Shown: piece by piece, positions 1-64,000 of the stretch
Layout: every line of letters starts with the position of its first letter
How positions within the stretch are numbered: position 1 is the first letter of the stretch
Assembly (NCBI GenBank): GCA_021774625.1
Contig: JAJFIV010000001.1
Coordinates: 62,001-126,000, forward strand
From: Alphaproteobacteria bacterium
Lineage (GTDB): Bacteria > Pseudomonadota > Alphaproteobacteria > Sphingomonadales > JAKSBY01
Length of the DNA stretch: 64,000 nucleotides
Direction of reading: 5' to 3'
Notes under the pieces: generated by a model
What the model was told of the DNA's origin: nothing
What the model saw: the letters and a program-made list of their open reading frames with translations, nothing else
The model's database searches: none
Position numbers and translations under genes: made by a program

Positions 1-60
1 CAGGCCAACGGCGAACCAGTTCTGGGTTTTGACGTGCTCGGTGATGCGGCGGAGGATCAT
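1..60 (-). CDS. Partial DUF6090-like membrane protein (N-terminus only)
   Basis: Only the first 20 codons are inside the window; the gene runs off the left edge. They read MILRRITEHVKTQNWFAVGL, the same N-terminus as the five typical paralogues upstream, so this is a seventh copy of the tandem family. Its ATG (58-60) overlaps the TGA of the preceding gene by four bases (ATGA), implying translational coupling. Function unknown; the family assignment rests on the paralogues. Confidence 0.75.
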   Translation of the reverse strand, partial: MILRRITEHVKTQNWFAVGL

Positions 61-827
61 GGTGTTTCGACTTCCGATTCAAGAATCACCAAGACCCGCT
101 TTGTTATTTCATGAACTCGGAGGAACCAATTTTCATTGTAGACGCGCATCCCATAAAACGCGCGCAGCCCTTTCGTAAATTCTGGATCAATGAGCGCCTC
201 CTCCAGGACTGTTTCTGGATTCGGAGATCCCGCCTGAAACGTTGACTGAATAAAAGCACTCCCGAAAGCCGGCGTTGCGGCCCCATGATTAAAGCCTATC
301 GCCCTGACCGCTTCCTCTCGCTCGGCGCTGTGTTCCAGGAGAGCGCTGCGTACACGCTCAGATCGGATCAATCTGAAATCACCACTGGTGACAAGCTGCT
401 GGAACGTAATCGAAATATCGGGTCGGCGCTCGCCACCAAACGCTGTGGCAAACAACTCGGAAGCAGAACTGTCGGACATTTCTCGCGCCAGATCCGGCGC
501 CTCGGATTCGTAGTAATCAACGAAGAGTGCCCGAAGCCTACGCAAGTCCAGCGATTCATCATCCTCGGCAGCATCGATCCAGCGTGCCATGAGTTGCCGC
601 TGCTGGGCTGAACGCACCAGATAGGCATCGCCTTTTTCGGCAATGTCGCGATATTCTGCAGCCAGGCGTGCGAGAATCGCTTGTTCTTCCAGGAGTGCTA
701 TCCGGCTTTCATTCCAATTCGCAACCTGAATACCGATGAAAACACCGACAACGACGATGACAAAGTCGAGACCAACGGCGAACCAGTTCTGGGTTTTGAC
801 GTGCTCGGTGATGCGGCGCAGGATCAT
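57..827 (-). CDS. DUF6090-like single-pass membrane protein, copy 1
   Basis: 256 aa. A basic N-terminus (MILRRITEHVKTQNW) precedes one hydrophobic helix (about residues 18-36) ending in the NWN motif at 37-39, then a charged helical stretch (40-110). A conserved family motif follows, LVTSGDFRLIRS (about 145-156). This layout (membrane anchor, NWNE, later 'E-L-x-x-S-G-x-(L/F)-x-x-(I/L)') resembles the DUF6090 family; that is recalled, not searched. Function is unknown. The body most likely faces the periplasm if the basic N-terminus stays inside. Last complete member of the array, with ATGA overlaps at both ends. Confidence 0.75.
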   Translation of the reverse strand: MILRRITEHVKTQNWFAVGLDFVIVVVGVFIGIQVANWNESRIALLEEQAILARLAAEYRDIAEKGDAYLVRSAQQRQLMARWIDAAEDDESLDLRRLRALFVDYYESEAPDLAREMSDSSASELFATAFGGERRPDISITFQQLVTSGDFRLIRSERVRSALLEHSAEREEAVRAIGFNHGAATPAFGSAFIQSTFQAGSPNPETVLEEALIDPEFTKGLRAFYGMRVYNENWFLRVHEITKRVLVILESEVETP

Positions 828-1564
828 GGGCGAGTCCTGCTTTCCAGTGATGCATTGCCGAGATGTTCTTCGAGAAGGGCGGCTAATTCAACACTCCGAT
901 CAACAATTGTAATAGATACAGTTTGCCAGTCCCTTTGCATATCGATGATTTCAACCATTGCGTTGATGATCTCACGATTATGACAGAGCTCAGCCAGATC
1001 GTATTCAGCCAATATCGGTTTCCCCTTCTCATCCGTAGAAAGTTGAACACTCTCCCAGATTATTTGGTCAACCACTGCCAAACTATCCCGAATCCGCGGC
1101 ACATTTCGGTGAAAGTTTTCTATCTCGGTAAAAAAATCAGCAATCGACTTTTTCAAATTGTCATCTTGAAGCGCGGCGAGTGCTCCCGATGACAGCATTT
1201 CATTATAGGTTGCATCACGCACCTGAAAGCCCACTGTATTCTGATACTGTGTGAACGTACGATCAAAATCCTCCCGGGTCGCACCCTCCGGCGAACATGT
1301 TTCTATCGCCCGCAGGACGCTGATCATTGAATCCTGCAGGCCAGCGGCTATCGTGCGAGGGCGATCAAGACTTTCATTGATCGCGACAACATCCTGTTTC
1401 AGGGCAATGAGGTAGGATTTCTCCCGCGCTTGCGATTTTCTACCGTCATTCCAATTGGAAACCTGAATACCGATGAAGACACCGGCAACGACAATGAAAA
1501 AGTCGAGACCAACGGCGAACCAGTTCTGGGTTTTGACGTGCTCGGTGATGCGGCGGAGGATCAT
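824..1564 (-). CDS. DUF6090-like single-pass membrane protein, copy 2
   Basis: 246 aa. The N-terminus is nearly identical to copy 1 (MILRRITEHVKTQNWFAVGLD), followed by one transmembrane helix and NWNDG. The body differs strongly from the other copies apart from the shared motif YNEMLSSGALAALQDDNLKK (about residues 122-141). The region after the anchor is predicted helical and charged. ATGA overlaps join it to copies 3 and 1, so it belongs to one co-translated series. No catalytic motif is visible. Function unknown. Confidence 0.75.
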   Translation of the reverse strand: MILRRITEHVKTQNWFAVGLDFFIVVAGVFIGIQVSNWNDGRKSQAREKSYLIALKQDVVAINESLDRPRTIAAGLQDSMISVLRAIETCSPEGATREDFDRTFTQYQNTVGFQVRDATYNEMLSSGALAALQDDNLKKSIADFFTEIENFHRNVPRIRDSLAVVDQIIWESVQLSTDEKGKPILAEYDLAELCHNREIINAMVEIIDMQRDWQTVSITIVDRSVELAALLEEHLGNASLESRTRP

Positions 1565-2310
1565 TGTTGCGCCTCCAGTCCGTGATCGACAGCAAGAACG
1601 CGGTCGAGTTCGATATGAATGCGTTCGAGCAGGACGCGCTCCGGCGCCAGCAACCTCTGGTGAAAGAAGCCGGCGCGCTCGCGCACCTCGTTGAAGGCGT
1701 TGAGAAAGGCGGGGTCTGTCCGCATGGCGGCGAGATCACATTCATTTGTCACTTTTCGGACGCCGTCTGTGATAGCCACCCGCGTGGCGATCATGGAAGG
1801 AAAGTCCCGCCGCAAAATCGGTGCGCGCGCGCTGACGGCGCCGGCGCGGGACGGCGAAAACCCTGTGAAGGAGAGATAATCCGAAAGCGATTTGAGCAGG
1901 CCCTGATCGCGGATGAGACCGAACTGGCCGCTGGCGACCAGCTCTTCCAGGGTCGGCAGCGCATAGCCTTCCAAATAAAAAATATGAAGACGGGCGATGC
2001 TGTCGCAAGCTTTCGCGTCGAGCTTGACGACCGTCATGTCGTCGCCGAACAGGGCGGACGAAACACGGTCGGCGTCGGCGACCCGGTCGGCGACGTTCTC
2101 GCCAAGGCCCAAGGTTGCTGCCTCCGCCGCCACGGCATCGGCGTGCAGACGCTGAAGATAAGCGGCTTCCCGCTGCCGTTCCTGTCTCTCGGCGTTCCAG
2201 TTACTCACCTGAATACCGACAAACACGCCGACGACAACGATGACGAAGTCGAGCGCCACCGCGAACCAGTTCTGGGTTTTGACGTGTTCTGTAATGCGGC
2301 GGAGGATCAT
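1561..2310 (-). CDS. DUF6090-like single-pass membrane protein, copy 3
   Basis: 249 aa. It shares the family N-terminus and transmembrane helix (FVIVVVGVFVGIQVSNWN), then an Arg/Glu-rich helix (ERQERQREAAYLQRLH). The family motif reads LEELVASGQFGLIRDQGLLK. The C-terminal half (after about residue 160) has no clear match to its neighbours. Start and stop overlap the flanking copies by ATGA. Function unknown; a membrane-tethered helical sensor or scaffold is only a guess. Confidence 0.75.
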   Translation of the reverse strand: MILRRITEHVKTQNWFAVALDFVIVVVGVFVGIQVSNWNAERQERQREAAYLQRLHADAVAAEAATLGLGENVADRVADADRVSSALFGDDMTVVKLDAKACDSIARLHIFYLEGYALPTLEELVASGQFGLIRDQGLLKSLSDYLSFTGFSPSRAGAVSARAPILRRDFPSMIATRVAITDGVRKVTNECDLAAMRTDPAFLNAFNEVRERAGFFHQRLLAPERVLLERIHIELDRVLAVDHGLEAQQ

Positions 2311-3059
2311 CCGGGGGTCTCGCTATTTTTCTCTAGCGTCGCAATTTGAGCGCGCAATTCCTTTGCGCTCGTCAGCCAGTTGTTCAAGGTGTTAATATCG
2401 TCGCTTCGATTTGCGAGCATCGGCGCCCATTCGAGAAATTCCGGGCGCTCCATCATGCGCCCATAGGCGGCCAAAGCGCTTTCTTCGGTCGCCACGACGT
2501 TCCCGTAAGACGTCACCACGCTCGAATATTGTTCAAGCGTCAGGATGCCGGACGCCCTTTTCATATATTCCGTCTGCCGGATTTCCCGGTAATATCGCCA
2601 TTGATCGTTGCCTTCAATCTGCGTGTAGAATTCCGTGATGCGTGCGCGCAGCACGGGATCGCGCAGAATGCCGAGGTCTCCCACAGACTTGATTTCGTCG
2701 AATGTATCGGAGCGAATGAACGGCGTCAGCGAGTAACCGCCAACGACGACCGCTTCGATGAATTTGCCGGGATTGGCACGCACAAGCTCCGGGTTCTCAG
2801 CGCAGTCCAGCAAATGCCTGGCGAGCGCCGCCCGCTCCCCCGCCTTGCCGATTGCATACTCAATATCGGTGATATTCCGGTCGAGATCTTCGGTGATGCG
2901 CGCCAGATATTGCTGTTCGCGATGGCGATCGGCCCGCGCCTCGTTCCACTCTGTGATCTGGAAGGCGATCAGGATGCCGACCACGACGATAACGAAGTCG
3001 AGCGCGACTGCGAACCAGTTCTGGGTTTTGACGTGCTCGGTGATGCGGCGCAGGATCAT
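2307..3059 (-). CDS. DUF6090-like single-pass membrane protein, copy 4
   Basis: 250 aa. Typical N-terminus, then a slightly altered membrane helix ending in ITEWNEA (NWN replaced by EWN). The family motif is FDEIKSVGDLGILRDPVLRA, where the usual SG is VG. The rest is helical and charged with no recognised domain. ATGA overlaps with copies 5 and 3 keep it in the co-translated array. Function unknown. Confidence 0.75.
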   Translation of the reverse strand: MILRRITEHVKTQNWFAVALDFVIVVVGILIAFQITEWNEARADRHREQQYLARITEDLDRNITDIEYAIGKAGERAALARHLLDCAENPELVRANPGKFIEAVVVGGYSLTPFIRSDTFDEIKSVGDLGILRDPVLRARITEFYTQIEGNDQWRYYREIRQTEYMKRASGILTLEQYSSVVTSYGNVVATEESALAAYGRMMERPEFLEWAPMLANRSDDINTLNNWLTSAKELRAQIATLEKNSETPG

Positions 3060-3814
3060 TGCGCTGAGCTTTCTGTCGCCGGAATGTATTGTGGGTCGAT
3101 CAGTTCCTTAAGGCGGGCATCGATCTCGTGCGAGATTTCCAACAAGTCGGCGCGGAACCGCTTTATGACATCCTGATCGCGATATAGTTGTGCGATCACA
3201 GAAGGCATGCGCGGGTCGGCGCGCATACCGTTCACGTCGAAGCGGCAGGTCACGCCGCCATAGGTGTTCTTTTTTCCTTCTTCTCTGATGATCGCCCATT
3301 CGCGATAGTCCTCAAGCGGGATGGCGGCGCGTTGAATCGCCGGCGTAACCATATCAAGGCGCGCCGCTTCCGCCTGCGCCGCTTGCTGGCGCGACAACAA
3401 GATCCGCAGTTCTTCATCGCGTAGAATGCTCAAGGCGCCGCTGGCGACGAGTTCGTCATACGTCCCCTGCTGCAATGTCGCCCCCGGCTGCACAAAGAAC
3501 CGGCACAGCGTGCCCTGGAGTACGGCGTCAGGAAGCGCTTCGCCGTCATTGAGCAGCACGTGCTCCAGATCCGCGAGTACGGCGGCGCGACGGTCGTGCA
3601 AAACAATAACACCGGTTAATTCGGCGATGTTCGCCTGCGTATCAGCGAAAAGGCGAATGAGGTAGCGCTTCTCAGCGGCGCGTTCGGATCGCGCATCGTT
3701 CCAGTTGGCGACCTGAATGCCGATGAAGACGCCAAAAACAACGATCAGGAAATCGAGCGCAATCGCGGTCCATTCCTGTTTGCGAAAATGCGATATGACG
3801 CGGCGGAGGATCAT
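3056..3814 (-). CDS. DUF6090-like single-pass membrane protein, copy 5 (divergent)
   Basis: 252 aa. This copy differs from the rest already at its start (MILRRVISHFRKQEWTAIAL), and its first 60 bases lack the near-identity shared by the others. The anchor helix and NWNDARSERAAEKRYLIRL still align, as does YDELVASGALSILRDEELR. It therefore looks like an older or independently acquired member that has not been homogenised. It has the same ATGA overlaps as the others. Function unknown. Confidence 0.75.
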   Translation of the reverse strand: MILRRVISHFRKQEWTAIALDFLIVVFGVFIGIQVANWNDARSERAAEKRYLIRLFADTQANIAELTGVIVLHDRRAAVLADLEHVLLNDGEALPDAVLQGTLCRFFVQPGATLQQGTYDELVASGALSILRDEELRILLSRQQAAQAEAARLDMVTPAIQRAAIPLEDYREWAIIREEGKKNTYGGVTCRFDVNGMRADPRMPSVIAQLYRDQDVIKRFRADLLEISHEIDARLKELIDPQYIPATESSAQ

Positions 3815-4515
3815 TTTCGGACGTCCGCGATTTCTTGCATGACGACATCCACATCTGATTGTAATTTATCAAGAATTTGCGAAAGAGCTGCCTTACCATA
3901 ATAGAGGACCTGAAACTGTTGACGGGTTCCGGCCAACTTGTCCCAGTCATACTGGTCAAATAAAGGCGCGTCGCCTGATCCGTGATCCGGGTTCACATGG
4001 ACGGCATCATGAAAGCCTTCATTCGGGGCTGATGCCCGGTCAAGAATGACAGCGACGAGTTCAGCGTGAGACTGCATCGTCGCATGATATGCCGTCAGCG
4101 CTTTTCTGAGTTCCGGAGACGAAAGAGCGGAGAACGTTCCGGATGCTAACAGCTCGACCAGCGTGACGGGTTCCGGCGGCCCATCCGTAAAGCTGCCTGC
4201 TTCCTGCAGAGTGATTGTAAAAGCCTCCACATCGCAGGGCTCTACACCTTCCCGGATGACCCGCAAAACAGATCGCACTGCGTCGAGCTTTTCTTTGGCA
4301 CGAGGTCTGGCTTCTTCCAAGCCCGCTGCAACCTGAGTGAATTCATCATGAAGCTGGCTCAGGATAACGGCCTCTTTGGCCGCCGCATGTTGCGCTTCGT
4401 TCCAGTTCGAGACCTGAATGCCGACAAACACGCCGACGACGACGATGACGAAGTCGAGGGCCACCGCGAACCAGTTCTGGGTTTTGACGTGTTCGGTGAT
4501 GCGGCGCAGGATCAT
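3811..4515 (-). CDS. DUF6090-like single-pass membrane protein, copy 6
   Basis: 234 aa, the shortest complete copy and the first of the array to be translated. N-terminus MILRRITEHVKTQNWFAVAL, one membrane helix, SNWNEAQ, and family motif LVELLASGTFSALSSPELRK. Its ATG overlaps the stop of the upstream secreted-protein gene by ATGA, which ties the array to that gene. Function unknown. Confidence 0.75.
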   Translation of the reverse strand: MILRRITEHVKTQNWFAVALDFVIVVVGVFVGIQVSNWNEAQHAAAKEAVILSQLHDEFTQVAAGLEEARPRAKEKLDAVRSVLRVIREGVEPCDVEAFTITLQEAGSFTDGPPEPVTLVELLASGTFSALSSPELRKALTAYHATMQSHAELVAVILDRASAPNEGFHDAVHVNPDHGSGDAPLFDQYDWDKLAGTRQQFQVLYYGKAALSQILDKLQSDVDVVMQEIADVRK

Positions 4516-4847
4516 GGCTTGCTCTCCACCGTCGCGAGAGGCTCCACGCGTTCAAGCCGGCGGTAAGAGCGCCAGCTGTCGCCCAAACGGAAGTCGCGTT
4601 CCAGTGTATCGCCCTTCAGCCGAAACGGCCGCTCCGCTGAAACAGCGATGCGGTTCGGCCTCCGTTGTCTCAGATGTAAATTTTCCGGCGGGGGAGATTG
4701 CACGACATGGAGGGAGATGTACCGATCCGGACGCGCAGATTCCGGTGGCGTGACGTCGCTGCTGTCATTCCGCGCATTTGCCAGCCCGGCAAACACCGCA
4801 CCCAAAGTCAGTGCGCCCCAAATATATCTGGAACAATGCAGCCGCAT
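4512..4847 (-). CDS. Small exported protein of unknown function
   Basis: 111 aa from the ATG chosen here. That start (MRLHCSRYIW...) has the purine-rich AGGGGAGGGG about 6 bases upstream; an in-frame ATG two codons earlier abuts that element and is less likely. Residues 1-25 form a signal peptide with a likely cut after GLANA. The mature part is Arg-rich (SLHVVQSPPPENLHLRQRRP) with no family I recognise. It is translationally coupled to the DUF6090-like array and lies 51 bp after the S58 peptidase gene, so it may share that transcript. Confidence 0.6.
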   Translation of the reverse strand: MRLHCSRYIWGALTLGAVFAGLANARNDSSDVTPPESARPDRYISLHVVQSPPPENLHLRQRRPNRIAVSAERPFRLKGDTLERDFRLGDSWRSYRRLERVEPLATVESKP

Positions 4848-4898
4848 AGCCATCCCCTCCCCTGATGTCAAAAGACTATAAGAGGGAATTGGCGAAGG

Positions 4899-6035
4899 TC
4901 AATCTCTGGATGCGCGCGCTTTCAGAAGTGGAACAACGCGGTCCATGGGGAGTTCCTCGACCGTCACCCCGTTGCCCGTCATGGTTTCAGCGGCGATGAG
5001 GGAATTATAGACGGCTTCTTCCGTGGCTTCCACAGTGGCCTGAAACAGCGGGGACATGAGATTGTTGGGCAGGTCGCTTATGGTTTCGGCTGATGAGCGG
5101 CGCTCGGGTGTACGGCGGACGCTTTCGGCGGTGGAAAAGGCGATGGCGTAATCGCCGGAACCGTTGGTCATAGGCGAACCGGTGCGGCCGATGCCGATAA
5201 AAGCGCGGCGCGCCATCCGCTCCAGATTGCGGTCCGAGAGCGGGGCGTCCGTGGCGATGACGATAATGACCGAGCCGTCGGCGTCGCCCCGGTCCAGCAC
5301 TTCTTTCATAAAATACTGGCCCAGCGCCTCACCGATCCGTGCGCCATCCATGGTGAGAATGCCGCCATAATTGGTCTGCACAAGAACGCCAACGGTATAA
5401 GCGCCAACTTCGTCCGGGAGCCTGCGCGAAGATGTGCCGATGCCGCCCTTCCAGCCAAAGGCGACCGTACCGGTGCCCGCCCCGACATTGCCTTCCGCGA
5501 TCAGTCCGCCGGATGCGTTTCGGATAGCCTCCACCACGTTATGTTCCCGAACATGACGGCCGCGGATATCATTGAGCCGACCGTCATTGGTTTCCCCGAC
5601 CACGGCATTGACGGAGCGGACATTCTCATTGCCCGGCTGTTCCAGGGTCCAGGTGATGACGCCTTCCGCGCCCTGCGGGACCGACAGCGTGTTGGTCAGT
5701 ATGATCGGGGTTTCAATCTCGCCCAGCTCCCGGATCTGGGTTGAGCCCATGAATTTGCCGAAGCCATTGCCGACAGCGAAGCCAGCAGGCACTTTATTCT
5801 GATAGAGATTATCGCCATGGGGCAGGATAGCGGAGACGCCGGTGCGCACAGTGTCCCCTTCGATCAGGGTCACATGGCCGACTTTAATGCCCGTAACATC
5901 GGTGATGGCGTTGAGCGGCCCCGGCGCAAGGATGCCCGGCGCAACACCATAGTCACGGGCCCGTTTGTTTTCTTCGGCCATCGCGAACGTCCCCAAAAGT
6001 GAAACCAGGGGTAAAAAGATAAGCCATTTCTTCAT
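4899..6035 (-). CDS. P1/S58 family (DmpA-type) aminopeptidase, exported
   Basis: 378 aa with a signal peptide (residues 1-20, cut after AMA). The body matches the S58/DmpA family: an early NAITDVTGIKVGHVTL, then SVPQGAEGV and VGETNDGRLND. The family self-processes before a Ser that becomes the N-terminal nucleophile; here this is G254-S255 in DADGSVIIVIATDAPL. The predicted role is a periplasmic aminopeptidase acting on small peptides or D-aminoacyl amides; the substrate cannot be read from sequence. It is the first gene of the minus-strand series leading into the DUF6090-like array. Confidence 0.85.
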   Translation of the reverse strand: MKKWLIFLPLVSLLGTFAMAEENKRARDYGVAPGILAPGPLNAITDVTGIKVGHVTLIEGDTVRTGVSAILPHGDNLYQNKVPAGFAVGNGFGKFMGSTQIRELGEIETPIILTNTLSVPQGAEGVITWTLEQPGNENVRSVNAVVGETNDGRLNDIRGRHVREHNVVEAIRNASGGLIAEGNVGAGTGTVAFGWKGGIGTSSRRLPDEVGAYTVGVLVQTNYGGILTMDGARIGEALGQYFMKEVLDRGDADGSVIIVIATDAPLSDRNLERMARRAFIGIGRTGSPMTNGSGDYAIAFSTAESVRRTPERRSSAETISDLPNNLMSPLFQATVEATEEAVYNSLIAAETMTGNGVTVEELPMDRVVPLLKARASRD

Positions 6036-6206
6036 CTGAGCCTCCCCGGTCTTTCCGCCTGAATGGTATTTGTTAACATCAAAACCGTGCGCAGGAAAAA
6101 TTTAAAATGCCGGCGAATGCCGGAGAGTCAGAAAAATTGCATCCAAAAGCCTGTCTCTGTACATCTTCTAATAATGGGAATAAAAAATTACCGGGAGGAA
6201 CACGCG

Positions 6207-6887
6207 ATGAATGACAATACAAAAACGGCCGCTCCCCTACAGGGAAAGCTCTTGAGCATCCTGTATGGCTGGACCGGCTTTTTCATGATTTTAACCTGGC
6301 TGCCCTTGATCCGCATCCTGATGGACGGGGCCAGTTACAGTTGGGGCGTTCAGTATTTCGGCCTTCAGTTTTATGCGGAAGGCATTGGTCCGGATATGTG
6401 GGTTCTGGTGGTCCAGCTAATCATCGGCGGCGGACTTCTGTGGACGGCATCGCGCATGAAGCGCAAGTTTCTCAGGCCTCTATTGCTGATCTGGCTCGGT
6501 TTCCTTGCCTTCGACGCCCTGTTTTCCGTTCTTCGCGGCGATGAGATGATGTTTCATGGCGACACATTGAACATTCACTTGAATGTCACCTGGATTTTCC
6601 TCGCCCTGCATGGCGGATTTTTCCTGCTTTCCCTGATCTGGGCCTGGCGGGATCGGGAAATGGATGTTGCGGGCGTCTATCCGTCCCACAACAGACGGAC
6701 GAAAATCTGCGCAATTCTGGCGGCTCTTATCGTGCCGGCGCAGATTCCGCTGCTCGCATTCGGCGAACCGCATGCGACGACCGACGAAATCGGCGTCATC
6801 CTGACCATGATACAATGGGCGCTGATCGTCATCGCGCTCTATCCGGCGGACGGCTTTAAATTTATTCGAAAATCCGGGCGGCAATAA
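6207..6887 (+). CDS. Multi-pass integral membrane protein, unknown function
   Basis: 226 aa from ATG 6207, chosen because GGGAGGAA lies 6 bases upstream; the reading frame stays open further 5' but that part is not protein-like. Five or six hydrophobic helices can be seen (roughly residues 17-37, 62-82, 87-107, 125-145, 165-183, 195-213). No transporter or enzyme motif is evident. Transcribed away from the S58 peptidase operon. I do not recognise the family. Confidence 0.7.
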   Translation: MNDNTKTAAPLQGKLLSILYGWTGFFMILTWLPLIRILMDGASYSWGVQYFGLQFYAEGIGPDMWVLVVQLIIGGGLLWTASRMKRKFLRPLLLIWLGFLAFDALFSVLRGDEMMFHGDTLNIHLNVTWIFLALHGGFFLLSLIWAWRDREMDVAGVYPSHNRRTKICAILAALIVPAQIPLLAFGEPHATTDEIGVILTMIQWALIVIALYPADGFKFIRKSGRQ

Positions 6888-7088
6888 ACGGAAAACACGG
6901 GAACGACAGTTCAAAGGGTTGGCGCGCCAGCGTTATTATCTATTATAGAATATTCTAATTTAGGAATAATATGGCGCCCAGTCCGCTTTTCGTAGCATTC
7001 ATTGTGCCGCCCAGTGCGGTCCTGATGCTTCCGCAACAGCGAACGTTTTTATTTGCAGATTTGCCGCCCGGTATTTTTTAAAGAAAAG

Positions 7089-7165
7089 TGGCGGGAGTGA
7101 CGGGACTCGAACCCGCGGCCTCTGGCGTGACAGGCCAGCGCTCTAACCAACTGAGCTACACCCCC
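7089..7165 (-). tRNA. tRNA-Asp (GTC)
   Basis: 77-nt cloverleaf on the minus strand with encoded CCA. The acceptor GGGGGTG pairs with CACTCCC, and the anticodon arm CTGGC-CTGTCAC-GCCAG gives anticodon GTC. The T-arm reads GGTTCGAGTCC. Confidence 0.95.
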
Positions 7166-7254
7166 GTAATCAACGGGTGGAGTGAATTAGGACAAGACAG
7201 GCTCTTCTGTCAACGGCTTTATCGCGATTCCGCGAAGAGAGTCTTGTTTTAAAA

Positions 7255-7330
7255 TGGTGGGCGGTGACAGGCTCGAACTGCCGACCCTCTCGGTGTAAAC
7301 GAGATGCTCTACCAACTGAGCTAACCGCCC
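7255..7330 (-). tRNA. tRNA-Val (TAC)
   Basis: 76-nt cloverleaf with encoded CCA. The acceptor GGGCGGT pairs with ACCGCCC, and the anticodon arm TCTCG-TTTACAC-CGAGA gives anticodon TAC. It lies 89 bp from tRNA-Asp on the same strand, probably co-transcribed. Confidence 0.95.
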
Positions 7331-7421
7331 GGACAGGGCCCGTATTTAAGGACCCCGAACCCCGATGTCCAGCGTTATATCAGGCGATCCGCAAACAGGA
7401 CATTAACAGGTTTTTCTCTGC

Positions 7422-7450
7422 TTGGCCTCATTAGACACAGTTGATACAAT
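7422..7450 (+). promoter_or_regulatory. Candidate sigma-70-type promoter for cas13a
   Basis: TTGGCC (7422-7427), a 17-bp spacer, then TACAAT (7445-7450; five of six to consensus). It would start transcription near 7457 and leave about 30 nt before the cas13a ATG. Pattern match only. Confidence 0.45.
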
Positions 7451-7488
7451 CCTGGATGGCACAATAGTCACTTTTTGGGATTTCAAGC

Positions 7489-10400
7489 ATGAAACTGATC
7501 ACACCATATGGCCGCAGCCGCACAGAATCGCGGCGCGTGCTCCGTCTCAAACCGCTCTTGAGCGAAGAACGCGACGTTCCGCAATTCGCCCGGTCCGATG
7601 ACCGGCTGGTCATCGCGCAATGGATATCGGCAATCGACAAAATCGCGAGGAAGCCGGCTTCATCGGACAAGAAACCGACACCGGAACAACGCGACCTTCG
7701 CGAGAGGCTTGGCAAGGCCTGCTGGGCGCTGATATGCGAGAGAGAATTGCTGAACGGCAATCTGCCCGAGGGTATCGACGCGGAGACGCTGTGGCGGAGC
7801 AAGGTGCATCCATACAAGGACGGCGTTTATGCGCCGAATAACGGTAAGCAGCCATCCGCCAAAGGCCTCTGGTATAAGCGTTTTGCCAGCGATGTGCCTC
7901 CCGGAGAGGCTGACGGGGTCGCCATCGCGGGCCGGATTTACGAGCATCTCTATAAAGCGGAATACCGCCTCGATCCGGGGCGTCCCAATAAAAGGCAGGG
8001 CAAGATCGCCAGTCGCGCCGAAAGCATTGAAAAGAATGTACTCACCCCTCCAGCGGCCGGGTTGGAGTGGGGGCCTGCGGATGAAAAGAAATATGAAGAA
8101 GCCGGCGATGTGGCGAGTGGGATTTATGAAGCAGCAAAGACCAGTGCGGAGAAAACCCGGCCAGTGCGTCTGTCACTGGCCGGTGAAAAGCTTCATGCGC
8201 ATTATGGCACGCTGTTTGGCGCTGTCGGGATCGCCGAAGCCAAACAATGCTCAGAACAACTGTTCGCTCTGCATATGGCGGTGAAGGATTGCTATGCGCG
8301 GCTTTTAAAGAAGCAGAAAAAAGATCATGGCAATGAGCGCCGAAAAAGCAAAGCCATCCTTAGAATTCTGCCGCAGAATAAGGATGCGTTGTTTGCCTTG
8401 ATCCAAAAACAGCGCCGCAACCGCGATCTCAACCACCTGATACGACTGGGCAAGATCATCCATTATCAGGCGGGCACAGACCAGGGCGAAGACACGGGAG
8501 ACAGCACGGCAGCCATTCTGGCGCACTGGCCCACGGATGTGACCGGCAGCCGCTACTGGACCAGCGACGGCCAAGCGGAGATCAAGCGCAACGAGGCCTT
8601 CGTGCGGGTCTGGCGCCGGGTGCTGGCGCTGATGCAGCGCACGGCGACCGACTGGGCCGATCCAGACGGGCAGCAGGGCACGGATATTCTCGGCTCGTGC
8701 GCCATTACGGCCGTCACCGGCAATGCTTTTCCAGAAAGCAGCTTTGATGGCAAGCTTGCTTTGCTGTTTGGCAATCGCGCCAATCTGTTTGACCCCGGTG
8801 GCCCTATTGATCTGGCCCACAAAAAAGCGGTTTTAAAAACGGCGCTCGAAGGCCTAGCCACGCTGCGGCACAGCGCTTTTCACTTCAAGGGGCTGGACAG
8901 TTTTGCGAAGGGTCTGGAAGGGCTCGGCAGCGCGGAATGTTTCGTAGGAAAAGAAATCGGCAATCTATGGCAGCAGGATGCGCAGGACAGAGCGCAGCGC
9001 GTCCGCAAGACGCTTGAAGGCGCCGATTGCGCCTATTTCCTGAAAGACCATCAGGCGAAAAAGCTGCTTTTTGCGCTCACGGATTTCACACCCGCCACCC
9101 TGCCGCTGCCGCGCTTTAACCGGGTGGTCGCGCGCGCGGAAAACACATGGAAGGGCAAGCACAGCCTGTCCCTGCCGAAATCCGTCAGCCGCCTGGATAT
9201 GAAGGAAAGCCCGGCCATCCGCTGCCGCTATATCTGCCTCAAGCTGCTGTACGAGCGGCCCTTCCGCCACTGGATAGAAACAGCAGATACGAAGACCCTG
9301 AACGGATTCATCGCGAAAACGGTTGAGCGGGGAACACGGGCTGCGCAAAACATCAACGCCAAAAACAAGAGTGGCGAAGAACGCGCGCTCGTCGCCTCGA
9401 AAGCATCGAGCCTTGGCGCACTTGCCGAAGACGAGATCATTCAGGCCTTCTTCTTCCGCCTCTCCGCCGCCACGGCCACGGACATGCGCGTGCAGCGCGG
9501 TTACGAGAGCGATGCCAAACAGGCGCAAAGCCAAGCCAAGCATATCGAAGACCTGAAATGCGAGCTTCTGGCCCTCGCCTTCGATAATTGGCTCGAGCGG
9601 GAAGATTACCGCTTCCTTCTGGACCTGCCGGAAAATGCTGTCAAGCCGGATCAGCCGGTCTGCGCCCTGCCTAATGTTGAGGTCAATGAAGAACCGGGCG
9701 AACACTGGCAGCGGCACCTCTATTTCCTGCTGCATCTCGCGCCGGTGGGCGCGGTGTCGTCGCTCCTGCATCAGATGCGCAAATGGGACCTGCTGGCGGG
9801 TCCGGAGCCGACCGCCGACAAGGTCCGAGCCGCGAAGGTCATGCGGGTGCTCGAGCTTTGGCTCGACATGCATGATGCGAAGTTCGTGGGCGGGGTCGCG
9901 TCCATATCTGGCGCCGAAAGGCTGACGCCCCTTTATGAGCAGGAGGAAGATTTCAACAGCGTCTTCCCGCCTGCCACCGGTGATGCGGACGACGACCGCC
10001 GCATTCCCGTGCGCGGCCTGCGCGAGATCCTGCGCTTCGGGCATCTGAAACCGCTGTGGCCGATCTTCAAGGCGCACAGGGTGACGCCGCAGGAGGTGGA
10101 GGCTTTCAATGAAGGCGAGGGAACCAGCGCAGAGAAACAGGCCACGCGAGAAGACCTGCATGGTGACTGGGTAAGATGCAATAATAAAAAGCATTTTCCA
10201 AATTCCAAGAAAAACTCATATCGCGAGGCTCTGCAAAAAGTCACCGCCCATCGCCACCGCGCCGCGCGCGTGCTGCTGACCGATCATGCCCGGCTGCACG
10301 ATCTGATGATGGCGGTGCTGGGCCGGCTGGTGGATTATGCCGGATTGTTTGAGCGCGATCTTTATTTCGTCACGCTGGCGCTGATTCATAAGGCGGGTAA

Positions 10401-10953
10401 AAAGCCGGAGGATGTGTTCGATGGGAAAGGGATAAGGAAGCTCGAAACAGGTCAGATCATCGCCGCCTTGGGCCGCACATCGGGCGATGGGGCGAAAGAC
10501 ATAAAACAAGACCTTGGGAATTATTTTGGTGCTGTCTGGGATAAAGAAAACGAGCGCCGCAGCTTTCGCAACCGTTTCGCCCATTTCAACATGCTGCGTA
10601 GCAACGAATCCCTTGATCTCACGCGCGAGGTCAATGACGCCCGCACCATGATGGCCTATGACCGCAAGCTCAGGAACGCGGTCGCGAAATCGGTCATCGA
10701 GCTGCTCGGGCGCGAGGGGCTGGACCTCGAATGGATGATGAACGGCGAACACAGGCTCTATCACGCGCAGATCGCGACCCGGAAGGCGGCGCATCTGGGC
10801 GGAACAGGGAAGATCAAGGAGGAGCTGCACGGCGCAGGCTATGTCGCGATGGTTGCCGCGCTGTTCGCCGGCCAGGCGCCGCCGCCGGAAGCTGCCCGGG
10901 CGGACGCCCGCAAACGGGGGAAAAATGGCGAAAAAAAACGCCGTGCCCGTTGA
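7489..10953 (+). CDS. cas13a: Cas13a, type VI-A CRISPR RNA-guided RNase
   Basis: 1154 aa. Two R-x4-H HEPN nuclease motifs are present: R460-HSAF-H465 (HEPN1) and R1027-NRFA-H1032 (HEPN2). Their mid-protein plus C-terminal placement matches Cas13a, whereas Cas13b carries them near the two ends. Segments recall Rhodobacter capsulatus Cas13a from memory: QWISAIDKIARKP (N-terminus), YEHL, GYESDA, SSLLHQMRKWD, LMMAVLGRLVDYAG, AHFNMLR and MMAYDRKLRNAV. The family processes pre-crRNA, binds a 5'-repeat crRNA, and cleaves target and bystander RNA after target recognition. The protein ends about 120 residues after HEPN2 with a basic tail (RKRGKNGEKKRRAR); I recall the R. capsulatus protein having a longer C-terminal extension. 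The array lies 80 bp downstream on the same strand. GGGA precedes the ATG by about 9 bases. Confidence 0.95.
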   Translation: MKLITPYGRSRTESRRVLRLKPLLSEERDVPQFARSDDRLVIAQWISAIDKIARKPASSDKKPTPEQRDLRERLGKACWALICERELLNGNLPEGIDAETLWRSKVHPYKDGVYAPNNGKQPSAKGLWYKRFASDVPPGEADGVAIAGRIYEHLYKAEYRLDPGRPNKRQGKIASRAESIEKNVLTPPAAGLEWGPADEKKYEEAGDVASGIYEAAKTSAEKTRPVRLSLAGEKLHAHYGTLFGAVGIAEAKQCSEQLFALHMAVKDCYARLLKKQKKDHGNERRKSKAILRILPQNKDALFALIQKQRRNRDLNHLIRLGKIIHYQAGTDQGEDTGDSTAAILAHWPTDVTGSRYWTSDGQAEIKRNEAFVRVWRRVLALMQRTATDWADPDGQQGTDILGSCAITAVTGNAFPESSFDGKLALLFGNRANLFDPGGPIDLAHKKAVLKTALEGLATLRHSAFHFKGLDSFAKGLEGLGSAECFVGKEIGNLWQQDAQDRAQRVRKTLEGADCAYFLKDHQAKKLLFALTDFTPATLPLPRFNRVVARAENTWKGKHSLSLPKSVSRLDMKESPAIRCRYICLKLLYERPFRHWIETADTKTLNGFIAKTVERGTRAAQNINAKNKSGEERALVASKASSLGALAEDEIIQAFFFRLSAATATDMRVQRGYESDAKQAQSQAKHIEDLKCELLALAFDNWLEREDYRFLLDLPENAVKPDQPVCALPNVEVNEEPGEHWQRHLYFLLHLAPVGAVSSLLHQMRKWDLLAGPEPTADKVRAAKVMRVLELWLDMHDAKFVGGVASISGAERLTPLYEQEEDFNSVFPPATGDADDDRRIPVRGLREILRFGHLKPLWPIFKAHRVTPQEVEAFNEGEGTSAEKQATREDLHGDWVRCNNKKHFPNSKKNSYREALQKVTAHRHRAARVLLTDHARLHDLMMAVLGRLVDYAGLFERDLYFVTLALIHKAGKKPEDVFDGKGIRKLETGQIIAALGRTSGDGAKDIKQDLGNYFGAVWDKENERRSFRNRFAHFNMLRSNESLDLTREVNDARTMMAYDRKLRNAVAKSVIELLGREGLDLEWMMNGEHRLYHAQIATRKAAHLGGTGKIKEELHGAGYVAMVAALFAGQAPPPEAARADARKRGKNGEKKRRAR

Positions 10954-11005
10954 ACAAAAAGAAAACGAATGTCAGAATTCTGCTTGCCTTGTTACCAGAA
11001 AATGT

Positions 11006-11034
11006 TTGGAATTCCATCAGTTATGCCATATCAG
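11006..11034 (+). promoter_or_regulatory. Weak candidate array promoter
   Basis: TTGGAA, 17 bp, TATCAG; the -10-like element ends at the first base of repeat 1. The 80-bp cas13a-array gap is otherwise featureless, so the array may simply be read through from cas13a. Low confidence. Confidence 0.2.
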
Positions 11035-11530
11035 GTATGGATTACCCCCAAATAAAGGGGGACTGCACCTTCCTTTCTGTGTTTATAATAGTCTCCTTTG
11101 GTATGGATTACCCCCAAATAAAGGGGGACTGCACCATAAAGGTATAGAAGGATGAAACATGGCTGGGTATGGATTACCCCCAAATAAAGGGGGACTGCAC
11201 CGAGGTATGGATTGGTCATATCTCCACCCCGGTATGGATTACCCCCAAATAAAGGGGGACTGCACCCCTTGTAATGCCCGACGAGACCCGGCGCAGGGTA
11301 TGGATTACCCCCAAATAAAGGGGGACTGCACCGATTCCAAAGCAATTCCGCCAAGTCGTAGAGGTATGGATTACCCCCAAATAAAGGGGGACTGCACCAC
11401 GGTCAGATCACTACCGTCCGTCGTGGTCGGTATGGATTACCCCCAAATAAAGGGGGACTGCACCCTCCTGTGCATCCTTCAGAATAGTCTTGTAGGTATG
11501 GATTACCCCCAAATAAAGGGGGACTGCACC
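11034..11530 (+). CRISPR. Type VI-A CRISPR array, 8 repeats, 7 spacers
   Basis: Eight identical 36-bp repeats start at 11034, 11100, 11166, 11231, 11297, 11363, 11429 and 11495. Spacers are 30 bp except the third (29 bp). Each repeat begins GGTATGGATTA, forms a 5-bp stem CCCCC-AAATAAA-GGGGG and ends GACTGCACC. Length, stem position and the post-stem GGGGACT match known Cas13a repeats, which fixes transcription as plus strand, the same as cas13a. Because there is no degenerate terminal repeat, the leader end cannot be told from repeat decay. Spacer 3 contains the first ten bases of the repeat. No spacer match inside the window was noticed. Confidence 0.98.
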
Positions 11531-11608
11531 GCAGGGTTTGTGAGTGTCTTCAGTGAGGAAACACGGCCCCGGGGCGGCCGAACTGTGCAGGGAAAGATTC
11601 AAAATAAA

Positions 11609-11640
11609 AAAGGGCGCACGGAATGATCCGCACGCCCTTT
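11609..11640 (-). terminator. Intrinsic terminator of the HU gene (possibly bidirectional)
   Basis: On the minus strand AAAGGGCG-TG-CGGA, loop TCAT, then TCCG-TG-CGCCCTTT, followed by a T-rich tract. On the plus strand the same hairpin lies 78 bp beyond the last CRISPR repeat and could also end the array transcript, though its T-tract is weaker there. Confidence 0.75.
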
Positions 11641-11661
11641 CTTGAAAACGAAGCCGCAAGA

Positions 11662-11940
11662 TTAGTTTACGGCATCCTTCAAAGCCTTGCCGGCTTTGAA
11701 TTTCGGCTGTTTGGAAGCCGGAATATTGATTTTTTCGCCCGTACGGGGGTTACGTCCCGTGGTTGCGGCGCGATTGGAAACACTGAAGGTCCCAAAGCCG
11801 ACCAGACGAACATCGCCACCCTTGGAAAGGGCTGAGGTAATGGAATCCAATACGGCGTCAACGGCCTTTCCTGCGCTTGCTTTGGAAAGATCGCCAGCCG
11901 CGGCTACTTCTGCAATTAAATCATTTTTATTCAAGGTCAT
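11662..11940 (-). CDS. hup: HU family nucleoid protein
   Basis: 92 aa from this ATG. It has the HU/IHF signature: [23 protein letters not shown], with the Pro-containing DNA-inserting arm (NPRTG) and a C-terminal GKALKDAVN. It binds and bends DNA as a dimer in the nucleoid. The Shine-Dalgarno AAGGGGG directly abuts the ATG. The in-frame TTG two codons later (11934) has 7-bp spacing and would give the canonical 90-aa NKNDLIAEV start, so TTG may be the true initiator. It sits downstream of lon, separated by a terminator and its own promoter. Confidence 0.93.
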
Positions 11941-11993
11941 CCCCCTTAATAGGTTCTGTTGAGATGAAAGTGGTCACCAAGTTGGTGCGCGCA

Positions 11994-12022
11994 GTGTAAG
12001 TCGGACCGTTTTCGAATGTCAA
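11994..12022 (-). promoter_or_regulatory. Sigma-70 promoter of the HU gene
   Basis: Minus strand TTGACA (perfect -35, 12017-12022), 17-bp spacer, TTACAC (-10, 11994-11999). It lies 54-82 bp upstream of the HU start and just after the lon terminator. Confidence 0.6.
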
Positions 12023-12026
12023 AGGG

Positions 12027-12050
12027 AAAACCGCACAATCTTGCGGTTTT
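12027..12050 (-). terminator. Terminator downstream of lon
   Basis: Perfect 9-bp stem AAAACCGCA/TGCGGTTTT with a 6-nt loop, between lon and the HU promoter. A second GC-rich hairpin (12094-12118, arms GGCCCGTTCC/GGAACGGGCC) lies closer to lon but lacks a T-tract. Confidence 0.6.
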
Positions 12051-12158
12051 TCGCAGTTTTTTTTTGTTGACTTGCCGGTAGAAATAGAGTGGCCCGTTCC
12101 TTATCGGAACGGGCCGGAATCGATTCCCTCTTAGGGGTCAGGAATTTATGGCAAAAGC

Positions 12159-14558
12159 TTAATGTGTCGTCAGACCCGAAATGCCATCTTTCTCCCGACC
12201 CTCCGCCAGCGGCGGCGCTTCATCATCCTGCCACTCAATGGGCACCAGTGGCGCCGTCAGGGCATGCTTGAGCACTTCTTCCACGGTGGAGACCGGGATA
12301 ATCTTCATACCTTTTTTGACATTGTCCGGTATTTCCGCGAGATCTTTCTCATTATCCTTTGGAATTAGGACGGTTTTGATTCCCCCGCGCAGCGCGGCCA
12401 GCAGCTTTTCTTTCAAACCGCCGATCGGGAAAACACGTCCGCGCAGAGTGATTTCGCCGGTCATGGCAATATCGCGGCGGACAGATATGCCGGTGAGCAC
12501 GGAAACAATGCTGGTCATCATGCCGACACCGGCGGACGGGCCGTCTTTGGGCGTGGCCCCTTCCGGCACATGGATATGAATATCGCGTCTGTCAAAAATT
12601 GCCGGCTTGATGCCAAAATCCACGGACCGGGATTTGACATAACTGCGCGCCGCCTGGATCGATTCCTGCATCACCTCGCCAAGCTTTCCGGTGATAGTGA
12701 TCTTACCCTTGCCGGGCACGGTCACCGCTTCAATGGCCAGCAGTTCGCCGCCCACCTCGGTCCAGGCAAGGCCGGTGGTGACGCCGATCCGGTCCTCGGA
12801 ATCAATTTCGCCGTAGCGGTATTTTCTGACACCCAGATATTTTTCAAGATTGCGGGTGGTGGCCTTGACCCGGGTCTTTTTGCCCTGAACGATTTCCTTC
12901 ACGGCCTTGCGGATCAGACTGGCCATCAGGCGCTCCAGACTCCTGACCCCGGCTTCCCGGCTGTAATAGCGGATAATATCCCGGATCGCCCCCTCGGAAA
13001 TGGACCATTCGTCTCCCTTGAGACCATGGTCCTCAATCAGTTTGGGGATCAGATGCCGCTTGGCGATCTCGACCTTTTCATCTTCGGTGTAACCGGCGAG
13101 GTGGATAATTTCCATGCGGTCAAGCAACGGCTGCGGCATGCGCAGCGTATTGGCCGTAGTGACAAACATCACATTGGAAAGATCGTAATCCACTTCCAGA
13201 TAATGATCGTTGAATTTCGAATTCTGTTCGGGGTCCAGCACTTCAAGCAGGGCGGACGCCGGATCGCCGCGGAAATCCTGGCCCATCTTGTCGATCTCAT
13301 CCAGCAGGAACAGGGGGTTGGAGCTTCCCGCCTTTTTCATATTCTGCATGATTTTGCCGGGCATGGAGCCGATATAGGTCCTTCTGTGACCGCGGATTTC
13401 CGCCTCATCGCGCACGCCGCCGAGGGAAAAGCGGACAAATTTTCGTCCCGTCGCCCTGGCAATGGATTTGCCAAGCGAGGTTTTACCGACACCGGGCGGG
13501 CCAACCAGACAAAGAATGGGGCCCTTCAGCTTTTTCGCGCGCTGCTGGACGGCGAGATATTCGATGATCCGCTCTTTGACCCGTTCCAGTCCGTAATGGT
13601 CGGCATCGAGAACTTTCTCCGCCTCGCCAATGTCTTTCCTGACCTTGGACTTTTTGCTCCAGGGGATCGAGAGCATCCAGTCGAGAAAATTGCGGACAAC
13701 CGTTGCTTCCGCCGACATCGGGCTCATGGATTTCAGTTTTTTCAGTTCGGCCTGGGATTTTTCCCGGGCTTCCTTCGAAAGCTTGGTCTTCTTGATCTTT
13801 TCTTCCAGCTCGGAAAGCTCGTCGCGGCCCTCTTCCGCATCCCCCAGCTCTTTCTGAATGGCCTTCATCTGCTCATTCAGGTAATATTCCCGCTGGGTTT
13901 TTTCCATCTGCCGCTTCACCCGGCCGCGGATTTTCTTCTCAACCTGCAGAACGTTGATCTCGCCTTCCATAAAGGCAAGCACCCGTTCGAGCCGGCCGGA
14001 AACGTCAAAAATGCTCAATAACTGCTGCTTGTCGGAAATGCGCATGGCGAGGTGCGATGCGATGGTATCCGCAAGCTTTGACGGATCTTCAATCTGATTG
14101 GCGGAAATCAGCACTTCCGGCGGTATTTTGCGGTTCAGCTTCACATATTGTTCAAACTGGGCGATGACCGAGCGGGATAATGCCTCCAGTTCCTGCCCGT
14201 CAGCCTCGTCTTCATCAACAAGCTTGGCTTCGACTTCATAAAAATCGCTGCGATCGGTAAAGTCCGTAACCTTGGCCCGCCGCGACCCTTCGACCAGAAC
14301 ACGGACCGTGCTGTCCGGAAGTTTGACCAGTTGCAAAACGGTCGCAATCGTGCCCACCCGGTATATATCGTCCGGTCCCGGATCATCGTCCCCGGCATTT
14401 TTCTGGGCAACCAGCAGCAATTGCTTGTCTTCCTGCATCACCGCCTCCAGCGCCTTGACCGATTTTTCACGGCCCACAAACAGGGGCACAATCATATGCG
14501 GAAAAACAACAATATCGCGGAGGGGCAAAATGGGATAAATATTCTTCATAAATTTCAA
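12159..14558 (-). CDS. lon: Lon ATP-dependent protease
   Basis: 799 aa, standard length. N-terminal substrate domain ([21 protein letters not shown]), coiled coil (about 190-300), AAA+ module with Walker [14 protein letters not shown], then the protease domain. The catalytic dyad is Ser675 (DGPSAGVGM) and Lys718 ([10 protein letters not shown]), equivalent to E. coli S679/K722. It degrades misfolded and regulatory proteins in the cytoplasm. The start could be the ATG three codons in (MKNIYPIL). It ends the tig-clpP-clpX-lon proteostasis block. Confidence 0.98.
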
Positions 14559-14661
14559 ACTCTTGCGAGTTCCTTATTATTGCTACGCTCTGCAGAAAAT
14601 CCATCCTGCATTCTTAGCCCTATAGATTGTAAGGGAAACGGCCCGGTTCAAGGGAAAATTG

Positions 14662-15927
14662 TCAGGCCTTTTCCCCCGCCTTGTCGCGGCGTTCCGCATA
14701 GGCGAGAAGCGGTTTGGCGTCCCCATTGACCGCTTCGGCATTTATGACGACTTCTTCGACACCCTCATAAGATGGCAGGTCGAACATGGTATCCAGCAGG
14801 ATATCCTCCATGATCGAACGCAATCCGCGCGCACCGGTTTTTCTTTCGATCGCCCTTGCGGCAATGGCCTTTAAGGCTTCTTCGGAAAATGTCAGTTTTA
14901 CATTTTCCATCTCGAACAGGCGCTGATACTGTTTGACCAGGGCATTCTTTGGCGTCTGGAGAATTTCCACCAGCGCTTCCTCGTCGAGATCGATCAGTGT
15001 CGCCAAAACCGGCAGGCGGCCGACAAATTCCGGAATCAGGCCGAATTTCAGCAAATCCTCAGGCTCCACCGCGACCAGCAATTCACCGGTCTTGCGCTCA
15101 TCCGGGGCGTGGACCACCGCACCGAAGCCAATGGATTTATCCTGCATCCGGTTGGAGATAATTTTATCGAGACCGGCAAAGGCGCCGCCGCAGATAAACA
15201 GAATATTGGTGGTATCAACCTGCAGAAATTCCTGCTGCGGATGCTTGCGCCCGCCCTGCGGCGGAACACTGGCGACCGTGCCTTCCATAATTTTCAACAG
15301 CGCCTGCTGCACTCCTTCCCCTGAAACATCCCGGGTGATGGAGGGGTTGTCCGATTTGCGGCTGATTTTATCCACTTCATCAATATAGACAATACCCCGC
15401 TGGGCGCGTTCTACATTATAGTCCGCCGCCTGCAGAAGCTTGAGAATGATATTTTCCACGTCCTCGCCGACATAACCCGCTTCGGTCAGGGTGGTGGCGT
15501 CGGCCATGGTAAAGGGGACATCGATAATCCGCGCCAGCGTCTGGGCAAGCAGGGTTTTACCGCAGCCGGTTGGCCCGACCAGCAGGATATTGGACTTGGC
15601 CAGTTCCACATCACCGCCCTTGGCGGCGTGATCAAGCCGTTTATAATGGTTATGAACCGCGACCGAGAGCACCTTTTTCGCCTGGTCCTGACTGATCACA
15701 TAATCATTCAGAACATCACGAATTTCCAACGGCGTGGGAACCCCCTCGTCAGATTTGACCAGGTTGCTTTTATTCTCTTCCCGGATAATGTCCGTGCACA
15801 GTTCGACACATTCATCACAGATAAAGACCGTGGGGCCCGCAATCAGCTTGCGGACCTCGTGCTGGCTTTTGCCGCAAAAGGAACAGTAAAGGGTGTTTTT
15901 AGAGCTGCCGCCGGTTGATTTTGTCAT
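14662..15927 (-). CDS. clpX: ClpX, ATPase subunit of Clp protease
   Basis: 421 aa. The N-terminal zinc-binding domain carries two CxxC pairs (YCSFCGKS and [10 protein letters not shown]). The AAA+ core has Walker [13 protein letters not shown] and Walker [11 protein letters not shown], and the ClpP-contacting IGF loop is seen in [10 protein letters not shown]. It unfolds tagged substrates for ClpP. It lies between clpP and lon on the same strand. Confidence 0.98.
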
Positions 15928-16155
15928 CGCTATCCCGCTACTAGACTAGAAGGTATGGTAAACAGACATCTTCGCATACCACAACAAAAAATCACGTACC
16001 CGGAATAACAGAATGCTCTCATGCCCAATTTAATCTGCTCTCTAACTCCGGTCGTTTAACCCCCCAGCCCTTATTCAAAGATTATGGCTGAGTGTTCAAT
16101 ATTTGATTAACGCCGCCAGGGAATAAAGGCGATCGTTACCGCATCCTTCTAGTGG

Positions 16156-16782
16156 TTACGCATCCGTATTGTCCGGGCGTTTGTCATAAATCTGGTCAAT
16201 CAGCCCGAATGCCTTCGCGTCTTCCGGGCTCAGGAACGTATCCCGGTCCATGATTTTTTCAACCTTGGCCAGGGTCTGCCCGGTATGTTTGACATAAATC
16301 TGATTGAGCCTTTCGCGCAGCCGCAATGTTTCCCGGGCGTGAATTTCGATATCCGTCGCCTGACCCTGATAGCCGCCGGAAGGCTGATGGGTCATGATCC
16401 GGGCATGCGGCGTCGCATAGCGCATCCCCTTTTCTCCGGCCATCAGCAGCAAAGAGCCCATGGACGCGGCCTGCCCCATGCAAACGGTCGCAACCTTGGG
16501 CCGGATATATTGCATCGTATCGTAAATGGCGAGGCCCGAGGTCACAATACCTCCCGGCGAGTTGATGTAGAAATTAATATCCTTTTTCGGGTTATCAGCC
16601 TCCAGAAACAGTAATTGAGCGGTAATAACGCTGGCGACATTGTCATCCACAGCACCGGTCAGGAAAACAATGCGTTCCTTCAACAGCCTGGAATATATAT
16701 CAAAGGACCGTTCTCCGCGGTTGGTCTGCTCGACCACCATGGGAATCAGGTTGCTGGCAACCGTCTCAATTCTGTCGTTCAT
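16156..16782 (-). CDS. clpP: ClpP, proteolytic subunit of Clp protease
   Basis: 208 aa. Catalytic triad Ser107 (QAASMGS), His132 (MTHQPSGG) and Asp181 (DRDTFLS). It assembles as a barrel with ClpX and/or ClpA. It is separated from clpX by 228 bp that contain no gene and probably hold a promoter or leader, and follows tig by 62 bp. Confidence 0.98.
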
Positions 16783-16844
16783 CTGCTCTTTCCTTCAGGC
16801 TCATTGGCTTATTAAATGTCTATGCCCTCTGAATTACGCAAGTC

Positions 16845-18383
16845 CTATTTCTTCTTTGCAGGCGCTTTTTTTGCCGCCGGTTTTTTTACGGCGGCCGGCG
16901 CCTTTTTAGCAGGAGAAGTCTTAACGGAGGCTTTCTTCGCAGCCGGTTTTTCCTTCGCTGGCGCCGCCGCTTTTTTGGCCGCCGGTTTCTTGCTTGTCTT
17001 TTTTGCTCCGGCCCGGGAACCGGACTGGGGAACGGCGGCATCATCTTCAGATTCCAGCGCCTGTTCCAAAGCTTCCCGCGTGACGGTCCTGTCCTTTACT
17101 TCGGCCAGTTCCAGAATAAAATCGACCACCTTGTCTTCATAGATCGGAGCGCGAAGCTGCGCCATGGCCTGTTCATTATTCCGGTAGAACTCCATGACCT
17201 CTTTTTCCTGGCCGGGATAGCGCCGGGCTTCCTCGGCGACCATCCGGTTCACTTCTTCCTGCCGGATCTGGACATTGTTGTCACGGCCGACTTCCGAAAG
17301 CAGCAGGCCAAGCCGGACCCTGCGCTCGGCCAGCGCCCGGAATTCCGCCCGTTCTTCCTTGCTGTCCGGTTCTTCCTTGTCCTTCAATTCGTCTTCCATC
17401 GCTTCGCCGGACTGAATGGCGTCGCGTTTGATCTGCTCCCAGATTTGCCGGTATTCGATATCGACCATGCCTTCCGGGATATCAAAATCATATTGGGCCG
17501 CCAGAGTATCCAGGAGAACGCGCTTCAGACGGGCCCGCGACATCTGTGCATGCGAGCGTTCAATCTGGCCTTTAATGGTTTCTTTGAGCGCCTTTAAGTC
17601 CTGCAGGCCCATGGCAACCGCAAGGTCATCGTCCACTTTTGCCGCAACCGGCTTCTGAACCTCCTTGACCGTGACATCAAAGGTTGCGGCCTTGCCGGCA
17701 AGATCTGAAGAGCCGTAATTTTCCGGGAAGGTCACTTCGACCTTTTTCTCGTTCCCCGCCTTGGCGCCGATCAGCTGTTCTTCAAAGCCGGGAATAAAAC
17801 TGCCGGAACCAAGTTCAAGCTGCACCCCCTCGCCGGTGCCGCCGTCAAAGGCGGTTCCGTCCATCTTGCCGACAAAATCAATCATGACGGCATCGCCGGC
17901 CTTCGCCTTATAGGTTTTTGCCGCGGCTTCAAACCGCTTCTGGTTTTCCGCAAGGCGTTCGAGATACGCGTCGACATCCTTGTCTTCCGCCGGGGCGACA
18001 AGCCGCTCCAGTTTCAGTTTGGAAAAATCACCGGTCTCGATAACAGGCATAATCTCGATTGCCATGGTAAATTCAAGATCGGAATCCTCCTCATATTTTT
18101 TGATTTCAATCTTGGGCTGGAGCGCCGGCGTGATATCTTTTTCCTTCAGCACTTTTTCCGTCGACTCGGTAACGGTTTCCTCCAGCACCTGACCCATCAT
18201 CGATTTACCGTGCAGTTTGCGCAGCAGCGAAGGCGGCGCCTTGCCGGGCCGGAAACCCGGCATGCGGATTTTATGGCTGAGGTCCTTCAGTAAGAAGTCG
18301 AGTTTCGCATCGATATCCGCCGCGCCGATAATGATTTCATATTCGCGCTTCAGGCCTTTATTGGCGATTTCATTGATTTGCAT
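16845..18383 (-). CDS. tig: Trigger factor with long Ala/Lys-rich tail
   Basis: 512 aa. Ribosome-binding N-domain (signature GFRPGKAPPSLL, about 44-55), FKBP-like PPIase domain (about 160-245, GTGEGVQLELGSGSFIPGFE), helical C-domain, then about 60 residues of Lys/Ala/Pro (from about 452) resembling histone H1-like repeats (KKPAAKKAA). Trigger factors are usually about 430-450 aa, so the tail explains the excess. It folds nascent chains at the ribosome exit. The tail may add nucleic acid affinity (inference). Confidence 0.96.
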   Translation of the reverse strand: MQINEIANKGLKREYEIIIGAADIDAKLDFLLKDLSHKIRMPGFRPGKAPPSLLRKLHGKSMMGQVLEETVTESTEKVLKEKDITPALQPKIEIKKYEEDSDLEFTMAIEIMPVIETGDFSKLKLERLVAPAEDKDVDAYLERLAENQKRFEAAAKTYKAKAGDAVMIDFVGKMDGTAFDGGTGEGVQLELGSGSFIPGFEEQLIGAKAGNEKKVEVTFPENYGSSDLAGKAATFDVTVKEVQKPVAAKVDDDLAVAMGLQDLKALKETIKGQIERSHAQMSRARLKRVLLDTLAAQYDFDIPEGMVDIEYRQIWEQIKRDAIQSGEAMEDELKDKEEPDSKEERAEFRALAERRVRLGLLLSEVGRDNNVQIRQEEVNRMVAEEARRYPGQEKEVMEFYRNNEQAMAQLRAPIYEDKVVDFILELAEVKDRTVTREALEQALESEDDAAVPQSGSRAGAKKTSKKPAAKKAAAPAKEKPAAKKASVKTSPAKKAPAAVKKPAAKKAPAKKK

Positions 18384-18426
18384 GGAAGCCGTTCTTTCCC
18401 GTCTATTCTCTTAAATAATCCTATCA

Positions 18427-18511
18427 TGGTGCGGGCGGAGGGATTTGAACCCCCACGTCCGAAGACACTGGCACCTAAAGCCAGCGCGTCTACCAGTTCC
18501 GCCACGCCCGC
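18427..18511 (-). tRNA. tRNA-Leu (TAG)
   Basis: 85-nt class II tRNA with encoded CCA. Acceptor GCGGGCG/CGCCCGC, anticodon arm CTGGC-TTTAGGT-GCCAG giving anticodon TAG, and a long variable arm as expected for Leu. Confidence 0.95.
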
Positions 18512-18643
18512 TCAGGACTGAAGTCCTGGTATTCATTTATTTTCAGGGCGCATCATCCCCAAATTTTTCGGTAAGGCAACACCTGATTCCAGCGCCGCCT
18601 CCTATAACATATCTTTTTTCGAAAAAACCAGCGGCTTCGGTTA

Positions 18644-20122
18644 TTATTTTAGCAGATCACACAGGACATCCGGAATGCCGGCGATAATATCTTCACTGAT
18701 CAGGCCGGGGCCAAAGCGTTTCGCTGCCTCGCCATGGATCCAGACTGCGGCGGCGGCGGCATCCATCGGCGGCATGCCCTGCGCCAGAAGGCCCGCAATC
18801 ATCCCGGCCAGCACGTCGCCGGAACCGGCCGTGGCAAGACCGGGTGGCGCATTGGTATTGACAACGGCCGCGCCTTCGGGCGAGGCGATTGTGGTGTCCG
18901 GCCCCTTATAGACAATGACGGCGCCTGAACGGCGCGCCGCTTCGCGGGTCACGCTGATCTTGTCGCCGCTTTTAACAAGCGCGGGAAAGAGGCGTGCGAA
19001 CTCACCGCCGTGTGGCGTCATGACCGTCGGGCCACGGACCGCCTTGAACAGGGTATTTTCGTCTTTTTCAAATACCGATATGGCGTCGGCATCCAGCACG
19101 GTATTCCTGCCTGTCGCCAAGGCCGCAAGGACACGGTCCCTGGTAAGCGGACCGACTCCGTTGGCGGGCCCCAGCAACAGCGTGTTCATTCGCTGATCCT
19201 TTAAAAGCCCGGTAAAATCAGCCTCACCGGCAAGCGCCGTGAGCATGATGGACGTCAGATGCGCGGCATGCGCCGGCAGCGCATCCGGCGGCGCCGCAAT
19301 CGTGACAAGCCCCGAGCCGATGCGCAGCGCGGCCTGCGCGGCGAGCCGGATGGCTCCGGTCGATGTCATGCCGCCGCTGACGGCAAGCGTATGCCCGCGG
19401 TGATATTTATGGCCTAGCGGATCGGGCCGCGGAAAGCTTTCCAGCCAGAACGCCGGCGCGTTCTCGAATGTGCGGGGTTTGAGGGCCGTCAATGTCTCAT
19501 TGGAAATTCCAATATCCCTGACCATGATCCGGCCGCAGTAAAACCGGCCCGGCGCCAGAACATGCCCCCATTTTTTGCGGAAAAATGTGACGGTCATATA
19601 AGCGGAAAAAGCTTCGCCCAGCGCCTCCCCGCTATTGCCGGATATGCCCGAGGGAATATCCACCGCGATGCGCAGGGCATTGGAACGATTTGCCGCCGCG
19701 ATAATTTCTGCCGCCCTGCCATCAATGGGCCGCGAAAGGCCTGTCCCGAACAGCGCATCCACAATGACCCCGGCATCCGTCAGAAGATCAGGGCTGAGCG
19801 GCCGCACGCCCTCCCCCCATTCCGCCGCTTTTGCCGCGGCATCGCCTTTAAGCGCGGCAAGCTCCCCCAAAAGACCAATGCGGACTGTCCAGCCTTTTTC
19901 CTTCAGGTGACGGGCAATGACAAATCCGTCCCCGCCGTTATTTCCCGGCCCGCACAGGATCGCGGCCCTGGCCGGTTCGCGGATTTTCATGATTTCTTCG
20001 GCAACGGCCCGCCCGGCGTTTTCCATCAGCGCGGAGCCTGTGACGCCGCCTTCAATGGTCAGCCCGTCGGCCTTTGCCATCTGCTGGTTATTGAGGAGGA
20101 TATGCCGGCTGTCCTGATCCAT
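18644..20122 (-). CDS. nnr: Bifunctional NAD(P)HX epimerase/dehydratase
   Basis: 492 aa. The N-terminal half is the YjeF_N epimerase (LCGPGNNGGDGFVIARHL at about 56-73). The C-terminal half is the ADP-dependent dehydratase of ribokinase-like fold (MTPHGGEFARLF; GSGDVLAGMIAGLLAQG). Together they repair hydrated NADH and NADPH. Length is normal for the fused enzyme. Not obviously in an operon; tRNA-Leu follows. Confidence 0.95.
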   Translation of the reverse strand: MDQDSRHILLNNQQMAKADGLTIEGGVTGSALMENAGRAVAEEIMKIREPARAAILCGPGNNGGDGFVIARHLKEKGWTVRIGLLGELAALKGDAAAKAAEWGEGVRPLSPDLLTDAGVIVDALFGTGLSRPIDGRAAEIIAAANRSNALRIAVDIPSGISGNSGEALGEAFSAYMTVTFFRKKWGHVLAPGRFYCGRIMVRDIGISNETLTALKPRTFENAPAFWLESFPRPDPLGHKYHRGHTLAVSGGMTSTGAIRLAAQAALRIGSGLVTIAAPPDALPAHAAHLTSIMLTALAGEADFTGLLKDQRMNTLLLGPANGVGPLTRDRVLAALATGRNTVLDADAISVFEKDENTLFKAVRGPTVMTPHGGEFARLFPALVKSGDKISVTREAARRSGAVIVYKGPDTTIASPEGAAVVNTNAPPGLATAGSGDVLAGMIAGLLAQGMPPMDAAAAAVWIHGEAAKRFGPGLISEDIIAGIPDVLCDLLK

Positions 20123-20221
20123 GGTTTTTTCCTCGACAAAAGTTGTAACTGGCTTTCACCGGTCTATAGTGTAATATCCGGCCGGGCTTACCGGACGTTG
20201 TAGCGTAGCAGGGGTTTTACC

Positions 20222-20395
20222 ATGACATATACACGTAGCAGACAATTCACCTATATTATTGTCTTTTGCAGTTCTTTGGTACTCTCAGCTTGCTCGATAT
20301 TTCAGGAAGAGACAAGGGATACCGGCACCGTCCCGAGGGATGAATTCGGCAATCCCATTCTAAATAGGGATACCGGCGGGGACGCACCTGATTGA
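20222..20395 (+). CDS. Small predicted lipoprotein, 57 aa
   Basis: Starts at ATG 20222 behind a purine-rich GCAGGGG and runs to TGA. Residues 1-24 form a lipoprotein signal with lipobox LSAC (Cys24). The mature part, beginning CSIFQEETRDTG, is short, acidic and Asp/Gly/Thr-rich. It is divergent from nnr. No family recognised; it would be anchored in the envelope if made. Confidence 0.55.
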   Translation: MTYTRSRQFTYIIVFCSSLVLSACSIFQEETRDTGTVPRDEFGNPILNRDTGGDAPD

Positions 20396-20408
20396 TAGAG
20401 CGGGAAAA

Positions 20409-20486
20409 TGGGGCGAGTGACCGGAATTGAACCGGCGACCTCTAGAATCACAATCTAGCGCTCTAACCAATTGAGCTACACCCGCC
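20409..20486 (-). tRNA. tRNA-His (GTG)
   Basis: 78 nt including the extra 5' G (G-1) facing C73, the tRNA-His identity pair, and encoded CCA. Anticodon arm CTAGA-TTGTGAT-TCTAG gives anticodon GTG. Confidence 0.95.
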
Positions 20487-20696
20487 ATAGGAACGGCGCC
20501 CTGTTTAACCGGTGGACCCGATGGGGTCAAGCGGCATTGGTCCTGCTCAAATCGACCAGGCGGCGACTGGTAGTGCCTATAATTCAGGCACAGGGGTCAT
20601 GGATTAATCAGTGATGCGCCCGCGTCACCCCTTCGGAGCAAGCGCCGTTTTGGGAATTTCTTTTGGATTCAAATGGTTGAAAATTACAGATCCATC

Positions 20697-20712
20697 TGGC
20701 ACGGCCTGTGCA
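20697..20712 (+). promoter_or_regulatory. Sigma-54 (RpoN) promoter of glnB-glnA
   Basis: TGGCACGGCCTGTGCA matches the consensus TGGCACRNNNNTTGCW at every fixed base except one (G for T just before the -12 TGC). It lies 37 bp upstream of the glnB ATG. Nitrogen-dependent, NtrC-activated control of glnBA is well known in this class; the NtrC site was not resolved. Confidence 0.75.
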
Positions 20713-20730
20713 TTATTGGAGTGACCATAA

Positions 20731-21087
<357 letters not shown>

Positions 21088-21128
21088 CAAAAATGTATAA
21101 AACCATTGAGAGTTTTAAACGAGGAACC

Positions 21129-22559
21129 ATGACCATGCCGAACTTTATCGATTTATCGCCCGCCAAATTTGTAAAAATGCTGAAGGATGAGGAATACCGC
21201 CTGGTTGATCTGCGCTTTACCGACCCCCGGGGGAAATGGCACCACCTGACCATGGATGCAGATGTGGTGGATGAGGATATGCTGGATGACGGCATTATGT
21301 TTGACGGCTCATCCATTGCCGGATGGAAAGCCATCAATGAATCGGACATGATTTTGCGCCCGGACCTCAGCCATGTGACTGCAGACCCGTTTACCGCCCA
21401 GCCGACGCTGGTGGTTTTTTGCGATATTGATGAGCCTTCCACCGGTCAGGCCTATGGCCGCGATCCGCGCGGCACCGCCAAACGGGCCGAGGAATACCTG
21501 AAATTCACGGGGATTGGCGATGCCGCCTATTTCGGCCCGGAACCGGAATTTTTTGTCTTTGACGATGTCCGGTTTGAACTGGGCTATAACACGGCGATGT
21601 ATCGCCTCGACGATATCGAAGGCCCCTACAATTCCGCCAAGCAATACCCCGACGGCAATTACGGCCACCGGCCCCAGGCAAAGGGGGGCTACTTTCCGGT
21701 CGCGCCCGTTGATTCCGCCTTCGACATGCGCAGTGAAATGGTTAGTGTGATGAAGGACATGGGCCTGCCGATGGATAAACATCACCATGAAGTGGCGGCC
21801 AGCCAGCACGAGCTTGGCATGATGTTCGGCAGCATGATCGAGACCGCCGACCGGGTGCAGATCTATAAATATGTGGTGCACCAGGTGGCCCATACTTACG
21901 GCAAGACGGCAACCTTCATGCCGAAGCCGGTGGCGCAGGATAACGGCTCGGGCATGCATGTTCACCAGTCGATCTGGAAAGAGGGCAAGCCGCTGTTCGC
22001 CGGCAGCGGTTATGCCGACCTTTCCGACACCGCGCTTTATTATATCGGCGGCATCATCAAGCACGCCAAGGCGCTGAACGCCTTCACCAACCCGGCCACT
22101 AACAGTTACAAGCGCCTGACGCCGGGCTTTGAAGCGCCGGTCCTGCTGGCCTATTCGGGCCGCAACCGGTCGGCATCCTGCCGCATCCCCTACGCCACCA
22201 GCCCCAAGGCGAAGCGGGTGGAAATCCGTTTCCCGGATGGTTTGTCCAACCCCTATCTCGCCTTTTCCGCCATGCTGATGGCCGGGCTTGACGGGATTGA
22301 AAACCGCATTCACCCGGGCGATCCGATGGACAAGGACCTTTACGCCCTGCCGCCGGAAGAACTGGAAAATGTGCCGACGGTCTGCGGCTCCTTGCGGGAA
22401 GCCCTCACATCGCTTGATCTTGACCGCGATTTTCTGAAAAAAGGCGATGTCTTTACCGACGATCAGCTGGATGCCTATACCGATCTGAAATGGCGGGAAG
22501 TGTTCGAATATGAACTGACCCCGCACCCGATCGAATTCAAGATGTATTATTCATCCTGA
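21129..22559 (+). CDS. glnA: Glutamine synthetase type I
   Basis: 476 aa. Start chosen at ATG 21129 behind GAGGAA; an ATG two codons later is also possible. GS-I motifs: DGSSIAGW near the N-terminus, ATP-binding [16 protein letters not shown], and the adenylylation region [10 protein letters not shown] with its Tyr. It makes glutamine from glutamate, ammonia and ATP as a dodecamer. Co-transcribed with glnB (41-bp gap). Confidence 0.98.
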
Positions 22560-22573
22560 TGCCCGTCACCCTG

Positions 22574-22595
22574 CCCTCTCCCCGCCGGGAGAGGG
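22574..22595 (+). terminator. Perfect hairpin downstream of glnA
   Basis: Arms CCCTCTCCC and GGGAGAGGG with a 4-nt loop, 15 bp after the glnA stop. There is no T-tract, so it may be an mRNA-stabilising or attenuating structure rather than a classical terminator. Confidence 0.35.
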
Positions 22596-22619
22596 GATAT
22601 GGGGCCTTGATAGTGGCGT

Positions 22620-22970
22620 TCAGTTTACCGTGGGGCGGACACGGCCGCGGGGGAGATCCATGCAGCGGCGGTGGAGATTATCCGTGTCTTTGGCTTTGAC
22701 GGCCCGGCCACGCTTGTCTTTGTGGTAGAACGCAGGGTCGAGCAATGCGCCCTGGGAAATAATCCGGCGGTCCGTCTGCTCGCCATCACGGATAAGAATG
22801 GCATGGGGCAAATCAATGCCGCGCGGGATAAAAACTTTCTCTACAATCCATACGGACCGCAGGGAATGCGTCTGGAAAAAGCGATCCCCCGCCTTAAGTG
22901 GAGCCTTCGCATTATCGCCACGCAACTGAAATGCCGGCGGCACTCGGTCCTTAAATTTAAAGCCATCCAT
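22620..22970 (-). CDS. Hypothetical protein (small, conserved-looking)
   Basis: 116 aa, convergent with glnA. The middle reads as a real protein: KAGDRFFQTHSLRSVWIVEK, then GIDLPHAILIRDGEQTDRR and ALLDPAFYHK. This recalls short alphaproteobacterial proteins in which 'F-x-x-S-VW-V' is followed by 'P-H-x-x-L-x-R'; that is memory only. No function known. The C-terminus is basic. Confidence 0.6.
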   Translation of the reverse strand: MDGFKFKDRVPPAFQLRGDNAKAPLKAGDRFFQTHSLRSVWIVEKVFIPRGIDLPHAILIRDGEQTDRRIISQGALLDPAFYHKDKRGRAVKAKDTDNLHRRCMDLPRGRVRPTVN

Positions 22971-23243
22971 GATATTACCAGCCCAGTTAGGGTCGATTTC
23001 ATGATCGGACCCCGTTATATTTTTTTTATTATCTTACGAAATCAAGTTTTTTTCAAGTAACATTTCATTAACCATGTCAGGCACTTCTCGCAATTACTTC
23101 AACTTTGTAGCCAAGGCGCGGAAATCAACGTCCACTTAGAGCGCAATTAGGAAATATTTACTATTTGCGGGCTAAAAAAATAGCGGGGGTAAAAACAAAC
23201 ATGAGTGGCATAAATGCGTCAGCCCCAAAAAACACAGGATGAA

Positions 23244-23717
23244 ATGGCTGATCTTCAGGAAAGGCTCAGGGATTCCAATGTCAATGAGCATTCTTTCCTC
23301 GCTACCGACTATCTGAATCATTTCAATGAAATCCTCATGCTGATCGAGATGCTGCCGGAAATGCCGGAAATGGCGGAAGAGCTGTTTGAATGGCAGCCCA
23401 AATCCTACGAACAGCATTTTCTTGATTCCGGCCTGCCGGAAGCCGGGCTCGCCATTGAGGCTTATTCACATTGTCTGCCCGATCATCGGGAAACATTCGA
23501 TTTGCTGGTGAGCATACTTGACGAAAGCATTCTTCAACTGATGGGCAGGATCAAAGCGATTGCCGGAGCGGATGCCGAAAGCGCCTATAAACGCCTGATT
23601 CCCGATGCCGTGGCGGAAATGCATGAAACCCTGAACCAGATCAACGCCGTCATCAACGCCCGGGGCAACGGTCTCGATCAGGACCATATCGATCAACTGA
23701 TCGACAGTGATTTTTAG
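23244..23717 (+). CDS. Hypothetical soluble helical protein
   Basis: 157 aa from ATG 23244, chosen because AGGA lies 5 bases upstream; an in-frame ATG at 23214 would add ten residues but has poor ribosome-binding context. The sequence is acidic and predicted helical (SFLATDYLNHFNEILMLIEM; QHFLDSGLPEAGLAIEAYSH). It is cytoplasmic, with no signal or membrane segment. I do not recognise a characterised family. Confidence 0.7.
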   Translation: MADLQERLRDSNVNEHSFLATDYLNHFNEILMLIEMLPEMPEMAEELFEWQPKSYEQHFLDSGLPEAGLAIEAYSHCLPDHRETFDLLVSILDESILQLMGRIKAIAGADAESAYKRLIPDAVAEMHETLNQINAVINARGNGLDQDHIDQLIDSDF

Positions 23718-23832
23718 CACGCTGCGGCTTGCCGCAAAAATCTTCACTTTCGCCGCAAAAAGATTATAGTCGCCGTATCAAATATTGTAGGAAAATTGCT
23801 GTCCTGCATGATTTCAGATCAAGGGATTTTTT

Positions 23833-25029
23833 ATGTCGCCCAGGCTGGTTCCGCTGTCCCTCATCTCAGCCGCCATCATTTTTACCACTCCCGCCGCAGC
23901 GCAGCGGGCTCAGTCCGCTGACTGCGCCATGCGGGATTCCGCGCGCTTTGGCGAGCATCTGGGCATCGAGGAAAGCGTCCATGCCCGCTTTCATGTGGAA
24001 ATTGCCGCTGACGGCCTCGACCTGCCTTGGGGCATGGTTTTCCTTTCCAGCACGGAAGCGCTGATCACCGAAAAACATGCCGGCTGCATCACTCGGGCGA
24101 ACCTTGAAACCGGCCACCTGACCCCGCTGCAGAATGCCCCCGCGGTTTACGGCAAGGGCGGCGCCGGTATGCTGGATATCGAATTGCATCCGGATTACCG
24201 GACGAACGGCTGGATCTATTTTTCCTATTCCATCGACACCGAAGCCGGCACAACCCTGGTGGTCGACCGGGCGCGTTTGGATGGTGATTCCCTTGCCGGC
24301 CGGGAACGGCTTTTCACCGTCCGGCCCGCCGTCAGGGACAGCGACAATCATCATGGCGGACGGCTGGCGCTGAAAGACGGCTATCTTTTTATCACCATGG
24401 GCGAGCGCTATGACCTGAAGGAGGATGCGCAGGGTCTGGATACCCACCATGGCAAGGTTATCCGTATTTTTGACGACGGCCGGGTGCCGGAGGACAATCC
24501 CTTTGTAAACACGCCTGGCGCGCTGCCGGAAATCTGGTCCCTGGGGCACAGAAACCCGCAGGGCATGACCCTGAACCCCTTAACAGGCGTGATCTGGGAA
24601 CATGAGCACGGCCCCAAAGGCGGCGACGAGATCAACATCATCCGCCGCGGCGTCAATTACGGCTGGCCGGCGATAACCTATGGCCGCGAATATTCCGGCG
24701 AGAAAATGGGGAATGGCCTGACCCGAATGGACGGCATGGCGCAGCCCGTCTACTATTATATTCCCTCTATTGCGCCGAGCGGCATGGATTTTTATACCGG
24801 TGACGCGTTTCCGGGCTGGAAGGGGAATCTGTTTATCGGCGCCATGGCCAAAACCCATCTGAACAGGCTTGTGTTGGAAGACAACCGGATTGCCCGGGAG
24901 GAACGGCTGCTCGGTGATTTTAACTGGCGCGTGCGGGCGGTGCGGGAAGGGCCCGACGGATTCCTCTATCTCGCCGTCGATGAGGGTCTGATCCTGCGCC
25001 TGCGCCCGGCCGGCATAGACGAGCAGTAA
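23833..25029 (+). CDS. Periplasmic PQQ-dependent sugar dehydrogenase
   Basis: 398 aa with a signal peptide (cut after TTPAAA or nearby). It is a GSDH/YliI-type beta-propeller: LDLPWGMVFL near the start, DNHHGGRLAL with the likely catalytic His, SLGHRNPQGM, and HGPKGGDEINII followed by NYGWPAITYG. It oxidises aldoses (or related polyols) with PQQ in the periplasm; the substrate is not predictable. It stands alone; PQQ biosynthesis genes are not in the window. Confidence 0.88.
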   Translation: MSPRLVPLSLISAAIIFTTPAAAQRAQSADCAMRDSARFGEHLGIEESVHARFHVEIAADGLDLPWGMVFLSSTEALITEKHAGCITRANLETGHLTPLQNAPAVYGKGGAGMLDIELHPDYRTNGWIYFSYSIDTEAGTTLVVDRARLDGDSLAGRERLFTVRPAVRDSDNHHGGRLALKDGYLFITMGERYDLKEDAQGLDTHHGKVIRIFDDGRVPEDNPFVNTPGALPEIWSLGHRNPQGMTLNPLTGVIWEHEHGPKGGDEINIIRRGVNYGWPAITYGREYSGEKMGNGLTRMDGMAQPVYYYIPSIAPSGMDFYTGDAFPGWKGNLFIGAMAKTHLNRLVLEDNRIAREERLLGDFNWRVRAVREGPDGFLYLAVDEGLILRLRPAGIDEQ

Positions 25030-25154
25030 AATAATAGAGTCTTTTCGGAATAGATTGACCCATTTGATGACTGGAGAGGGCCGCCTGGCTGCGTTGCGGC
25101 TCAGCCCGAACCGAGTATGACAAAGGAACCCTTGCGGGCGGACGGGGCTTTACT

Positions 25155-26024
25155 TCAATTGTATAAAAACCGGCGATTGGGATAATCCAGTAAAATCACT
25201 CTGCCGGCAAAGACATCCGGGCCCAGAATCACCGCAGGGCCGAACTTCAGTTTCAGTGACGCAAACACCGGAAGGTCGGCAATAGCCAATTCAGGCAGCT
25301 GTATAACCTGATCTGCCAAGGCAAAAGAAACATCCCGGATGGTCCTTGCCGCGATAGAAATTCCGCCGGCGCCATTGATTGTTATGGTCGGCGTTTTTGA
25401 CAATCGCCCGGTATCCAGCAGGCGGGCAGTGGCCTTATTCGCAACGGCGAACCCCGCGCCGGTATCCAGGATCGCTGTCACATCGCTGCCGGAAATGCTG
25501 ATTAGAATACTCGGCAGACCCCCTTGCAATGGCTGGAGTGCGGCATGCGTCCAGCTGTCATTCTGGGCCGGGATAGCGTCACCGGTGGAATAAAATCGCA
25601 ACCGGTTTTCCCTGAAATCAAACAAAACAGGCTGCACCCGAAAGACATCCATCCCCAGCACGCCGTCAATGTTTTTTTCGCTGAGCCGCCGGCGCACAAT
25701 GCCCAATGCATGGGGTAACCGCACGTCCCGCCCGGCAACTTTGATCCGGCCGACCTGGTAGATATCGGCCCTGCCCTGCCCGCCCGCCGCGTTAAATCCA
25801 ATATTTTCCCTGATCCGTTGCAGATCCAGACGCCGGGCCAGATCCTGCGACAAACTGGTGCTGGACGCGGCGGTATCAATCAGAAAAGGAAACGGCCCCT
25901 GGCCATTGACCATCACTGGCACGGTATAGCGTCCGCTTGCGAGCCGTTCCAATTCCGCCACTTCCGGCTGGGCCTTCGCAACATCCGCAAGCAGCAGAAA
26001 AAGGACGGAAAGAGTGATCCGCAC
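25155..26024 (-). CDS. Retropepsin-like aspartic protease, exported
   Basis: 289 aa starting at GTG, with a signal peptide (cut after AKA). Two aspartic half-sites are visible: FPFLIDTAASSTSLS (DTA) and VTAILDTGAGFAVANKAT (DTG), suggesting an internal duplication forming a pepsin-like pair in one chain. The DTA site departs from the canonical DTG/DSG. Its GTG overlaps the stop of the cupin gene by one base (TAGTG), so the two are co-translated. Confidence 0.75.
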   Translation of the reverse strand: MRITLSVLFLLLADVAKAQPEVAELERLASGRYTVPVMVNGQGPFPFLIDTAASSTSLSQDLARRLDLQRIRENIGFNAAGGQGRADIYQVGRIKVAGRDVRLPHALGIVRRRLSEKNIDGVLGMDVFRVQPVLFDFRENRLRFYSTGDAIPAQNDSWTHAALQPLQGGLPSILISISGSDVTAILDTGAGFAVANKATARLLDTGRLSKTPTITINGAGGISIAARTIRDVSFALADQVIQLPELAIADLPVFASLKLKFGPAVILGPDVFAGRVILLDYPNRRFLYN

Positions 26025-26491
26025 TATTTTTCAATGGCCCGTTCCGGCAGACCGGCAAAGCCGGGGGCACCCTCACCGCCCGGCACCCAGATTGTCAGAA
26101 CCGTGGCTGGTTCCTTGCTATGGACGGAATGGGAGACCGTATCGCCCGGCTTGACGATCCCGACTTCGCCCGGCCCCAATATCGCATCCACCCCGTTGAC
26201 AGTGTGGCCGAAACGTCCGGACAGCACATAAAAGATCTCAATCGCGCCATGCAGATGGCCGCTGCCCGCATATCCCGGCGGAAAGGTCAGTTCGGCGATC
26301 TTGACGTCTTCGCTGCCGAGATTGGCCGCTTCCACCAATATCTTCGCCATAAACGTCCCGCCCGGCGCTTCAAAAATCCTGGTGCCTTTGGTGGTATAAT
26401 CATAGCCGGGCTTTTCTTCCTGCGCCAAAACACCTCCGGCCAGAAGTAAGGCGGTCAGGCCAAATGTAACCAGAATTGTCTTTATTTTCAT
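26024..26491 (-). CDS. Exported cupin-domain protein
   Basis: 155 aa from the internal ATG giving MKIKTILVTFGLTALLLAGG, a clear signal peptide; upstream in-frame codons are not protein-like. A single cupin_2 fold is seen, with metal-site motif HLHGAIEIFYVLSG and second motif GPGEVGIVKPGDTVSHSVHS. Possible binding protein, isomerase or dioxygenase; no substrate can be named. Couples to the retropepsin-like gene downstream. Confidence 0.8.
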   Translation of the reverse strand: MKIKTILVTFGLTALLLAGGVLAQEEKPGYDYTTKGTRIFEAPGGTFMAKILVEAANLGSEDVKIAELTFPPGYAGSGHLHGAIEIFYVLSGRFGHTVNGVDAILGPGEVGIVKPGDTVSHSVHSKEPATVLTIWVPGGEGAPGFAGLPERAIEK

Positions 26492-26557
26492 ATCGCAGAC
26501 TCCATTGCTGTCGTCTACGGAGTATAGGAAAAAAATATCGGGATGCCAAACAAAGAA

Positions 26558-26585
26558 GGCGCCGGTATTCTGCAATACCGGCACC
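26558..26585 (-). terminator. Hairpin downstream of the PEP-CTERM gene
   Basis: Twelve-bp stem (GGCGCCGGTATT with AATACCGGCACC, one wobble) and 4-nt loop, followed on the minus strand by a T-rich but interrupted tract, 23 bp past the stop codon. Confidence 0.5.
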
Positions 26586-26607
26586 CCTTCCCTACAGCTT
26601 GATATTC

Positions 26608-27405
26608 TTAGCAGTTCCTGCGCCTCCGGGCGGCGGCGACCCCCAGCAGGCCAGCACCCAGCAGCGCCAGGCCGGTGGGCTCCGGTATGCTCATTGTGGG
26701 GTCGACAAACAGCCAGTCCTGCGATGACGTGTGATAGGGATTATCGCTAAAGCCGGTAAGCGCCAGCCAGCCACGGCCAACCGGCAGGGCGCAGAAGGAA
26801 GGTTCATCCTGGCCGCCGCAGACACCTCCAAGCCGATGCTGATCGGCGCGGAATGTAAAGAGCAGTCCACCCTGGTTGGCAAAGCCGGTCAGCCCGACCT
26901 CCGTACCGGCGAGAATTGACTGATTGGCTTCGGTAAAGACAATCGAACCACCGGCGGCGGCCGCAGGGCCCGGCGCGAAGCCGTTCAGCGTAAATTCGGG
27001 AAAGCCCTTGTCTAAATTGGCGATTACATTCTGATAAGTGAAATCGATTTCCACGAGACCGCCGCCGCCGGCATAGTCGCTGCCGGCATCGCGGCCGCCC
27101 AGCGCCGTGCCGGAAATGGTGAAATCCAGGGTCTGGTCATCGTAGACCGCAACCATATCGCAAAGCGCACAGTCAAAGTTGAAAGTCCAGGCCGCACTGC
27201 TGCCGCCATTTCCCGTGGCATACCATTCAATGCCATCCAGCCGCAGCCCATAGACGGGAGGCGCGGCATTGCCATCCGGATGACTCTTCAATTCAAAGAT
27301 AAAGGGTGTCGCAGCCGCCTGCTGGACGGCCGCCAATCCCATAAACAGGGCAAATCCGGTAATCAGCCCGGCGCGGAACGGGGTGAATTTAATGCTTGCA
27401 CGCAT
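26608..27405 (-). CDS. PEP-CTERM sorting domain protein
   Basis: 265 aa. Signal peptide (cut after AAA, about residue 32) and a C-terminal sorting signal: IPEPTGLALLGAGLLGVAAA followed by RRRR. Proteins of this type are exported, trapped by the C-terminal helix and cut by an exosortase. The body is a beta-rich secreted domain with cysteine pairs (CALCD; VCGGQDEPSFC). It is preceded by AGGAGG and a consensus sigma-54 promoter, consistent with the known RpoN/PrsR control of such genes. Exosortase (xrtA/epsH) is not in the window. Confidence 0.88.
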   Translation of the reverse strand: MRASIKFTPFRAGLITGFALFMGLAAVQQAAATPFIFELKSHPDGNAAPPVYGLRLDGIEWYATGNGGSSAAWTFNFDCALCDMVAVYDDQTLDFTISGTALGGRDAGSDYAGGGGLVEIDFTYQNVIANLDKGFPEFTLNGFAPGPAAAAGGSIVFTEANQSILAGTEVGLTGFANQGGLLFTFRADQHRLGGVCGGQDEPSFCALPVGRGWLALTGFSDNPYHTSSQDWLFVDPTMSIPEPTGLALLGAGLLGVAAARRRRNC

Positions 27406-27442
27406 GCTGGCCTCCTAAAATGCTGATACACAGACACCACAC

Positions 27443-27458
27443 AGCAAACATCGTGCCA
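27443..27458 (-). promoter_or_regulatory. Sigma-54 promoter of the PEP-CTERM gene
   Basis: Minus strand TGGCACGATGTTTGCT matches TGGCACRNNNNTTGCW at every fixed position. It lies 38 bp upstream of the ATG. Confidence 0.8.
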
Positions 27459-27518
27459 AAGAGAATAAGTCCCGAATATCCAGGCTTTTCGTGGCCTTTC
27501 GCCTTGCGGCCCGGCAAA

Positions 27519-27558
27519 CTGTAAAGCGGGCCTTACAGGCGTGTCCCAATTTGAGACA
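27519..27558. promoter_or_regulatory. Two dyads, candidate enhancer-binding sites
   Basis: CTGTAA-N8-TTACAG (27519-27538) and TGTCCCAATTTGAGACA (27542-27558; TGTC/GACA and CAA/TTG pair around the centre). They lie about 60-115 bp upstream of the -24 element of the PEP-CTERM promoter, where a sigma-54 activator would bind. They also sit 55-95 bp before the divergent VWA gene. Inference from position and symmetry. Confidence 0.4.
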
Positions 27559-27612
27559 GGGCAATGCCGCTTTTCAGTCGACAGTAATTGCGCGGTTCCC
27601 TATTTTGCCGGG

Positions 27613-28788
27613 ATGTTTACCGATTTTTTCTATGCGTTGCGCGAAGGGCATGTGCCGGTCTCGCTGAAGGAATACCTGACACTGCTGGATGCGGTAAAGG
27701 CGGGCGTTGCGTCGCACCGGGTGGATGACTTCTATTATCTCGCGCGGGCAACCCTGGTGAAGGACGAAAAGAATCTCGATAAATTCGACCGGATCTTTGG
27801 CGCGCGATTCAAGGGCCTTGAGTTTACCGGTGAGGAGGAAACAGCTGAAATCCCGGAAGAATGGCTCAGAAAGCTGGCCGAACTTTACCTCTCTGAAGAG
27901 GACATGCAGAAAATCAACTCCCTTGGTTCATGGGAAGAGATTATGCAGGCGCTGAAGGAACGGCTTGCCGAACAGGACAGCCGCCATGAAGGCGGGTCAA
28001 AATGGATCGGCACGGGCGGCACCTCCCCCTTCGGCGCTTATGGCTATAATCCGGAAGGGGTGCGCATTGGTCAGGATGGCAACCGCCATAATCGGGCCAT
28101 CAAGGTCTGGGACAAAAGGGAATTCAGAAATCTCGATGACAGTATGGAACTGGGCACCCGGAACATCAAGGTGGCGCTGCGCCGTCTCCGCCGTTTTGCC
28201 CGTGAAGGCGAGGCCAATGTGCTTGATCTTGACGACACCATCAAATCCACGGCGCACAAGGGCTATCTGGATCTGAAACTGGTGCCGGAACGGCATAATG
28301 CCGTAAAGGTGCTGTTATTTCTTGATGCCGGCGGTTCCATGGACCCGCATATCAAGCTGTGCGAGGAACTGTTTTCCGCCGCTCGCGCCGAATTCAAACA
28401 TCTGGAATTTTTCTATTTCCATAACTGCCCGTATGAAGGGGTGTGGAAGGACAATCGCCGGCGGCATAATGAGCGTTCGTCCACCATGGATATTCTCCAC
28501 ACCTACCCCCATGATTATAAAACGGTGTTTGTCGGCGATGCCTCGATGTCCCCTTACGAGATTATCATGCCGGGCGGCTCTATCGAATACTGGAATGATG
28601 AAACGGGGGAAGTCTGGCTCAACCGGATTCTCGCCACCTATCCCAAAGCCGTCTGGCTCAACCCGATTCCTGAAAAACACTGGGATTACAGCCAGTCCAT
28701 CCATATGATCCGGACCCTGATGACGGACCGTATGTTCCCGCTGACCCTCGAAGGCCTCGACGCCGCCATGAAGGAACTGGGGCGGTGA
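27613..28788 (+). CDS. VWA domain protein, CoxE-like
   Basis: 391 aa from ATG 27613 (MFTDFFYALREGHVPVSLKEY), the usual start of this family; an open frame 24 codons further 5' is not protein-like. The C-terminal von Willebrand A fold has a MIDAS-like LLFLDAGGSMDPHIKL, where the usual DxSxS reads DAGGS. Related CoxE-like proteins work with MoxR ATPases as metal-dependent assembly factors. No MoxR gene adjoins it here. Cytoplasmic. Confidence 0.85.
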   Translation: MFTDFFYALREGHVPVSLKEYLTLLDAVKAGVASHRVDDFYYLARATLVKDEKNLDKFDRIFGARFKGLEFTGEEETAEIPEEWLRKLAELYLSEEDMQKINSLGSWEEIMQALKERLAEQDSRHEGGSKWIGTGGTSPFGAYGYNPEGVRIGQDGNRHNRAIKVWDKREFRNLDDSMELGTRNIKVALRRLRRFAREGEANVLDLDDTIKSTAHKGYLDLKLVPERHNAVKVLLFLDAGGSMDPHIKLCEELFSAARAEFKHLEFFYFHNCPYEGVWKDNRRRHNERSSTMDILHTYPHDYKTVFVGDASMSPYEIIMPGGSIEYWNDETGEVWLNRILATYPKAVWLNPIPEKHWDYSQSIHMIRTLMTDRMFPLTLEGLDAAMKELGR

Positions 28789-28981
28789 TTTGATGCCGTG
28801 TGCCGGGCAAAATAAACGCCTTAGTGTTGAGGCGCATCCCTGTGAAAACACATTTGCCATCTATATAAACAGAGAATAAAATGGAATTTCTGCAATCATT
28901 GAGAGGGATGATAATAAACCCTGAAGAGCCCGGGAGAAAGCCGCAGCCTGACGAGGCGGCGTTTTAATTGGAACAATCGCC

Positions 28982-30517
28982 ATGCTCTATTCCATACGCG
29001 AAAACATGTTGAAAATTTTTCCGCAGTCTCTCCGATGGATGATGCGGTTGCTTGCAGGCTATTTATATACCTGGCTGGTTTTGATTGTATGCACACCGAT
29101 TGCCATCGCTGATAGTCAGGATGAGCTGAAAAAAGGCGTGGATGCATTTCTCGCAAACGACTATGCCGAAAGCATATCATTACTCACAACTACGCTTGAA
29201 AACCACGAACTGGAAGCAAACGATTTGGGAATCGCCACTTATTTGAGGGGCCTTGCTTACTGGATCAAGGGCGATACCGAGAATGCGAGCAAGGATCTCA
29301 ATATGGCGGTCGCATCTCTCGATAATCCCGCCTTTGCCATCAGCGCCAGGGCAAAATTGAACTTTGAAATTGATCAGCAGGATGTCGGGCTGGCGGATAT
29401 AATGGACCTGGCTGAAAACTATCCGGATCGCCTGATCGATTTTGAACTCAGATTTATGTGGCGGGTTGATGGCTGGCTTGAAGAGGAAAAACGCAGCGAT
29501 GATCGTTACGCTTTTTTAAATGCATTGGCGGGAGCCGGCTACAACGGCACAGAGCCCGGACAAAATGCCGATTATCTGTATCAGGAACTCTTGATTCAGA
29601 TGATGGAAAGAGGTGACAATTTCAATGCCGTGCAACTGATACGCCGGATTACCGAAACCAAGGTTCTGGTGCGGTTAAGAATGGACCGGCAGTTCGAAAG
29701 TCTCTGGGAGCGGGGCGAATTCGAGTCTGCAACCGATGTGTCTGCTGCAATATTCCGTAAATTGTCCCATGCCCGGGCAGAGATGGCACGTTTTCCAAAC
29801 CAGTTAAGTGCTGTGACAAATCTTGTACGGAGCTTGAGATTTTACAGTGATCCGGAACAAGCCGTGGAAACCGGCATGGCGGCCCTTCAGAATCTTGAGA
29901 CTTATCAGCAGGACAAGAATGACGAATTATGGCTAACCAATGAGATCAGTTATGCTTTGTTTGAATCCGGCAAATATGAGGAAGGTAACGCCCTGTTGCG
30001 TGACCTGATACAACGCCGCATCGAAGAAAATCAGGACCTGGTTAATCAGTATATCAATTTTGGGGTAATGTTACTGGAACAGGGTTTGTATGATGATGCG
30101 CTTGACGTCGTTAGCCGGGTTAATTTCCGGTTTGCGAGTCCGTATGGCGAAAAAATCATACAATATGTGCAGGTCTGCGCCTATTCCGAGACAGGAGAAA
30201 TGACGAAGGGCGCTGATATCATGTCTGAAATGCTGATCCGCCCACATGAAAGCTTTCTTTCGGTTATCGACGCGCTGTTGTGCCTTAACAGAACGGACGA
30301 CGCCGCAAATTATATGGTTCAGGCGCTGGAAAGTACACAGTGGCGCTCCGGCGCACTGTATTCTCTCATGGATTATGAACCCTACCCCTATTCCATGTCT
30401 TTCAGAGACAAACAGGATTTGAGATTTGAGAAAATCAGGGCTGCCGAAAATGTTCAAAACACACTTAACAGATATGGACGCGTAATTTCTATTCCTCTGC
30501 CAACCAGCGCCTTTTAG
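28982..30517 (+). CDS. Secreted TPR-like repeat protein
   Basis: 511 aa. A hydrophobic segment (residues 19-44) ending in AIADSQ looks like a long signal peptide or anchor; starts at residues 9 or 20 would shorten its n-region. Degenerate tetratricopeptide helices follow (KKGVDAFLANDYAESISLL; YLRGLAYWIKGDTENASKD; EISYALFESGKYEEGNALL). It probably scaffolds protein contacts in the periplasm. Partner unknown; it stands alone. Confidence 0.7.
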   Translation: MLYSIRENMLKIFPQSLRWMMRLLAGYLYTWLVLIVCTPIAIADSQDELKKGVDAFLANDYAESISLLTTTLENHELEANDLGIATYLRGLAYWIKGDTENASKDLNMAVASLDNPAFAISARAKLNFEIDQQDVGLADIMDLAENYPDRLIDFELRFMWRVDGWLEEEKRSDDRYAFLNALAGAGYNGTEPGQNADYLYQELLIQMMERGDNFNAVQLIRRITETKVLVRLRMDRQFESLWERGEFESATDVSAAIFRKLSHARAEMARFPNQLSAVTNLVRSLRFYSDPEQAVETGMAALQNLETYQQDKNDELWLTNEISYALFESGKYEEGNALLRDLIQRRIEENQDLVNQYINFGVMLLEQGLYDDALDVVSRVNFRFASPYGEKIIQYVQVCAYSETGEMTKGADIMSEMLIRPHESFLSVIDALLCLNRTDDAANYMVQALESTQWRSGALYSLMDYEPYPYSMSFRDKQDLRFEKIRAAENVQNTLNRYGRVISIPLPTSAF

Positions 30518-30634
30518 ACATTATAAACTACACGGAAAACCGTCCTAAAATTGAAGGTGGAGAATTACCCCAACATCATTCAATATGAATGCCTCATATA
30601 TGCACAAATCCTAAAATACGGAGCCAGAGCCCCT

Positions 30635-31453
30635 ATGTGTGAACTTTTCGCCATGTCGAGCCGGAAGCCGTCCGCGGTCAGTTATTCGCTTCCGGCCTTT
30701 GCAGAGCGCGGCAGTTTTATCCGCAAAAACCGCGAGGGCTGGGGCATCGCCTATGGCCGGGATGCGGACGTCTTTCTCATCAAGGAGGCAAAGCCCGCCA
30801 ATGACAGTCCGTGGGTCGAATTCGCTGCGGAACAGCATCTGGAAAGCCACACCGTGATTGCCCATGTCCGGCATGCGACAGTTGGCCAGCCATCGTTGCA
30901 AAACACCCATCCCTTTCGCCATATTGCCCAGGGCCGGGTTCACGTTTTTGCCCATAACGGCACTCTGACTGGTCTTTTGGAACGGTATCCAAGAGCCGAC
31001 CTCGCATACACGCCAGTCGGCGATACGGATTCGGAACACGCGCTGTGTTTGCTGCTGGGCCGGCTTGATCATTTGACAGCTACCCCGGACGAAGACCTGC
31101 GGCACCGGATCATCGCGGAATTTGCCGCGGAAATGTCAGGGTTCGGCGCCTTCAATTTTCTCTATTATGATGACACTTTTCTTTATGCCCACGCCCACCG
31201 CCGGGTTTATGAAGAAAATGGGGAATTCACCGCGCCCAGACCGCCGGGACTGCAGATAAAAAACTGCCGGGCCTGCGCCAGTGGACCGGAAATCCAGTGC
31301 GACGGTCTCAATATACAACTGGCTGACAACCATACAATCCTGCTTGCCAGCGTGCCGCTGGACGATACCGGATGGGAGCCTTTGCCTGAAGGCACATTGC
31401 TGGTGCTGAAAGACGGCGAAGAAATCAGCCGGATCGAAACCCGCGGCAAATGA
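30635..31453 (+). CDS. Class II glutamine amidotransferase (YafJ-like)
   Basis: 272 aa. Start set at 30635 so that Cys2 (MCELFAMSS) becomes the N-terminal nucleophile; the upstream open frame is not protein-like. Ntn-fold motifs: REGWGIAY, HVRHATVG, THPFRHI, FAHNGTL, GDTDSEHAL. It hydrolyses glutamine, but no synthase partner domain is present, so the acceptor is unknown. Its TGA overlaps the ATG of the GNAT gene (ATGA). Confidence 0.88.
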   Translation: MCELFAMSSRKPSAVSYSLPAFAERGSFIRKNREGWGIAYGRDADVFLIKEAKPANDSPWVEFAAEQHLESHTVIAHVRHATVGQPSLQNTHPFRHIAQGRVHVFAHNGTLTGLLERYPRADLAYTPVGDTDSEHALCLLLGRLDHLTATPDEDLRHRIIAEFAAEMSGFGAFNFLYYDDTFLYAHAHRRVYEENGEFTAPRPPGLQIKNCRACASGPEIQCDGLNIQLADNHTILLASVPLDDTGWEPLPEGTLLVLKDGEEISRIETRGK

Positions 31454-32154
31454 CAATTCGTCAAAATGCCATTACGATTGAAGCCGCCGCATCAGCCGAC
31501 CAATCCATCCTTCACGCCATCGCCATGCGGTCAAAGGCGTATTGGGGCTATGATGATGCTTTCATGACGGCTTGTGCGGATGAGCTGCGTATCCCGGATG
31601 GCTATTTCGGGAAATATCCTGTCTATGTGGCCCGTGCAGGCCGAAAAATTCTTGGCTATTACGTTCTGGCGCCTGAGAAAAACAGCGTCTCGGAACTCGA
31701 AATGCTGTTTGTCGATCCCGAAGCCATAGGCAAAGGGATCGGCGCAATGCTTCTGACGCATGCCAAAAACCAGGCAAGAAAACAAGGGGCCAAAAGGCTT
31801 AAGGTTCAGAGCGATCCTTACGCTGCGCCCTTTTATGCCGCGATGGGTTTCGTAAAAACCGGCGAGAGCCCTTCCGGCAGCATTCCCGGGCGCACTTTAC
31901 CCGAAATGGAAAAGACTCTAGCCTTCCAGCTTCAGATTATCCGCCGCCTGCCTGCCATTCCGGCCTTCGACCAGTTCGAAAGAAACACGCTGTCCTTCAT
32001 CCAGGCCGGACAGCCCCGCCTTTTCGACGGCGGAAATATGGACAAACGCATCCGCGCCGCCCTCATCCGGTTGAATAAAACCAAACCCCTTGGCGGGATT
32101 GAACCACTTTACTGTACCGCTAGCCATTCGAAACCTCTTCACATTATGCCATAA
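31450..32154 (+). CDS. GNAT family acetyltransferase with antisense-overlapping tail
   Basis: 234 aa. GNAT core: [20 protein letters not shown] (motif A, acetyl-CoA loop) and [16 protein letters not shown] (motif B), ending near [10 protein letters not shown] at about residue 157, where the family normally stops. The last ~78 codons are antisense to cspA and look like read-through; a one-base shift at 31917-31919 would give a TAG. Translation is coupled to the amidotransferase by ATGA. Acetyl acceptor unknown. Confidence 0.75.
31918..32127 (-). CDS. cspA: Cold-shock protein, CspA family
   Basis: 69 aa. RNA-binding motifs RNP1 KGFGFIQP and RNP2 FVHIS in a single cold-shock domain ([14 protein letters not shown]). 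It starts behind AAGAGG 6 bases upstream. It acts as an RNA chaperone. The whole gene lies antisense to the 3' end of the GNAT gene. About 170 bp of untranslated sequence separates it from the next terminator upstream, room for a cold-shock leader. Confidence 0.93.
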
Positions 32155-32300
32155 TAGACCGTTTTTACGGCCTGTCATTTTAACGCAATCGTGGTGTGGT
32201 TTGAAATGGCGTCGCAACTGAAACCGGCAAACATCCCCACGGGCGTTAACTATTGACGCGGAAATTTTTACGTCTCGGGGGGTGAAATAGCAACAAAAAA

Positions 32301-32332
32301 GACGCTGCCGCGGATTTCCCGGCAGCAGCGTC
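32301..32332 (-). terminator. Intrinsic terminator after the lipoprotein methyltransferase
   Basis: GACGCTGC...GCAGCGTC stem with inner pairs (CCGG region), followed on the minus strand by TTTTTT. It lies 29 bp past the methyltransferase stop. Confidence 0.8.
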
Positions 32333-32360
32333 CTCACTTCCGATGCGTACAAGCCGGCGT

Positions 32361-33215
32361 TTACGGCTTGCGGAATTTCAACACAAGACGCTGTGACTTT
32401 CCGCGCTCCAGCGCTTCCCGCCAATAGTTTTTCATATCGTCGGCTTCATCGCGCAGCATGCTGCCTTCGTCTTCTAATGCGAAGCCGGAACCGGTGGCGT
32501 CGGCAATAGCAAAACTTTTCTGAACCCGATGCCAGCCATTGCTTTCCTTGCGAGTCGTGCCCTCGGCGGCCTGATGTTCGACAATACCCAGAATACCGCC
32601 CGGTTTCAGGGCTTTCATCGCAGCGTCAAAAAAGCCTTTTGTGGCGGCGGGCAAGGCTTCACCACTTTCTTCATTATAATGCATATGGTGATAGATCAGG
32701 ATCAGCAGAATGGCGTCCAACGAACCTTCTGCAACGGCGGTCGGCGCTTTCGGATATTCCGTGATGACCGCCTCAATATTGCCAAGCTCCGCATAAAGCG
32801 GTTCGACAGTATCTTTCAAACGCGGCCAGAATGCCGGATTATTTTGGGCATAAATGACGCCCTCCGGTCCGACCGCTGCCGACAGAATACGGGTATAATA
32901 CCCGCCGCCCGCAGCCACTTCCAAAACTTTCATGCCGGGCTCGATGCCAAAAAAAGTCAGCACTTCGCCGGGTTTCCGGTCTGCGTCGCGCGCCCGGTCT
33001 TCTTCCGGACGGGACGCGTTTTCAACGGCGGCATGAATAGCGTCATTCCCCATCGCCCCATCATGGCCGGCATCCATACCCGCAGATTCAGTCATGGTTT
33101 CCGCTTCATCCGTTACCGCGGAATCTGTGTCCGGTTTCTGTTCAGAGCAAGCGGCAAGTCCGCCCGCAGCAAAAGCAACGATTGCCGTTCTTCTGATTAT
33201 TGTCGCGATATCCAT
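32361..33215 (-). CDS. Predicted lipoprotein with SAM-methyltransferase fold
   Basis: 284 aa. Lipobox LAAC at Cys23 after a signal helix, an acidic linker ([16 protein letters not shown]), then a class I Rossmann methyltransferase domain: [15 protein letters not shown] (SAM-binding motif I), [30 protein letters not shown]. The combination of an exported anchor and a SAM-using fold is odd, as SAM is cytoplasmic; similar annotated 'predicted methyltransferase' lipoproteins exist in Gram-negatives (recall). Substrate unknown. Confidence 0.82.
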
Positions 33216-33308
33216 TGGTATCCTCCCTACCTGTTTAGAATATTCATTCTTCTAGCACACTGATCTGCAGTCGTCATACCGCAAGATTGCTGCGAGAAAA
33301 ATTTTCAG

Positions 33309-33734
33309 TCAATTTGCACTAACCGTTGCTTCCCGTAAATAGGCAATTAAATCCTTGCGTTTCTGTTCATCGCCGATGCCGGGAAAAGTCATCTTATTGC
33401 CGGGCAGAAATGTTCTTGGCTTTGCCAGCCATTCGTCCAGATTCTGTTCGCTCCAGACAATGCCGGAGGCTTTCAGAGCCTGGGAATAGCGGGGGAAGCT
33501 TTCAGACGAGGCGGCGGGACGGCCGAAAATATTATCCAGGTTGGGGCCCACCCGCGGCTGTTGATCCGCGGTCAAATTATGGCAGGCCCGGCAGACGGCA
33601 AAGGCGCGCTGGCCCGCCACCGCGTCACCTTCCCTAGACAGGGCGAATTGCCCGTCCCCGGCCTGACTGAAGGCAGCGGGGGCAAAAAGCAGCACACTGC
33701 CCAGGGCCAGAAGAAAAACAGCCTTCAATCGCAT
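33309..33734 (-). CDS. Periplasmic class I cytochrome c
   Basis: 141 aa. Signal peptide (cut after FSQA), haem-binding CRACH at 48-52, axial Met at 115 (GNKMTFPGI) and typical LIAYLREAT C-terminal helix. Mitochondrial-type c-552/c2-like electron carrier. One base separates it from the AGCS transporter gene upstream, so they share a transcript. Confidence 0.93.
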   Translation of the reverse strand: MRLKAVFLLALGSVLLFAPAAFSQAGDGQFALSREGDAVAGQRAFAVCRACHNLTADQQPRVGPNLDNIFGRPAASSESFPRYSQALKASGIVWSEQNLDEWLAKPRTFLPGNKMTFPGIGDEQKRKDLIAYLREATVSAN

Positions 33735-33735
33735 C

Positions 33736-35322
33736 TTATCCTCGCTCTCTTATACTGATAGGGCCGGATTTTTCCGCATCAGGTTTTTCATAGGGCTTAA
33801 TTGTGCCGGATTTGAGGCGTTCCAGATAAGACTGCAGCATCTTTTTGACATCCGGCGCCAGTATAAACAGACCGACAAGATTGGGGAAAGCCATGCCCAA
33901 TATCATTGCGTCGGCAATGCCCATAACCTCGGTCAGGGTGATGGCCGAGCCAATGACAAAGGTGAAGAGATAGGTCAGTTTGAAAATCAGGTCGGCCCTG
34001 CCGGAATCGCCGACAAGATAATGAAACGCCCGCTCCCCATAATAATACCAGGTGATTGAGGTGGAAAAGGCGAACAGGATAACCGCAACTGTCAGCAGGT
34101 AGGGAAACCAGCTGAAGACGCTCGCAAAAGCGGCGGAGGTCAGTTGAATGCCGTCCGCCGCGCCGGCGTCCACATACATCCCGGTAATGATGATAACCAG
34201 CGCCGTCGTCGTGCAGACCACGACCGTGTCGATAAAGGGCTCCAGCAGCGCCACCAGCCCTTCCGCGACCGGCTCGGTGGTCTTGGCGGCGGAATGGGCG
34301 ATGGCGGCCGAGCCTATCCCTGCTTCGTTCGAGAATGTAGCGCGCCGGATGCCCTGGATCAGAACACCGATAAATCCGCCGGCGATCCCTTCCGCCAAAA
34401 AAGCCCCTTTGAAGATTGCGCCGAATGCGGCGGGAATATCGGCAAAATTCACGGCGAGAATGAAAAGAGCCGTCCCCATATAAAGCAGCGCCATAAAGGG
34501 CACGATCACTTCCGTAACCTTTACGATCTTTTTGATGCCGCCAATAATGACCAGCCCGACAAAAAAGGCGAAGATCAACCCGTACATCCACTCATTGCCG
34601 ATCAGCAGACTGTCCGCTCCGCCGGTCAAGGGCACCAGCAAACCAAGAAACTGCTGGCCCGACTGGTTGACCTGAAACAGGCTGCCGGAGCCGAAGGTCC
34701 CGCCGATAACCAGAATCGCCGAAAGAACGGCCAGAACCTTGCCGAGACCCGCCAGATTTTTTTCCGCCAGACCGCGGCTGAGATAATACATCGGCCCGCC
34801 GGAAACGACGCCATTTTCGTCAATTTTCCGGTATTTCACACCGAGGGTGCATTCGGTGAATTTGGAGGTCATGCCGAACAGTCCCGCCAGGATCATCCAG
34901 AAGGTTGCCCCCGGCCCGCCAATGGAAATGGCGATGGCGACGCCTGCGATATTGCCAAGCCCGACCGTGCCGGACAGAGCCGCTGTCAGGGCTTGAAAGT
35001 GGGTCACCTCACCGGGATCGTTGGGATTGTCATATTTTCCGGATACGATCCTGAGCGCCTGGCGGAAGCCCCGCAGATTGATAAAGCCCATATAAACCGT
35101 AAAAAAGACCGCGGCGCCAATCAGCAAGATCACAATAAACGGAATGCCCGGACCAATGGGGATTTCAAAAAAGATCACACTGGAAATAAATTGCGAGAGG
35201 GGACGAATGGCTTCATTGATAATCTGATCGACGCTTTTCCCGCCATCCTGGGCCGTTGCCGCCCGCAGCGGCAGCAGCACAAAAAACACAACGATCAGTG
35301 ATCGATATACGGACTGAATCAT
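33736..35322 (-). CDS. Alanine/glycine:cation symporter (AGCS family)
   Basis: 528 aa. Signal-like start, then about ten membrane helices with family motifs: GTVGLGNIAGVAIAI, GPGATFWMILAGLFGM, FSNEAGIGSAAIAHSAAK and EPFIDTVVVCTTTAL. Imports alanine or glycine with Na+ or H+. Ends in a charged cytoplasmic tail. Cytochrome c gene follows directly. Confidence 0.93.
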   Translation of the reverse strand: MIQSVYRSLIVVFFVLLPLRAATAQDGGKSVDQIINEAIRPLSQFISSVIFFEIPIGPGIPFIVILLIGAAVFFTVYMGFINLRGFRQALRIVSGKYDNPNDPGEVTHFQALTAALSGTVGLGNIAGVAIAISIGGPGATFWMILAGLFGMTSKFTECTLGVKYRKIDENGVVSGGPMYYLSRGLAEKNLAGLGKVLAVLSAILVIGGTFGSGSLFQVNQSGQQFLGLLVPLTGGADSLLIGNEWMYGLIFAFFVGLVIIGGIKKIVKVTEVIVPFMALLYMGTALFILAVNFADIPAAFGAIFKGAFLAEGIAGGFIGVLIQGIRRATFSNEAGIGSAAIAHSAAKTTEPVAEGLVALLEPFIDTVVVCTTTALVIIITGMYVDAGAADGIQLTSAAFASVFSWFPYLLTVAVILFAFSTSITWYYYGERAFHYLVGDSGRADLIFKLTYLFTFVIGSAITLTEVMGIADAMILGMAFPNLVGLFILAPDVKKMLQSYLERLKSGTIKPYEKPDAEKSGPISIRERG

Positions 35323-35430
35323 GACAACTCCCCATCGGTGATTTTATATTCTTGTTAACGGCGGTTTAACCTGTTTCCCATAACTTTAAGGCGATGGGGA
35401 CCGCGGCCCACCTTAGCTGGAGAAGTAAAT

Positions 35431-36549
35431 TTGTCACAGAATAAATTAACCGGCGCCGATGTCGTCAAGCTCTTACAGGACCCTTCACCCGAAAACCGCG
35501 TGACTGCGGCGGAAAAAGTCAGCGCGCAATTTGCCGGCGGCGACCTGAACGACAACGAGCGCGCCATTGCCGAAGATATCTTCCGCAGCATGGTGAAGGA
35601 TGCCGAAGTCCGCGTCCGCAAAGCGCTCGCCGAGTCCCTGAAAAACAACCCCGAAATTCCCCATGACGTCGCGGTTAACCTGGCGCGCGATGTTTCGGAA
35701 GTCGCCCTTCCCATCATTGAATGTTCGGATGTCCTGAGTGATGAAGACCTTGTTGAGATCGTCAAAACCAAATCAGCCGAACACCAGATCGCCGTTGCCA
35801 GACGCCCGTTCGTATCGGAACAGGTTTCCGATGTTCTGGTCGACACCAGGAATGTCGATGTTGTCGCAACCCTGGTCGGCAATGACGGCGCCTTTATCGC
35901 CGAAAAAACCATGGGCCGGGTTCTGGATGAATTCGGCGATAATGAAAAAGTCAATGCACCGCTCGCCCGGCGTAAGGAACTGCCGATCAATATTGCGGAA
36001 CGCCTGGTCAGTCTGGTGACGGAAAACCTCAAGGAATATATCCTTACCAATCACGAGGTTTCAGCCGACACGGCGATGGACCTGGTGATTTCCAGCCGTG
36101 AGCGGGCGACCATCAGCCTGCTGTCACCCAACGCCAAAAGCACCGATGTCCGGGCGCTTGTGGATCAGCTTTACAGGAATAACCGCCTGACCCCGAGCCT
36201 GATTGTGCGCGCGCTCTGTATGGGCGACACAACTTTTTTCGAAACAGCCCTGGCCAAATTAGCCGGCATTCCCATCGTCAATGCCTATATTCTGGTGCAT
36301 GACGAAGGCGGTCTTGGTCTCGAAAAACTCTTCACCAAATGTGATATCACGGATAGTCTGCTGCCCATTGCCCGGGCCGCGCTGTCGGTCGCCAATGAAA
36401 TGACGGTTTACAGCGGCGATGACCGTGAAAAGTTTCGCCGCGCGATGATCGAACGGGTTCTGACGCAAATGGAAGATGATATAGACGCCGATAATCTCGA
36501 TTATTTCATCGGAAAAATCAGCGCGCAAACAAACAACGTCGCCGCATAA
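35431..36549 (+). CDS. DUF2336 domain protein
   Basis: 372 aa, starting at TTG with GGAGAAG 5 bases upstream. Alpha-helical HEAT-like repeats (LLQDPSPENRVTAAEKVSAQ; EVRVRKALAESLKNNPEIPH; ARDVSEVALPIIECSDVLSD) typical of DUF2336, a family largely confined to alphaproteobacteria. Members have been linked to signalling and cell-cycle/flagellar control in Caulobacter-like species (recall); role here unknown. Cytoplasmic. Confidence 0.88.
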   Translation: MSQNKLTGADVVKLLQDPSPENRVTAAEKVSAQFAGGDLNDNERAIAEDIFRSMVKDAEVRVRKALAESLKNNPEIPHDVAVNLARDVSEVALPIIECSDVLSDEDLVEIVKTKSAEHQIAVARRPFVSEQVSDVLVDTRNVDVVATLVGNDGAFIAEKTMGRVLDEFGDNEKVNAPLARRKELPINIAERLVSLVTENLKEYILTNHEVSADTAMDLVISSRERATISLLSPNAKSTDVRALVDQLYRNNRLTPSLIVRALCMGDTTFFETALAKLAGIPIVNAYILVHDEGGLGLEKLFTKCDITDSLLPIARAALSVANEMTVYSGDDREKFRRAMIERVLTQMEDDIDADNLDYFIGKISAQTNNVAA

Positions 36550-36577
36550 TTTATAATTCACACTGCCAGCCCAGGAT

Positions 36578-36605
36578 GAACCCGGCCGCCTCATGCGGCC
36601 GGTTC
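36578..36605 (+). terminator. Terminator after DUF2336 gene
   Basis: Twelve-bp stem GAACCCGGCCGC/GCGGCCGGTTC (one bulge) and 4-5-nt loop, followed by TTTATT. It sits between convergent genes and may serve both. Confidence 0.7.
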
Positions 36606-36606
36606 T

Positions 36607-37977
36607 TTATTGCCCGGCCTGCATCGGTAGCCAAAGCGCGATTTCCGGCCAGATCATCACGGCGCCAAGCCCGAGAATTTGCAGCAGGACAAACGGAATA
36701 ATGCCGCGGTAAATCTGCTGGATCCGCACGCCAGCAGGCGCGGCCCCCTTCATATAAAAAAGCGCGAAGCCAAAGGGCGGGGTCAGAAAGCTGGTTTGCA
36801 GATTGACCGCCACCAGTATGGCGAACCACGGAACAAGCAGTTCCGGCGCCGGAATATGATCACCAAAATCCAGCAGCCGGACAATGGGTGCGAACACCGG
36901 CAGAACAATCAGCGTGATCTCGATCCAGTCGAAAAAGAAACCGAGCAGAAAGACTACCGCCATCAGCAGGATCAGAATGCCCCACGGTCCTGCTTCTACG
37001 CCCTTTACGACGGAAATGATCAGATCATGGCCGCCCAGCAGCGCGAACACATAGGAAAAGGCTGTCGCGCCGACAAAAATACCGAACAGCATGGCCCCGG
37101 TCAGCGCGGACCGTTCGATGACATCGCGCAGAATGAAAAAACTGAGGCTGCGTTTGATCAGGGCCAGAACAATCGCGCCGGCCGCGCCGATGCCTGAGGC
37201 TTCCGTCGGTGTCGCAAACCCGGCAAAGATAGACCCGAGGACCAGCAGGATTAACGCCACCGGCGGCAGAAAACTGCTGACGATCATCACCCCGAGAGCC
37301 TTGGCACCCACAGGGGCTTCATCGCGGTGCATGGCCGGCGCTTTTTTCGGCTGCATCAGGCTGACGGTAAAAATATAAAGAAAATAAAGCCCCGACAGCA
37401 AAAGCCCCGGAACAAGCGCTGCCATAAATAATGTGCCGATGGAGACGGACAGCAATTCACCCATCACCACCAGCATAATGGACGGTGGAATCAGAATGCC
37501 CAGCGTGCCGGATGAAGCGATGGACCCGGTCGCCAGCGGCACATCATAATTGCGTTCCAGCATCACCGGCAACGCCAGCAGTGTCATCATCACCACGCTG
37601 GCGCCGATAATGCCGGTGGTCGCCGCCATAATCACCCCGATGGTCACCACGGAAAGCGCCAGCCCGCCGGGAATGCGCCGGGTCAGCACCTGCAGGCAAT
37701 GCAGCAAATCACGGGCCAGCCCGCTTTTTTCCATCATGGTTCCCATAAAAATAAACATTGGAATGGCAACCAGGGTCAGGTTGCTGACCACCCCGCCATA
37801 GATGCGGGAAACCACAAGCAAAAAGGATTTGTCATTGACCAGACCCAGTGCGGCCGCCAACAGCCAGAAGGCGAGCCCGATGCCCCCCAGTACAAACGCC
37901 ACCGGATAGCCGGTGAACAGCAGCACCGCGAGGGAGGCAAACATCAGAACCGGCAGAAACTCGGCAAAACCTTCCAT
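36607..37977 (-). CDS. dctM: TRAP transporter large permease
   Basis: 456 aa, about 12 membrane helices, DctM family: TTGIIGASVVMMTLLALPVML, GSIASSGTLGILIPPSIMLV, and a conserved PTEASGIGAAGAIV. With DctQ and DctP it forms a Na+-driven uptake system for carboxylates or similar solutes. Third gene of dctP-dctQ-dctM. Confidence 0.95.
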   Translation of the reverse strand: MEGFAEFLPVLMFASLAVLLFTGYPVAFVLGGIGLAFWLLAAALGLVNDKSFLLVVSRIYGGVVSNLTLVAIPMFIFMGTMMEKSGLARDLLHCLQVLTRRIPGGLALSVVTIGVIMAATTGIIGASVVMMTLLALPVMLERNYDVPLATGSIASSGTLGILIPPSIMLVVMGELLSVSIGTLFMAALVPGLLLSGLYFLYIFTVSLMQPKKAPAMHRDEAPVGAKALGVMIVSSFLPPVALILLVLGSIFAGFATPTEASGIGAAGAIVLALIKRSLSFFILRDVIERSALTGAMLFGIFVGATAFSYVFALLGGHDLIISVVKGVEAGPWGILILLMAVVFLLGFFFDWIEITLIVLPVFAPIVRLLDFGDHIPAPELLVPWFAILVAVNLQTSFLTPPFGFALFYMKGAAPAGVRIQQIYRGIIPFVLLQILGLGAVMIWPEIALWLPMQAGQ

Positions 37978-37983
37978 CGCCCC

Positions 37984-38550
37984 CTACCCGATCTGCTGTT
38001 GTGCGGATTCTTCATTGTCAAGGCGCGCCAGCGCCTGCAAATTCGAAGGGCCAAACAAAAAAACGACGGATTTCAGCAGCTTTTCGATGGCGGCCAGACC
38101 CAGAAGGGCAAAGCCCGCCAGCAGCATCGCCTTAATGATCCAGCGGTATGGCAACCCGGTCAGCGCCGCCGAAACCTCATTATTATCATAGCTCATCTCA
38201 ACATAATCGATGCCGAAATAAAGAATGGCGGCAATATAGGGCAGAAGGAAAAACAGGATGCCTAATAATTCGATCCAGGCCTTGGCGCGGACGGAAAACC
38301 GTTCCCGCAGCAGATCGATCCGCACATGGGTTCCTTTAATATAAGCATAACCGAGGCAAAGCAGAAACAGCATCCCATGCAGATGCCATTCCAGTTCCTG
38401 CAGCTTGGTGGACCCGATGACAAAATACCGGCGCAGGATCACATCCGCGATAATGACGAGCATCATAGCAATGGCAAGCCAGGCGGCGGCGCGCCCGATC
38501 CAGGTGACAAGGGCCGCTATGCGCTCGGAAAGACGAAGCAGGCCCTCCAT
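37984..38550 (-). CDS. dctQ: TRAP transporter small permease
   Basis: 188 aa with four membrane helices (AAWLAIAMMLVIIADVILRR; ELEWHLHGMLFLLCLGYAYI; FFLLPYIAAILYFGIDY; IIKAMLLAGFALLGLAAI). DctQ family. Its ATG shares one base with the dctP stop (TAATG), so the two are coupled. Confidence 0.92.
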   Translation of the reverse strand: MEGLLRLSERIAALVTWIGRAAAWLAIAMMLVIIADVILRRYFVIGSTKLQELEWHLHGMLFLLCLGYAYIKGTHVRIDLLRERFSVRAKAWIELLGILFFLLPYIAAILYFGIDYVEMSYDNNEVSAALTGLPYRWIIKAMLLAGFALLGLAAIEKLLKSVVFLFGPSNLQALARLDNEESAQQQIG

Positions 38551-39614
38551 TATTTCCGTTCCAGATAGCCGAGATCACGCCAGATTTTATAATTAGCGCG
38601 AAAGGCTTGCAGCGAGCTCCAGGCGCGTTTGAAATCCGCATCGGAAGCGGATAGCTCTGCCGCCACTTCCAGCCAGTCCTGCTCAAGCGCCTGAAGCACT
38701 TTGTCAGACCATTTATGAAGCTCCACACCCTCGGCTTGCAGCTTGGCCAGGCTTTCAAACTGCGACGCCTCGCCTTCCGACAGGGTATAGCGGATATTGT
38801 CGCTGCAAACGGCCTCGATCTGCGCCTGCCGGTATTTTGACAGGCTGTTCCAGGCTTCCAGGTTGATCATCAGGTCGAAAAAGGTCGATTGCTGATGCCA
38901 GCCCGGAAAATAATAATGCTTGGCCGCCTGATAAAAACCCATGGCGTAGTCAACAGACGGCGAGGAAAATTCCGCCCCGTCAATAGTGCCCAGTTCAAGC
39001 GCGGGCAAAAGGTCGCCGCCGGTCAGCAATTGCGTCGACGCCCCTTCCTTTTCCAGCACTTTGGCCCCCAGACCGAAAAAGCGGATTTTCAGCCCCTTAA
39101 AATCCTCGATCGATGTCAGTTCCCGCTTGAACCAGCCCGACGCCTCCGGCGGACTGATGCCGCAAATGATGCCGTGAATATTATGGGCGTGATAAAATTC
39201 CTCGAACAATTCCCGTCCGCCGCCATAATCAAACCAGGCCAGATATTCCGGCGCATCCGGCCCAAACGGAACCGAGCCGAACATCTGCAGCGCCGGCACC
39301 TTTCCCGCCCAGTAACCGGGCGTTGACCAGGCCGCGTCAATGGCGCCATAGGAAACCGCATCGAACACTTCAAAGGGCGGCGCCAGCACCCCCGGCTCGT
39401 AAAATTTAAGCTCAATGCCGCCGCCGGAGACCAGTGCAATCTGCGTATCGATCCGTTTGCCCGCGGTCCCCAGGATGGCGAGCGATGACGGGTAAGTGGA
39501 GCTCAGTTTCCAGCGAACCGGCTCTTCATCTGTCTTTGTTACCACTTCTTCTGACTTGGAACAGGCCGCAAGCATCCCTATTATAAGACCGCAAAACACA
39601 AATTCCCGGATCAT
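38550..39614 (-). CDS. dctP: TRAP transporter substrate-binding lipoprotein
   Basis: 354 aa from ATG 39614 (MIREFVFCGL) behind GGGAGTG. The signal ends in lipobox LAAC (Cys18), so this DctP is membrane-tethered. DctP fold: RWKLSSTYPSSLAILGTAGK, YGAIDAAWSTPGYWAGKVPA, FGSVPFGPDAPEYLAWFDYG, HQQSTFFDLMINLEAW. The 'mannitol/chloroaromatic' branch often has this form (recall); ligand unknown. Confidence 0.93.
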   Translation of the reverse strand: MIREFVFCGLIIGMLAACSKSEEVVTKTDEEPVRWKLSSTYPSSLAILGTAGKRIDTQIALVSGGGIELKFYEPGVLAPPFEVFDAVSYGAIDAAWSTPGYWAGKVPALQMFGSVPFGPDAPEYLAWFDYGGGRELFEEFYHAHNIHGIICGISPPEASGWFKRELTSIEDFKGLKIRFFGLGAKVLEKEGASTQLLTGGDLLPALELGTIDGAEFSSPSVDYAMGFYQAAKHYYFPGWHQQSTFFDLMINLEAWNSLSKYRQAQIEAVCSDNIRYTLSEGEASQFESLAKLQAEGVELHKWSDKVLQALEQDWLEVAAELSASDADFKRAWSSLQAFRANYKIWRDLGYLERK

Positions 39615-39676
39615 CAGACACTCCCTTATTGCCCGTGTTGTGACCGTTCCACCCCGCTTATTGCAAGCAAAATCTG

Positions 39677-39822
39677 CCCCGTCCTTCGATACACCCTCAC
39701 TCCGTTCGGGCACTCAGGACGAACGGGGGGATGAACAGCGCGGCGCTCAGAGCGAACGGATTTGGTTGAGACTATAGTCCCGCCGTTCGGGCTGAGTGAG
39801 CCGCAGGCTTGTATCGAAGCCC
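39677..39822. repeat. Structured repeat, copy A
   Basis: About 146 bp. Outer arms CTTCGATAC...GTATCGAAG, inner CCGTTCG/CGAACGG hairpin and CACTC/GAGTG pairing. Direct repeat of copy B, but with about 31 extra bp (39727-39757) that duplicate part of the inner arm. Lies 5 bp past the GIY-YIG stop. Confidence 0.85.
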
Positions 39823-39827
39823 GGAAT

Positions 39828-40115
39828 TCACCGGTCAAACCGTTTTTTCGCGAGTTTTGATAACCCGCACCAATCACCGCCAATCAACGCCTCCTTCTTG
39901 GCACGGGTCCATCCCTTGATCCGGCACTCCATCTCCAGCGCTTCGATCCGGCTGGCGAATGTCTCGGAATAAACAAGCGTCACAGGCAAACGGCTTGATG
40001 GATACCCACCTAATTGACCGGATTGATGCTCTGAAACTCTTTTCTCAAGGTTATCCGTATGCCCGACATAATATGAGTGGTCGGAACATTTCAGCATGTA
40101 CAGATAAAAGGCCAT
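39828..40115 (-). CDS. GIY-YIG domain nuclease-like protein
   Basis: 95 aa from ATG 40115 (MAFYLYMLKC). GIY-YIG core: YLYMLKCSDHSYYVGHT, then KRVSEHQSGQ and the late ALEMECRIKGWTRAKKEALI block. It resembles the YhbQ/UPF0213-like single-domain group. The gene is squeezed between two copies of a palindromic repeat (5 bp on one side, 9 bp on the other), suggesting it moves or spreads with them. DNA cleavage is the family activity; target unknown. Confidence 0.85.
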   Translation of the reverse strand: MAFYLYMLKCSDHSYYVGHTDNLEKRVSEHQSGQLGGYPSSRLPVTLVYSETFASRIEALEMECRIKGWTRAKKEALIGGDWCGLSKLAKKRFDR

Positions 40116-40124
40116 TCGTTCCCT

Positions 40125-40239
40125 CCCCGTCCTTCGATACACCCTCACTCCGTTCGGGCGCTCAGGGCGAACGGATTTGGTTGAGACTATAGTCCCGCCG
40201 TTCGGGCTGAGTGAGCCGCAGGCTGGTATCGAAGCCCGG
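40125..40239. repeat. Structured repeat, copy B
   Basis: 115 bp, same orientation as copy A and near identical outside A's insertion. Arms CTTCGATAC...GTATCGAAG and CCGTTCGG hairpins. It lies immediately upstream of the GIY-YIG start and could form its mRNA leader. Confidence 0.85.
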
Positions 40240-40241
40240 GG

Positions 40242-42293
40242 TCATTCTCCCCTCCCCACCCACGGGCGGTTACCGCGCGCACTGTTGGCGGAAAGCGGTT
40301 TGATTTCGGAGCCGAGCCAGACCGCGTGAGCGCCTTCCCTTGCTATATCCTGCCAGGTAATTTCCGGGGCGTTACAGGGCAGGTTAATGCGGGCAAGATT
40401 GATCACAAGATCGGCTTTGGTGCAGTCTTCGATCAATCCGCCCACCGTGGTGACCACGGCGATCATGCGCCCATGCCGAGCCCGCCAGACACAGCCGTCC
40501 GGATCGCAGCGCACCGGTTCCGGCTGCCATATCCGCCCGGATCTCTGGGCATTGCGCCTGAGCCAGGAATCGCGTGTGAAGCTCTCGCGGCGGAGCGTAG
40601 AGAATAAAAGATGGCCGCCCCGCCCGCGCACCGCAATCAGGCCCCCATCCCGGCCAATCAGCAGATCCGGCGGCGGGTTCAAGAACATGACCAGTAATGA
40701 AAGCCCTGCGGGTATAAGGGCAAGGCTTTTCCAGCGTATCGCAGGCCATAAAATCATCCACAGATAGGCAAGGATCAGCAAAATCAGCGCCGTCATCGGA
40801 AAACTCGGAATCAGCAGGACGGAACCGGGCAATATGGCCACTTCATGGGCCGACCATACCACCAGATCAATGCCAAACCCCATGGGAACAAGCGCCAGGC
40901 TTTCCAGGCCCAGCGGCATCAATACCAGCGCCAGAATGCCCCACGGCAGTATCCAGAGACCCAGCGCCGGCACCGCCACCAGATTGGCAACGATGCCAAA
41001 GGTCGACATGCGGTTAAAATGATAGGCGGCAATCGGTTCGATGGCGAGCTGCGCGATAATACTGGTCAATAGAATGATCGCAAAAAACAGGGCCGAGCGG
41101 CCGAGCGGCCCGTGCCAGCGTTGACGAAGGTCAGACAGCGGACCCGCGAGATGCTGATAGGCAGCTACCAGCGCAATAACCGCCGCAAACGACATCTGAA
41201 AACTGACACTGAGCAGCGATTCCGGCGCGATCAGCAGAATAACGATTGCCGCCAGAGCGACGGTCCGCATGGAGATCGCCTGACGGTCCGCCATAACGGC
41301 CGCAAGGGCGATGCCGACCATAATGAAAGCCCGTTGAGTCGGCACGGTGCCGCCGCTGAGGACAAGGTAAAACACGGCCCCGGCCAGGGCACCCACCGCT
41401 GCTACTTTCTTGATCGAAAAACGCAGCGCAAGAGGGGGAATCAGCGCGAGGAAAGCGCGGACGGCAAAAAACAGAATTCCCGACACCAGTCCCATATGCA
41501 GACCGGATATGGCCAGAATATGCGCGAGTCCGGCTATCCGCATATCTTCCTGCACACCCGCGTCTATGCCGCCGCGCAGGCCGGTCAGCAAGGCGCTGGC
41601 CAGGCCGCCGGACGGGCCGGTCAAAACGCGCCGCACTTTTAGATCAATGGTATCCCGCATCCGGTTGATGGCATTGGCGATACGCCGGTCAGGCGCCGAT
41701 TCCAGACGCTTCACCGCGGAAATCGCAAAACCGACGGCTCCCAGCCGGTCAAACCAGGCCTGGCGCGCAAAATCGAAGGCATGGGGCGCCACCGGTTCCG
41801 GCGGCGGATTAAGGATGGTCAGCATTTCAACTCGGTCACCGATGGCCAGAACTTCATATTTTGTCCGGACCGTGACCCGTATCTTCGCCGGCGCGCCGGC
41901 CCGGGGCGGACGTTCCATATCAATCGCCGTCAGTGTCAGCCGAAGGTCATCGCCCTTTTGCCGTTCCAGCCCTGAAATGGTTCCGGCGACCAGAACCGGA
42001 CCGGTTTCACGCGCCAGCTTGGGCGCGGCCACCCAATGGCTGCGTATGGTTGCGGCGGAAAAGCCCACGGCCAATCCCAGCAGCAGTAATAGAAATACTT
42101 TCTTCCGGTTATCCCGCCAGTAAAATATCAAAGAGGACAGCAACATTATGGCGCAGACGGGACCTGCGGCCAGCGGCGGCTCGAAAGGCAGGCTGAAATA
42201 GACGCCAATACCGGCGCCAAGCGCCAGAGCCGTACCGGTGACACGCAGACTATCCGGCTGCACGCCCCGGTATTTTTTCGCCGCCGCCGCCAA
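40242..42293 (-). CDS. comEC: ComEC/Rec2 family DNA-uptake channel
   Basis: 683 aa. N-terminal membrane helices, soluble OB-like domain (about 100-210), then the Competence membrane domain with LAHILAISGLHMGLVSG and about eight helices. The C-terminal part lacks a clear full metallo-beta-lactamase domain. Forms the inner-membrane pore for single-stranded DNA in transformation. Divergent from gltX. Confidence 0.9.
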   Translation of the reverse strand: MAAAAKKYRGVQPDSLRVTGTALALGAGIGVYFSLPFEPPLAAGPVCAIMLLSSLIFYWRDNRKKVFLLLLLGLAVGFSAATIRSHWVAAPKLARETGPVLVAGTISGLERQKGDDLRLTLTAIDMERPPRAGAPAKIRVTVRTKYEVLAIGDRVEMLTILNPPPEPVAPHAFDFARQAWFDRLGAVGFAISAVKRLESAPDRRIANAINRMRDTIDLKVRRVLTGPSGGLASALLTGLRGGIDAGVQEDMRIAGLAHILAISGLHMGLVSGILFFAVRAFLALIPPLALRFSIKKVAAVGALAGAVFYLVLSGGTVPTQRAFIMVGIALAAVMADRQAISMRTVALAAIVILLIAPESLLSVSFQMSFAAVIALVAAYQHLAGPLSDLRQRWHGPLGRSALFFAIILLTSIIAQLAIEPIAAYHFNRMSTFGIVANLVAVPALGLWILPWGILALVLMPLGLESLALVPMGFGIDLVVWSAHEVAILPGSVLLIPSFPMTALILLILAYLWMILWPAIRWKSLALIPAGLSLLVMFLNPPPDLLIGRDGGLIAVRGRGGHLLFSTLRRESFTRDSWLRRNAQRSGRIWQPEPVRCDPDGCVWRARHGRMIAVVTTVGGLIEDCTKADLVINLARINLPCNAPEITWQDIAREGAHAVWLGSEIKPLSANSARGNRPWVGRGE

Positions 42294-42422
42294 TTTACGA
42301 TTTCCCGTTAAAATGAATGACTGTCATTTGTTTTTTGCAGTGCAATATGTTAAAAGCCCTCCAAGTTGGTCTTCAACCATATCGCTGAGTCAAAACTCTG
42401 CAACCATTAGTTTAATGTAAGA

Positions 42423-43868
42423 ATGACGGATATGATGCCTTCCGATACTCAAACCGTGGTTACACGCTTTGCACCATCGCCTACCGGCTTCCTGCATATC
42501 GGCGGAGCGCGGACGGCGCTTTTTAACTGGTTGTACGCCCGCGGGCGGGCCGGCAGGTTCCTGCTGCGCATCGAAGATACCGACCGCAAGCGCTCGACTA
42601 CGGAAGCCATCGACGCCATTATCGGTGGCCTGACCTGGCTTGGGCTTGACTGGGACGGTGATATCATCTTCCAGTTTTCCCGCGCGGATCGCCATGCGGA
42701 AATGGCTCATTCTCTGCTTGAGCAGGGCAAAGCCTATCATTGTTATGCCGGTCCGGAAGAATTAACCGAAATGCGCGAACAAGCCCGCGCCGAGGGCCGT
42801 CCTGTCCGTTACGATGGGCGATGGCGCGACCGGGACCCGTCTGAAGCACCGCAAGGCATCGCCCCGGTTGTCCGTCTCAAGGCCCCGCAGCAGGGCGAAA
42901 CCGTCATTACCGATGAGATTCAGGGCACGGTTTCCGTCGCCAACAGTCAGCTGGATGACATGATTTTGCTGCGCAGTGACGGCACGCCGACCTATATGCT
43001 GTCGGTTGTTGTCGATGATCATGATATGGGTATTACCCATATCATCCGCGGCGATGATCATTTCACCAACGCCTTCCGGCAGACCCAGCTCTATCAGGCG
43101 TTCGGCTGGGATACGCCCGTCTTTGCCCATGTGCCCCTGATCCATGGACCGGACGGTGCGAAACTTTCCAAGCGGCACGGCGCGCTGGGCGTCGAAGCCT
43201 ACCGCGACATGGGCTACCTGCCGGAAGCGCTGAGAAATTACCTGTTACGCCTTGGCTGGGGGCATGGCGATGCGGAAATCATCTCCACGGAAGAAGCCAC
43301 CCGATGGTTCGGCCTGGACGCGGTCGGAAAATCCCCGGCCCGCTTTGATTTTGCGAAACTTGCCAGCCTGAATGGCCATTATATCCGCAACAGCGACAAT
43401 ACAGCTCTGGTCAAGTCTCTTTTACCGTTCATCGAAGACCGTTTAGGACGGAGGCTTCAAGGGGATGAACTGGATCTGCTCGCAAAGGCGCTGCCGGGCC
43501 TGAAGGAACGCGCCAAGACACTGGTGGAGCTTGCTGAGAGCGCGCTGTTTTATTTTCTTCCGCGGCCGCTGGCGCTGAATGAAAAAGCGGCGGGGCTTTT
43601 GGCGGGCTCGGGCTCGCTTCTTGGCGCGCTCAAAACTCGTCTTGATGAAGTCGAGGACTGGACCGAAGGGCCGCTTGACCAGGCTGTCCGGGCCTTCGCC
43701 GAAGAAAATGAAATGAAGCTCGGCAAAATCGCCCAGCCTCTTAGGGCCGCTTTAACCGGTTCCAATGTATCACCGGGCATATTTGATGTTTTAATATGTC
43801 TGGGGCGTAAAGAAAGCTTGGGGCGGATCCAAGATCAGATTACAAAACAGAAGAGCGGCGCCGTTTAG
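42423..43868 (+). CDS. gltX: Glutamyl-tRNA synthetase
   Basis: 481 aa. Class I signatures: [19 protein letters not shown] (HIGH-type motif at 25-28) and KLSKRHG (KMSKS-type at 247-251). C-terminal anticodon-binding helical domain. Charges tRNA-Glu (and tRNA-Gln if non-discriminating). Many alphaproteobacteria have two gltX; only one is visible here. gltA follows. Confidence 0.97.
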
Positions 43869-43918
43869 TCCGCAGGTTTATCCTACGCCGCTCTCCATAA
43901 AAGAAGGAAAATCAGGTT

Positions 43919-45205
43919 ATGTCACACCCCCCCGCCAAACTGGACATTAATAGTGACGTTTTTAAACTGCCCATCCTGGAAGGATCGGTCGGACCGAAGG
44001 TTCTGGATGTCAGCAAATTATACCGCGAGACCGGTTATTTCACTTATGATCCGGGCTTTACGTCAACTGCAAGCTGTGAATCGAAAATTACATTCATTGA
44101 CGGCGACAAAGGCATTCTTCTTTATCGCGGCTATCCGATTGAAGACCTGGCGGAAAGCTCCGACTATATGGAAGTCTGCTATCTGCTGCTGTTCGGTGAA
44201 CTGCCGACCAAAAAAGAAAAAGAAAAATTTGACCACGATATCACTTATCACACCATGGTGCATGAACAGCTGAATCACTTTTACAGCGGATTTCGCCGGG
44301 ATGCGCACCCGATGGCGATTATGGTGGGCGTGGTCGGAGCATTGTCTGCCTTTTACCATGACAGCACGGATATCAGTGATCCGCGCCAGCGTCTGATCGC
44401 CAGTTACCGGCTGATTGCCAAAATGCCGACCCTTGCCGCGATGGCCTATAAATATTCCATCGGCCAGCCCTTTATCTATCCGAGAAATGACCTGAGCTAT
44501 GCTGCGAATTTCCTCAATATGATTTTTGCCGTGCCGTGCGAGGAATACCATGTCAGCCCGACGCTTGAAAAAGCAATGGACCTGATTTTCACCCTGCATG
44601 CGGATCATGAGCAGAATGCGTCGACGTCAACCGTGCGGCTTGCCGGATCGTCCGGCGCCAATCCGTTTGCCTGCATCGCGGCCGGAATTGCCTCCCTCTG
44701 GGGCCCGGCTCATGGCGGCGCCAATGAAGCCTGCCTGAAAATGCTGGAAGAAATCGGCACCAAGGACCGCATTCCGGAATTTGTCAACCGCGCAAAGGAC
44801 AAAAGCGATCCGTTCCGCCTGATGGGTTTCGGTCACCGGGTCTATAAGAATTTTGATCCGCGCGCCAAGGTGATGCGCAAAACCGCTCATAAGGTACTGG
44901 GGGAGCTGGGGATAGATGATCCCTTGCTGGAAGTGGCGATGGAACTGGAAAAGCTGGCCCTGGAGGATGAATATTTCATTGCGAAAAAACTTTATCCCAA
45001 CGTGGATTTCTATTCCGGCATCATTTTGAAGGCGATGGGTTTCCCGACCGAGATGTTTACCGTGCTGTTTGCATTGGCCCGCACATCGGGCTGGGTTTCG
45101 CAATGGCATGAAATGATTGAAGATCCGGTTCAGAAAATCGGGCGGCCCCGGCAGCTTTATACCGGCCCGACGCAAAGAAAACTTACCCCGCTCGATAAAA
45201 GATAG
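43919..45205 (+). CDS. gltA: Citrate synthase
   Basis: 428 aa, type II bacterial length. Motifs: [20 protein letters not shown], the catalytic-His regions [20 protein letters not shown] and [12 protein letters not shown], and [16 protein letters not shown] with the second catalytic His. Condenses acetyl-CoA and oxaloacetate. Same strand as gltX, 50 bp apart. Confidence 0.98.
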
Positions 45206-45211
45206 GGCAAT

Positions 45212-45235
45212 AAAAAGCGGATTATCCCGCTTTTT
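45212..45235. terminator. Bidirectional terminator between gltA and fabZ
   Basis: AAAAAGCGG/CCGCTTTTT stem with a 6-nt loop between convergent genes. The hairpin includes the fabZ stop codon and its last codons, so coding and terminator share bases. Confidence 0.8.
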
Positions 45236-45689
45236 CCCTTAGCATGGCGGAAAAGGTCGCTTCGGCGACCTTTTTGCCGTCGACCCGGGCCTCGCCCCTG
45301 AAACGCCAGACCGGACCGCGCGCACGGTCCTTTATCACATGAAGCAACAGGCGGTCACCCGGTGTGACCGGTTGCCGGAACCGGCAGCTGTCAATACCCA
45401 TAAAATAAACCAGGCGGCCATGGTCGGCCGCGCCATGGGTATAAACAACCAGCGCAGCAGCGGTTTGCGCCATTGCCTCCACAATCAGAACGCCCGGCAT
45501 AACCGGGTGACCCGGAAAATGCCCCTGAAAGAAAGGCTCGTTCATAGTGACATTTTTGATGCCGACCGCTTCTTCACCGGGCACAATATCTGAAACACCG
45601 TCGATCATCAGCATCGGGTAGCGGTGGGGAATAAGCGCCATCAGCTGGGTGGTGTCGAGCGATGAGCGGGCGTCTGTTTCTTCCGTCAT
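45222..45689 (-). CDS. fabZ: 3-hydroxyacyl-ACP dehydratase
   Basis: 155 aa. Hot-dog fold with the FabZ active site: His57 in QGHFPGHPVMPG and Glu71 in LIVEAMAQ. Dehydrates 3-hydroxyacyl-ACP in fatty acid synthesis. Its usual partners lpxD and lpxA, which flank it in many Gram-negatives, are absent on both sides here. Confidence 0.97.
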   Translation of the reverse strand: MTEETDARSSLDTTQLMALIPHRYPMLMIDGVSDIVPGEEAVGIKNVTMNEPFFQGHFPGHPVMPGVLIVEAMAQTAAALVVYTHGAADHGRLVYFMGIDSCRFRQPVTPGDRLLLHVIKDRARGPVWRFRGEARVDGKKVAEATFSAMLREKAG

Positions 45690-45711
45690 GTCAGTCTCGC
45701 CTGGTAAAACA

Positions 45712-45738
45712 GTGCGGGCACCCCCTATCAGCCCGCAC
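45712..45738 (-). terminator. Terminator-like hairpin between skp and fabZ
   Basis: Perfect 8-bp stem GTGCGGGC/GCCCGCAC, 11-nt loop, followed on the minus strand by TG and TTTT. It lies just past skp, at the position where lpxD is commonly found. Confidence 0.6.
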
Positions 45739-45752
45739 CAGTTTCTTTCCCG

Positions 45753-46325
45753 TTAATTTTGCGGCTGCTGGCCGGGAAGCGTCACCTTGAAGGACGGCAG
45801 GTTAGCATCCAGCTGCTCGACCACTTCCGTGGTAACATCCAGGCCAGCGATATGATGCTGGACAATATTCTTATCGAGCACCAGCGTAGCGCCATGCTTC
45901 TCCATCACGTCCTTGACAATCGGCCGCAGCACCCGCTGGATTTCCAGTTGCGCCTGCTGAAGGGCGACCTGGCGCTGCTGGGTTTTTTCCTGGATTTCCT
46001 GACGCGCAACCTGCTGTTTTTGCGTAAAGGCCCGCACCCGTTCCTCAAAGGCTTCGGGTGCAATCACGCTGCGCTGCCGGTTCAGTTCTTCCTGTTCCCG
46101 GTTCAACTGATCATTCAAATCCAGTGCGCGGGCTTCGAGATCAATCCGATTGGTTTCCATCTGAGCAGACACGTCTCTGCCGACGGCCGATTCATTCGTG
46201 ACCCGGTTAAAATCCACGACAACAATAACTGCCGGCGGCGCCTGCTGCGCCAGACCGGGATTGGAAAAAGCCGCGCTCACAAAGGCAAGGGCAGCAAAGA
46301 GGGTATAAATTTGTTTTTTCATCAT
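45753..46325 (-). CDS. skp: OmpH/Skp periplasmic chaperone
   Basis: 190 aa from the ATG just behind bamA. Signal peptide ending LAQQ, then the OmpH start VIVVVDFNRVTNESAVGRDV, a long coiled coil (RIDLEARALDLNDQLNREQE) and a C-terminal segment ending TEVVEQLDANLPSFKV. Holds unfolded outer-membrane proteins in the periplasm for BamA. It starts one base after the bamA stop (TAA A ATG). Confidence 0.93.
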   Translation of the reverse strand: MMKKQIYTLFAALAFVSAAFSNPGLAQQAPPAVIVVVDFNRVTNESAVGRDVSAQMETNRIDLEARALDLNDQLNREQEELNRQRSVIAPEAFEERVRAFTQKQQVARQEIQEKTQQRQVALQQAQLEIQRVLRPIVKDVMEKHGATLVLDKNIVQHHIAGLDVTTEVVEQLDANLPSFKVTLPGQQPQN

Positions 46326-46326
46326 T

Positions 46327-48699
46327 TTAAAAGGTCGTCCCAACGTTAAATTGTAAAGATTCAACCCTGTCGAATGGCTCTTTCCTGATAATACGCGAAA
46401 GATCAATTCGGAACGGGCCGAATGGTGAATCCCAGGTAACACCAATACCAACCGCCATGCGTGGTGTAAACCTGTCTCGGATAAGATCAGCAATCGCCAC
46501 GCCGGAAGGATCCAGCAGGGGATTGCCGTCAGCATCCCGTGTGGCGATGTCCGGCCGCCCCACCGAGCCTACATCGAAGAAGATACTGGGCTGCAGGCCC
46601 AGATCCTCAGCCGCAGCCCCCAAGGGTATGATGAGCTCTGCGGAAGCCACATAAAAAACATTACCGCCCAGTGCATTGCCGCCCTGGGTATTATTGGCTG
46701 TATCCCGCGGTCCGACGCCGGCAATATCGAACCCGCGTATTCTCGGCCCGCCCAGGAAAAACCGGTCATTGATGCGTATGTCCTGCCCAAGACCGACTAT
46801 GTGCCCTCCTTCGGCCCCCAAATGGAGAACCCATTCACCAATCACCGGGGTGTAATAATCATAGTCCAGGCTGCTGCGAATATATTTGATATTGCCCGCA
46901 AGACCGGCAAGGTCCTGCGACAACACGGCCCGCTGCCCCCGGGTCGGCCGGAGCGGGTTGTTGATGGAGTTATAAATGAGGCTGTAGCCGATGGCAGAGG
47001 TCGTATTCGTTCCCGCTGCATCTTCCAGGAAAGGCGAATTGGAGTTGAAGAACAACCGTACGGTATCCCGGCGCAAGGTATAGCGCAGACCAAGGCTCAT
47101 AAATTCCGTAAGCGGCAGGCCCGCCCTCAACGAACCGCCCAGACTGGTTGTATCGAAAGAACTGAACCGGGAGTTATTCAACTCTGTCCGGAAAAGATCA
47201 ATACCCGCCGCAATGTTGCGGCCAAGGAAATAGGGTTCCGTAAAACCGATATCAACCTGATTACGGAGTCTGGATAAAGTAAAGCCCAGCCGTAAATCCT
47301 GGCCTTTGCCAAGCAGATTACGCTCGCGGATATTCAGATCGAGCAAAAAACTCTCAAGGCTTGAAAAACCGGCGCCGATTGAAAGCTCGCCGGTGGCCTG
47401 CTCCTGTACGGCAACATCGATAATCACCCGGTCGGGCGCGTTCCCGGGGATTTGCTCGATCTCCACTTCACGGAAAAAGCCCAGGGCGCGGAGCCGCTGT
47501 TCCGAGCGGTTGATGCGGGCGGAATTGAATGCGTCTCCCTCGACAAAGCGGAATTCCCGGCGGATGACCTCATCCAGGGTCCTTACATTACCGTGAATAT
47601 CGATACGCTCGACGTAAACCCGCGGCGCATCCAGAATACGGAAGGTGATGGCAAGGGTCCTGGCCTGCCTGTCCGGAACAATCTGCGGCCGGATGTCGAC
47701 AAAGGCGAACCCCAATAGTCCGGCCGAGTTGGTCAGGGCCTCGATACTGTCTTCAATTAATTTGGCGTTATAGCGCTGACCTTCCCGCATCCGGAGGAAA
47801 ATTTTAAAAAAGTCGGCATTGATGTCGCGAATTTCACTGACCAGATCAATCTCGCCAAAGGTGTAAATCTCCCCTTCGTCGACTGTAAAAGTAACGAAAA
47901 AGTCTTCCCGGTCCGGGGTGAGTTCGGCCACGGCGGAAATCACGCGAAAATCCGCATACCCGTTCTGTAAATAAAACTGACGCAGCAATTCCCGGTCAAA
48001 AGCCTGCCGGTCAGGGTCATACGTATCGTTTGAGCCAAAAATTTTCCACCAGCGCGCTTCATTGGTCGCAAGCTCGTCTCGCAACTCACTGTCAGAGAAA
48101 CGTTCGTTGCCGATAAAATTGATCCGGCTGATTTTGGTTTTCGGCCCTTCGGAAATCTCAAAGACCAGATCGACGCGGTTTTGCGGCAACTGGATGATCT
48201 TTGGTTCAATGGAAGCTGCAAAGCGGCCGGACCGCCGGTATAACTCGATCATCCGCTGGACATCAGCCCGCACTTTGGCGCGGGTATATATGATCCTCGG
48301 GCGAAGCTGGACCTCTTCCAGCAATTCGTCATTATCCAGCCGGTCATTTCCCTCAAAGGCGATGCGGTTGATAATCGGATTTTCGACCAGGGTCACCAGC
48401 AGTGTGGTCGCATCCCGTCGGATCACCACATCGGAAAAAAGGCCAGTTGCGAACAGCGACTTAAGGCTTTGATCAATCCGCGCGGGATCGAATGGATCGC
48501 CCTGACGCACAACCATATAGGATTGGACTGTGGATGCCTCGATCCTTTGATTGCCGGTTATCACAATCTGCTCGATGGTTTCAGGCGCCTGCGCCAAAGC
48601 CGCCGGGAAAACATTGACCCAGGCCGGAAATTGACCAAACGCAAAGCACGCTGTCAGCGCAATTATTATTGTTCTAAGGCGCAACCGACCCTCTCCCAC
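46327..48699 (-). CDS. bamA: Outer membrane protein assembly factor BamA
   Basis: 790 aa. Signal peptide, five POTRA domains (about 40-430; first begins IEQIVITGNQRIEASTVQSY), then the 16-strand beta-barrel with FFLGGPRIRGFDIAGVGPRD (lid-loop RGF motif) and a terminal aromatic residue (FNVGTTF). Inserts beta-barrel proteins in the outer membrane. Middle of the envelope operon. Confidence 0.97.
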   Translation of the reverse strand: MGEGRLRLRTIIIALTACFAFGQFPAWVNVFPAALAQAPETIEQIVITGNQRIEASTVQSYMVVRQGDPFDPARIDQSLKSLFATGLFSDVVIRRDATTLLVTLVENPIINRIAFEGNDRLDNDELLEEVQLRPRIIYTRAKVRADVQRMIELYRRSGRFAASIEPKIIQLPQNRVDLVFEISEGPKTKISRINFIGNERFSDSELRDELATNEARWWKIFGSNDTYDPDRQAFDRELLRQFYLQNGYADFRVISAVAELTPDREDFFVTFTVDEGEIYTFGEIDLVSEIRDINADFFKIFLRMREGQRYNAKLIEDSIEALTNSAGLLGFAFVDIRPQIVPDRQARTLAITFRILDAPRVYVERIDIHGNVRTLDEVIRREFRFVEGDAFNSARINRSEQRLRALGFFREVEIEQIPGNAPDRVIIDVAVQEQATGELSIGAGFSSLESFLLDLNIRERNLLGKGQDLRLGFTLSRLRNQVDIGFTEPYFLGRNIAAGIDLFRTELNNSRFSSFDTTSLGGSLRAGLPLTEFMSLGLRYTLRRDTVRLFFNSNSPFLEDAAGTNTTSAIGYSLIYNSINNPLRPTRGQRAVLSQDLAGLAGNIKYIRSSLDYDYYTPVIGEWVLHLGAEGGHIVGLGQDIRINDRFFLGGPRIRGFDIAGVGPRDTANNTQGGNALGGNVFYVASAELIIPLGAAAEDLGLQPSIFFDVGSVGRPDIATRDADGNPLLDPSGVAIADLIRDRFTPRMAVGIGVTWDSPFGPFRIDLSRIIRKEPFDRVESLQFNVGTTF

Positions 48700-48705
48700 T
48701 CCCCA

Positions 48706-49839
48706 CTACAACAAGCTTTCAATCGCGTCCCAGACCTTAAACGCGTTCAGGTCCTGGATTGTCAAGAAAACAAATAGCGTCAGCACCACTGCCAGACCCG
48801 CCATAAAACTCATTTCCTGTGCGCGCAGGCTCAGTGGCCGCCGCCGCACGGCTTCAATTCCGTAAAACAATAAATGACCGCCATCCAGCATCGGAATAGG
48901 GAAGAGATTGACCAGGCCAAGATTAATCGAAACCAGGGCAACGAACAGCACCAGGTCAATGGCGCTACGTGACGCCGTCTCACCCGATATCTGCGCGATG
49001 CGAAGCGGACCGCCCATTTCTTTTACCGAGCGGACGCCCATGATAATCTGGCCAATGGAAACCAGCATTAATTGCACGGTGTCAATCGTTTTGCCAACCG
49101 ATTCATAGCCCGCTTCGAATGGCCCGACATCCTTGATTTCCCTTGGCCCAGGCGCCACGCCCAGGAAACCATACGCATACTGATTGCCAAATCTGTCTTC
49201 TAAAAACCGCTCCCGGGGCGTCGCCGTCAGGATGGTTTCCGCTCCATCACGCAGCACACCAAATTCCATGGTCTTGCCAGGGTTCATCCGAATGATATCG
49301 GTAAGCTTTTCAAACCGGTCGATTTCTTTGTCCTCAATGCGGATAATGGTATCGCCCGGCAGAAAGCCGGCTTCCTGAGCGGCGCTGTCGGGGGTCACTT
49401 CGGTCAGCGTCGCCGGCGTAAAAGGCACCCCGATTGCAAGATAGAGCGCAATATATATCAATATCGCAAACAGGAAATTGGTGACCGGTCCGGCAGCGAC
49501 AATAGCCGCGCGCTGGCCGAGGGATTTATGATGAAAAGCAACCGCTTTCTCTTCCGCCGTCATATGCTGCACGGCTTCACCGGGAGCGCTGGCCGCATTC
49601 AGGTCGCCGAAAAATTTTACATAGCCGCCAAGCGGAATCCAGCTGATTTTCCAGCGCGTGCCATTGGCGTCATTCCAGCCGAAAATCTCCGGCCCGAAGC
49701 CGATGGAGAACACATCCACCTTCACCCCGTTCTTTCGTGCGATAAAATAATGACCCCATTCATGCACGAAAACGAGCACGGTGAGCACCGCCAGAAAGAT
49801 AAAAACCGTAAAAAGAAAACCCGGAGCCGCTGCTTCCAT
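48706..49839 (-). CDS. rseP: RseP/MmpA site-2 protease
   Basis: 377 aa. Membrane zinc protease with HEWGH at 26-30, a single PDZ region (about 125-205; GFLPGDTIIRIEDKEI), and the second metal-site motif NLFPIPMLDGGHLLFY. Performs intramembrane cleavage of anti-sigma factors and signal peptides. It lies between dxr and bamA. Confidence 0.96.
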   Translation of the reverse strand: MEAAAPGFLFTVFIFLAVLTVLVFVHEWGHYFIARKNGVKVDVFSIGFGPEIFGWNDANGTRWKISWIPLGGYVKFFGDLNAASAPGEAVQHMTAEEKAVAFHHKSLGQRAAIVAAGPVTNFLFAILIYIALYLAIGVPFTPATLTEVTPDSAAQEAGFLPGDTIIRIEDKEIDRFEKLTDIIRMNPGKTMEFGVLRDGAETILTATPRERFLEDRFGNQYAYGFLGVAPGPREIKDVGPFEAGYESVGKTIDTVQLMLVSIGQIIMGVRSVKEMGGPLRIAQISGETASRSAIDLVLFVALVSINLGLVNLFPIPMLDGGHLLFYGIEAVRRRPLSLRAQEMSFMAGLAVVLTLFVFLTIQDLNAFKVWDAIESLL

Positions 49840-49845
49840 AAGTCC

Positions 49846-51033
49846 CTACTTCAGTTGCGTCATGATTTCGCCCGCCGTCCGCCTCGCCTGCTGATCAATC
49901 TCAAACACATCATCCAGACTATTCAGCCGACCGCTCGGAAGACGCTCAAGCGTCTCTTCCACAATTCTGCCAATGTCAAGAAATCCAACAGCGCGATCCA
50001 GGAACCCATAGACTGCCACTTCATTCGCGGCGTTGAGGATAGTAGGGGCGCTGCCGCCGGTTTGCAAGGCCTTGCGCGCCATATTCAGGGCCGGAAAGCG
50101 CTCCGTATCGGGTTTTTCGAAAGTCAGTTGACCAATTTCCGCCAAATCGAGCTTCGCAGAGGGCGTTTCGCCCCGTTCCGGCCAGTTAAGGGCATAACCG
50201 ATAGGGGTCCGCATGTCGGGGCTGCCAAGTTGCGCCAGCACCGAACCGTCCACATATGCGACCAAGCTGTGTATGACCGATTGCGGGTGAACCACCACGT
50301 CAATCCGCTCTTCACCAACCGGGAAAAGATGATAGGCCTCAATCATCTCAAGCCCCTTATTCATCAGGGTCGCACTGTCGACGGATATTTTTGCACCCAT
50401 GGACCAGTTGGGGTGCGCCACCGCCTGTTCCGGCGTCATTGTTGCCATTTCCTTGCTGGATTTGGTGCGGAAAGGCCCGCCGGAAGCCGTGAGAATAATC
50501 TTTTCAATGGATGAAATGCGGTCGAAATCAAACACCTGGTAAATGGCGTTATGTTCGGAATCGACGGGCAAAAGCGTCGCATTGCTCTTTTCGACTTCAC
50601 GCATCATCAGGTCGCCGGCGCATACGAGACATTCCTTATTGGCCAAACCGACGATTGCCCCGCGCCGGACCGCTGCCAGAGTAGGCTTCAGCCCGGCCGC
50701 GCCGACAATGGCGCCCATCAGCCAGTCAGACGCTGCATCTGCGGCGTCTATGATCGCGTCATAGCCCGCTGCCGCCTGCACGCCCGTGTTTTTTAGTCCG
50801 TCTACCAACTCCCGGTACTTACTCTCGTCACCAATTACGGCAATTTCTGGGCAGAAGGCGCGCGCCTGTTCAATCAGCCGCTCCACATTGCCGTTGGCCG
50901 TCAGCGCCACGACTTTATAAGCATCCGGATTGCGCCCGATCAGATCAAGCGTATTGCAGCCCACCGAGCCGGTGGAGCCGAGAATACTGACTGTTTTCCG
51001 CGAGGTTTGAGGTTTCTCTTTCAATACCGCCAC
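49846..51033 (-). CDS. dxr: DXP reductoisomerase
   Basis: 395 aa. NADPH-binding ILGSTGSVGCNTLDLI at the N-terminus, metal/substrate site LPVDSEHNAIYQVF, and TASGGPFR with the mobile loop (KTSKEMATMTPEQAVAHPNW). Second step of the MEP isoprenoid pathway, feeding UppS upstream in this operon. Confidence 0.97.
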   Translation of the reverse strand: MAVLKEKPQTSRKTVSILGSTGSVGCNTLDLIGRNPDAYKVVALTANGNVERLIEQARAFCPEIAVIGDESKYRELVDGLKNTGVQAAAGYDAIIDAADAASDWLMGAIVGAAGLKPTLAAVRRGAIVGLANKECLVCAGDLMMREVEKSNATLLPVDSEHNAIYQVFDFDRISSIEKIILTASGGPFRTKSSKEMATMTPEQAVAHPNWSMGAKISVDSATLMNKGLEMIEAYHLFPVGEERIDVVVHPQSVIHSLVAYVDGSVLAQLGSPDMRTPIGYALNWPERGETPSAKLDLAEIGQLTFEKPDTERFPALNMARKALQTGGSAPTILNAANEVAVYGFLDRAVGFLDIGRIVEETLERLPSGRLNSLDDVFEIDQQARRTAGEIMTQLK

Positions 51034-51035
51034 AT

Positions 51036-51848
51036 TTATTCTCCGGCTAAATTCATATAAGCCTGCCCCAGTGCAAAGGCAGGCGCTGTCAACAGCAGGC
51101 CGTCAACCCGATCAAAAATGCCGCCATGTCCCGGTATCAGTTTCCCGGAATCTTTCTTGCCGAAATGCCGTTTGGCCCGGCTTTCCAGAATATCCCCCGT
51201 CTGCGCAAGGATTGCCAGCGCGCTGGCGGCCATTGCTGCCCAAAGCAGACGGTCAAAGTGGAAATAAGACGCCACGGCAAGACCAAGAATGACCGCCAGG
51301 AGTATACCCCCCGCCAAACCGGCCCAGGTTTTTTTGGGGCTGATTTTAGGGGCGAGTTTGGGGCCGCCGATGGCGCGCCCGGCAAAATAGCCGCCGATAT
51401 CGGTCGCCCAGACTACCAGCAGCAGCCATAATACCAGCGCCCCGCCATGCGGCGCATCCCGCAGCCACATAAAGGCAAGGATGGGAAAACCCGTCATAAG
51501 AATGCCGGTCCCGATCCAGGCATATTGCTTCTGGCGGAAGATGAACCCAAGGGTCAGAGAGGCCAGAAAGGCGGCAACGATACCAGCGGCCGCGTGGCCG
51601 AAAGCCCGCGAAGTATCAAGCCGGAAAGCCGCAATCATAGCCGCCGCGGCAAACACCATGAAAATATATTTCAGCAGGCGGTCCGCATTCACCAACGTCA
51701 GCCATTCCCATATCATCAGAAGACCGGCAATGGCGATAAACCCGCGAAACAGCGGGCCGCCATACCAGAGGACGAAAAGAATAACCGGGAGAAGCGCAAG
51801 TGCCGAAATTACCCGAACCTTCAAATCACTGGAAAACACATTTGCCAT
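51036..51848 (-). CDS. cdsA: Phosphatidate cytidylyltransferase
   Basis: 270 aa, about eight membrane helices, with the CdsA signature GDILESRAKRHFGKKDSGKL and IPGHGGIFDRVDGLL. Makes CDP-diacylglycerol for phospholipids at the inner membrane. Two bases separate it from dxr. Confidence 0.96.
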   Translation of the reverse strand: MANVFSSDLKVRVISALALLPVILFVLWYGGPLFRGFIAIAGLLMIWEWLTLVNADRLLKYIFMVFAAAAMIAAFRLDTSRAFGHAAAGIVAAFLASLTLGFIFRQKQYAWIGTGILMTGFPILAFMWLRDAPHGGALVLWLLLVVWATDIGGYFAGRAIGGPKLAPKISPKKTWAGLAGGILLAVILGLAVASYFHFDRLLWAAMAASALAILAQTGDILESRAKRHFGKKDSGKLIPGHGGIFDRVDGLLLTAPAFALGQAYMNLAGE

Positions 51849-51862
51849 TGTCCCGCCGTTTC

Positions 51863-52594
51863 TCAGCTGCGCGCGCCGAAGCGGCGTTCCCGCGATTGAA
51901 ATTCATGAATAGCGGATGCCAGGGCTTTGCGGTTGAAATCGGGCCAAAGGGTATCGAGGAATAAAAGTTCGGTATAGGCAGACTGCCAAAGCAGAAAGTT
52001 ACTGAGACGTTTTTCCCCGCTGGTGCGGATCAGAAGATCCGGGTCAGGCAAACCATAGGTGTGCAGCTTCGCGGCAAAAACCTCTTCCGTAATGTCGGAG
52101 GGCCTGAGAATGCCATCCGCCGCATCCTGCGCCAATGAACGGGCGGCGCGGGCAATTTCCGCATGGCTGCCATAGTTGAGGGCAATGCTCAAAACCAGGC
52201 GGTTATTGGCGGCCGTTTCCGCCTCGGCATCGCTGATCAGGCTGCGGATGTCGTCTGAAAAAGGACTTAAATCACCAATAAACCGGACTTTCACCCCATT
52301 CTTGCGAAGCTGATCCAGTTCCTGGCGGATATAAAGCCGCAACAGTCCCATCAGATCGTCAATCTCATCGGCGGGCCGCTTCCAGTTTTCCGATGAAAAA
52401 GCAAAAAGCGTCAGATAGGAAATCCCGTGCTCGATACAGCCTTTCACGGCCTTGCGCACTGCATCCGCCCCCTTGCGATGACCGGCAGCCCGCGGCAAAA
52501 GGCGTTTTTTCGCCCACCGCCCATTACCATCCATGATGATAGCGATATGCGTCGGCACCGGTGCCGGATGGGATTTCAAAGAAGCGCTCAACAT
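51863..52594 (-). CDS. uppS: Undecaprenyl diphosphate synthase
   Basis: 243 aa. The cis-prenyltransferase start HIAIIMDGNGRWAKKR includes catalytic Asp22, plus LTLFAFSSENWKRP and the C-terminal DLLIRTSGEKRLSNFLLWQ. Makes the C55 carrier for peptidoglycan and polysaccharides. Confidence 0.97.
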   Translation of the reverse strand: MLSASLKSHPAPVPTHIAIIMDGNGRWAKKRLLPRAAGHRKGADAVRKAVKGCIEHGISYLTLFAFSSENWKRPADEIDDLMGLLRLYIRQELDQLRKNGVKVRFIGDLSPFSDDIRSLISDAEAETAANNRLVLSIALNYGSHAEIARAARSLAQDAADGILRPSDITEEVFAAKLHTYGLPDPDLLIRTSGEKRLSNFLLWQSAYTELLFLDTLWPDFNRKALASAIHEFQSRERRFGARS

Positions 52595-52608
52595 AAAATA
52601 CTCACAGG

Positions 52609-53166
52609 TTAAACCTGCATGATTTCCTTCTCTTTGGACGCATAGACGTCGTCAATTTTAGCGATATGCTCGTCGGTCTGTTTCTGAATTTCTTCGGCCC
52701 AGAGTTTATGTTCATCCTCACTCATATCGCCGTCTTTTTCCATTTTCTTCAGCATGTCCATACCGTCGCGGCGGACATTGCGGACCGCAACCCGCCCCTG
52801 TTCGGCATATTTTCCGGCAATTTTGCTAAGCTCCAAACGCCGTTCTTCCGTCAGTTCCGGGATCGGAATACGGATCAACTGCCCGTCCGGTATAGGATTC
52901 AGACCCAACCCGGAAGCGCGGATCGCTTTTTCCACCGCCAGCACATTGCCACGGTCCCACACCTGCACCGTCAAAAGGCGGGCTTCCGGGATTGATACAG
53001 TTCCCACCTGGTTCAAAGGCATATGGGCGCCATAAACATCAACCATGACAGGGTCGAGAAGACTGGTCGAGGCGCGCCCCGTTCTCAGCCCGGCAAATTC
53101 ATGTTTCAATGCCTCAACTGCGCCATCCATGCGCCGTTCAATATCCGATAAATCTGGATCGCTCAT
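52609..53166 (-). CDS. frr: Ribosome recycling factor
   Basis: 185 aa, standard length. Motifs: [35 protein letters not shown] and [13 protein letters not shown]. Splits post-termination ribosomes with EF-G. Its start overlaps the pyrH stop by ATGA. Confidence 0.98.
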
Positions 53167-53894
53167 AATTCTCCCTCCTCTGAAATAACCGTGCAGGTTC
53201 CTCCACCCTGGACGACACGGCCAAATTCACTTTCTTTATGAATGGAAAAGACCACAATCGGGATCTTGTTTTCCCGGGCCAGCGAAATGGCCGAGGCATC
53301 CATCACCTTCAAATCATTCCGCAGAACATCCATATAGCTCAGACTTTCATAGCGGGTCGCATCCGGCGTGGTTTTTGGGTCGGCGGAATAAACGCCGTCA
53401 ACCTGTGTGCCCTTCAGCAGGGCGTCACACCCCATTTCCGCCGCCCGCAACGCCGCCGCTGTATCCGTGGTAAAAAACGGATTACCGGTCCCGGCGCCAA
53501 AAATCACCACCCGGCCTTTTTCCATATGCCGGATGGCGCGGCGGCGGATATAAGGTTCACAAACACTTGCCATGGGAATGGCGGAAAGGACCCGGGTGTC
53601 AACGCCTTCATGTTCAAGCGCATTTTGTACAGCAAGCGCATTGATCACGGTTGCCAGCATTCCCATATAATCGCCGGAGGCCCGGTCCATACCGGTTGCC
53701 GCACCGGCGACACCGCGAAAAATATTGCCGCCGCCAACCACCAATGAGACCTGTACACCCATATCGCGTACTCGTTTTACTTCCCGCGCCACCCGTTCAA
53801 CAATGTCCTGATCGATACCGAAGGAACCGGCCCCCATCAGGGCTTCCCCTGACAATTTCAAAAGAACACGGCGATATTTTGGCGGTGTAGACAT
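53163..53894 (-). CDS. pyrH: UMP kinase
   Basis: 243 aa. Amino-acid-kinase fold: [54 protein letters not shown]. Phosphorylates UMP. Overlaps frr by ATGA; about 160 bp with the tsf terminator lie upstream, so it probably has its own promoter. Confidence 0.98.
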
Positions 53895-54001
53895 ACTCTC
53901 TATACCCCGAATAATGTCGTTATCATTTTCTGTGCGCAGACTAGCTGTTTCGGCCCGGAAAGGCTACCGGAACTTCTCGCTTTCTGCGCGGTGCAGCAAA
54001 A

Positions 54002-54035
54002 AGCCCGGAGAAACGGTTTTGCGTTTCTCCGGGCT
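54002..54035 (-). terminator. Intrinsic terminator of rpsB-tsf
   Basis: Fourteen-bp perfect stem AGCCCGGAGAAACG/CGTTTCTCCGGGCT, 6-nt loop, followed by TTTTTG on the minus strand. Confidence 0.92.
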
Positions 54036-54052
54036 GCTATTCTTTTCAGCAA

Positions 54053-54982
54053 TTAAAGGCCTGCCGCGGCTTTGACTTCTGCGGCAAAATCGGGGCCTTC
54101 TTCCTTTTCAATGCCTTCGCCAAGCGCCATCCGGATAAATCCTGTAAGCTTTACCTGAGCGCCCAGATCCTTGGCGGCGTTTTCAATCACCGCGGCAATC
54201 TTGGTTTCATTATCAATAACGAAGGTCTGCTGCAGCAGCACCACTTCTTCATAATATTTCCGGATGCGGCCCTCGATCATTTTCTCAATGATATTTTCCG
54301 GTTTGCCGGACTGGCGCGCCTGATCGGAAAGAATGTCCTTTTCACGCTGCACAAGTGCGGGGTCCAGATCCTCAATGGACAAAGCCTGCGGGCCGGACGC
54401 AGCCACATGCATGGCGATCTGCTTGCCAAGCGCTTCCAGGGCAGCAGTGTCAGCAGCGGACTCCAGGGCCACCAGCACGCCGATTTTGCCAAGGTTGGGG
54501 ACGACAACATTATGGACATAGCTGACGACTACGCCCTGCTGGACGGAAAGCGCCGCGCAACGGCGGAACTGAATATTTTCACCAATGGTCGCAATCAGAT
54601 GGGTTGCCTGTTCTTTAACCGTCCGGCCGGTTCCAGGATAGCCGGAATTTAACAGGCTGTCCTGATCCCCTTCATTGGCCAGGGCCAGATCGGCAACCGT
54701 ACGGACAAAATCCTGGAATACGTCATTGCGCGCCACGAAATCGGTTTCTGAATTGATTTCCACCAGTGCGCCTGCATTGCCGCCAACGGATGCGCCAACC
54801 AGACCGTCTGCCGCAACCCGGCCGAATTTTTTCGCGGCGGCGGCAAGGCCGTTTTTCCGCAGCCAGTCAATGGCGGCTTCGACATCGCCATTATTTTCCG
54901 TCAATGCTTTTTTACAATCCATCATGCCCGCGCCGGACTTTTCACGCAGTTCCTTGACGAGGGCGGCTGTAATCTCTGCCAT
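54053..54982 (-). CDS. tsf: Elongation factor Ts
   Basis: 309 aa. N-terminal UBA-like [16 protein letters not shown] and the EF-Tu-contacting [12 protein letters not shown]. Recycles EF-Tu-GDP. Two bases separate it from rpsB, and a strong terminator follows. Confidence 0.98.
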
Positions 54983-54984
54983 GA

Positions 54985-56076
54985 TTATTCCTTCGATTCT
55001 GTCTTGGCCGATTTCGCTGCGGTCTTCGCAGCAGGTTTCGCCGCCGCCTTTTTAGGAGCAGCTTTTTTAGGAGCAGCTTTTTTGCCGGGCGCCACGTTCT
55101 TTGCCGCTTCTTTCTTTGCCGGTGCCTTTTTGGCCGGCGCTTTCTTTGCAGCCGGCGCTGGTTTTGCCTCAGTCTTTGGCGCAGCCGGTTTCTCATCCGC
55201 GTCCGCGGTTTTTTTCGCGGCGGCTACGGGTTTTGCTTCCTGAGCAGCGGGCTCTGCCTTCGGCGCGGTCTCGATTTCCTTTACCGCTTCTTCAGCAGGC
55301 TTGTCCGCAGCTTTGGCCTTGGCCGGTTTGGCAGCCACTTCCACCGGCGGGGCTTCCGATGCGCCGATATCAACGCCATGGCTGACCTGCTCTACCTGCA
55401 GACCATCCAGCACGGCGCCGGAAACAAGCTCGCAATACAACTGGATCGCACGGCTGGCATCGTCATTGCCGGGAATGGGGAAGGCAATTCCCTCCGGATC
55501 GCAATTGGTGTCAAGAACAGCGATCACAGGAATATTCAGGGTATTGGCTTCGCTGATGGCGATGGCTTCCCGGTTGGTGTCGATGACAAACATCACATCC
55601 GGCAATCCGCCCATTTCACGAATGCCGCCGAGCGCCCGTTCAAGCTTGTCGCGCTGACGGCTCATCTGCAGGCGTTCCTTCTTGGTCAGGCCAGCCCCTT
55701 CCTTCGCCAGTTCCTCATCCAGGGTTTTCAGACGCTTGATGGAATTGGAAATGGTCTTCCAGTTTGTCAGCATGCCGCCGAGCCAGCGGTGATTGACATA
55801 ATGCTGGCCGCAGCGCTTGGCCGCTTCGGCAATCGGGCCTGACGCCTGACGTTTGGTGCCGACAAACAGCACACGGCCGCCGCCGGCAACGATGGTGCGG
55901 AAAAATTCCAGCGCCCGGTACAAATGCGGCACGGTCTGTGACAGGTCAATTATATGAATTTTGTTGCGGGCGCCGTATATATACGGGCCCATTTTCGGGT
56001 TCCAGCGGTGGGTTTGGTGGCCAAAGTGAACGCCTGCTTCCAACAGCTGACGCATCGAAAAATCTGGCAAAGCCAT
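54985..56076 (-). CDS. rpsB: Ribosomal protein S2 with long Ala/Lys-rich tail
   Basis: 363 aa from ATG 56076 ([20 protein letters not shown]), about 100 residues longer than typical S2. S2 signatures: [32 protein letters not shown], and [20 protein letters not shown]. The extension (from about residue 255) starts acidic/Ala-rich and ends in Lys-Ala-Pro repeats ([18 protein letters not shown]). It sits on the 30S platform; the tail would reach solvent or rRNA. Upstream open codons are the leader. Confidence 0.97.
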
Positions 56077-56230
56077 ATCGAGTTCCTTTCCGGTTAATCC
56101 TCCGCGGGCCGTCGGTCCATTTCTCCGGACACCGGATGCCGAAATCTCTCCCGGCCAAGCCCGCGTGTGAAGTGCGGTCCCTTTAACGCGGTTCAGGGCA
56201 GAGTTCAAGGGGAAAGATTGCTTTGCCAAC

Positions 56231-56329
56231 CCTTCGTTACAATCGCGCTGCGCCCGGCCGCTCAGGGTAAACGGTTATTTTGGAATTTCCGTTCGGGCTG
56301 AATAAGACCGAGGGCCTGTATCAAAATGC
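56231..56329. repeat. Degenerate third copy of the GIY-YIG-flanking repeat
   Basis: It aligns end to end with copy B: CCTTCGTTAC, then GCCGCTCAGGGTAAACGG, CCGTTCGGGCTGA and CTGTATC at the far end, with scattered substitutions. It lies between rpsB and the NUDIX gene. The rest of 56077-56357 is the rpsB leader and shows no gene. Confidence 0.65.
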
Positions 56330-56357
56330 GGCAACCTAATCAGAAAAGACTCTAACG

Positions 56358-57131
56358 CTAACGCGTGTCTGCTTCCCGTTCGGTGGATTCTATCCTGCCA
56401 TAACCGGCATCGGCGGGGATGTGGATGGTTTTTCTGCCATTCTCAATACGGACTTCCGGCAAAACTGTGTGAATTGATTGCGCCTCTGCCCGCTGAATAG
56501 CGTCCGCAACCGATGATGCCGCCGCCAGTTTCTGCAGATTGACCCGGGTCGGGAACATCAGACGGAAAGCCCCCGCCATGCCCTGCTGCACGATTGTGGA
56601 TGGCGGCCGCCACACCAGCCCGGTTGCCTCTCCGCCGTCTGCCGAGGCCTGCTGGTTTTCCGGGGCGGGCACCAGATAAAACCAGGTATCGAAGCGCCGC
56701 GGGGCGATCACGGGTGTGATCCAGTGGGCGAAAGGCTGGAAACTGTTCAGGTCAAAGACCAAATCTTCCTGTTCCGCCAGTGCGGCCAGGGTCATTTCAT
56801 CGCGGGCAATTTTATCGCGGTATTGATCAGTGAGTTTTTGGAAGTCGGGACTGCCATCCGCCAGCAGCAGACCCGTTTCCTCGAACAATTCCCGCACCGC
56901 TGCAAGCCGCCGGGCGCGTTCGCCGGCCTCTTTCGGCTGCGAATAGCGTTCCGCCGCGTCCAGATCGCCGGGATCGATTTTACCGCCGGGAAAGACCACC
57001 GCACCCGCCGCAAAGGACAGATCCCGGTGCCGTTCCAGCATCAGCACTTCAAGCCCCGCCGTCCCATCACGCATGACGATCAGGGACACCGAGGGGACAG
57101 GTTTTGCCGGACGGTCAGGCTTCACGGGCAT
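56358..57131 (-). CDS. NUDIX hydrolase
   Basis: 257 aa. Nudix box split by an insert: FPGGKIDPGDLDAAERY, then RLAAVRELFEETGLLL with the catalytic REL-EETG. N-terminal SLIVMRDGTAGLEVLMLERH. Resembles the ACOT/NUDT7-19-like branch acting on acyl-CoA or related diphosphates (weak recall). Its start overlaps the end of dnaE by 17 bp. Confidence 0.88.
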   Translation of the reverse strand: MPVKPDRPAKPVPSVSLIVMRDGTAGLEVLMLERHRDLSFAAGAVVFPGGKIDPGDLDAAERYSQPKEAGERARRLAAVRELFEETGLLLADGSPDFQKLTDQYRDKIARDEMTLAALAEQEDLVFDLNSFQPFAHWITPVIAPRRFDTWFYLVPAPENQQASADGGEATGLVWRPPSTIVQQGMAGAFRLMFPTRVNLQKLAAASSVADAIQRAEAQSIHTVLPEVRIENGRKTIHIPADAGYGRIESTEREADTR

Positions 57132-60100
57132 CGATCACGCCGGGCACGGCGGCAATGGCGTTGCGGATTTGCGGGGTGATTTTATAGCGTCCGGAAAGCC
57201 CGACCACGGCTTCGCGACCCGTTTCGGCAACCGGGATGAAGAGGGTCACCTTGCCCCTGCCCTGCTGATAGCGTTCGAGGATCGCCCCCAATGTTGCGAT
57301 GGCCTCTTCCTTGTCGAGATAGATATCCAGCCCGATCTCGGTCTGGACAGCCGCTGTGTCCAGCGAATATAGCCCCTTCGCCATCAGGTTGACGCTGTCT
57401 TCGCCTTCGCGCACCCCTACTTCCGCGGTTATCAGGATGGGGGCGCCTTTCTCCACCAGATTGCGCACCGTATCCAGCAGATCGCTGAACACCGTGACCT
57501 CGAAACTGTCGGACGAGTCAGAGAGGCCAAGATGGGCGTATTTCTTGCCGCTGCGCTGTGATGTCCGTTCCTGATAACGGTCGATGGCGCCGGCCAGCAT
57601 GACGGTGCGGCCCGCATAGTCCAGCGACCCCAGCACTTCGGCGCAGGGCACGACTTTGCGTCTGGTCAGGATCGCTTCGTAAGAATCCAGGGGATGGGCG
57701 GACAGGAAAAAACCCAGCGCCGCCGCTTCATACCGCAGCTTGTCGCCATCGTCCCAGCGCGCGGTTTCCGGCAGCTCCGGCTTCAGGATTGTATTCTCTT
57801 CGCCGCCGAACAGATTGGTCTGATTGTTATCCCGCGCCGCGCTCATCGTATGGCCGTACCGGACCAGAAATTCCGCAGCTTCATGAAGCTGCGCCCGGTT
57901 GTCATTCAGACTGTCAAATGCCCCGGCGGCGACCAGGCTTTCAATCTGCCGCTTGTTGATGGCGCGGGCGTCAATGCGGCTGACAAAATCGTAGACCTCC
58001 TTGAACGGTCCATTTTCCCGGCGTTCGCCTACCACCATTTCCATCGCTTTTTCGCCGACATTCTTGATGGCGGCCAGGGCATAGCGGATCGCCAGCCGGT
58101 CCCCCGCGCCATTGGCGTACGCCTCCACTGAAAAAACCACGTCTGACTTATTTATATCCGGTGGAAGTAGTTTAATATCAAGGTGTTGCAGCTCTTTCTT
58201 AAAGCCGGCCAGTTTATCCGTATTGCCCAGATCAAGGGTCATCGAGGCGGCCATGAATTCCACCGGATAGTTGGCTTTCAGATAGGCGGTCTGATAGGCA
58301 ACCAGCGCATAGGCCGCCGCATGGCTTTTGTTGAAGCCGTAACCGGCAAATTTCGCAACCAGGTCGAATATGAAGGTCGCCCGGTCTTCCGCCACGCCCT
58401 TTTCGGCGGCGCCGTCGACAAAGCGTTTCCGTTGGGCATCCATTTCCTTTTTGATTTTCTTGCCCATGGCGCGGCGCAGCAGATCGGCTTCCCCGAGGCT
58501 GTATCCGGCAAGGATTTTGGCGATCTCCATCACCTGTTCCTGATAGATGATGACGCCGTAGGTTTCCTCAAGCGTCGGCTTCAGCCAGTCATGCAGATAG
58601 TCGATTTCCTCCTGCCCGTGCTTGCGGTTCACATAGGTCGGGATATTGTCCATCGGCCCCGGTCGGTAAAGGGCGACAAGGGCGATGATGTCCTCAAATG
58701 AATCCGGCTTCAGGCCTTTCAGCGCGCTGCGCATGCCGGAACTTTCCAGCTGAAACACGCCGGCGGAATCGCCCCGGGACAACATTTCATATGTCCTGGC
58801 GTCATCCAGCGGAATGGCCGCAATATCGAGATCAATCCCGCGGTTTGCCAGCAAAGCGCAGGCCTGATCGATCACGGTCAGGGTTTTCAGGCCAAGGAAA
58901 TCGAACTTCACCAACCCGGCCTTTTCCACCCATTTCATAGTGAATTGTGTGACCGGCATGTCGGAGCGGGGATCGCGATAGAGGGGCACCAACTCATCCA
59001 GCGCCCGATCACCAATCACCACACCCGCCGCGTGGGTCGAGGCATGGCGGTACAGGCCTTCCAATTTCAGGCCTATATCCATGACCTTGGCAGTCAGCGG
59101 TTCGGAATCCCGCTCATATTGCAGGCGTGGTTCGCCTTCGATCGCCTCCGCCAAAGTCACGGGATTGGCGGGATTATTAGGAATCAGCTTACAAATCCGG
59201 TCGGTCACCGGATAGGGTTGGCCCAGCACCCGGCCAACATCGCGCAGCACAATCCGCGCCTGCAGTTTGCCCAGCGTGATGATCTGCGCCACATGATCCC
59301 GGCCATATTTTTCCTGCACATAGCGGATCACCTGATCCCGCTTGTCCTGACAGAAATCGATATCAAAGTCAGGCATGGACACCCGTTCGGGATTGAGAAA
59401 GCGCTCAAACAACAGACCGAAACGGAGCGGATCAAGGTCGGTGATTTTCAGCGACCAGGCGACCAGCGACCCGGCGCCGGAACCGCGGCCCGGGCCCACC
59501 GGAATCCGATGGTCCTTGGCCCATTGGATAAAGTCCGCAACAATCAGGAAATAACCGGGAAAGCCCATTTTGATGATGATATCGAGCTCAAGCGCCAGAC
59601 GTTCGCGGTAGGGCCCGGCTTTTTCCTCGCGGGCCGCCGCATCCTCGGTTTCCTTAAAAACATATTTCTGAAGGCGTTTTTCAAGTCCCTCCTCCACCGC
59701 CTTCCGCAGCAACGCCGCCTCACCTGCCGCGCCGCCATCGGCAAAGTTCGGCAGGATGGGATCGCGTTTTTCCACCCGGTAGGCACAGCGTTTGGCAATC
59801 ACCAGCGTATTATTAACCGCTTCCGGCAGGTCGCGGAACAAATCCCGCATCTCAGCGGCGGATTTAAAATAATGTTCGGGCGTTAGCTTGCGCCGGTCAT
59901 CGCTGGAAACATAGGTGCTGCCTGCGATACACAGCAGCGCGTCGTGAGCTTCATACATGTCGGGTGTCGCGAAATACACGTCGTTGGTGGCGACGACGGG
60001 CAGATCATGGGCATGCGCCAGTTCGAGGAAATTCTCTTCGGTCGCCTTTTCACTTTCCAGACCGTGGCGCTGCAACTCCATATACAGCCGCCCCGGAAAC

Positions 60101-60603
60101 AACGCCGCAATATCCTTGAGCAGGGTTTCAGCTTTCTCCCTCTGGCCATCCTGCAAAAGCCGCCCGATGGGCCCGTCAACGCCGCCGGTCAGCATAATCA
60201 CGCCATCCGTGCGCCCGTCAAAATCGGCTATTTCAATATGCGGCCCGTCGCCGGCCTCACTTTCCAGATGGGCCTTGCTGACAAGCTTCATCAGGTTTTT
60301 ATAGCCCGCCTTGTTTTGCGCCAGCAGGACAATTTTATCGGGATCCGGCTTCCGGCCATAACGGTCCGCCCCCGCCATCGGATTGGCCAGCGAGAGCGTA
60401 CAGCCGGTAATGGGCTGAATTCCGGCATCAATCATGATTTCGGAAAATTCCAGCGCACCGAACATATTGTTGGTATCGGTCAGGGCAACCGCCGGCTGCG
60501 CCGCTTTTCCCACCAGTTTGGCAAGCGGCTTGACATGGATCGCACCCTCAAGGAGCGAATAAGCCGAATGAACCCTTAAATGAACAAAATCCGCATGCGC
60601 CAT
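57115..60603 (-). CDS. dnaE: DNA polymerase III alpha subunit
   Basis: 1162 aa. PHP domain at the N-terminus (FVHLRVHSAYSLLEGAIHVK), polymerase palm with GPGRGSGAGSLVAWSL and MPDFDIDFCQDKRDQVIRYV (catalytic acidic residues), fingers with FQLESSGMRSALKGLKPDSF, tandem HhH, OB fold (AGRTVMLAGAIDRYQER) and C-terminal domain. Main replicative polymerase. Confidence 0.98.
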   Translation of the reverse strand: MAHADFVHLRVHSAYSLLEGAIHVKPLAKLVGKAAQPAVALTDTNNMFGALEFSEIMIDAGIQPITGCTLSLANPMAGADRYGRKPDPDKIVLLAQNKAGYKNLMKLVSKAHLESEAGDGPHIEIADFDGRTDGVIMLTGGVDGPIGRLLQDGQREKAETLLKDIAALFPGRLYMELQRHGLESEKATEENFLELAHAHDLPVVATNDVYFATPDMYEAHDALLCIAGSTYVSSDDRRKLTPEHYFKSAAEMRDLFRDLPEAVNNTLVIAKRCAYRVEKRDPILPNFADGGAAGEAALLRKAVEEGLEKRLQKYVFKETEDAAAREEKAGPYRERLALELDIIIKMGFPGYFLIVADFIQWAKDHRIPVGPGRGSGAGSLVAWSLKITDLDPLRFGLLFERFLNPERVSMPDFDIDFCQDKRDQVIRYVQEKYGRDHVAQIITLGKLQARIVLRDVGRVLGQPYPVTDRICKLIPNNPANPVTLAEAIEGEPRLQYERDSEPLTAKVMDIGLKLEGLYRHASTHAAGVVIGDRALDELVPLYRDPRSDMPVTQFTMKWVEKAGLVKFDFLGLKTLTVIDQACALLANRGIDLDIAAIPLDDARTYEMLSRGDSAGVFQLESSGMRSALKGLKPDSFEDIIALVALYRPGPMDNIPTYVNRKHGQEEIDYLHDWLKPTLEETYGVIIYQEQVMEIAKILAGYSLGEADLLRRAMGKKIKKEMDAQRKRFVDGAAEKGVAEDRATFIFDLVAKFAGYGFNKSHAAAYALVAYQTAYLKANYPVEFMAASMTLDLGNTDKLAGFKKELQHLDIKLLPPDINKSDVVFSVEAYANGAGDRLAIRYALAAIKNVGEKAMEMVVGERRENGPFKEVYDFVSRIDARAINKRQIESLVAAGAFDSLNDNRAQLHEAAEFLVRYGHTMSAARDNNQTNLFGGEENTILKPELPETARWDDGDKLRYEAAALGFFLSAHPLDSYEAILTRRKVVPCAEVLGSLDYAGRTVMLAGAIDRYQERTSQRSGKKYAHLGLSDSSDSFEVTVFSDLLDTVRNLVEKGAPILITAEVGVREGEDSVNLMAKGLYSLDTAAVQTEIGLDIYLDKEEAIATLGAILERYQQGRGKVTLFIPVAETGREAVVGLSGRYKITPQIRNAIAAVPGVIDAREA

Positions 60604-60699
60604 CCCCTATCAATATGCGAGCCGGCGGTTATTGCCAAGCTCCATTATTGCGGCATTTTGCAGACTCAGCCATTGCATGCGCGTAGGTATGGGTCGCAA

Positions 60700-60864
60700 A
60701 AATTGCTTAACTTGCTATTCCCTGCGCTAATGGTTGTTGGTCCGCAGCAAGTCGGAAAAACATCCCTATTACAACACCTAAGCGGCGATGGACGGACCTA
60801 TGTGACCCTAGACGACCCGGCTCTTATTGCATTGGCAAATGATGAACCGGCATTGTTGGCCTGA
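60700..60864 (+). pseudogene. Remnant of an AAA/DUF4143-type ATPase
   Basis: The frame encodes LLFPALMVVGPQQVGKTSLL (Walker A), then YVTLDDPALIALANDEPALL and a stop. This matches only the first ~55 residues of ATPases that end in DUF4143, which are normally about 380-400 aa. No continuation appears in the next 60 bp before the DUF1761 gene. It looks like a truncated, decayed copy. Confidence 0.5.
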
Positions 60865-60927
60865 TCAAAGACGCCCTGCCCCTGTCACAGAATATGACAG
60901 CGATTCCGGTTGGTCTTCTTTAAAGAC

Positions 60928-61332
60928 CTATTGCCAGGCCCCCAGGATCGCGCCCATGGCGGTCATGCCGACCAGAGTCGCCCCCATATGGATGGCGAAA
61001 TGACGGATGCTTTTACCCTCAAAGGCATAATTGGGAAATGAGGCCCCGCCGACAATCAGAATGGCGGTAAAAAAGCCGGTCAAGGCGCCTGCTTTCAGAT
61101 CCGCAACACCCATATGTTTCATCAGGATCGCCAATCCATATGCCAGCACCAGAGACGCAATCACGCTTTTGATCATGGCGGGAGCAGGATTGGTGAGTTC
61201 TTCTTCCTTGAGGCCGGCCTCCGCCATCCAGGCTCCGGCAAACAGCATTTTGGAATACCACAGACCCCCCACAAGCATGGGGACCAATGCCGCCACAAGC
61301 ACGGCAAGATAGTTGACTGCAAAATAAGACAT
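60928..61332 (-). CDS. DUF1761 membrane protein
   Basis: 134 aa from ATG 61332 (MSYFAVNYLAVL) behind GAGGGAGGG. Four membrane helices; DUF1761 hallmarks are the early ALVPMLVGGLWYSKMLF and later FEGKSIRHFAIHMGATLVGM. Function unknown. Confidence 0.85.
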   Translation of the reverse strand: MSYFAVNYLAVLVAALVPMLVGGLWYSKMLFAGAWMAEAGLKEEELTNPAPAMIKSVIASLVLAYGLAILMKHMGVADLKAGALTGFFTAILIVGGASFPNYAFEGKSIRHFAIHMGATLVGMTAMGAILGAWQ

Positions 61333-61399
61333 AATAAACCCTCCCTCGGTTTGTTGAGGCCGCAAGTTTACAGGGAATTCAGCGGGCAGGCAAATATAT

Positions 61400-62074
61400 C
61401 TAATTATTGCTTAAGAGGCCGTCATGCAGTTTCAGGCAGCGGTCCATGCGGGTGGCCAGACCGGGATTGTGGGTGGCGATGATGGCCGCCGACCCCTGGT
61501 CGCGGACAAGCGAGAGGAGTTCGTCAAAGACTTTTGCGGCGGTCGCTTCATCAAGATTGCCGGTGGGTTCGTCCGCCAGCAGGATCACCGGGTCGTTGGC
61601 AAGGGCGCGGGCGATGGCAACCCGCTGCTGTTCGCCGCCGGACAGTTCACTGGGACGATGATCGAGCCGGTCCTTGAGGCCGAGGCGAACCAGCAGCGTT
61701 TCCGCCCGCTCAGCCGCTTTTTTGTTATCCAGACCGGCAATGCGCAGCGGCAGGATGACGTTTTCCAGCGCATCGAATTCGGGCAGCAGGTGATGAAACT
61801 GATAGACGAAGCCGAGTTTTTCGCGGCGGATGCGAGTGCGGTCTGCATCCCCCAACCCCGCGCAGGCCTCCCCTTCAATCACAATATCACCGCTGTCGGC
61901 CTGCTCCAGCAGACCGGTAATGTGCAGAAGCGTTGATTTTCCAGCACCAGACTGACCCAGCAGGCCGACAATTTCGCCGGGCCTGACACTGGCGCTCACG
62001 CCTTTCAGCACACGGATATTGCGGTCCCCCTGGATAAAGGTCCGGCTGACATTCTGGATTTGCAGCGCTGCCAT
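61400..62074 (-). CDS. lolD: Lipoprotein-release ABC ATPase
   Basis: 224 aa. Walker [12 protein letters not shown], signature [15 protein letters not shown], Walker [14 protein letters not shown], and H-loop ATHN. Powers extraction of outer-membrane lipoproteins from the inner membrane. Its ATG overlaps the end of the permease gene. Confidence 0.95.
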
Positions 62075-63318
62075 TATTCGTACCTCAGGACTTCAACGGG
62101 ATCGAGGCGCGATGCCCGCCAGGACGGCGGCAGGGTCGCCAGCAGCGACAGGAGCAAAGCTATGCCCAGTGTCGCAATCACTTCTCCCATATCCATCTTG
62201 GCCGGAATTTCCGACAGGAAGCGCACTTCCGGATTCCAGAGCTCCGTCCCGGTCAGGGCCTGCAAAAACTGACGGATTGTTTCGATATTCTCCACAAAGG
62301 CTACACCCAGCAGAAATCCGCCCAGCGTCCCGACAATGCCGATGCTCGCTCCGGCAATAATAAAAATCCGCAGCACGGACACCTGGCTCGCTCCCATGGT
62401 GCGCAGAATCGCAATATCCCGTGATTTGTCCTTCACCAGCATGATCAGGCTGGAAATAATATTGAGCGAGGCCACCAGGATAATCAGGGTCAGAATGATG
62501 AACATGACATTGCGCTCCACATCCAGCGCACCGACCAGCGCCGCGTTAAACTGACGCCAGCCGGTGGCAACGCCCTGATCGCCGATGATGTCAATCACCG
62601 GCTGCATGATGCGGTCCACATCCTCCGGATTCTCGAGGAAAATTTCGATACTGCTGACCGCGTCGGGCAGGCGGAAATAACGCTGCGCCATATCGAGCGG
62701 CATGCCGATAAAGCTGGAATCATAATCGAACACACCCATATCGACGGTCGCCGCAATGGTAAAGGCTACTCCTCGCGGCAGCGAGCCGAGGGGCGTCGAA
62801 GTGAATTTGGGGGAAAGCAATGTTACTTCATCCCCCGCCATCAGGCCTAGAGAGCGGGCCAGGCGATGTCCCAGAATCACGCTATATTCGCTGTCCAGAT
62901 CGTCCAGTGACCCGGTTACTACGGTCGCATTAACCAGATTTTCCTCCGTCAAATCCTCCGCCGCGACGCCACGGACAATGGCGCCGGAGGCCAAACCGCG
63001 ATTGATCGCCATCACCTGGCCCTGAATGAAGGGCGTGGCGCTTTTAACGCCGGGAATGGCGCGAATACGCGCCGTCAGATCCTCATAGGCACGGATTTCG
63101 CCGCTATAGCCATTGACAACGATATGACCATTATAGCCGAGGATTTTATCCAGCAGTTCGGCGCGAAAGCCGTTCATTACCGCCATCACGATGATCAGTG
63201 TGGCGACCCCCAGACTGATACCGAGAAAGGCGATAATGGCGATGATCGAGATAAAACTGTCCTGCCGTCTGGCCCGCAAATAGCGGAAGGCAACCATCCA
63301 TTCAAAGGCCTGCGGCAT
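62074..63318 (-). CDS. lolC: Lipoprotein-releasing permease (LolC/LolE)
   Basis: 414 aa. Four membrane helices (about 27-50, 275-300, 320-345, 375-400) with a large periplasmic domain between the first two; MacB/FtsX fold. Signatures [20 protein letters not shown] and [20 protein letters not shown] single LolC/E-type permease here, as in many alphaproteobacteria. Lies between proS and lolD. Confidence 0.93.
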
Positions 63319-63320
63319 AG

Positions 63321-64000
63321 CTAACCCGCCAGTCTGGTTAAAACATCATCCGGCGACAACTCGAGTCTTTCACCGGTGGCCCGGTTTTTCACTTCGACAA
63401 TGCCGGACTTGACTCCGCGCGGACCAATTGCCGTCTGCCACGGCAGACCGATCAGGTCCATCGTGGAAAATTTTGCGCCCGCCCGCTCATCCCGGTCATC
63501 ATAAAGGACTTCTATACCGGCGGCAGAAAGCTTGTCATAAAGATCGTCGCAAGCATTCGCGCAGGCGGCATCATCAACACGGAGGTTAAGCAGGCCGACC
63601 TTGAAAGGCGCAACACTTTCCGGCCAGATAATCCCGGCCTCGTCGTGGCTGGCCTCAATGATCGCGCCAACCAGGCGGGAGACACCGATACCGTAGGAGC
63701 CCATCTGAACGGTCACAGCCTCACCATCCGGTCCCTGAACCGCAGCGCCCAGCGGCTTCGAATATTTATCCCCGAAATAGAAAATATGGCCAACCTCTAT
63801 ACCGCGGCGGGATTTGAGATCAGCCGCCGCAACAGGGCAGCCGGCGGGATCGTGCTTTTCATCGGTCGCCGCATAAAGGCCTGTCCAGTGGTCGACAACA
63901 GATTGCAGGTCGTCCTGACCGGCATTTTCGATCAGCGCATCGAAGGTCTCGAAATCCTTGTGGTAGAAAACCTCGCTTTCGCCTGTTTCCGCCAGTACGA
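63321..64000 (-). CDS. proS: Prolyl-tRNA synthetase, 3' part
   Basis: The gene enters from the right edge; about 226 C-terminal codons are in the window. Sequence includes ETGESEVFYHKDFE near the edge, GHIFYFGDKYSKPLGAAVQG, class II motif MGSYGIGVSRLVGAIIEASH, and an anticodon-binding domain (RVDDAACANACDDLYDKLSA; DERAGAKFSTMDLIGLP). Charges tRNA-Pro. The 5' part is outside the window. Confidence 0.95.
   Translation of the reverse strand, partial: VLAETGESEVFYHKDFETFDALIENAGQDDLQSVVDHWTGLYAATDEKHDPAGCPVAAADLKSRRGIEVGHIFYFGDKYSKPLGAAVQGPDGEAVTVQMGSYGIGVSRLVGAIIEASHDEAGIIWPESVAPFKVGLLNLRVDDAACANACDDLYDKLSAAGIEVLYDDRDERAGAKFSTMDLIGLPWQTAIGPRGVKSGIVEVKNRATGERLELSPDDVLTRLAG

Follow-up and report, generated by a model that had tools for sequence, protein, structure and literature searches.

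The window analysed here, 64,000 nucleotides of contig JAJFIV010000001.1 from an alphaproteobacterium, contains a cassette made up of a cas13a gene and a CRISPR array, which occupies a 4.3-kb gap from hupB to tRNA-Val. The features of the locus, in window coordinates, are these:

7089-7165: tRNA-Asp(GTC), beyond tRNA-Val
7255..7330, minus strand: tRNA-Val(TAC), which bounds the insertion on the left; adjoins hupB in 18 of 19 relatives
7422..7450, plus strand: promoter-like site TTGGCC-17-TACAAT with an extended -10, 5' of cas13a; a consensus match only (4 such sites found, 1.9 expected)
7489..10953, plus strand: cas13a, an intact ORF with an ATG start, 1154 aa; identified by profile, PDB and structure matches
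8866..8883, plus strand: HEPN1 motif R460-HSAF-H465 (RHSAFH), without variation in two Cas13a alignments (5 and 15 proteins)
10567..10584, plus strand: HEPN2 motif R1027-NRFA-H1032 (RNRFAH), likewise invariant in 5 and 15 Cas13a; aligns with R1052/H1057 of Rhodobacter capsulatus Cas13a (RcCas13a)
10663..10752, plus strand: predicted pre-crRNA processing residues R1059, N1063 and H1088, aligned with RcCas13a R1085, N1089 and H1113
10954..11033, plus strand: A+T-rich leader of 80 nt from the cas13a stop to the array, recognised by sequence and likeness to relatives
11034..11530, plus strand: CRISPR array of eight identical 36-bp repeats, GGTATGGATTACCCCCAAATAAAGGGGGACTGCACC, with seven spacers of 29-30 nt
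11202..11230, plus strand: spacer 3 (29 nt), whose nucleotides 3-12 equal repeat nucleotides 1-10 (GGTATGGATT)
11606-11643, minus strand: terminator-like hairpin near hupB
11662..11940, minus strand: HU gene (hupB-like), right border of the insertion

The protein, its two R-x4-H motifs and the array 80 bp after its stop codon are as the first-pass annotation had described them, and the profile search, structure comparison and tree that it proposed as checks bear on what the protein is. The curated Cas13a profile NF038188 was the best match, aligning its positions 1-1192 with residues 1-1126 at 788 bits against a cut-off of 150, and a non-Cas13 HEPN family was not favoured. The PADLOC Cas13a model scored 754 bits. 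In the PDB the best sequence match was 7os0 (E 4e-99), and the matched chains were Cas13a with one exception, a riboendonuclease entry labelled Cas9. The AF2 model (pLDDT 79) has the Cas13a fold with its crRNA-binding lobe: Foldseek placed RcCas13a (7os0) first, at TM 0.77 / 0.78-0.79, followed by other Cas13a, and ranks 1-18 were all Cas13a or riboendonuclease (Cas13-type) entries. The ORF is fully open and all catalytic residues are present, in keeping with the earlier description of an apparently intact effector. In RcCas13a the counterparts of the three processing residues are essential for pre-crRNA processing or modulate it (PMC8776769), and their conservation predicts that the 1154-aa protein may process its own pre-crRNA.

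The earlier label of 'compact' did not hold. Relatives are mostly 1171-1360 aa long, and the LbuCas13a chains in the PDB have 1159-1162 aa; 1154 aa is thus a typical Cas13a size, not a markedly smaller one, and the term does not apply in the engineering sense. The C-terminus is indeed shorter than that of the R. capsulatus enzyme, since the alignment with the 7os0 chain (1304 residues) ends at its residue 1171, where 15 residues of the present protein remain. The effector is a further mid-size Cas13a that lacks the C-terminal extension of RcCas13a.

The repeats start at 11034, 11100, 11166, 11231, 11297, 11363, 11429 and 11495, and the spacers between them measure, in array order, 30, 30, 29, 30, 30, 30 and 30 nt; eight exact 36-mers in register exclude chance. 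No ninth copy was found in the whole 2.99-Mb genome with up to three mismatches allowed. Each repeat has a CCCCC/GGGGG stem followed by ACT, bearing out its assignment to the Cas13a type. The isolated repeat folds no better than its shuffles (z -0.56), so the evidence that we use for the stem is covariation: across 13 repeats of the clade all five pairs are kept (100% paired), four of the five show compensatory changes, and none of 500 shuffles did as well. These 13 repeats share a short stem-loop suited to a 5' handle, with ACT after the stem. The same repeat type adjoins cas13a throughout the clade, and in most relatives gene, short gap and array follow in the same order on one strand. The 3' end of the leader, TTATGCCATATCA, resembles TTATGCCATAGCG and TTATGTTACAGGC in two relatives (L026 and L032, respectively), and a candidate array promoter is proposed solely from this resemblance. 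A leader-repeat hairpin is known in type VI-B, while in VI-A none exceeds chance expectation (PMC13187072); for that reason no weight is given to a 5-bp CCATA/TATGG match present at the cas13a locus.

Our tree places the protein in a 12-row clade of alphaproteobacterial Cas13a (support 96/93). Its closest relative is the Cas13a of the uncultured Sphingomonadales bacterium N2E045 (support 100/99; 51% identical over the full length), and the alphaproteobacterial host assigned at first pass fits such relatives, the bacterium with the sister protein belonging to the same order. The same-clade relationship to R. capsulatus that had been suggested stands only in a broad sense, because RcCas13a is 32% identical and falls outside the clade, in a different subclade; its exact branch is approximate, the sequence used (1111 residues) having been pieced together from phmmer segments. 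What the two proteins share is a full-length fold, both HEPN motifs and the three processing residues (PMC8776769), and their loci share an alphaproteobacterial host and an array directly 3' of cas13a. R. capsulatus differs in having a second array, against a single one here, and a neighbouring gene annotated as cas1 (PMC11089165). The N2E045 locus keeps the cas13a-array order but has an 1189-aa protein, 13 repeats, a host with a type II-C system and a different site, flanked by genes for an acetyl-CoA synthetase and for fatty-acid oxidation. The Rhizobium type VI-A/RT1 loci (L036, L037) likewise pair Cas13a with an array of the same repeat pattern; they differ in a linked RT-Cas1 fusion and in a longer protein about 25% identical to ours. 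The cassette is best assigned to the known VI-A 'clade 1', which lacks adaptation genes, as a further member, and is no new kind of system. The study of Toro et al. 2019 (PMC6753606) describes such an alphaproteobacterial clade with cas13a and array only and a five-pair stem, and gives 37-nt repeats for RT1 members against 36 nt here; our tree, in which the protein groups with alphaproteobacterial Cas13a, is distinct from theirs.

Cas13a is rare in this order: 2 of 399 sampled Sphingomonadales genomes, the source genome included, exceed the curated cut-off. A contig profile scan returned nothing with a single-protein query and 16 loci with an alignment query. We found no Cas13a on plasmids or phages. 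Since hupB and tRNA-Val are contiguous and free of cas13a in 18 of 19 sampled relatives, this comparison indicates that the cassette has been inserted between two housekeeping genes, and it defines the insertion site.

The gene and its array, the catalytic and processing residues, the predicted fold, the structure of the repeat, the site of insertion and the absence of linked adaptation genes are all observed, and nothing was found that contradicts the VI-A assignment; curated HMMs, the modelled structure, the conserved motifs and the covarying repeat stem support a Cas13a with its cognate array. The locus is almost certainly a complete, adaptation-less type VI-A CRISPR-Cas system. By analogy with other Cas13a enzymes, RcCas13a among them, the system would process its pre-crRNA, cleave its target and induce dormancy as follows. 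Transcription of the array would proceed in the cas13a direction, and the HEPN2 processing site of Cas13a would cut the pre-crRNA a few nucleotides 5' of every repeat stem, so that each crRNA would carry a repeat-derived handle at its 5' end and a guide of about 30 nt at its 3' end. Pairing with a matching, probably phage, transcript would bring the two HEPN motifs together as one RNase site, and this would cut target and bystander RNA and stop the growth of the infected cell. R. capsulatus Cas13a triggered by protospacer RNA does inhibit growth (PMC11089165). Lacking its own Cas1 and Cas2, the system could gain spacers, if at all, only through the machinery of another system.

A real VI-A system might nevertheless be frozen, gaining no spacers and perhaps no longer under selection in its host. 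There are no adaptation genes in the cassette or near cas13a, the linked RT-Cas1 and Cas2 of type VI-A/RT1 included, and the sole Cas1 in the genome is a type I-C Cas1c on another contig, whose array differs in geometry (32-nt repeats and 33-35-nt spacers, 32/34, against 36 and 29-30, 36/30, at cas13a). Exact core searches of IMG/VR with all seven spacers gave no convincing protospacer, and BLAST of the seven against phages and plasmids gave no match. A 19-nt IMG/VR match to spacer 3 (L073) extended to only 21/29 over the whole spacer, about chance level, and the best self-targeting candidate, spacer 4 with 18/30 on contig 18, was rejected. Fragments or disrupted copies of cas13a occur in related genomes (G085 and Rhodomicrobium L035). 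Here, however, the reading frame and catalytic residues are kept and all eight repeats are identical, the last included, which suggests little decay; we consider a relic unlikely, if the least unlikely of the alternatives.

Slightly less probable, in our judgement, is the addition of spacers in trans by the Cas1-Cas2 of another system, type I-C here and type II-C in relatives. Flavobacterium columnare provides a precedent, its VI-B system gaining spacers via II-C cas1 (PMC8092290). Type II Cas1 (TIGR03639) occurs in six other Cas13a hosts, that of the sister protein among them (only Cas13a hosts were counted), and their II-C arrays have a 66-bp period equal to that of the VI-A arrays. Against this, the source genome yielded no type II Cas1, its I-C array differs in spacer length, repeat and flank, and a common leader of VI-A and II-C arrays, considered as a sign of trans-adaptation, was rejected because the flanks have no sequence similarity. 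That the gene encodes a non-Cas13 HEPN RNase of abortive-infection type beside an unrelated array is wholly implausible: two R-x4-H motifs alone are not Cas13-specific, but the significant PADLOC and NCBIfam matches are to Cas13a only, Pfam gives none, the full-length fold matches Cas13a-crRNA complexes and the repeat type is kept beside cas13a across the clade.

The almost certainly complete VI-A system described here adds a well-preserved, single-array cassette to an order with few of them. It offers a natural test of spacer gain by RNA-targeting systems that lack Cas1-Cas2, because the sole Cas1 of the genome goes with an array of another geometry, whereas the type II-C systems of related Cas13a hosts share the VI-A geometry.

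The spacers of relatives, about half of which (the pool up to nucleotide 1932) gave only E values of about 7 against phages, lean towards the antisense of mRNA. Shine-Dalgarno cores in 91 VI-A spacers fell on the antisense side 15 times and on the sense side 3 times, a bias noticed post hoc, and 16 additional spacers gave 4 against 0; the seven at the cas13a locus itself do not decide the matter. One tentative reading, which we think improbable as a whole, is that alphaproteobacterial VI-A spacers favour the antisense of mRNA, in many cases over the ribosome-binding site and start codon, because translated transcripts are either their source or the basis of their selection, though most loci lack RT-Cas1, with adaptation in trans by an unrelated Cas1-Cas2. 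The VI-A spacers are pyrimidine-rich, with a mean purine fraction of 0.47 (p = 0.001 by spacer, 0.06 by locus).

The window holds a real and apparently intact type VI-A locus of a family that is already known:

7489-10953, + strand: cas13a, ATG to stop, 1154 aa
11034-11530: CRISPR array, eight identical copies of GGTATGGATTACCCCCAAATAAAGGGGGACTGCACC, the first repeat 80 bp past the cas13a stop
11202-11230: spacer 3, the sole 29-nt spacer; opens with GA followed by 10 nt that match the start of the repeat (GGTATGGATT)
11495-11530: last repeat, intact

The protein length, the 80-bp gap and the eight identical repeats reported in the first-pass annotation were confirmed from the window sequence, and its two motifs, R460-x4-H465 and R1027-x4-H1032, are present where it placed them. 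Its Cas13a assignment is borne out by profiles and by predicted structure. The curated NCBIfam equivalog for type VI-A Cas13a, NF038188, matched residues 1-1126 with 788 bits (cut-off 150 bits), and Cas13a models were the sole significant PADLOC matches (754 bits); a Pfam search of the protein gave no matches. The top phmmer match in the PDB was R. capsulatus Cas13a (RcCas13a; 7os0, E 4e-99), with Leptotrichia buccalis and other Cas13a chains below it. An AlphaFold2 model built from 15 sequences of its own clade (mean pLDDT 79, pTM 0.73) likewise matched 7os0 first (TM 0.77 and 0.78-0.79) and other Cas13a structures next, the first non-Cas13 match appearing at E 0.2.

RcCas13a cleaves target RNA at a site formed by R464/H469 and R1052/H1057, and its pre-crRNA processing depends on R1085 and H1113, with N1089 as a modulator (PMC8776769). 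Pairwise alignments and a 20-sequence alignment map the former to R460/H465 and R1027/H1032 and the latter to R1059, H1088 and N1063 of the window protein. Both catalytic sites look intact in the alignments because every mapped residue is conserved. By analogy with R. capsulatus and other Cas13a enzymes, the protein would process its own crRNAs, cleave RNA in cis and in trans under their guidance, and arrest growth; activation of R. capsulatus Cas13a inhibits growth (PMC11089165).

The first-pass annotation had also called the effector compact, with a shorter C-terminus. The second description holds against R. capsulatus: the alignment with 7os0 stops at chain residue 1171 of 1304, and the window protein has only 15 residues beyond that point. 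The first does not, since 1154 aa is an ordinary size beside relatives of mostly 1171 to 1360 aa and L. buccalis Cas13a chains of 1159-1162 aa in the PDB. Deletion of the C-terminal domain leaves pre-crRNA processing by RcCas13a unaffected (PMC8776769), so the lack of this domain in the window protein would not necessarily impair that step. The L033 / L016 Cas13a extends 123 residues past its last conserved Phe, a tail that recalls the additional C-terminal domain of RcCas13a, yet it groups with short-tailed proteins.

Scanning genome contigs with a five-sequence Cas13a alignment found 16 cas13a loci. Twelve are alphaproteobacterial, and the records of the other four carry the labels Nitrospirales, Binatia, Spirochaeta and Candidatus Symbiobacter; most of the 16 have a same-strand array 3' of cas13a. 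The window protein pairs with the Cas13a of an uncultured Sphingomonadales bacterium (support 100/99, 51% identity). Placement in the same clade as R. capsulatus Cas13a, as first proposed, stands as kinship within Cas13a, but the 12-row clade that contains the window protein (96/93) excludes R. capsulatus; only the local placement is firm, because the R. capsulatus row consists of fragments and several rows are long. Toro et al. 2019 (PMC6753606) described this alphaproteobacterial Cas13a 'clade 1' as comprising members with RT-Cas1 and Cas2 and members without an adaptation module; the window locus belongs with the latter. Few genomes carry Cas13a, which reaches the cut-off in 2/399 sampled genomes of the order and 5/385 of the class, the window's genome included in both counts. 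Two MAGs named for other phyla, L026 (Nitrospirales) and L032 (Candidatus Binatia), carry Cas13a of the alphaproteobacterial clade, through either horizontal transfer or misbinning. In the same order, L010 (G085 contig 301) is a disrupted copy, since only the C-terminal part is present, in two ORFs beside an integrase-like ORF. In Rhodomicrobium sp. Az07 (L035 / L094), cas13a lies in two ORFs truncated by the contig end, with a small upstream array of a different repeat.

Of the 19 relatives examined, 18 have tRNA-Val(TAC) no more than a few hundred bp after the HU gene, often with tRNA-Asp(GTC) next. In the window the HU and tRNA genes border a 4.33-kb gap whose recognised content is cas13a and the array only. 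Judged from gene order, the cassette is an insertion into the conserved housekeeping block tig-clpP-clpX-lon-hup, outside any defence island, because its flanking genes adjoin in those 18 relatives. Inspection of the gap revealed neither an integrase or transposase gene nor a flanking direct repeat. The sister cas13a lies at a different genomic site, so the two loci were not inherited at one common site.

The array spacers measure, in order, 30, 30, 29, 30, 30, 30 and 30 nt, and a pattern search of the 2.99-Mb genome (up to 3 mismatches) found no further repeat copies. Spacer 3 may owe its repeat-like start to miscopying of a repeat end, or to chance. Across 13 repeats of the clade (37 alignment columns), the five-pair stem is paired in 65/65 cells with both-side changes in 4/5 pairs, values equalled in 0/500 shuffles for pairing and covariation; shifting the partner by one column lowered pairing to 68-69%. 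The thermodynamic fold of a single repeat was unremarkable. The ACT 3' of the stem is invariant among these repeats and a CACC end is common to nearly all. In type VI-A systems, extraneous crRNA would arise from the last repeat (PMC13187072), which is degenerate in several related arrays (L023, L025, L027, L033, L034), unlike that of the window.

None of the seven window spacers has a convincing protospacer. Among 91 spacers pooled from 12 VI-A arrays, Shine-Dalgarno cores fall on the antisense side 15 times and the sense side 3 times, and cores followed by ATG 5 times against 1, a post hoc pattern for which a single RT-Cas1-bearing Rhizobium array is partly responsible; 16 additional spacers gave 4 antisense and 0 sense cores. 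The purine fraction of the pool is 0.47 (p about 0.001 with spacers as the units, and 0.06 with loci). The antisense lean fits guides that pair to mRNA, as Cas13 requires. Spacer reverse complements in VI-A arrays L022-L037, L090 and L019 often carry a Shine-Dalgarno core and start codon; examples are L023 spacers 3 and 4, L026 spacer 13, L037 spacers 5 and 7, and one in L090.

The single Cas1 of the genome belongs to a complete type I-C locus:

contig 24 (L007), 1-9000: cas3, cas5c, cas8c, cas7, cas4, cas1c, cas2; 17 repeats visible

This machinery is an unlikely source of the VI-A spacers, judging from array architecture, because its repeats and spacers differ in length (32 and 33-35 nt, against 36 and 29-30 nt) and its array flank does not resemble the A+T-rich VI-A leader. 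The first two I-C spacers read are identical. Elsewhere, type II Cas1 (TIGR03639) accompanies Cas13a in 6 of 15 hosts checked, that of the sister protein among them, and type II arrays, where visible, share the 66-bp period of the VI-A arrays; the II-C and VI-A leaders compared were unlike. Type VI-B adaptation in trans by II-C Cas1 has been demonstrated in Flavobacterium columnare (PMC8092290), and by analogy type II Cas1 might serve VI-A arrays in other Cas13a hosts, which we regard as a lead. Several of the type II Cas1 loci (L095, L096, L097, L099, L100, L044-L049) contain Cas9-size ORFs.

Elsewhere in the window, a tandem row of six paralogues, each about 250 aa long (57-4515, - strand), shares near-identical N-termini (MILRRITEHVKTQNWFAVALDFVIVVVGV) and matched DUF6090 weakly; it is a local amplification of a gene for a putative membrane protein.
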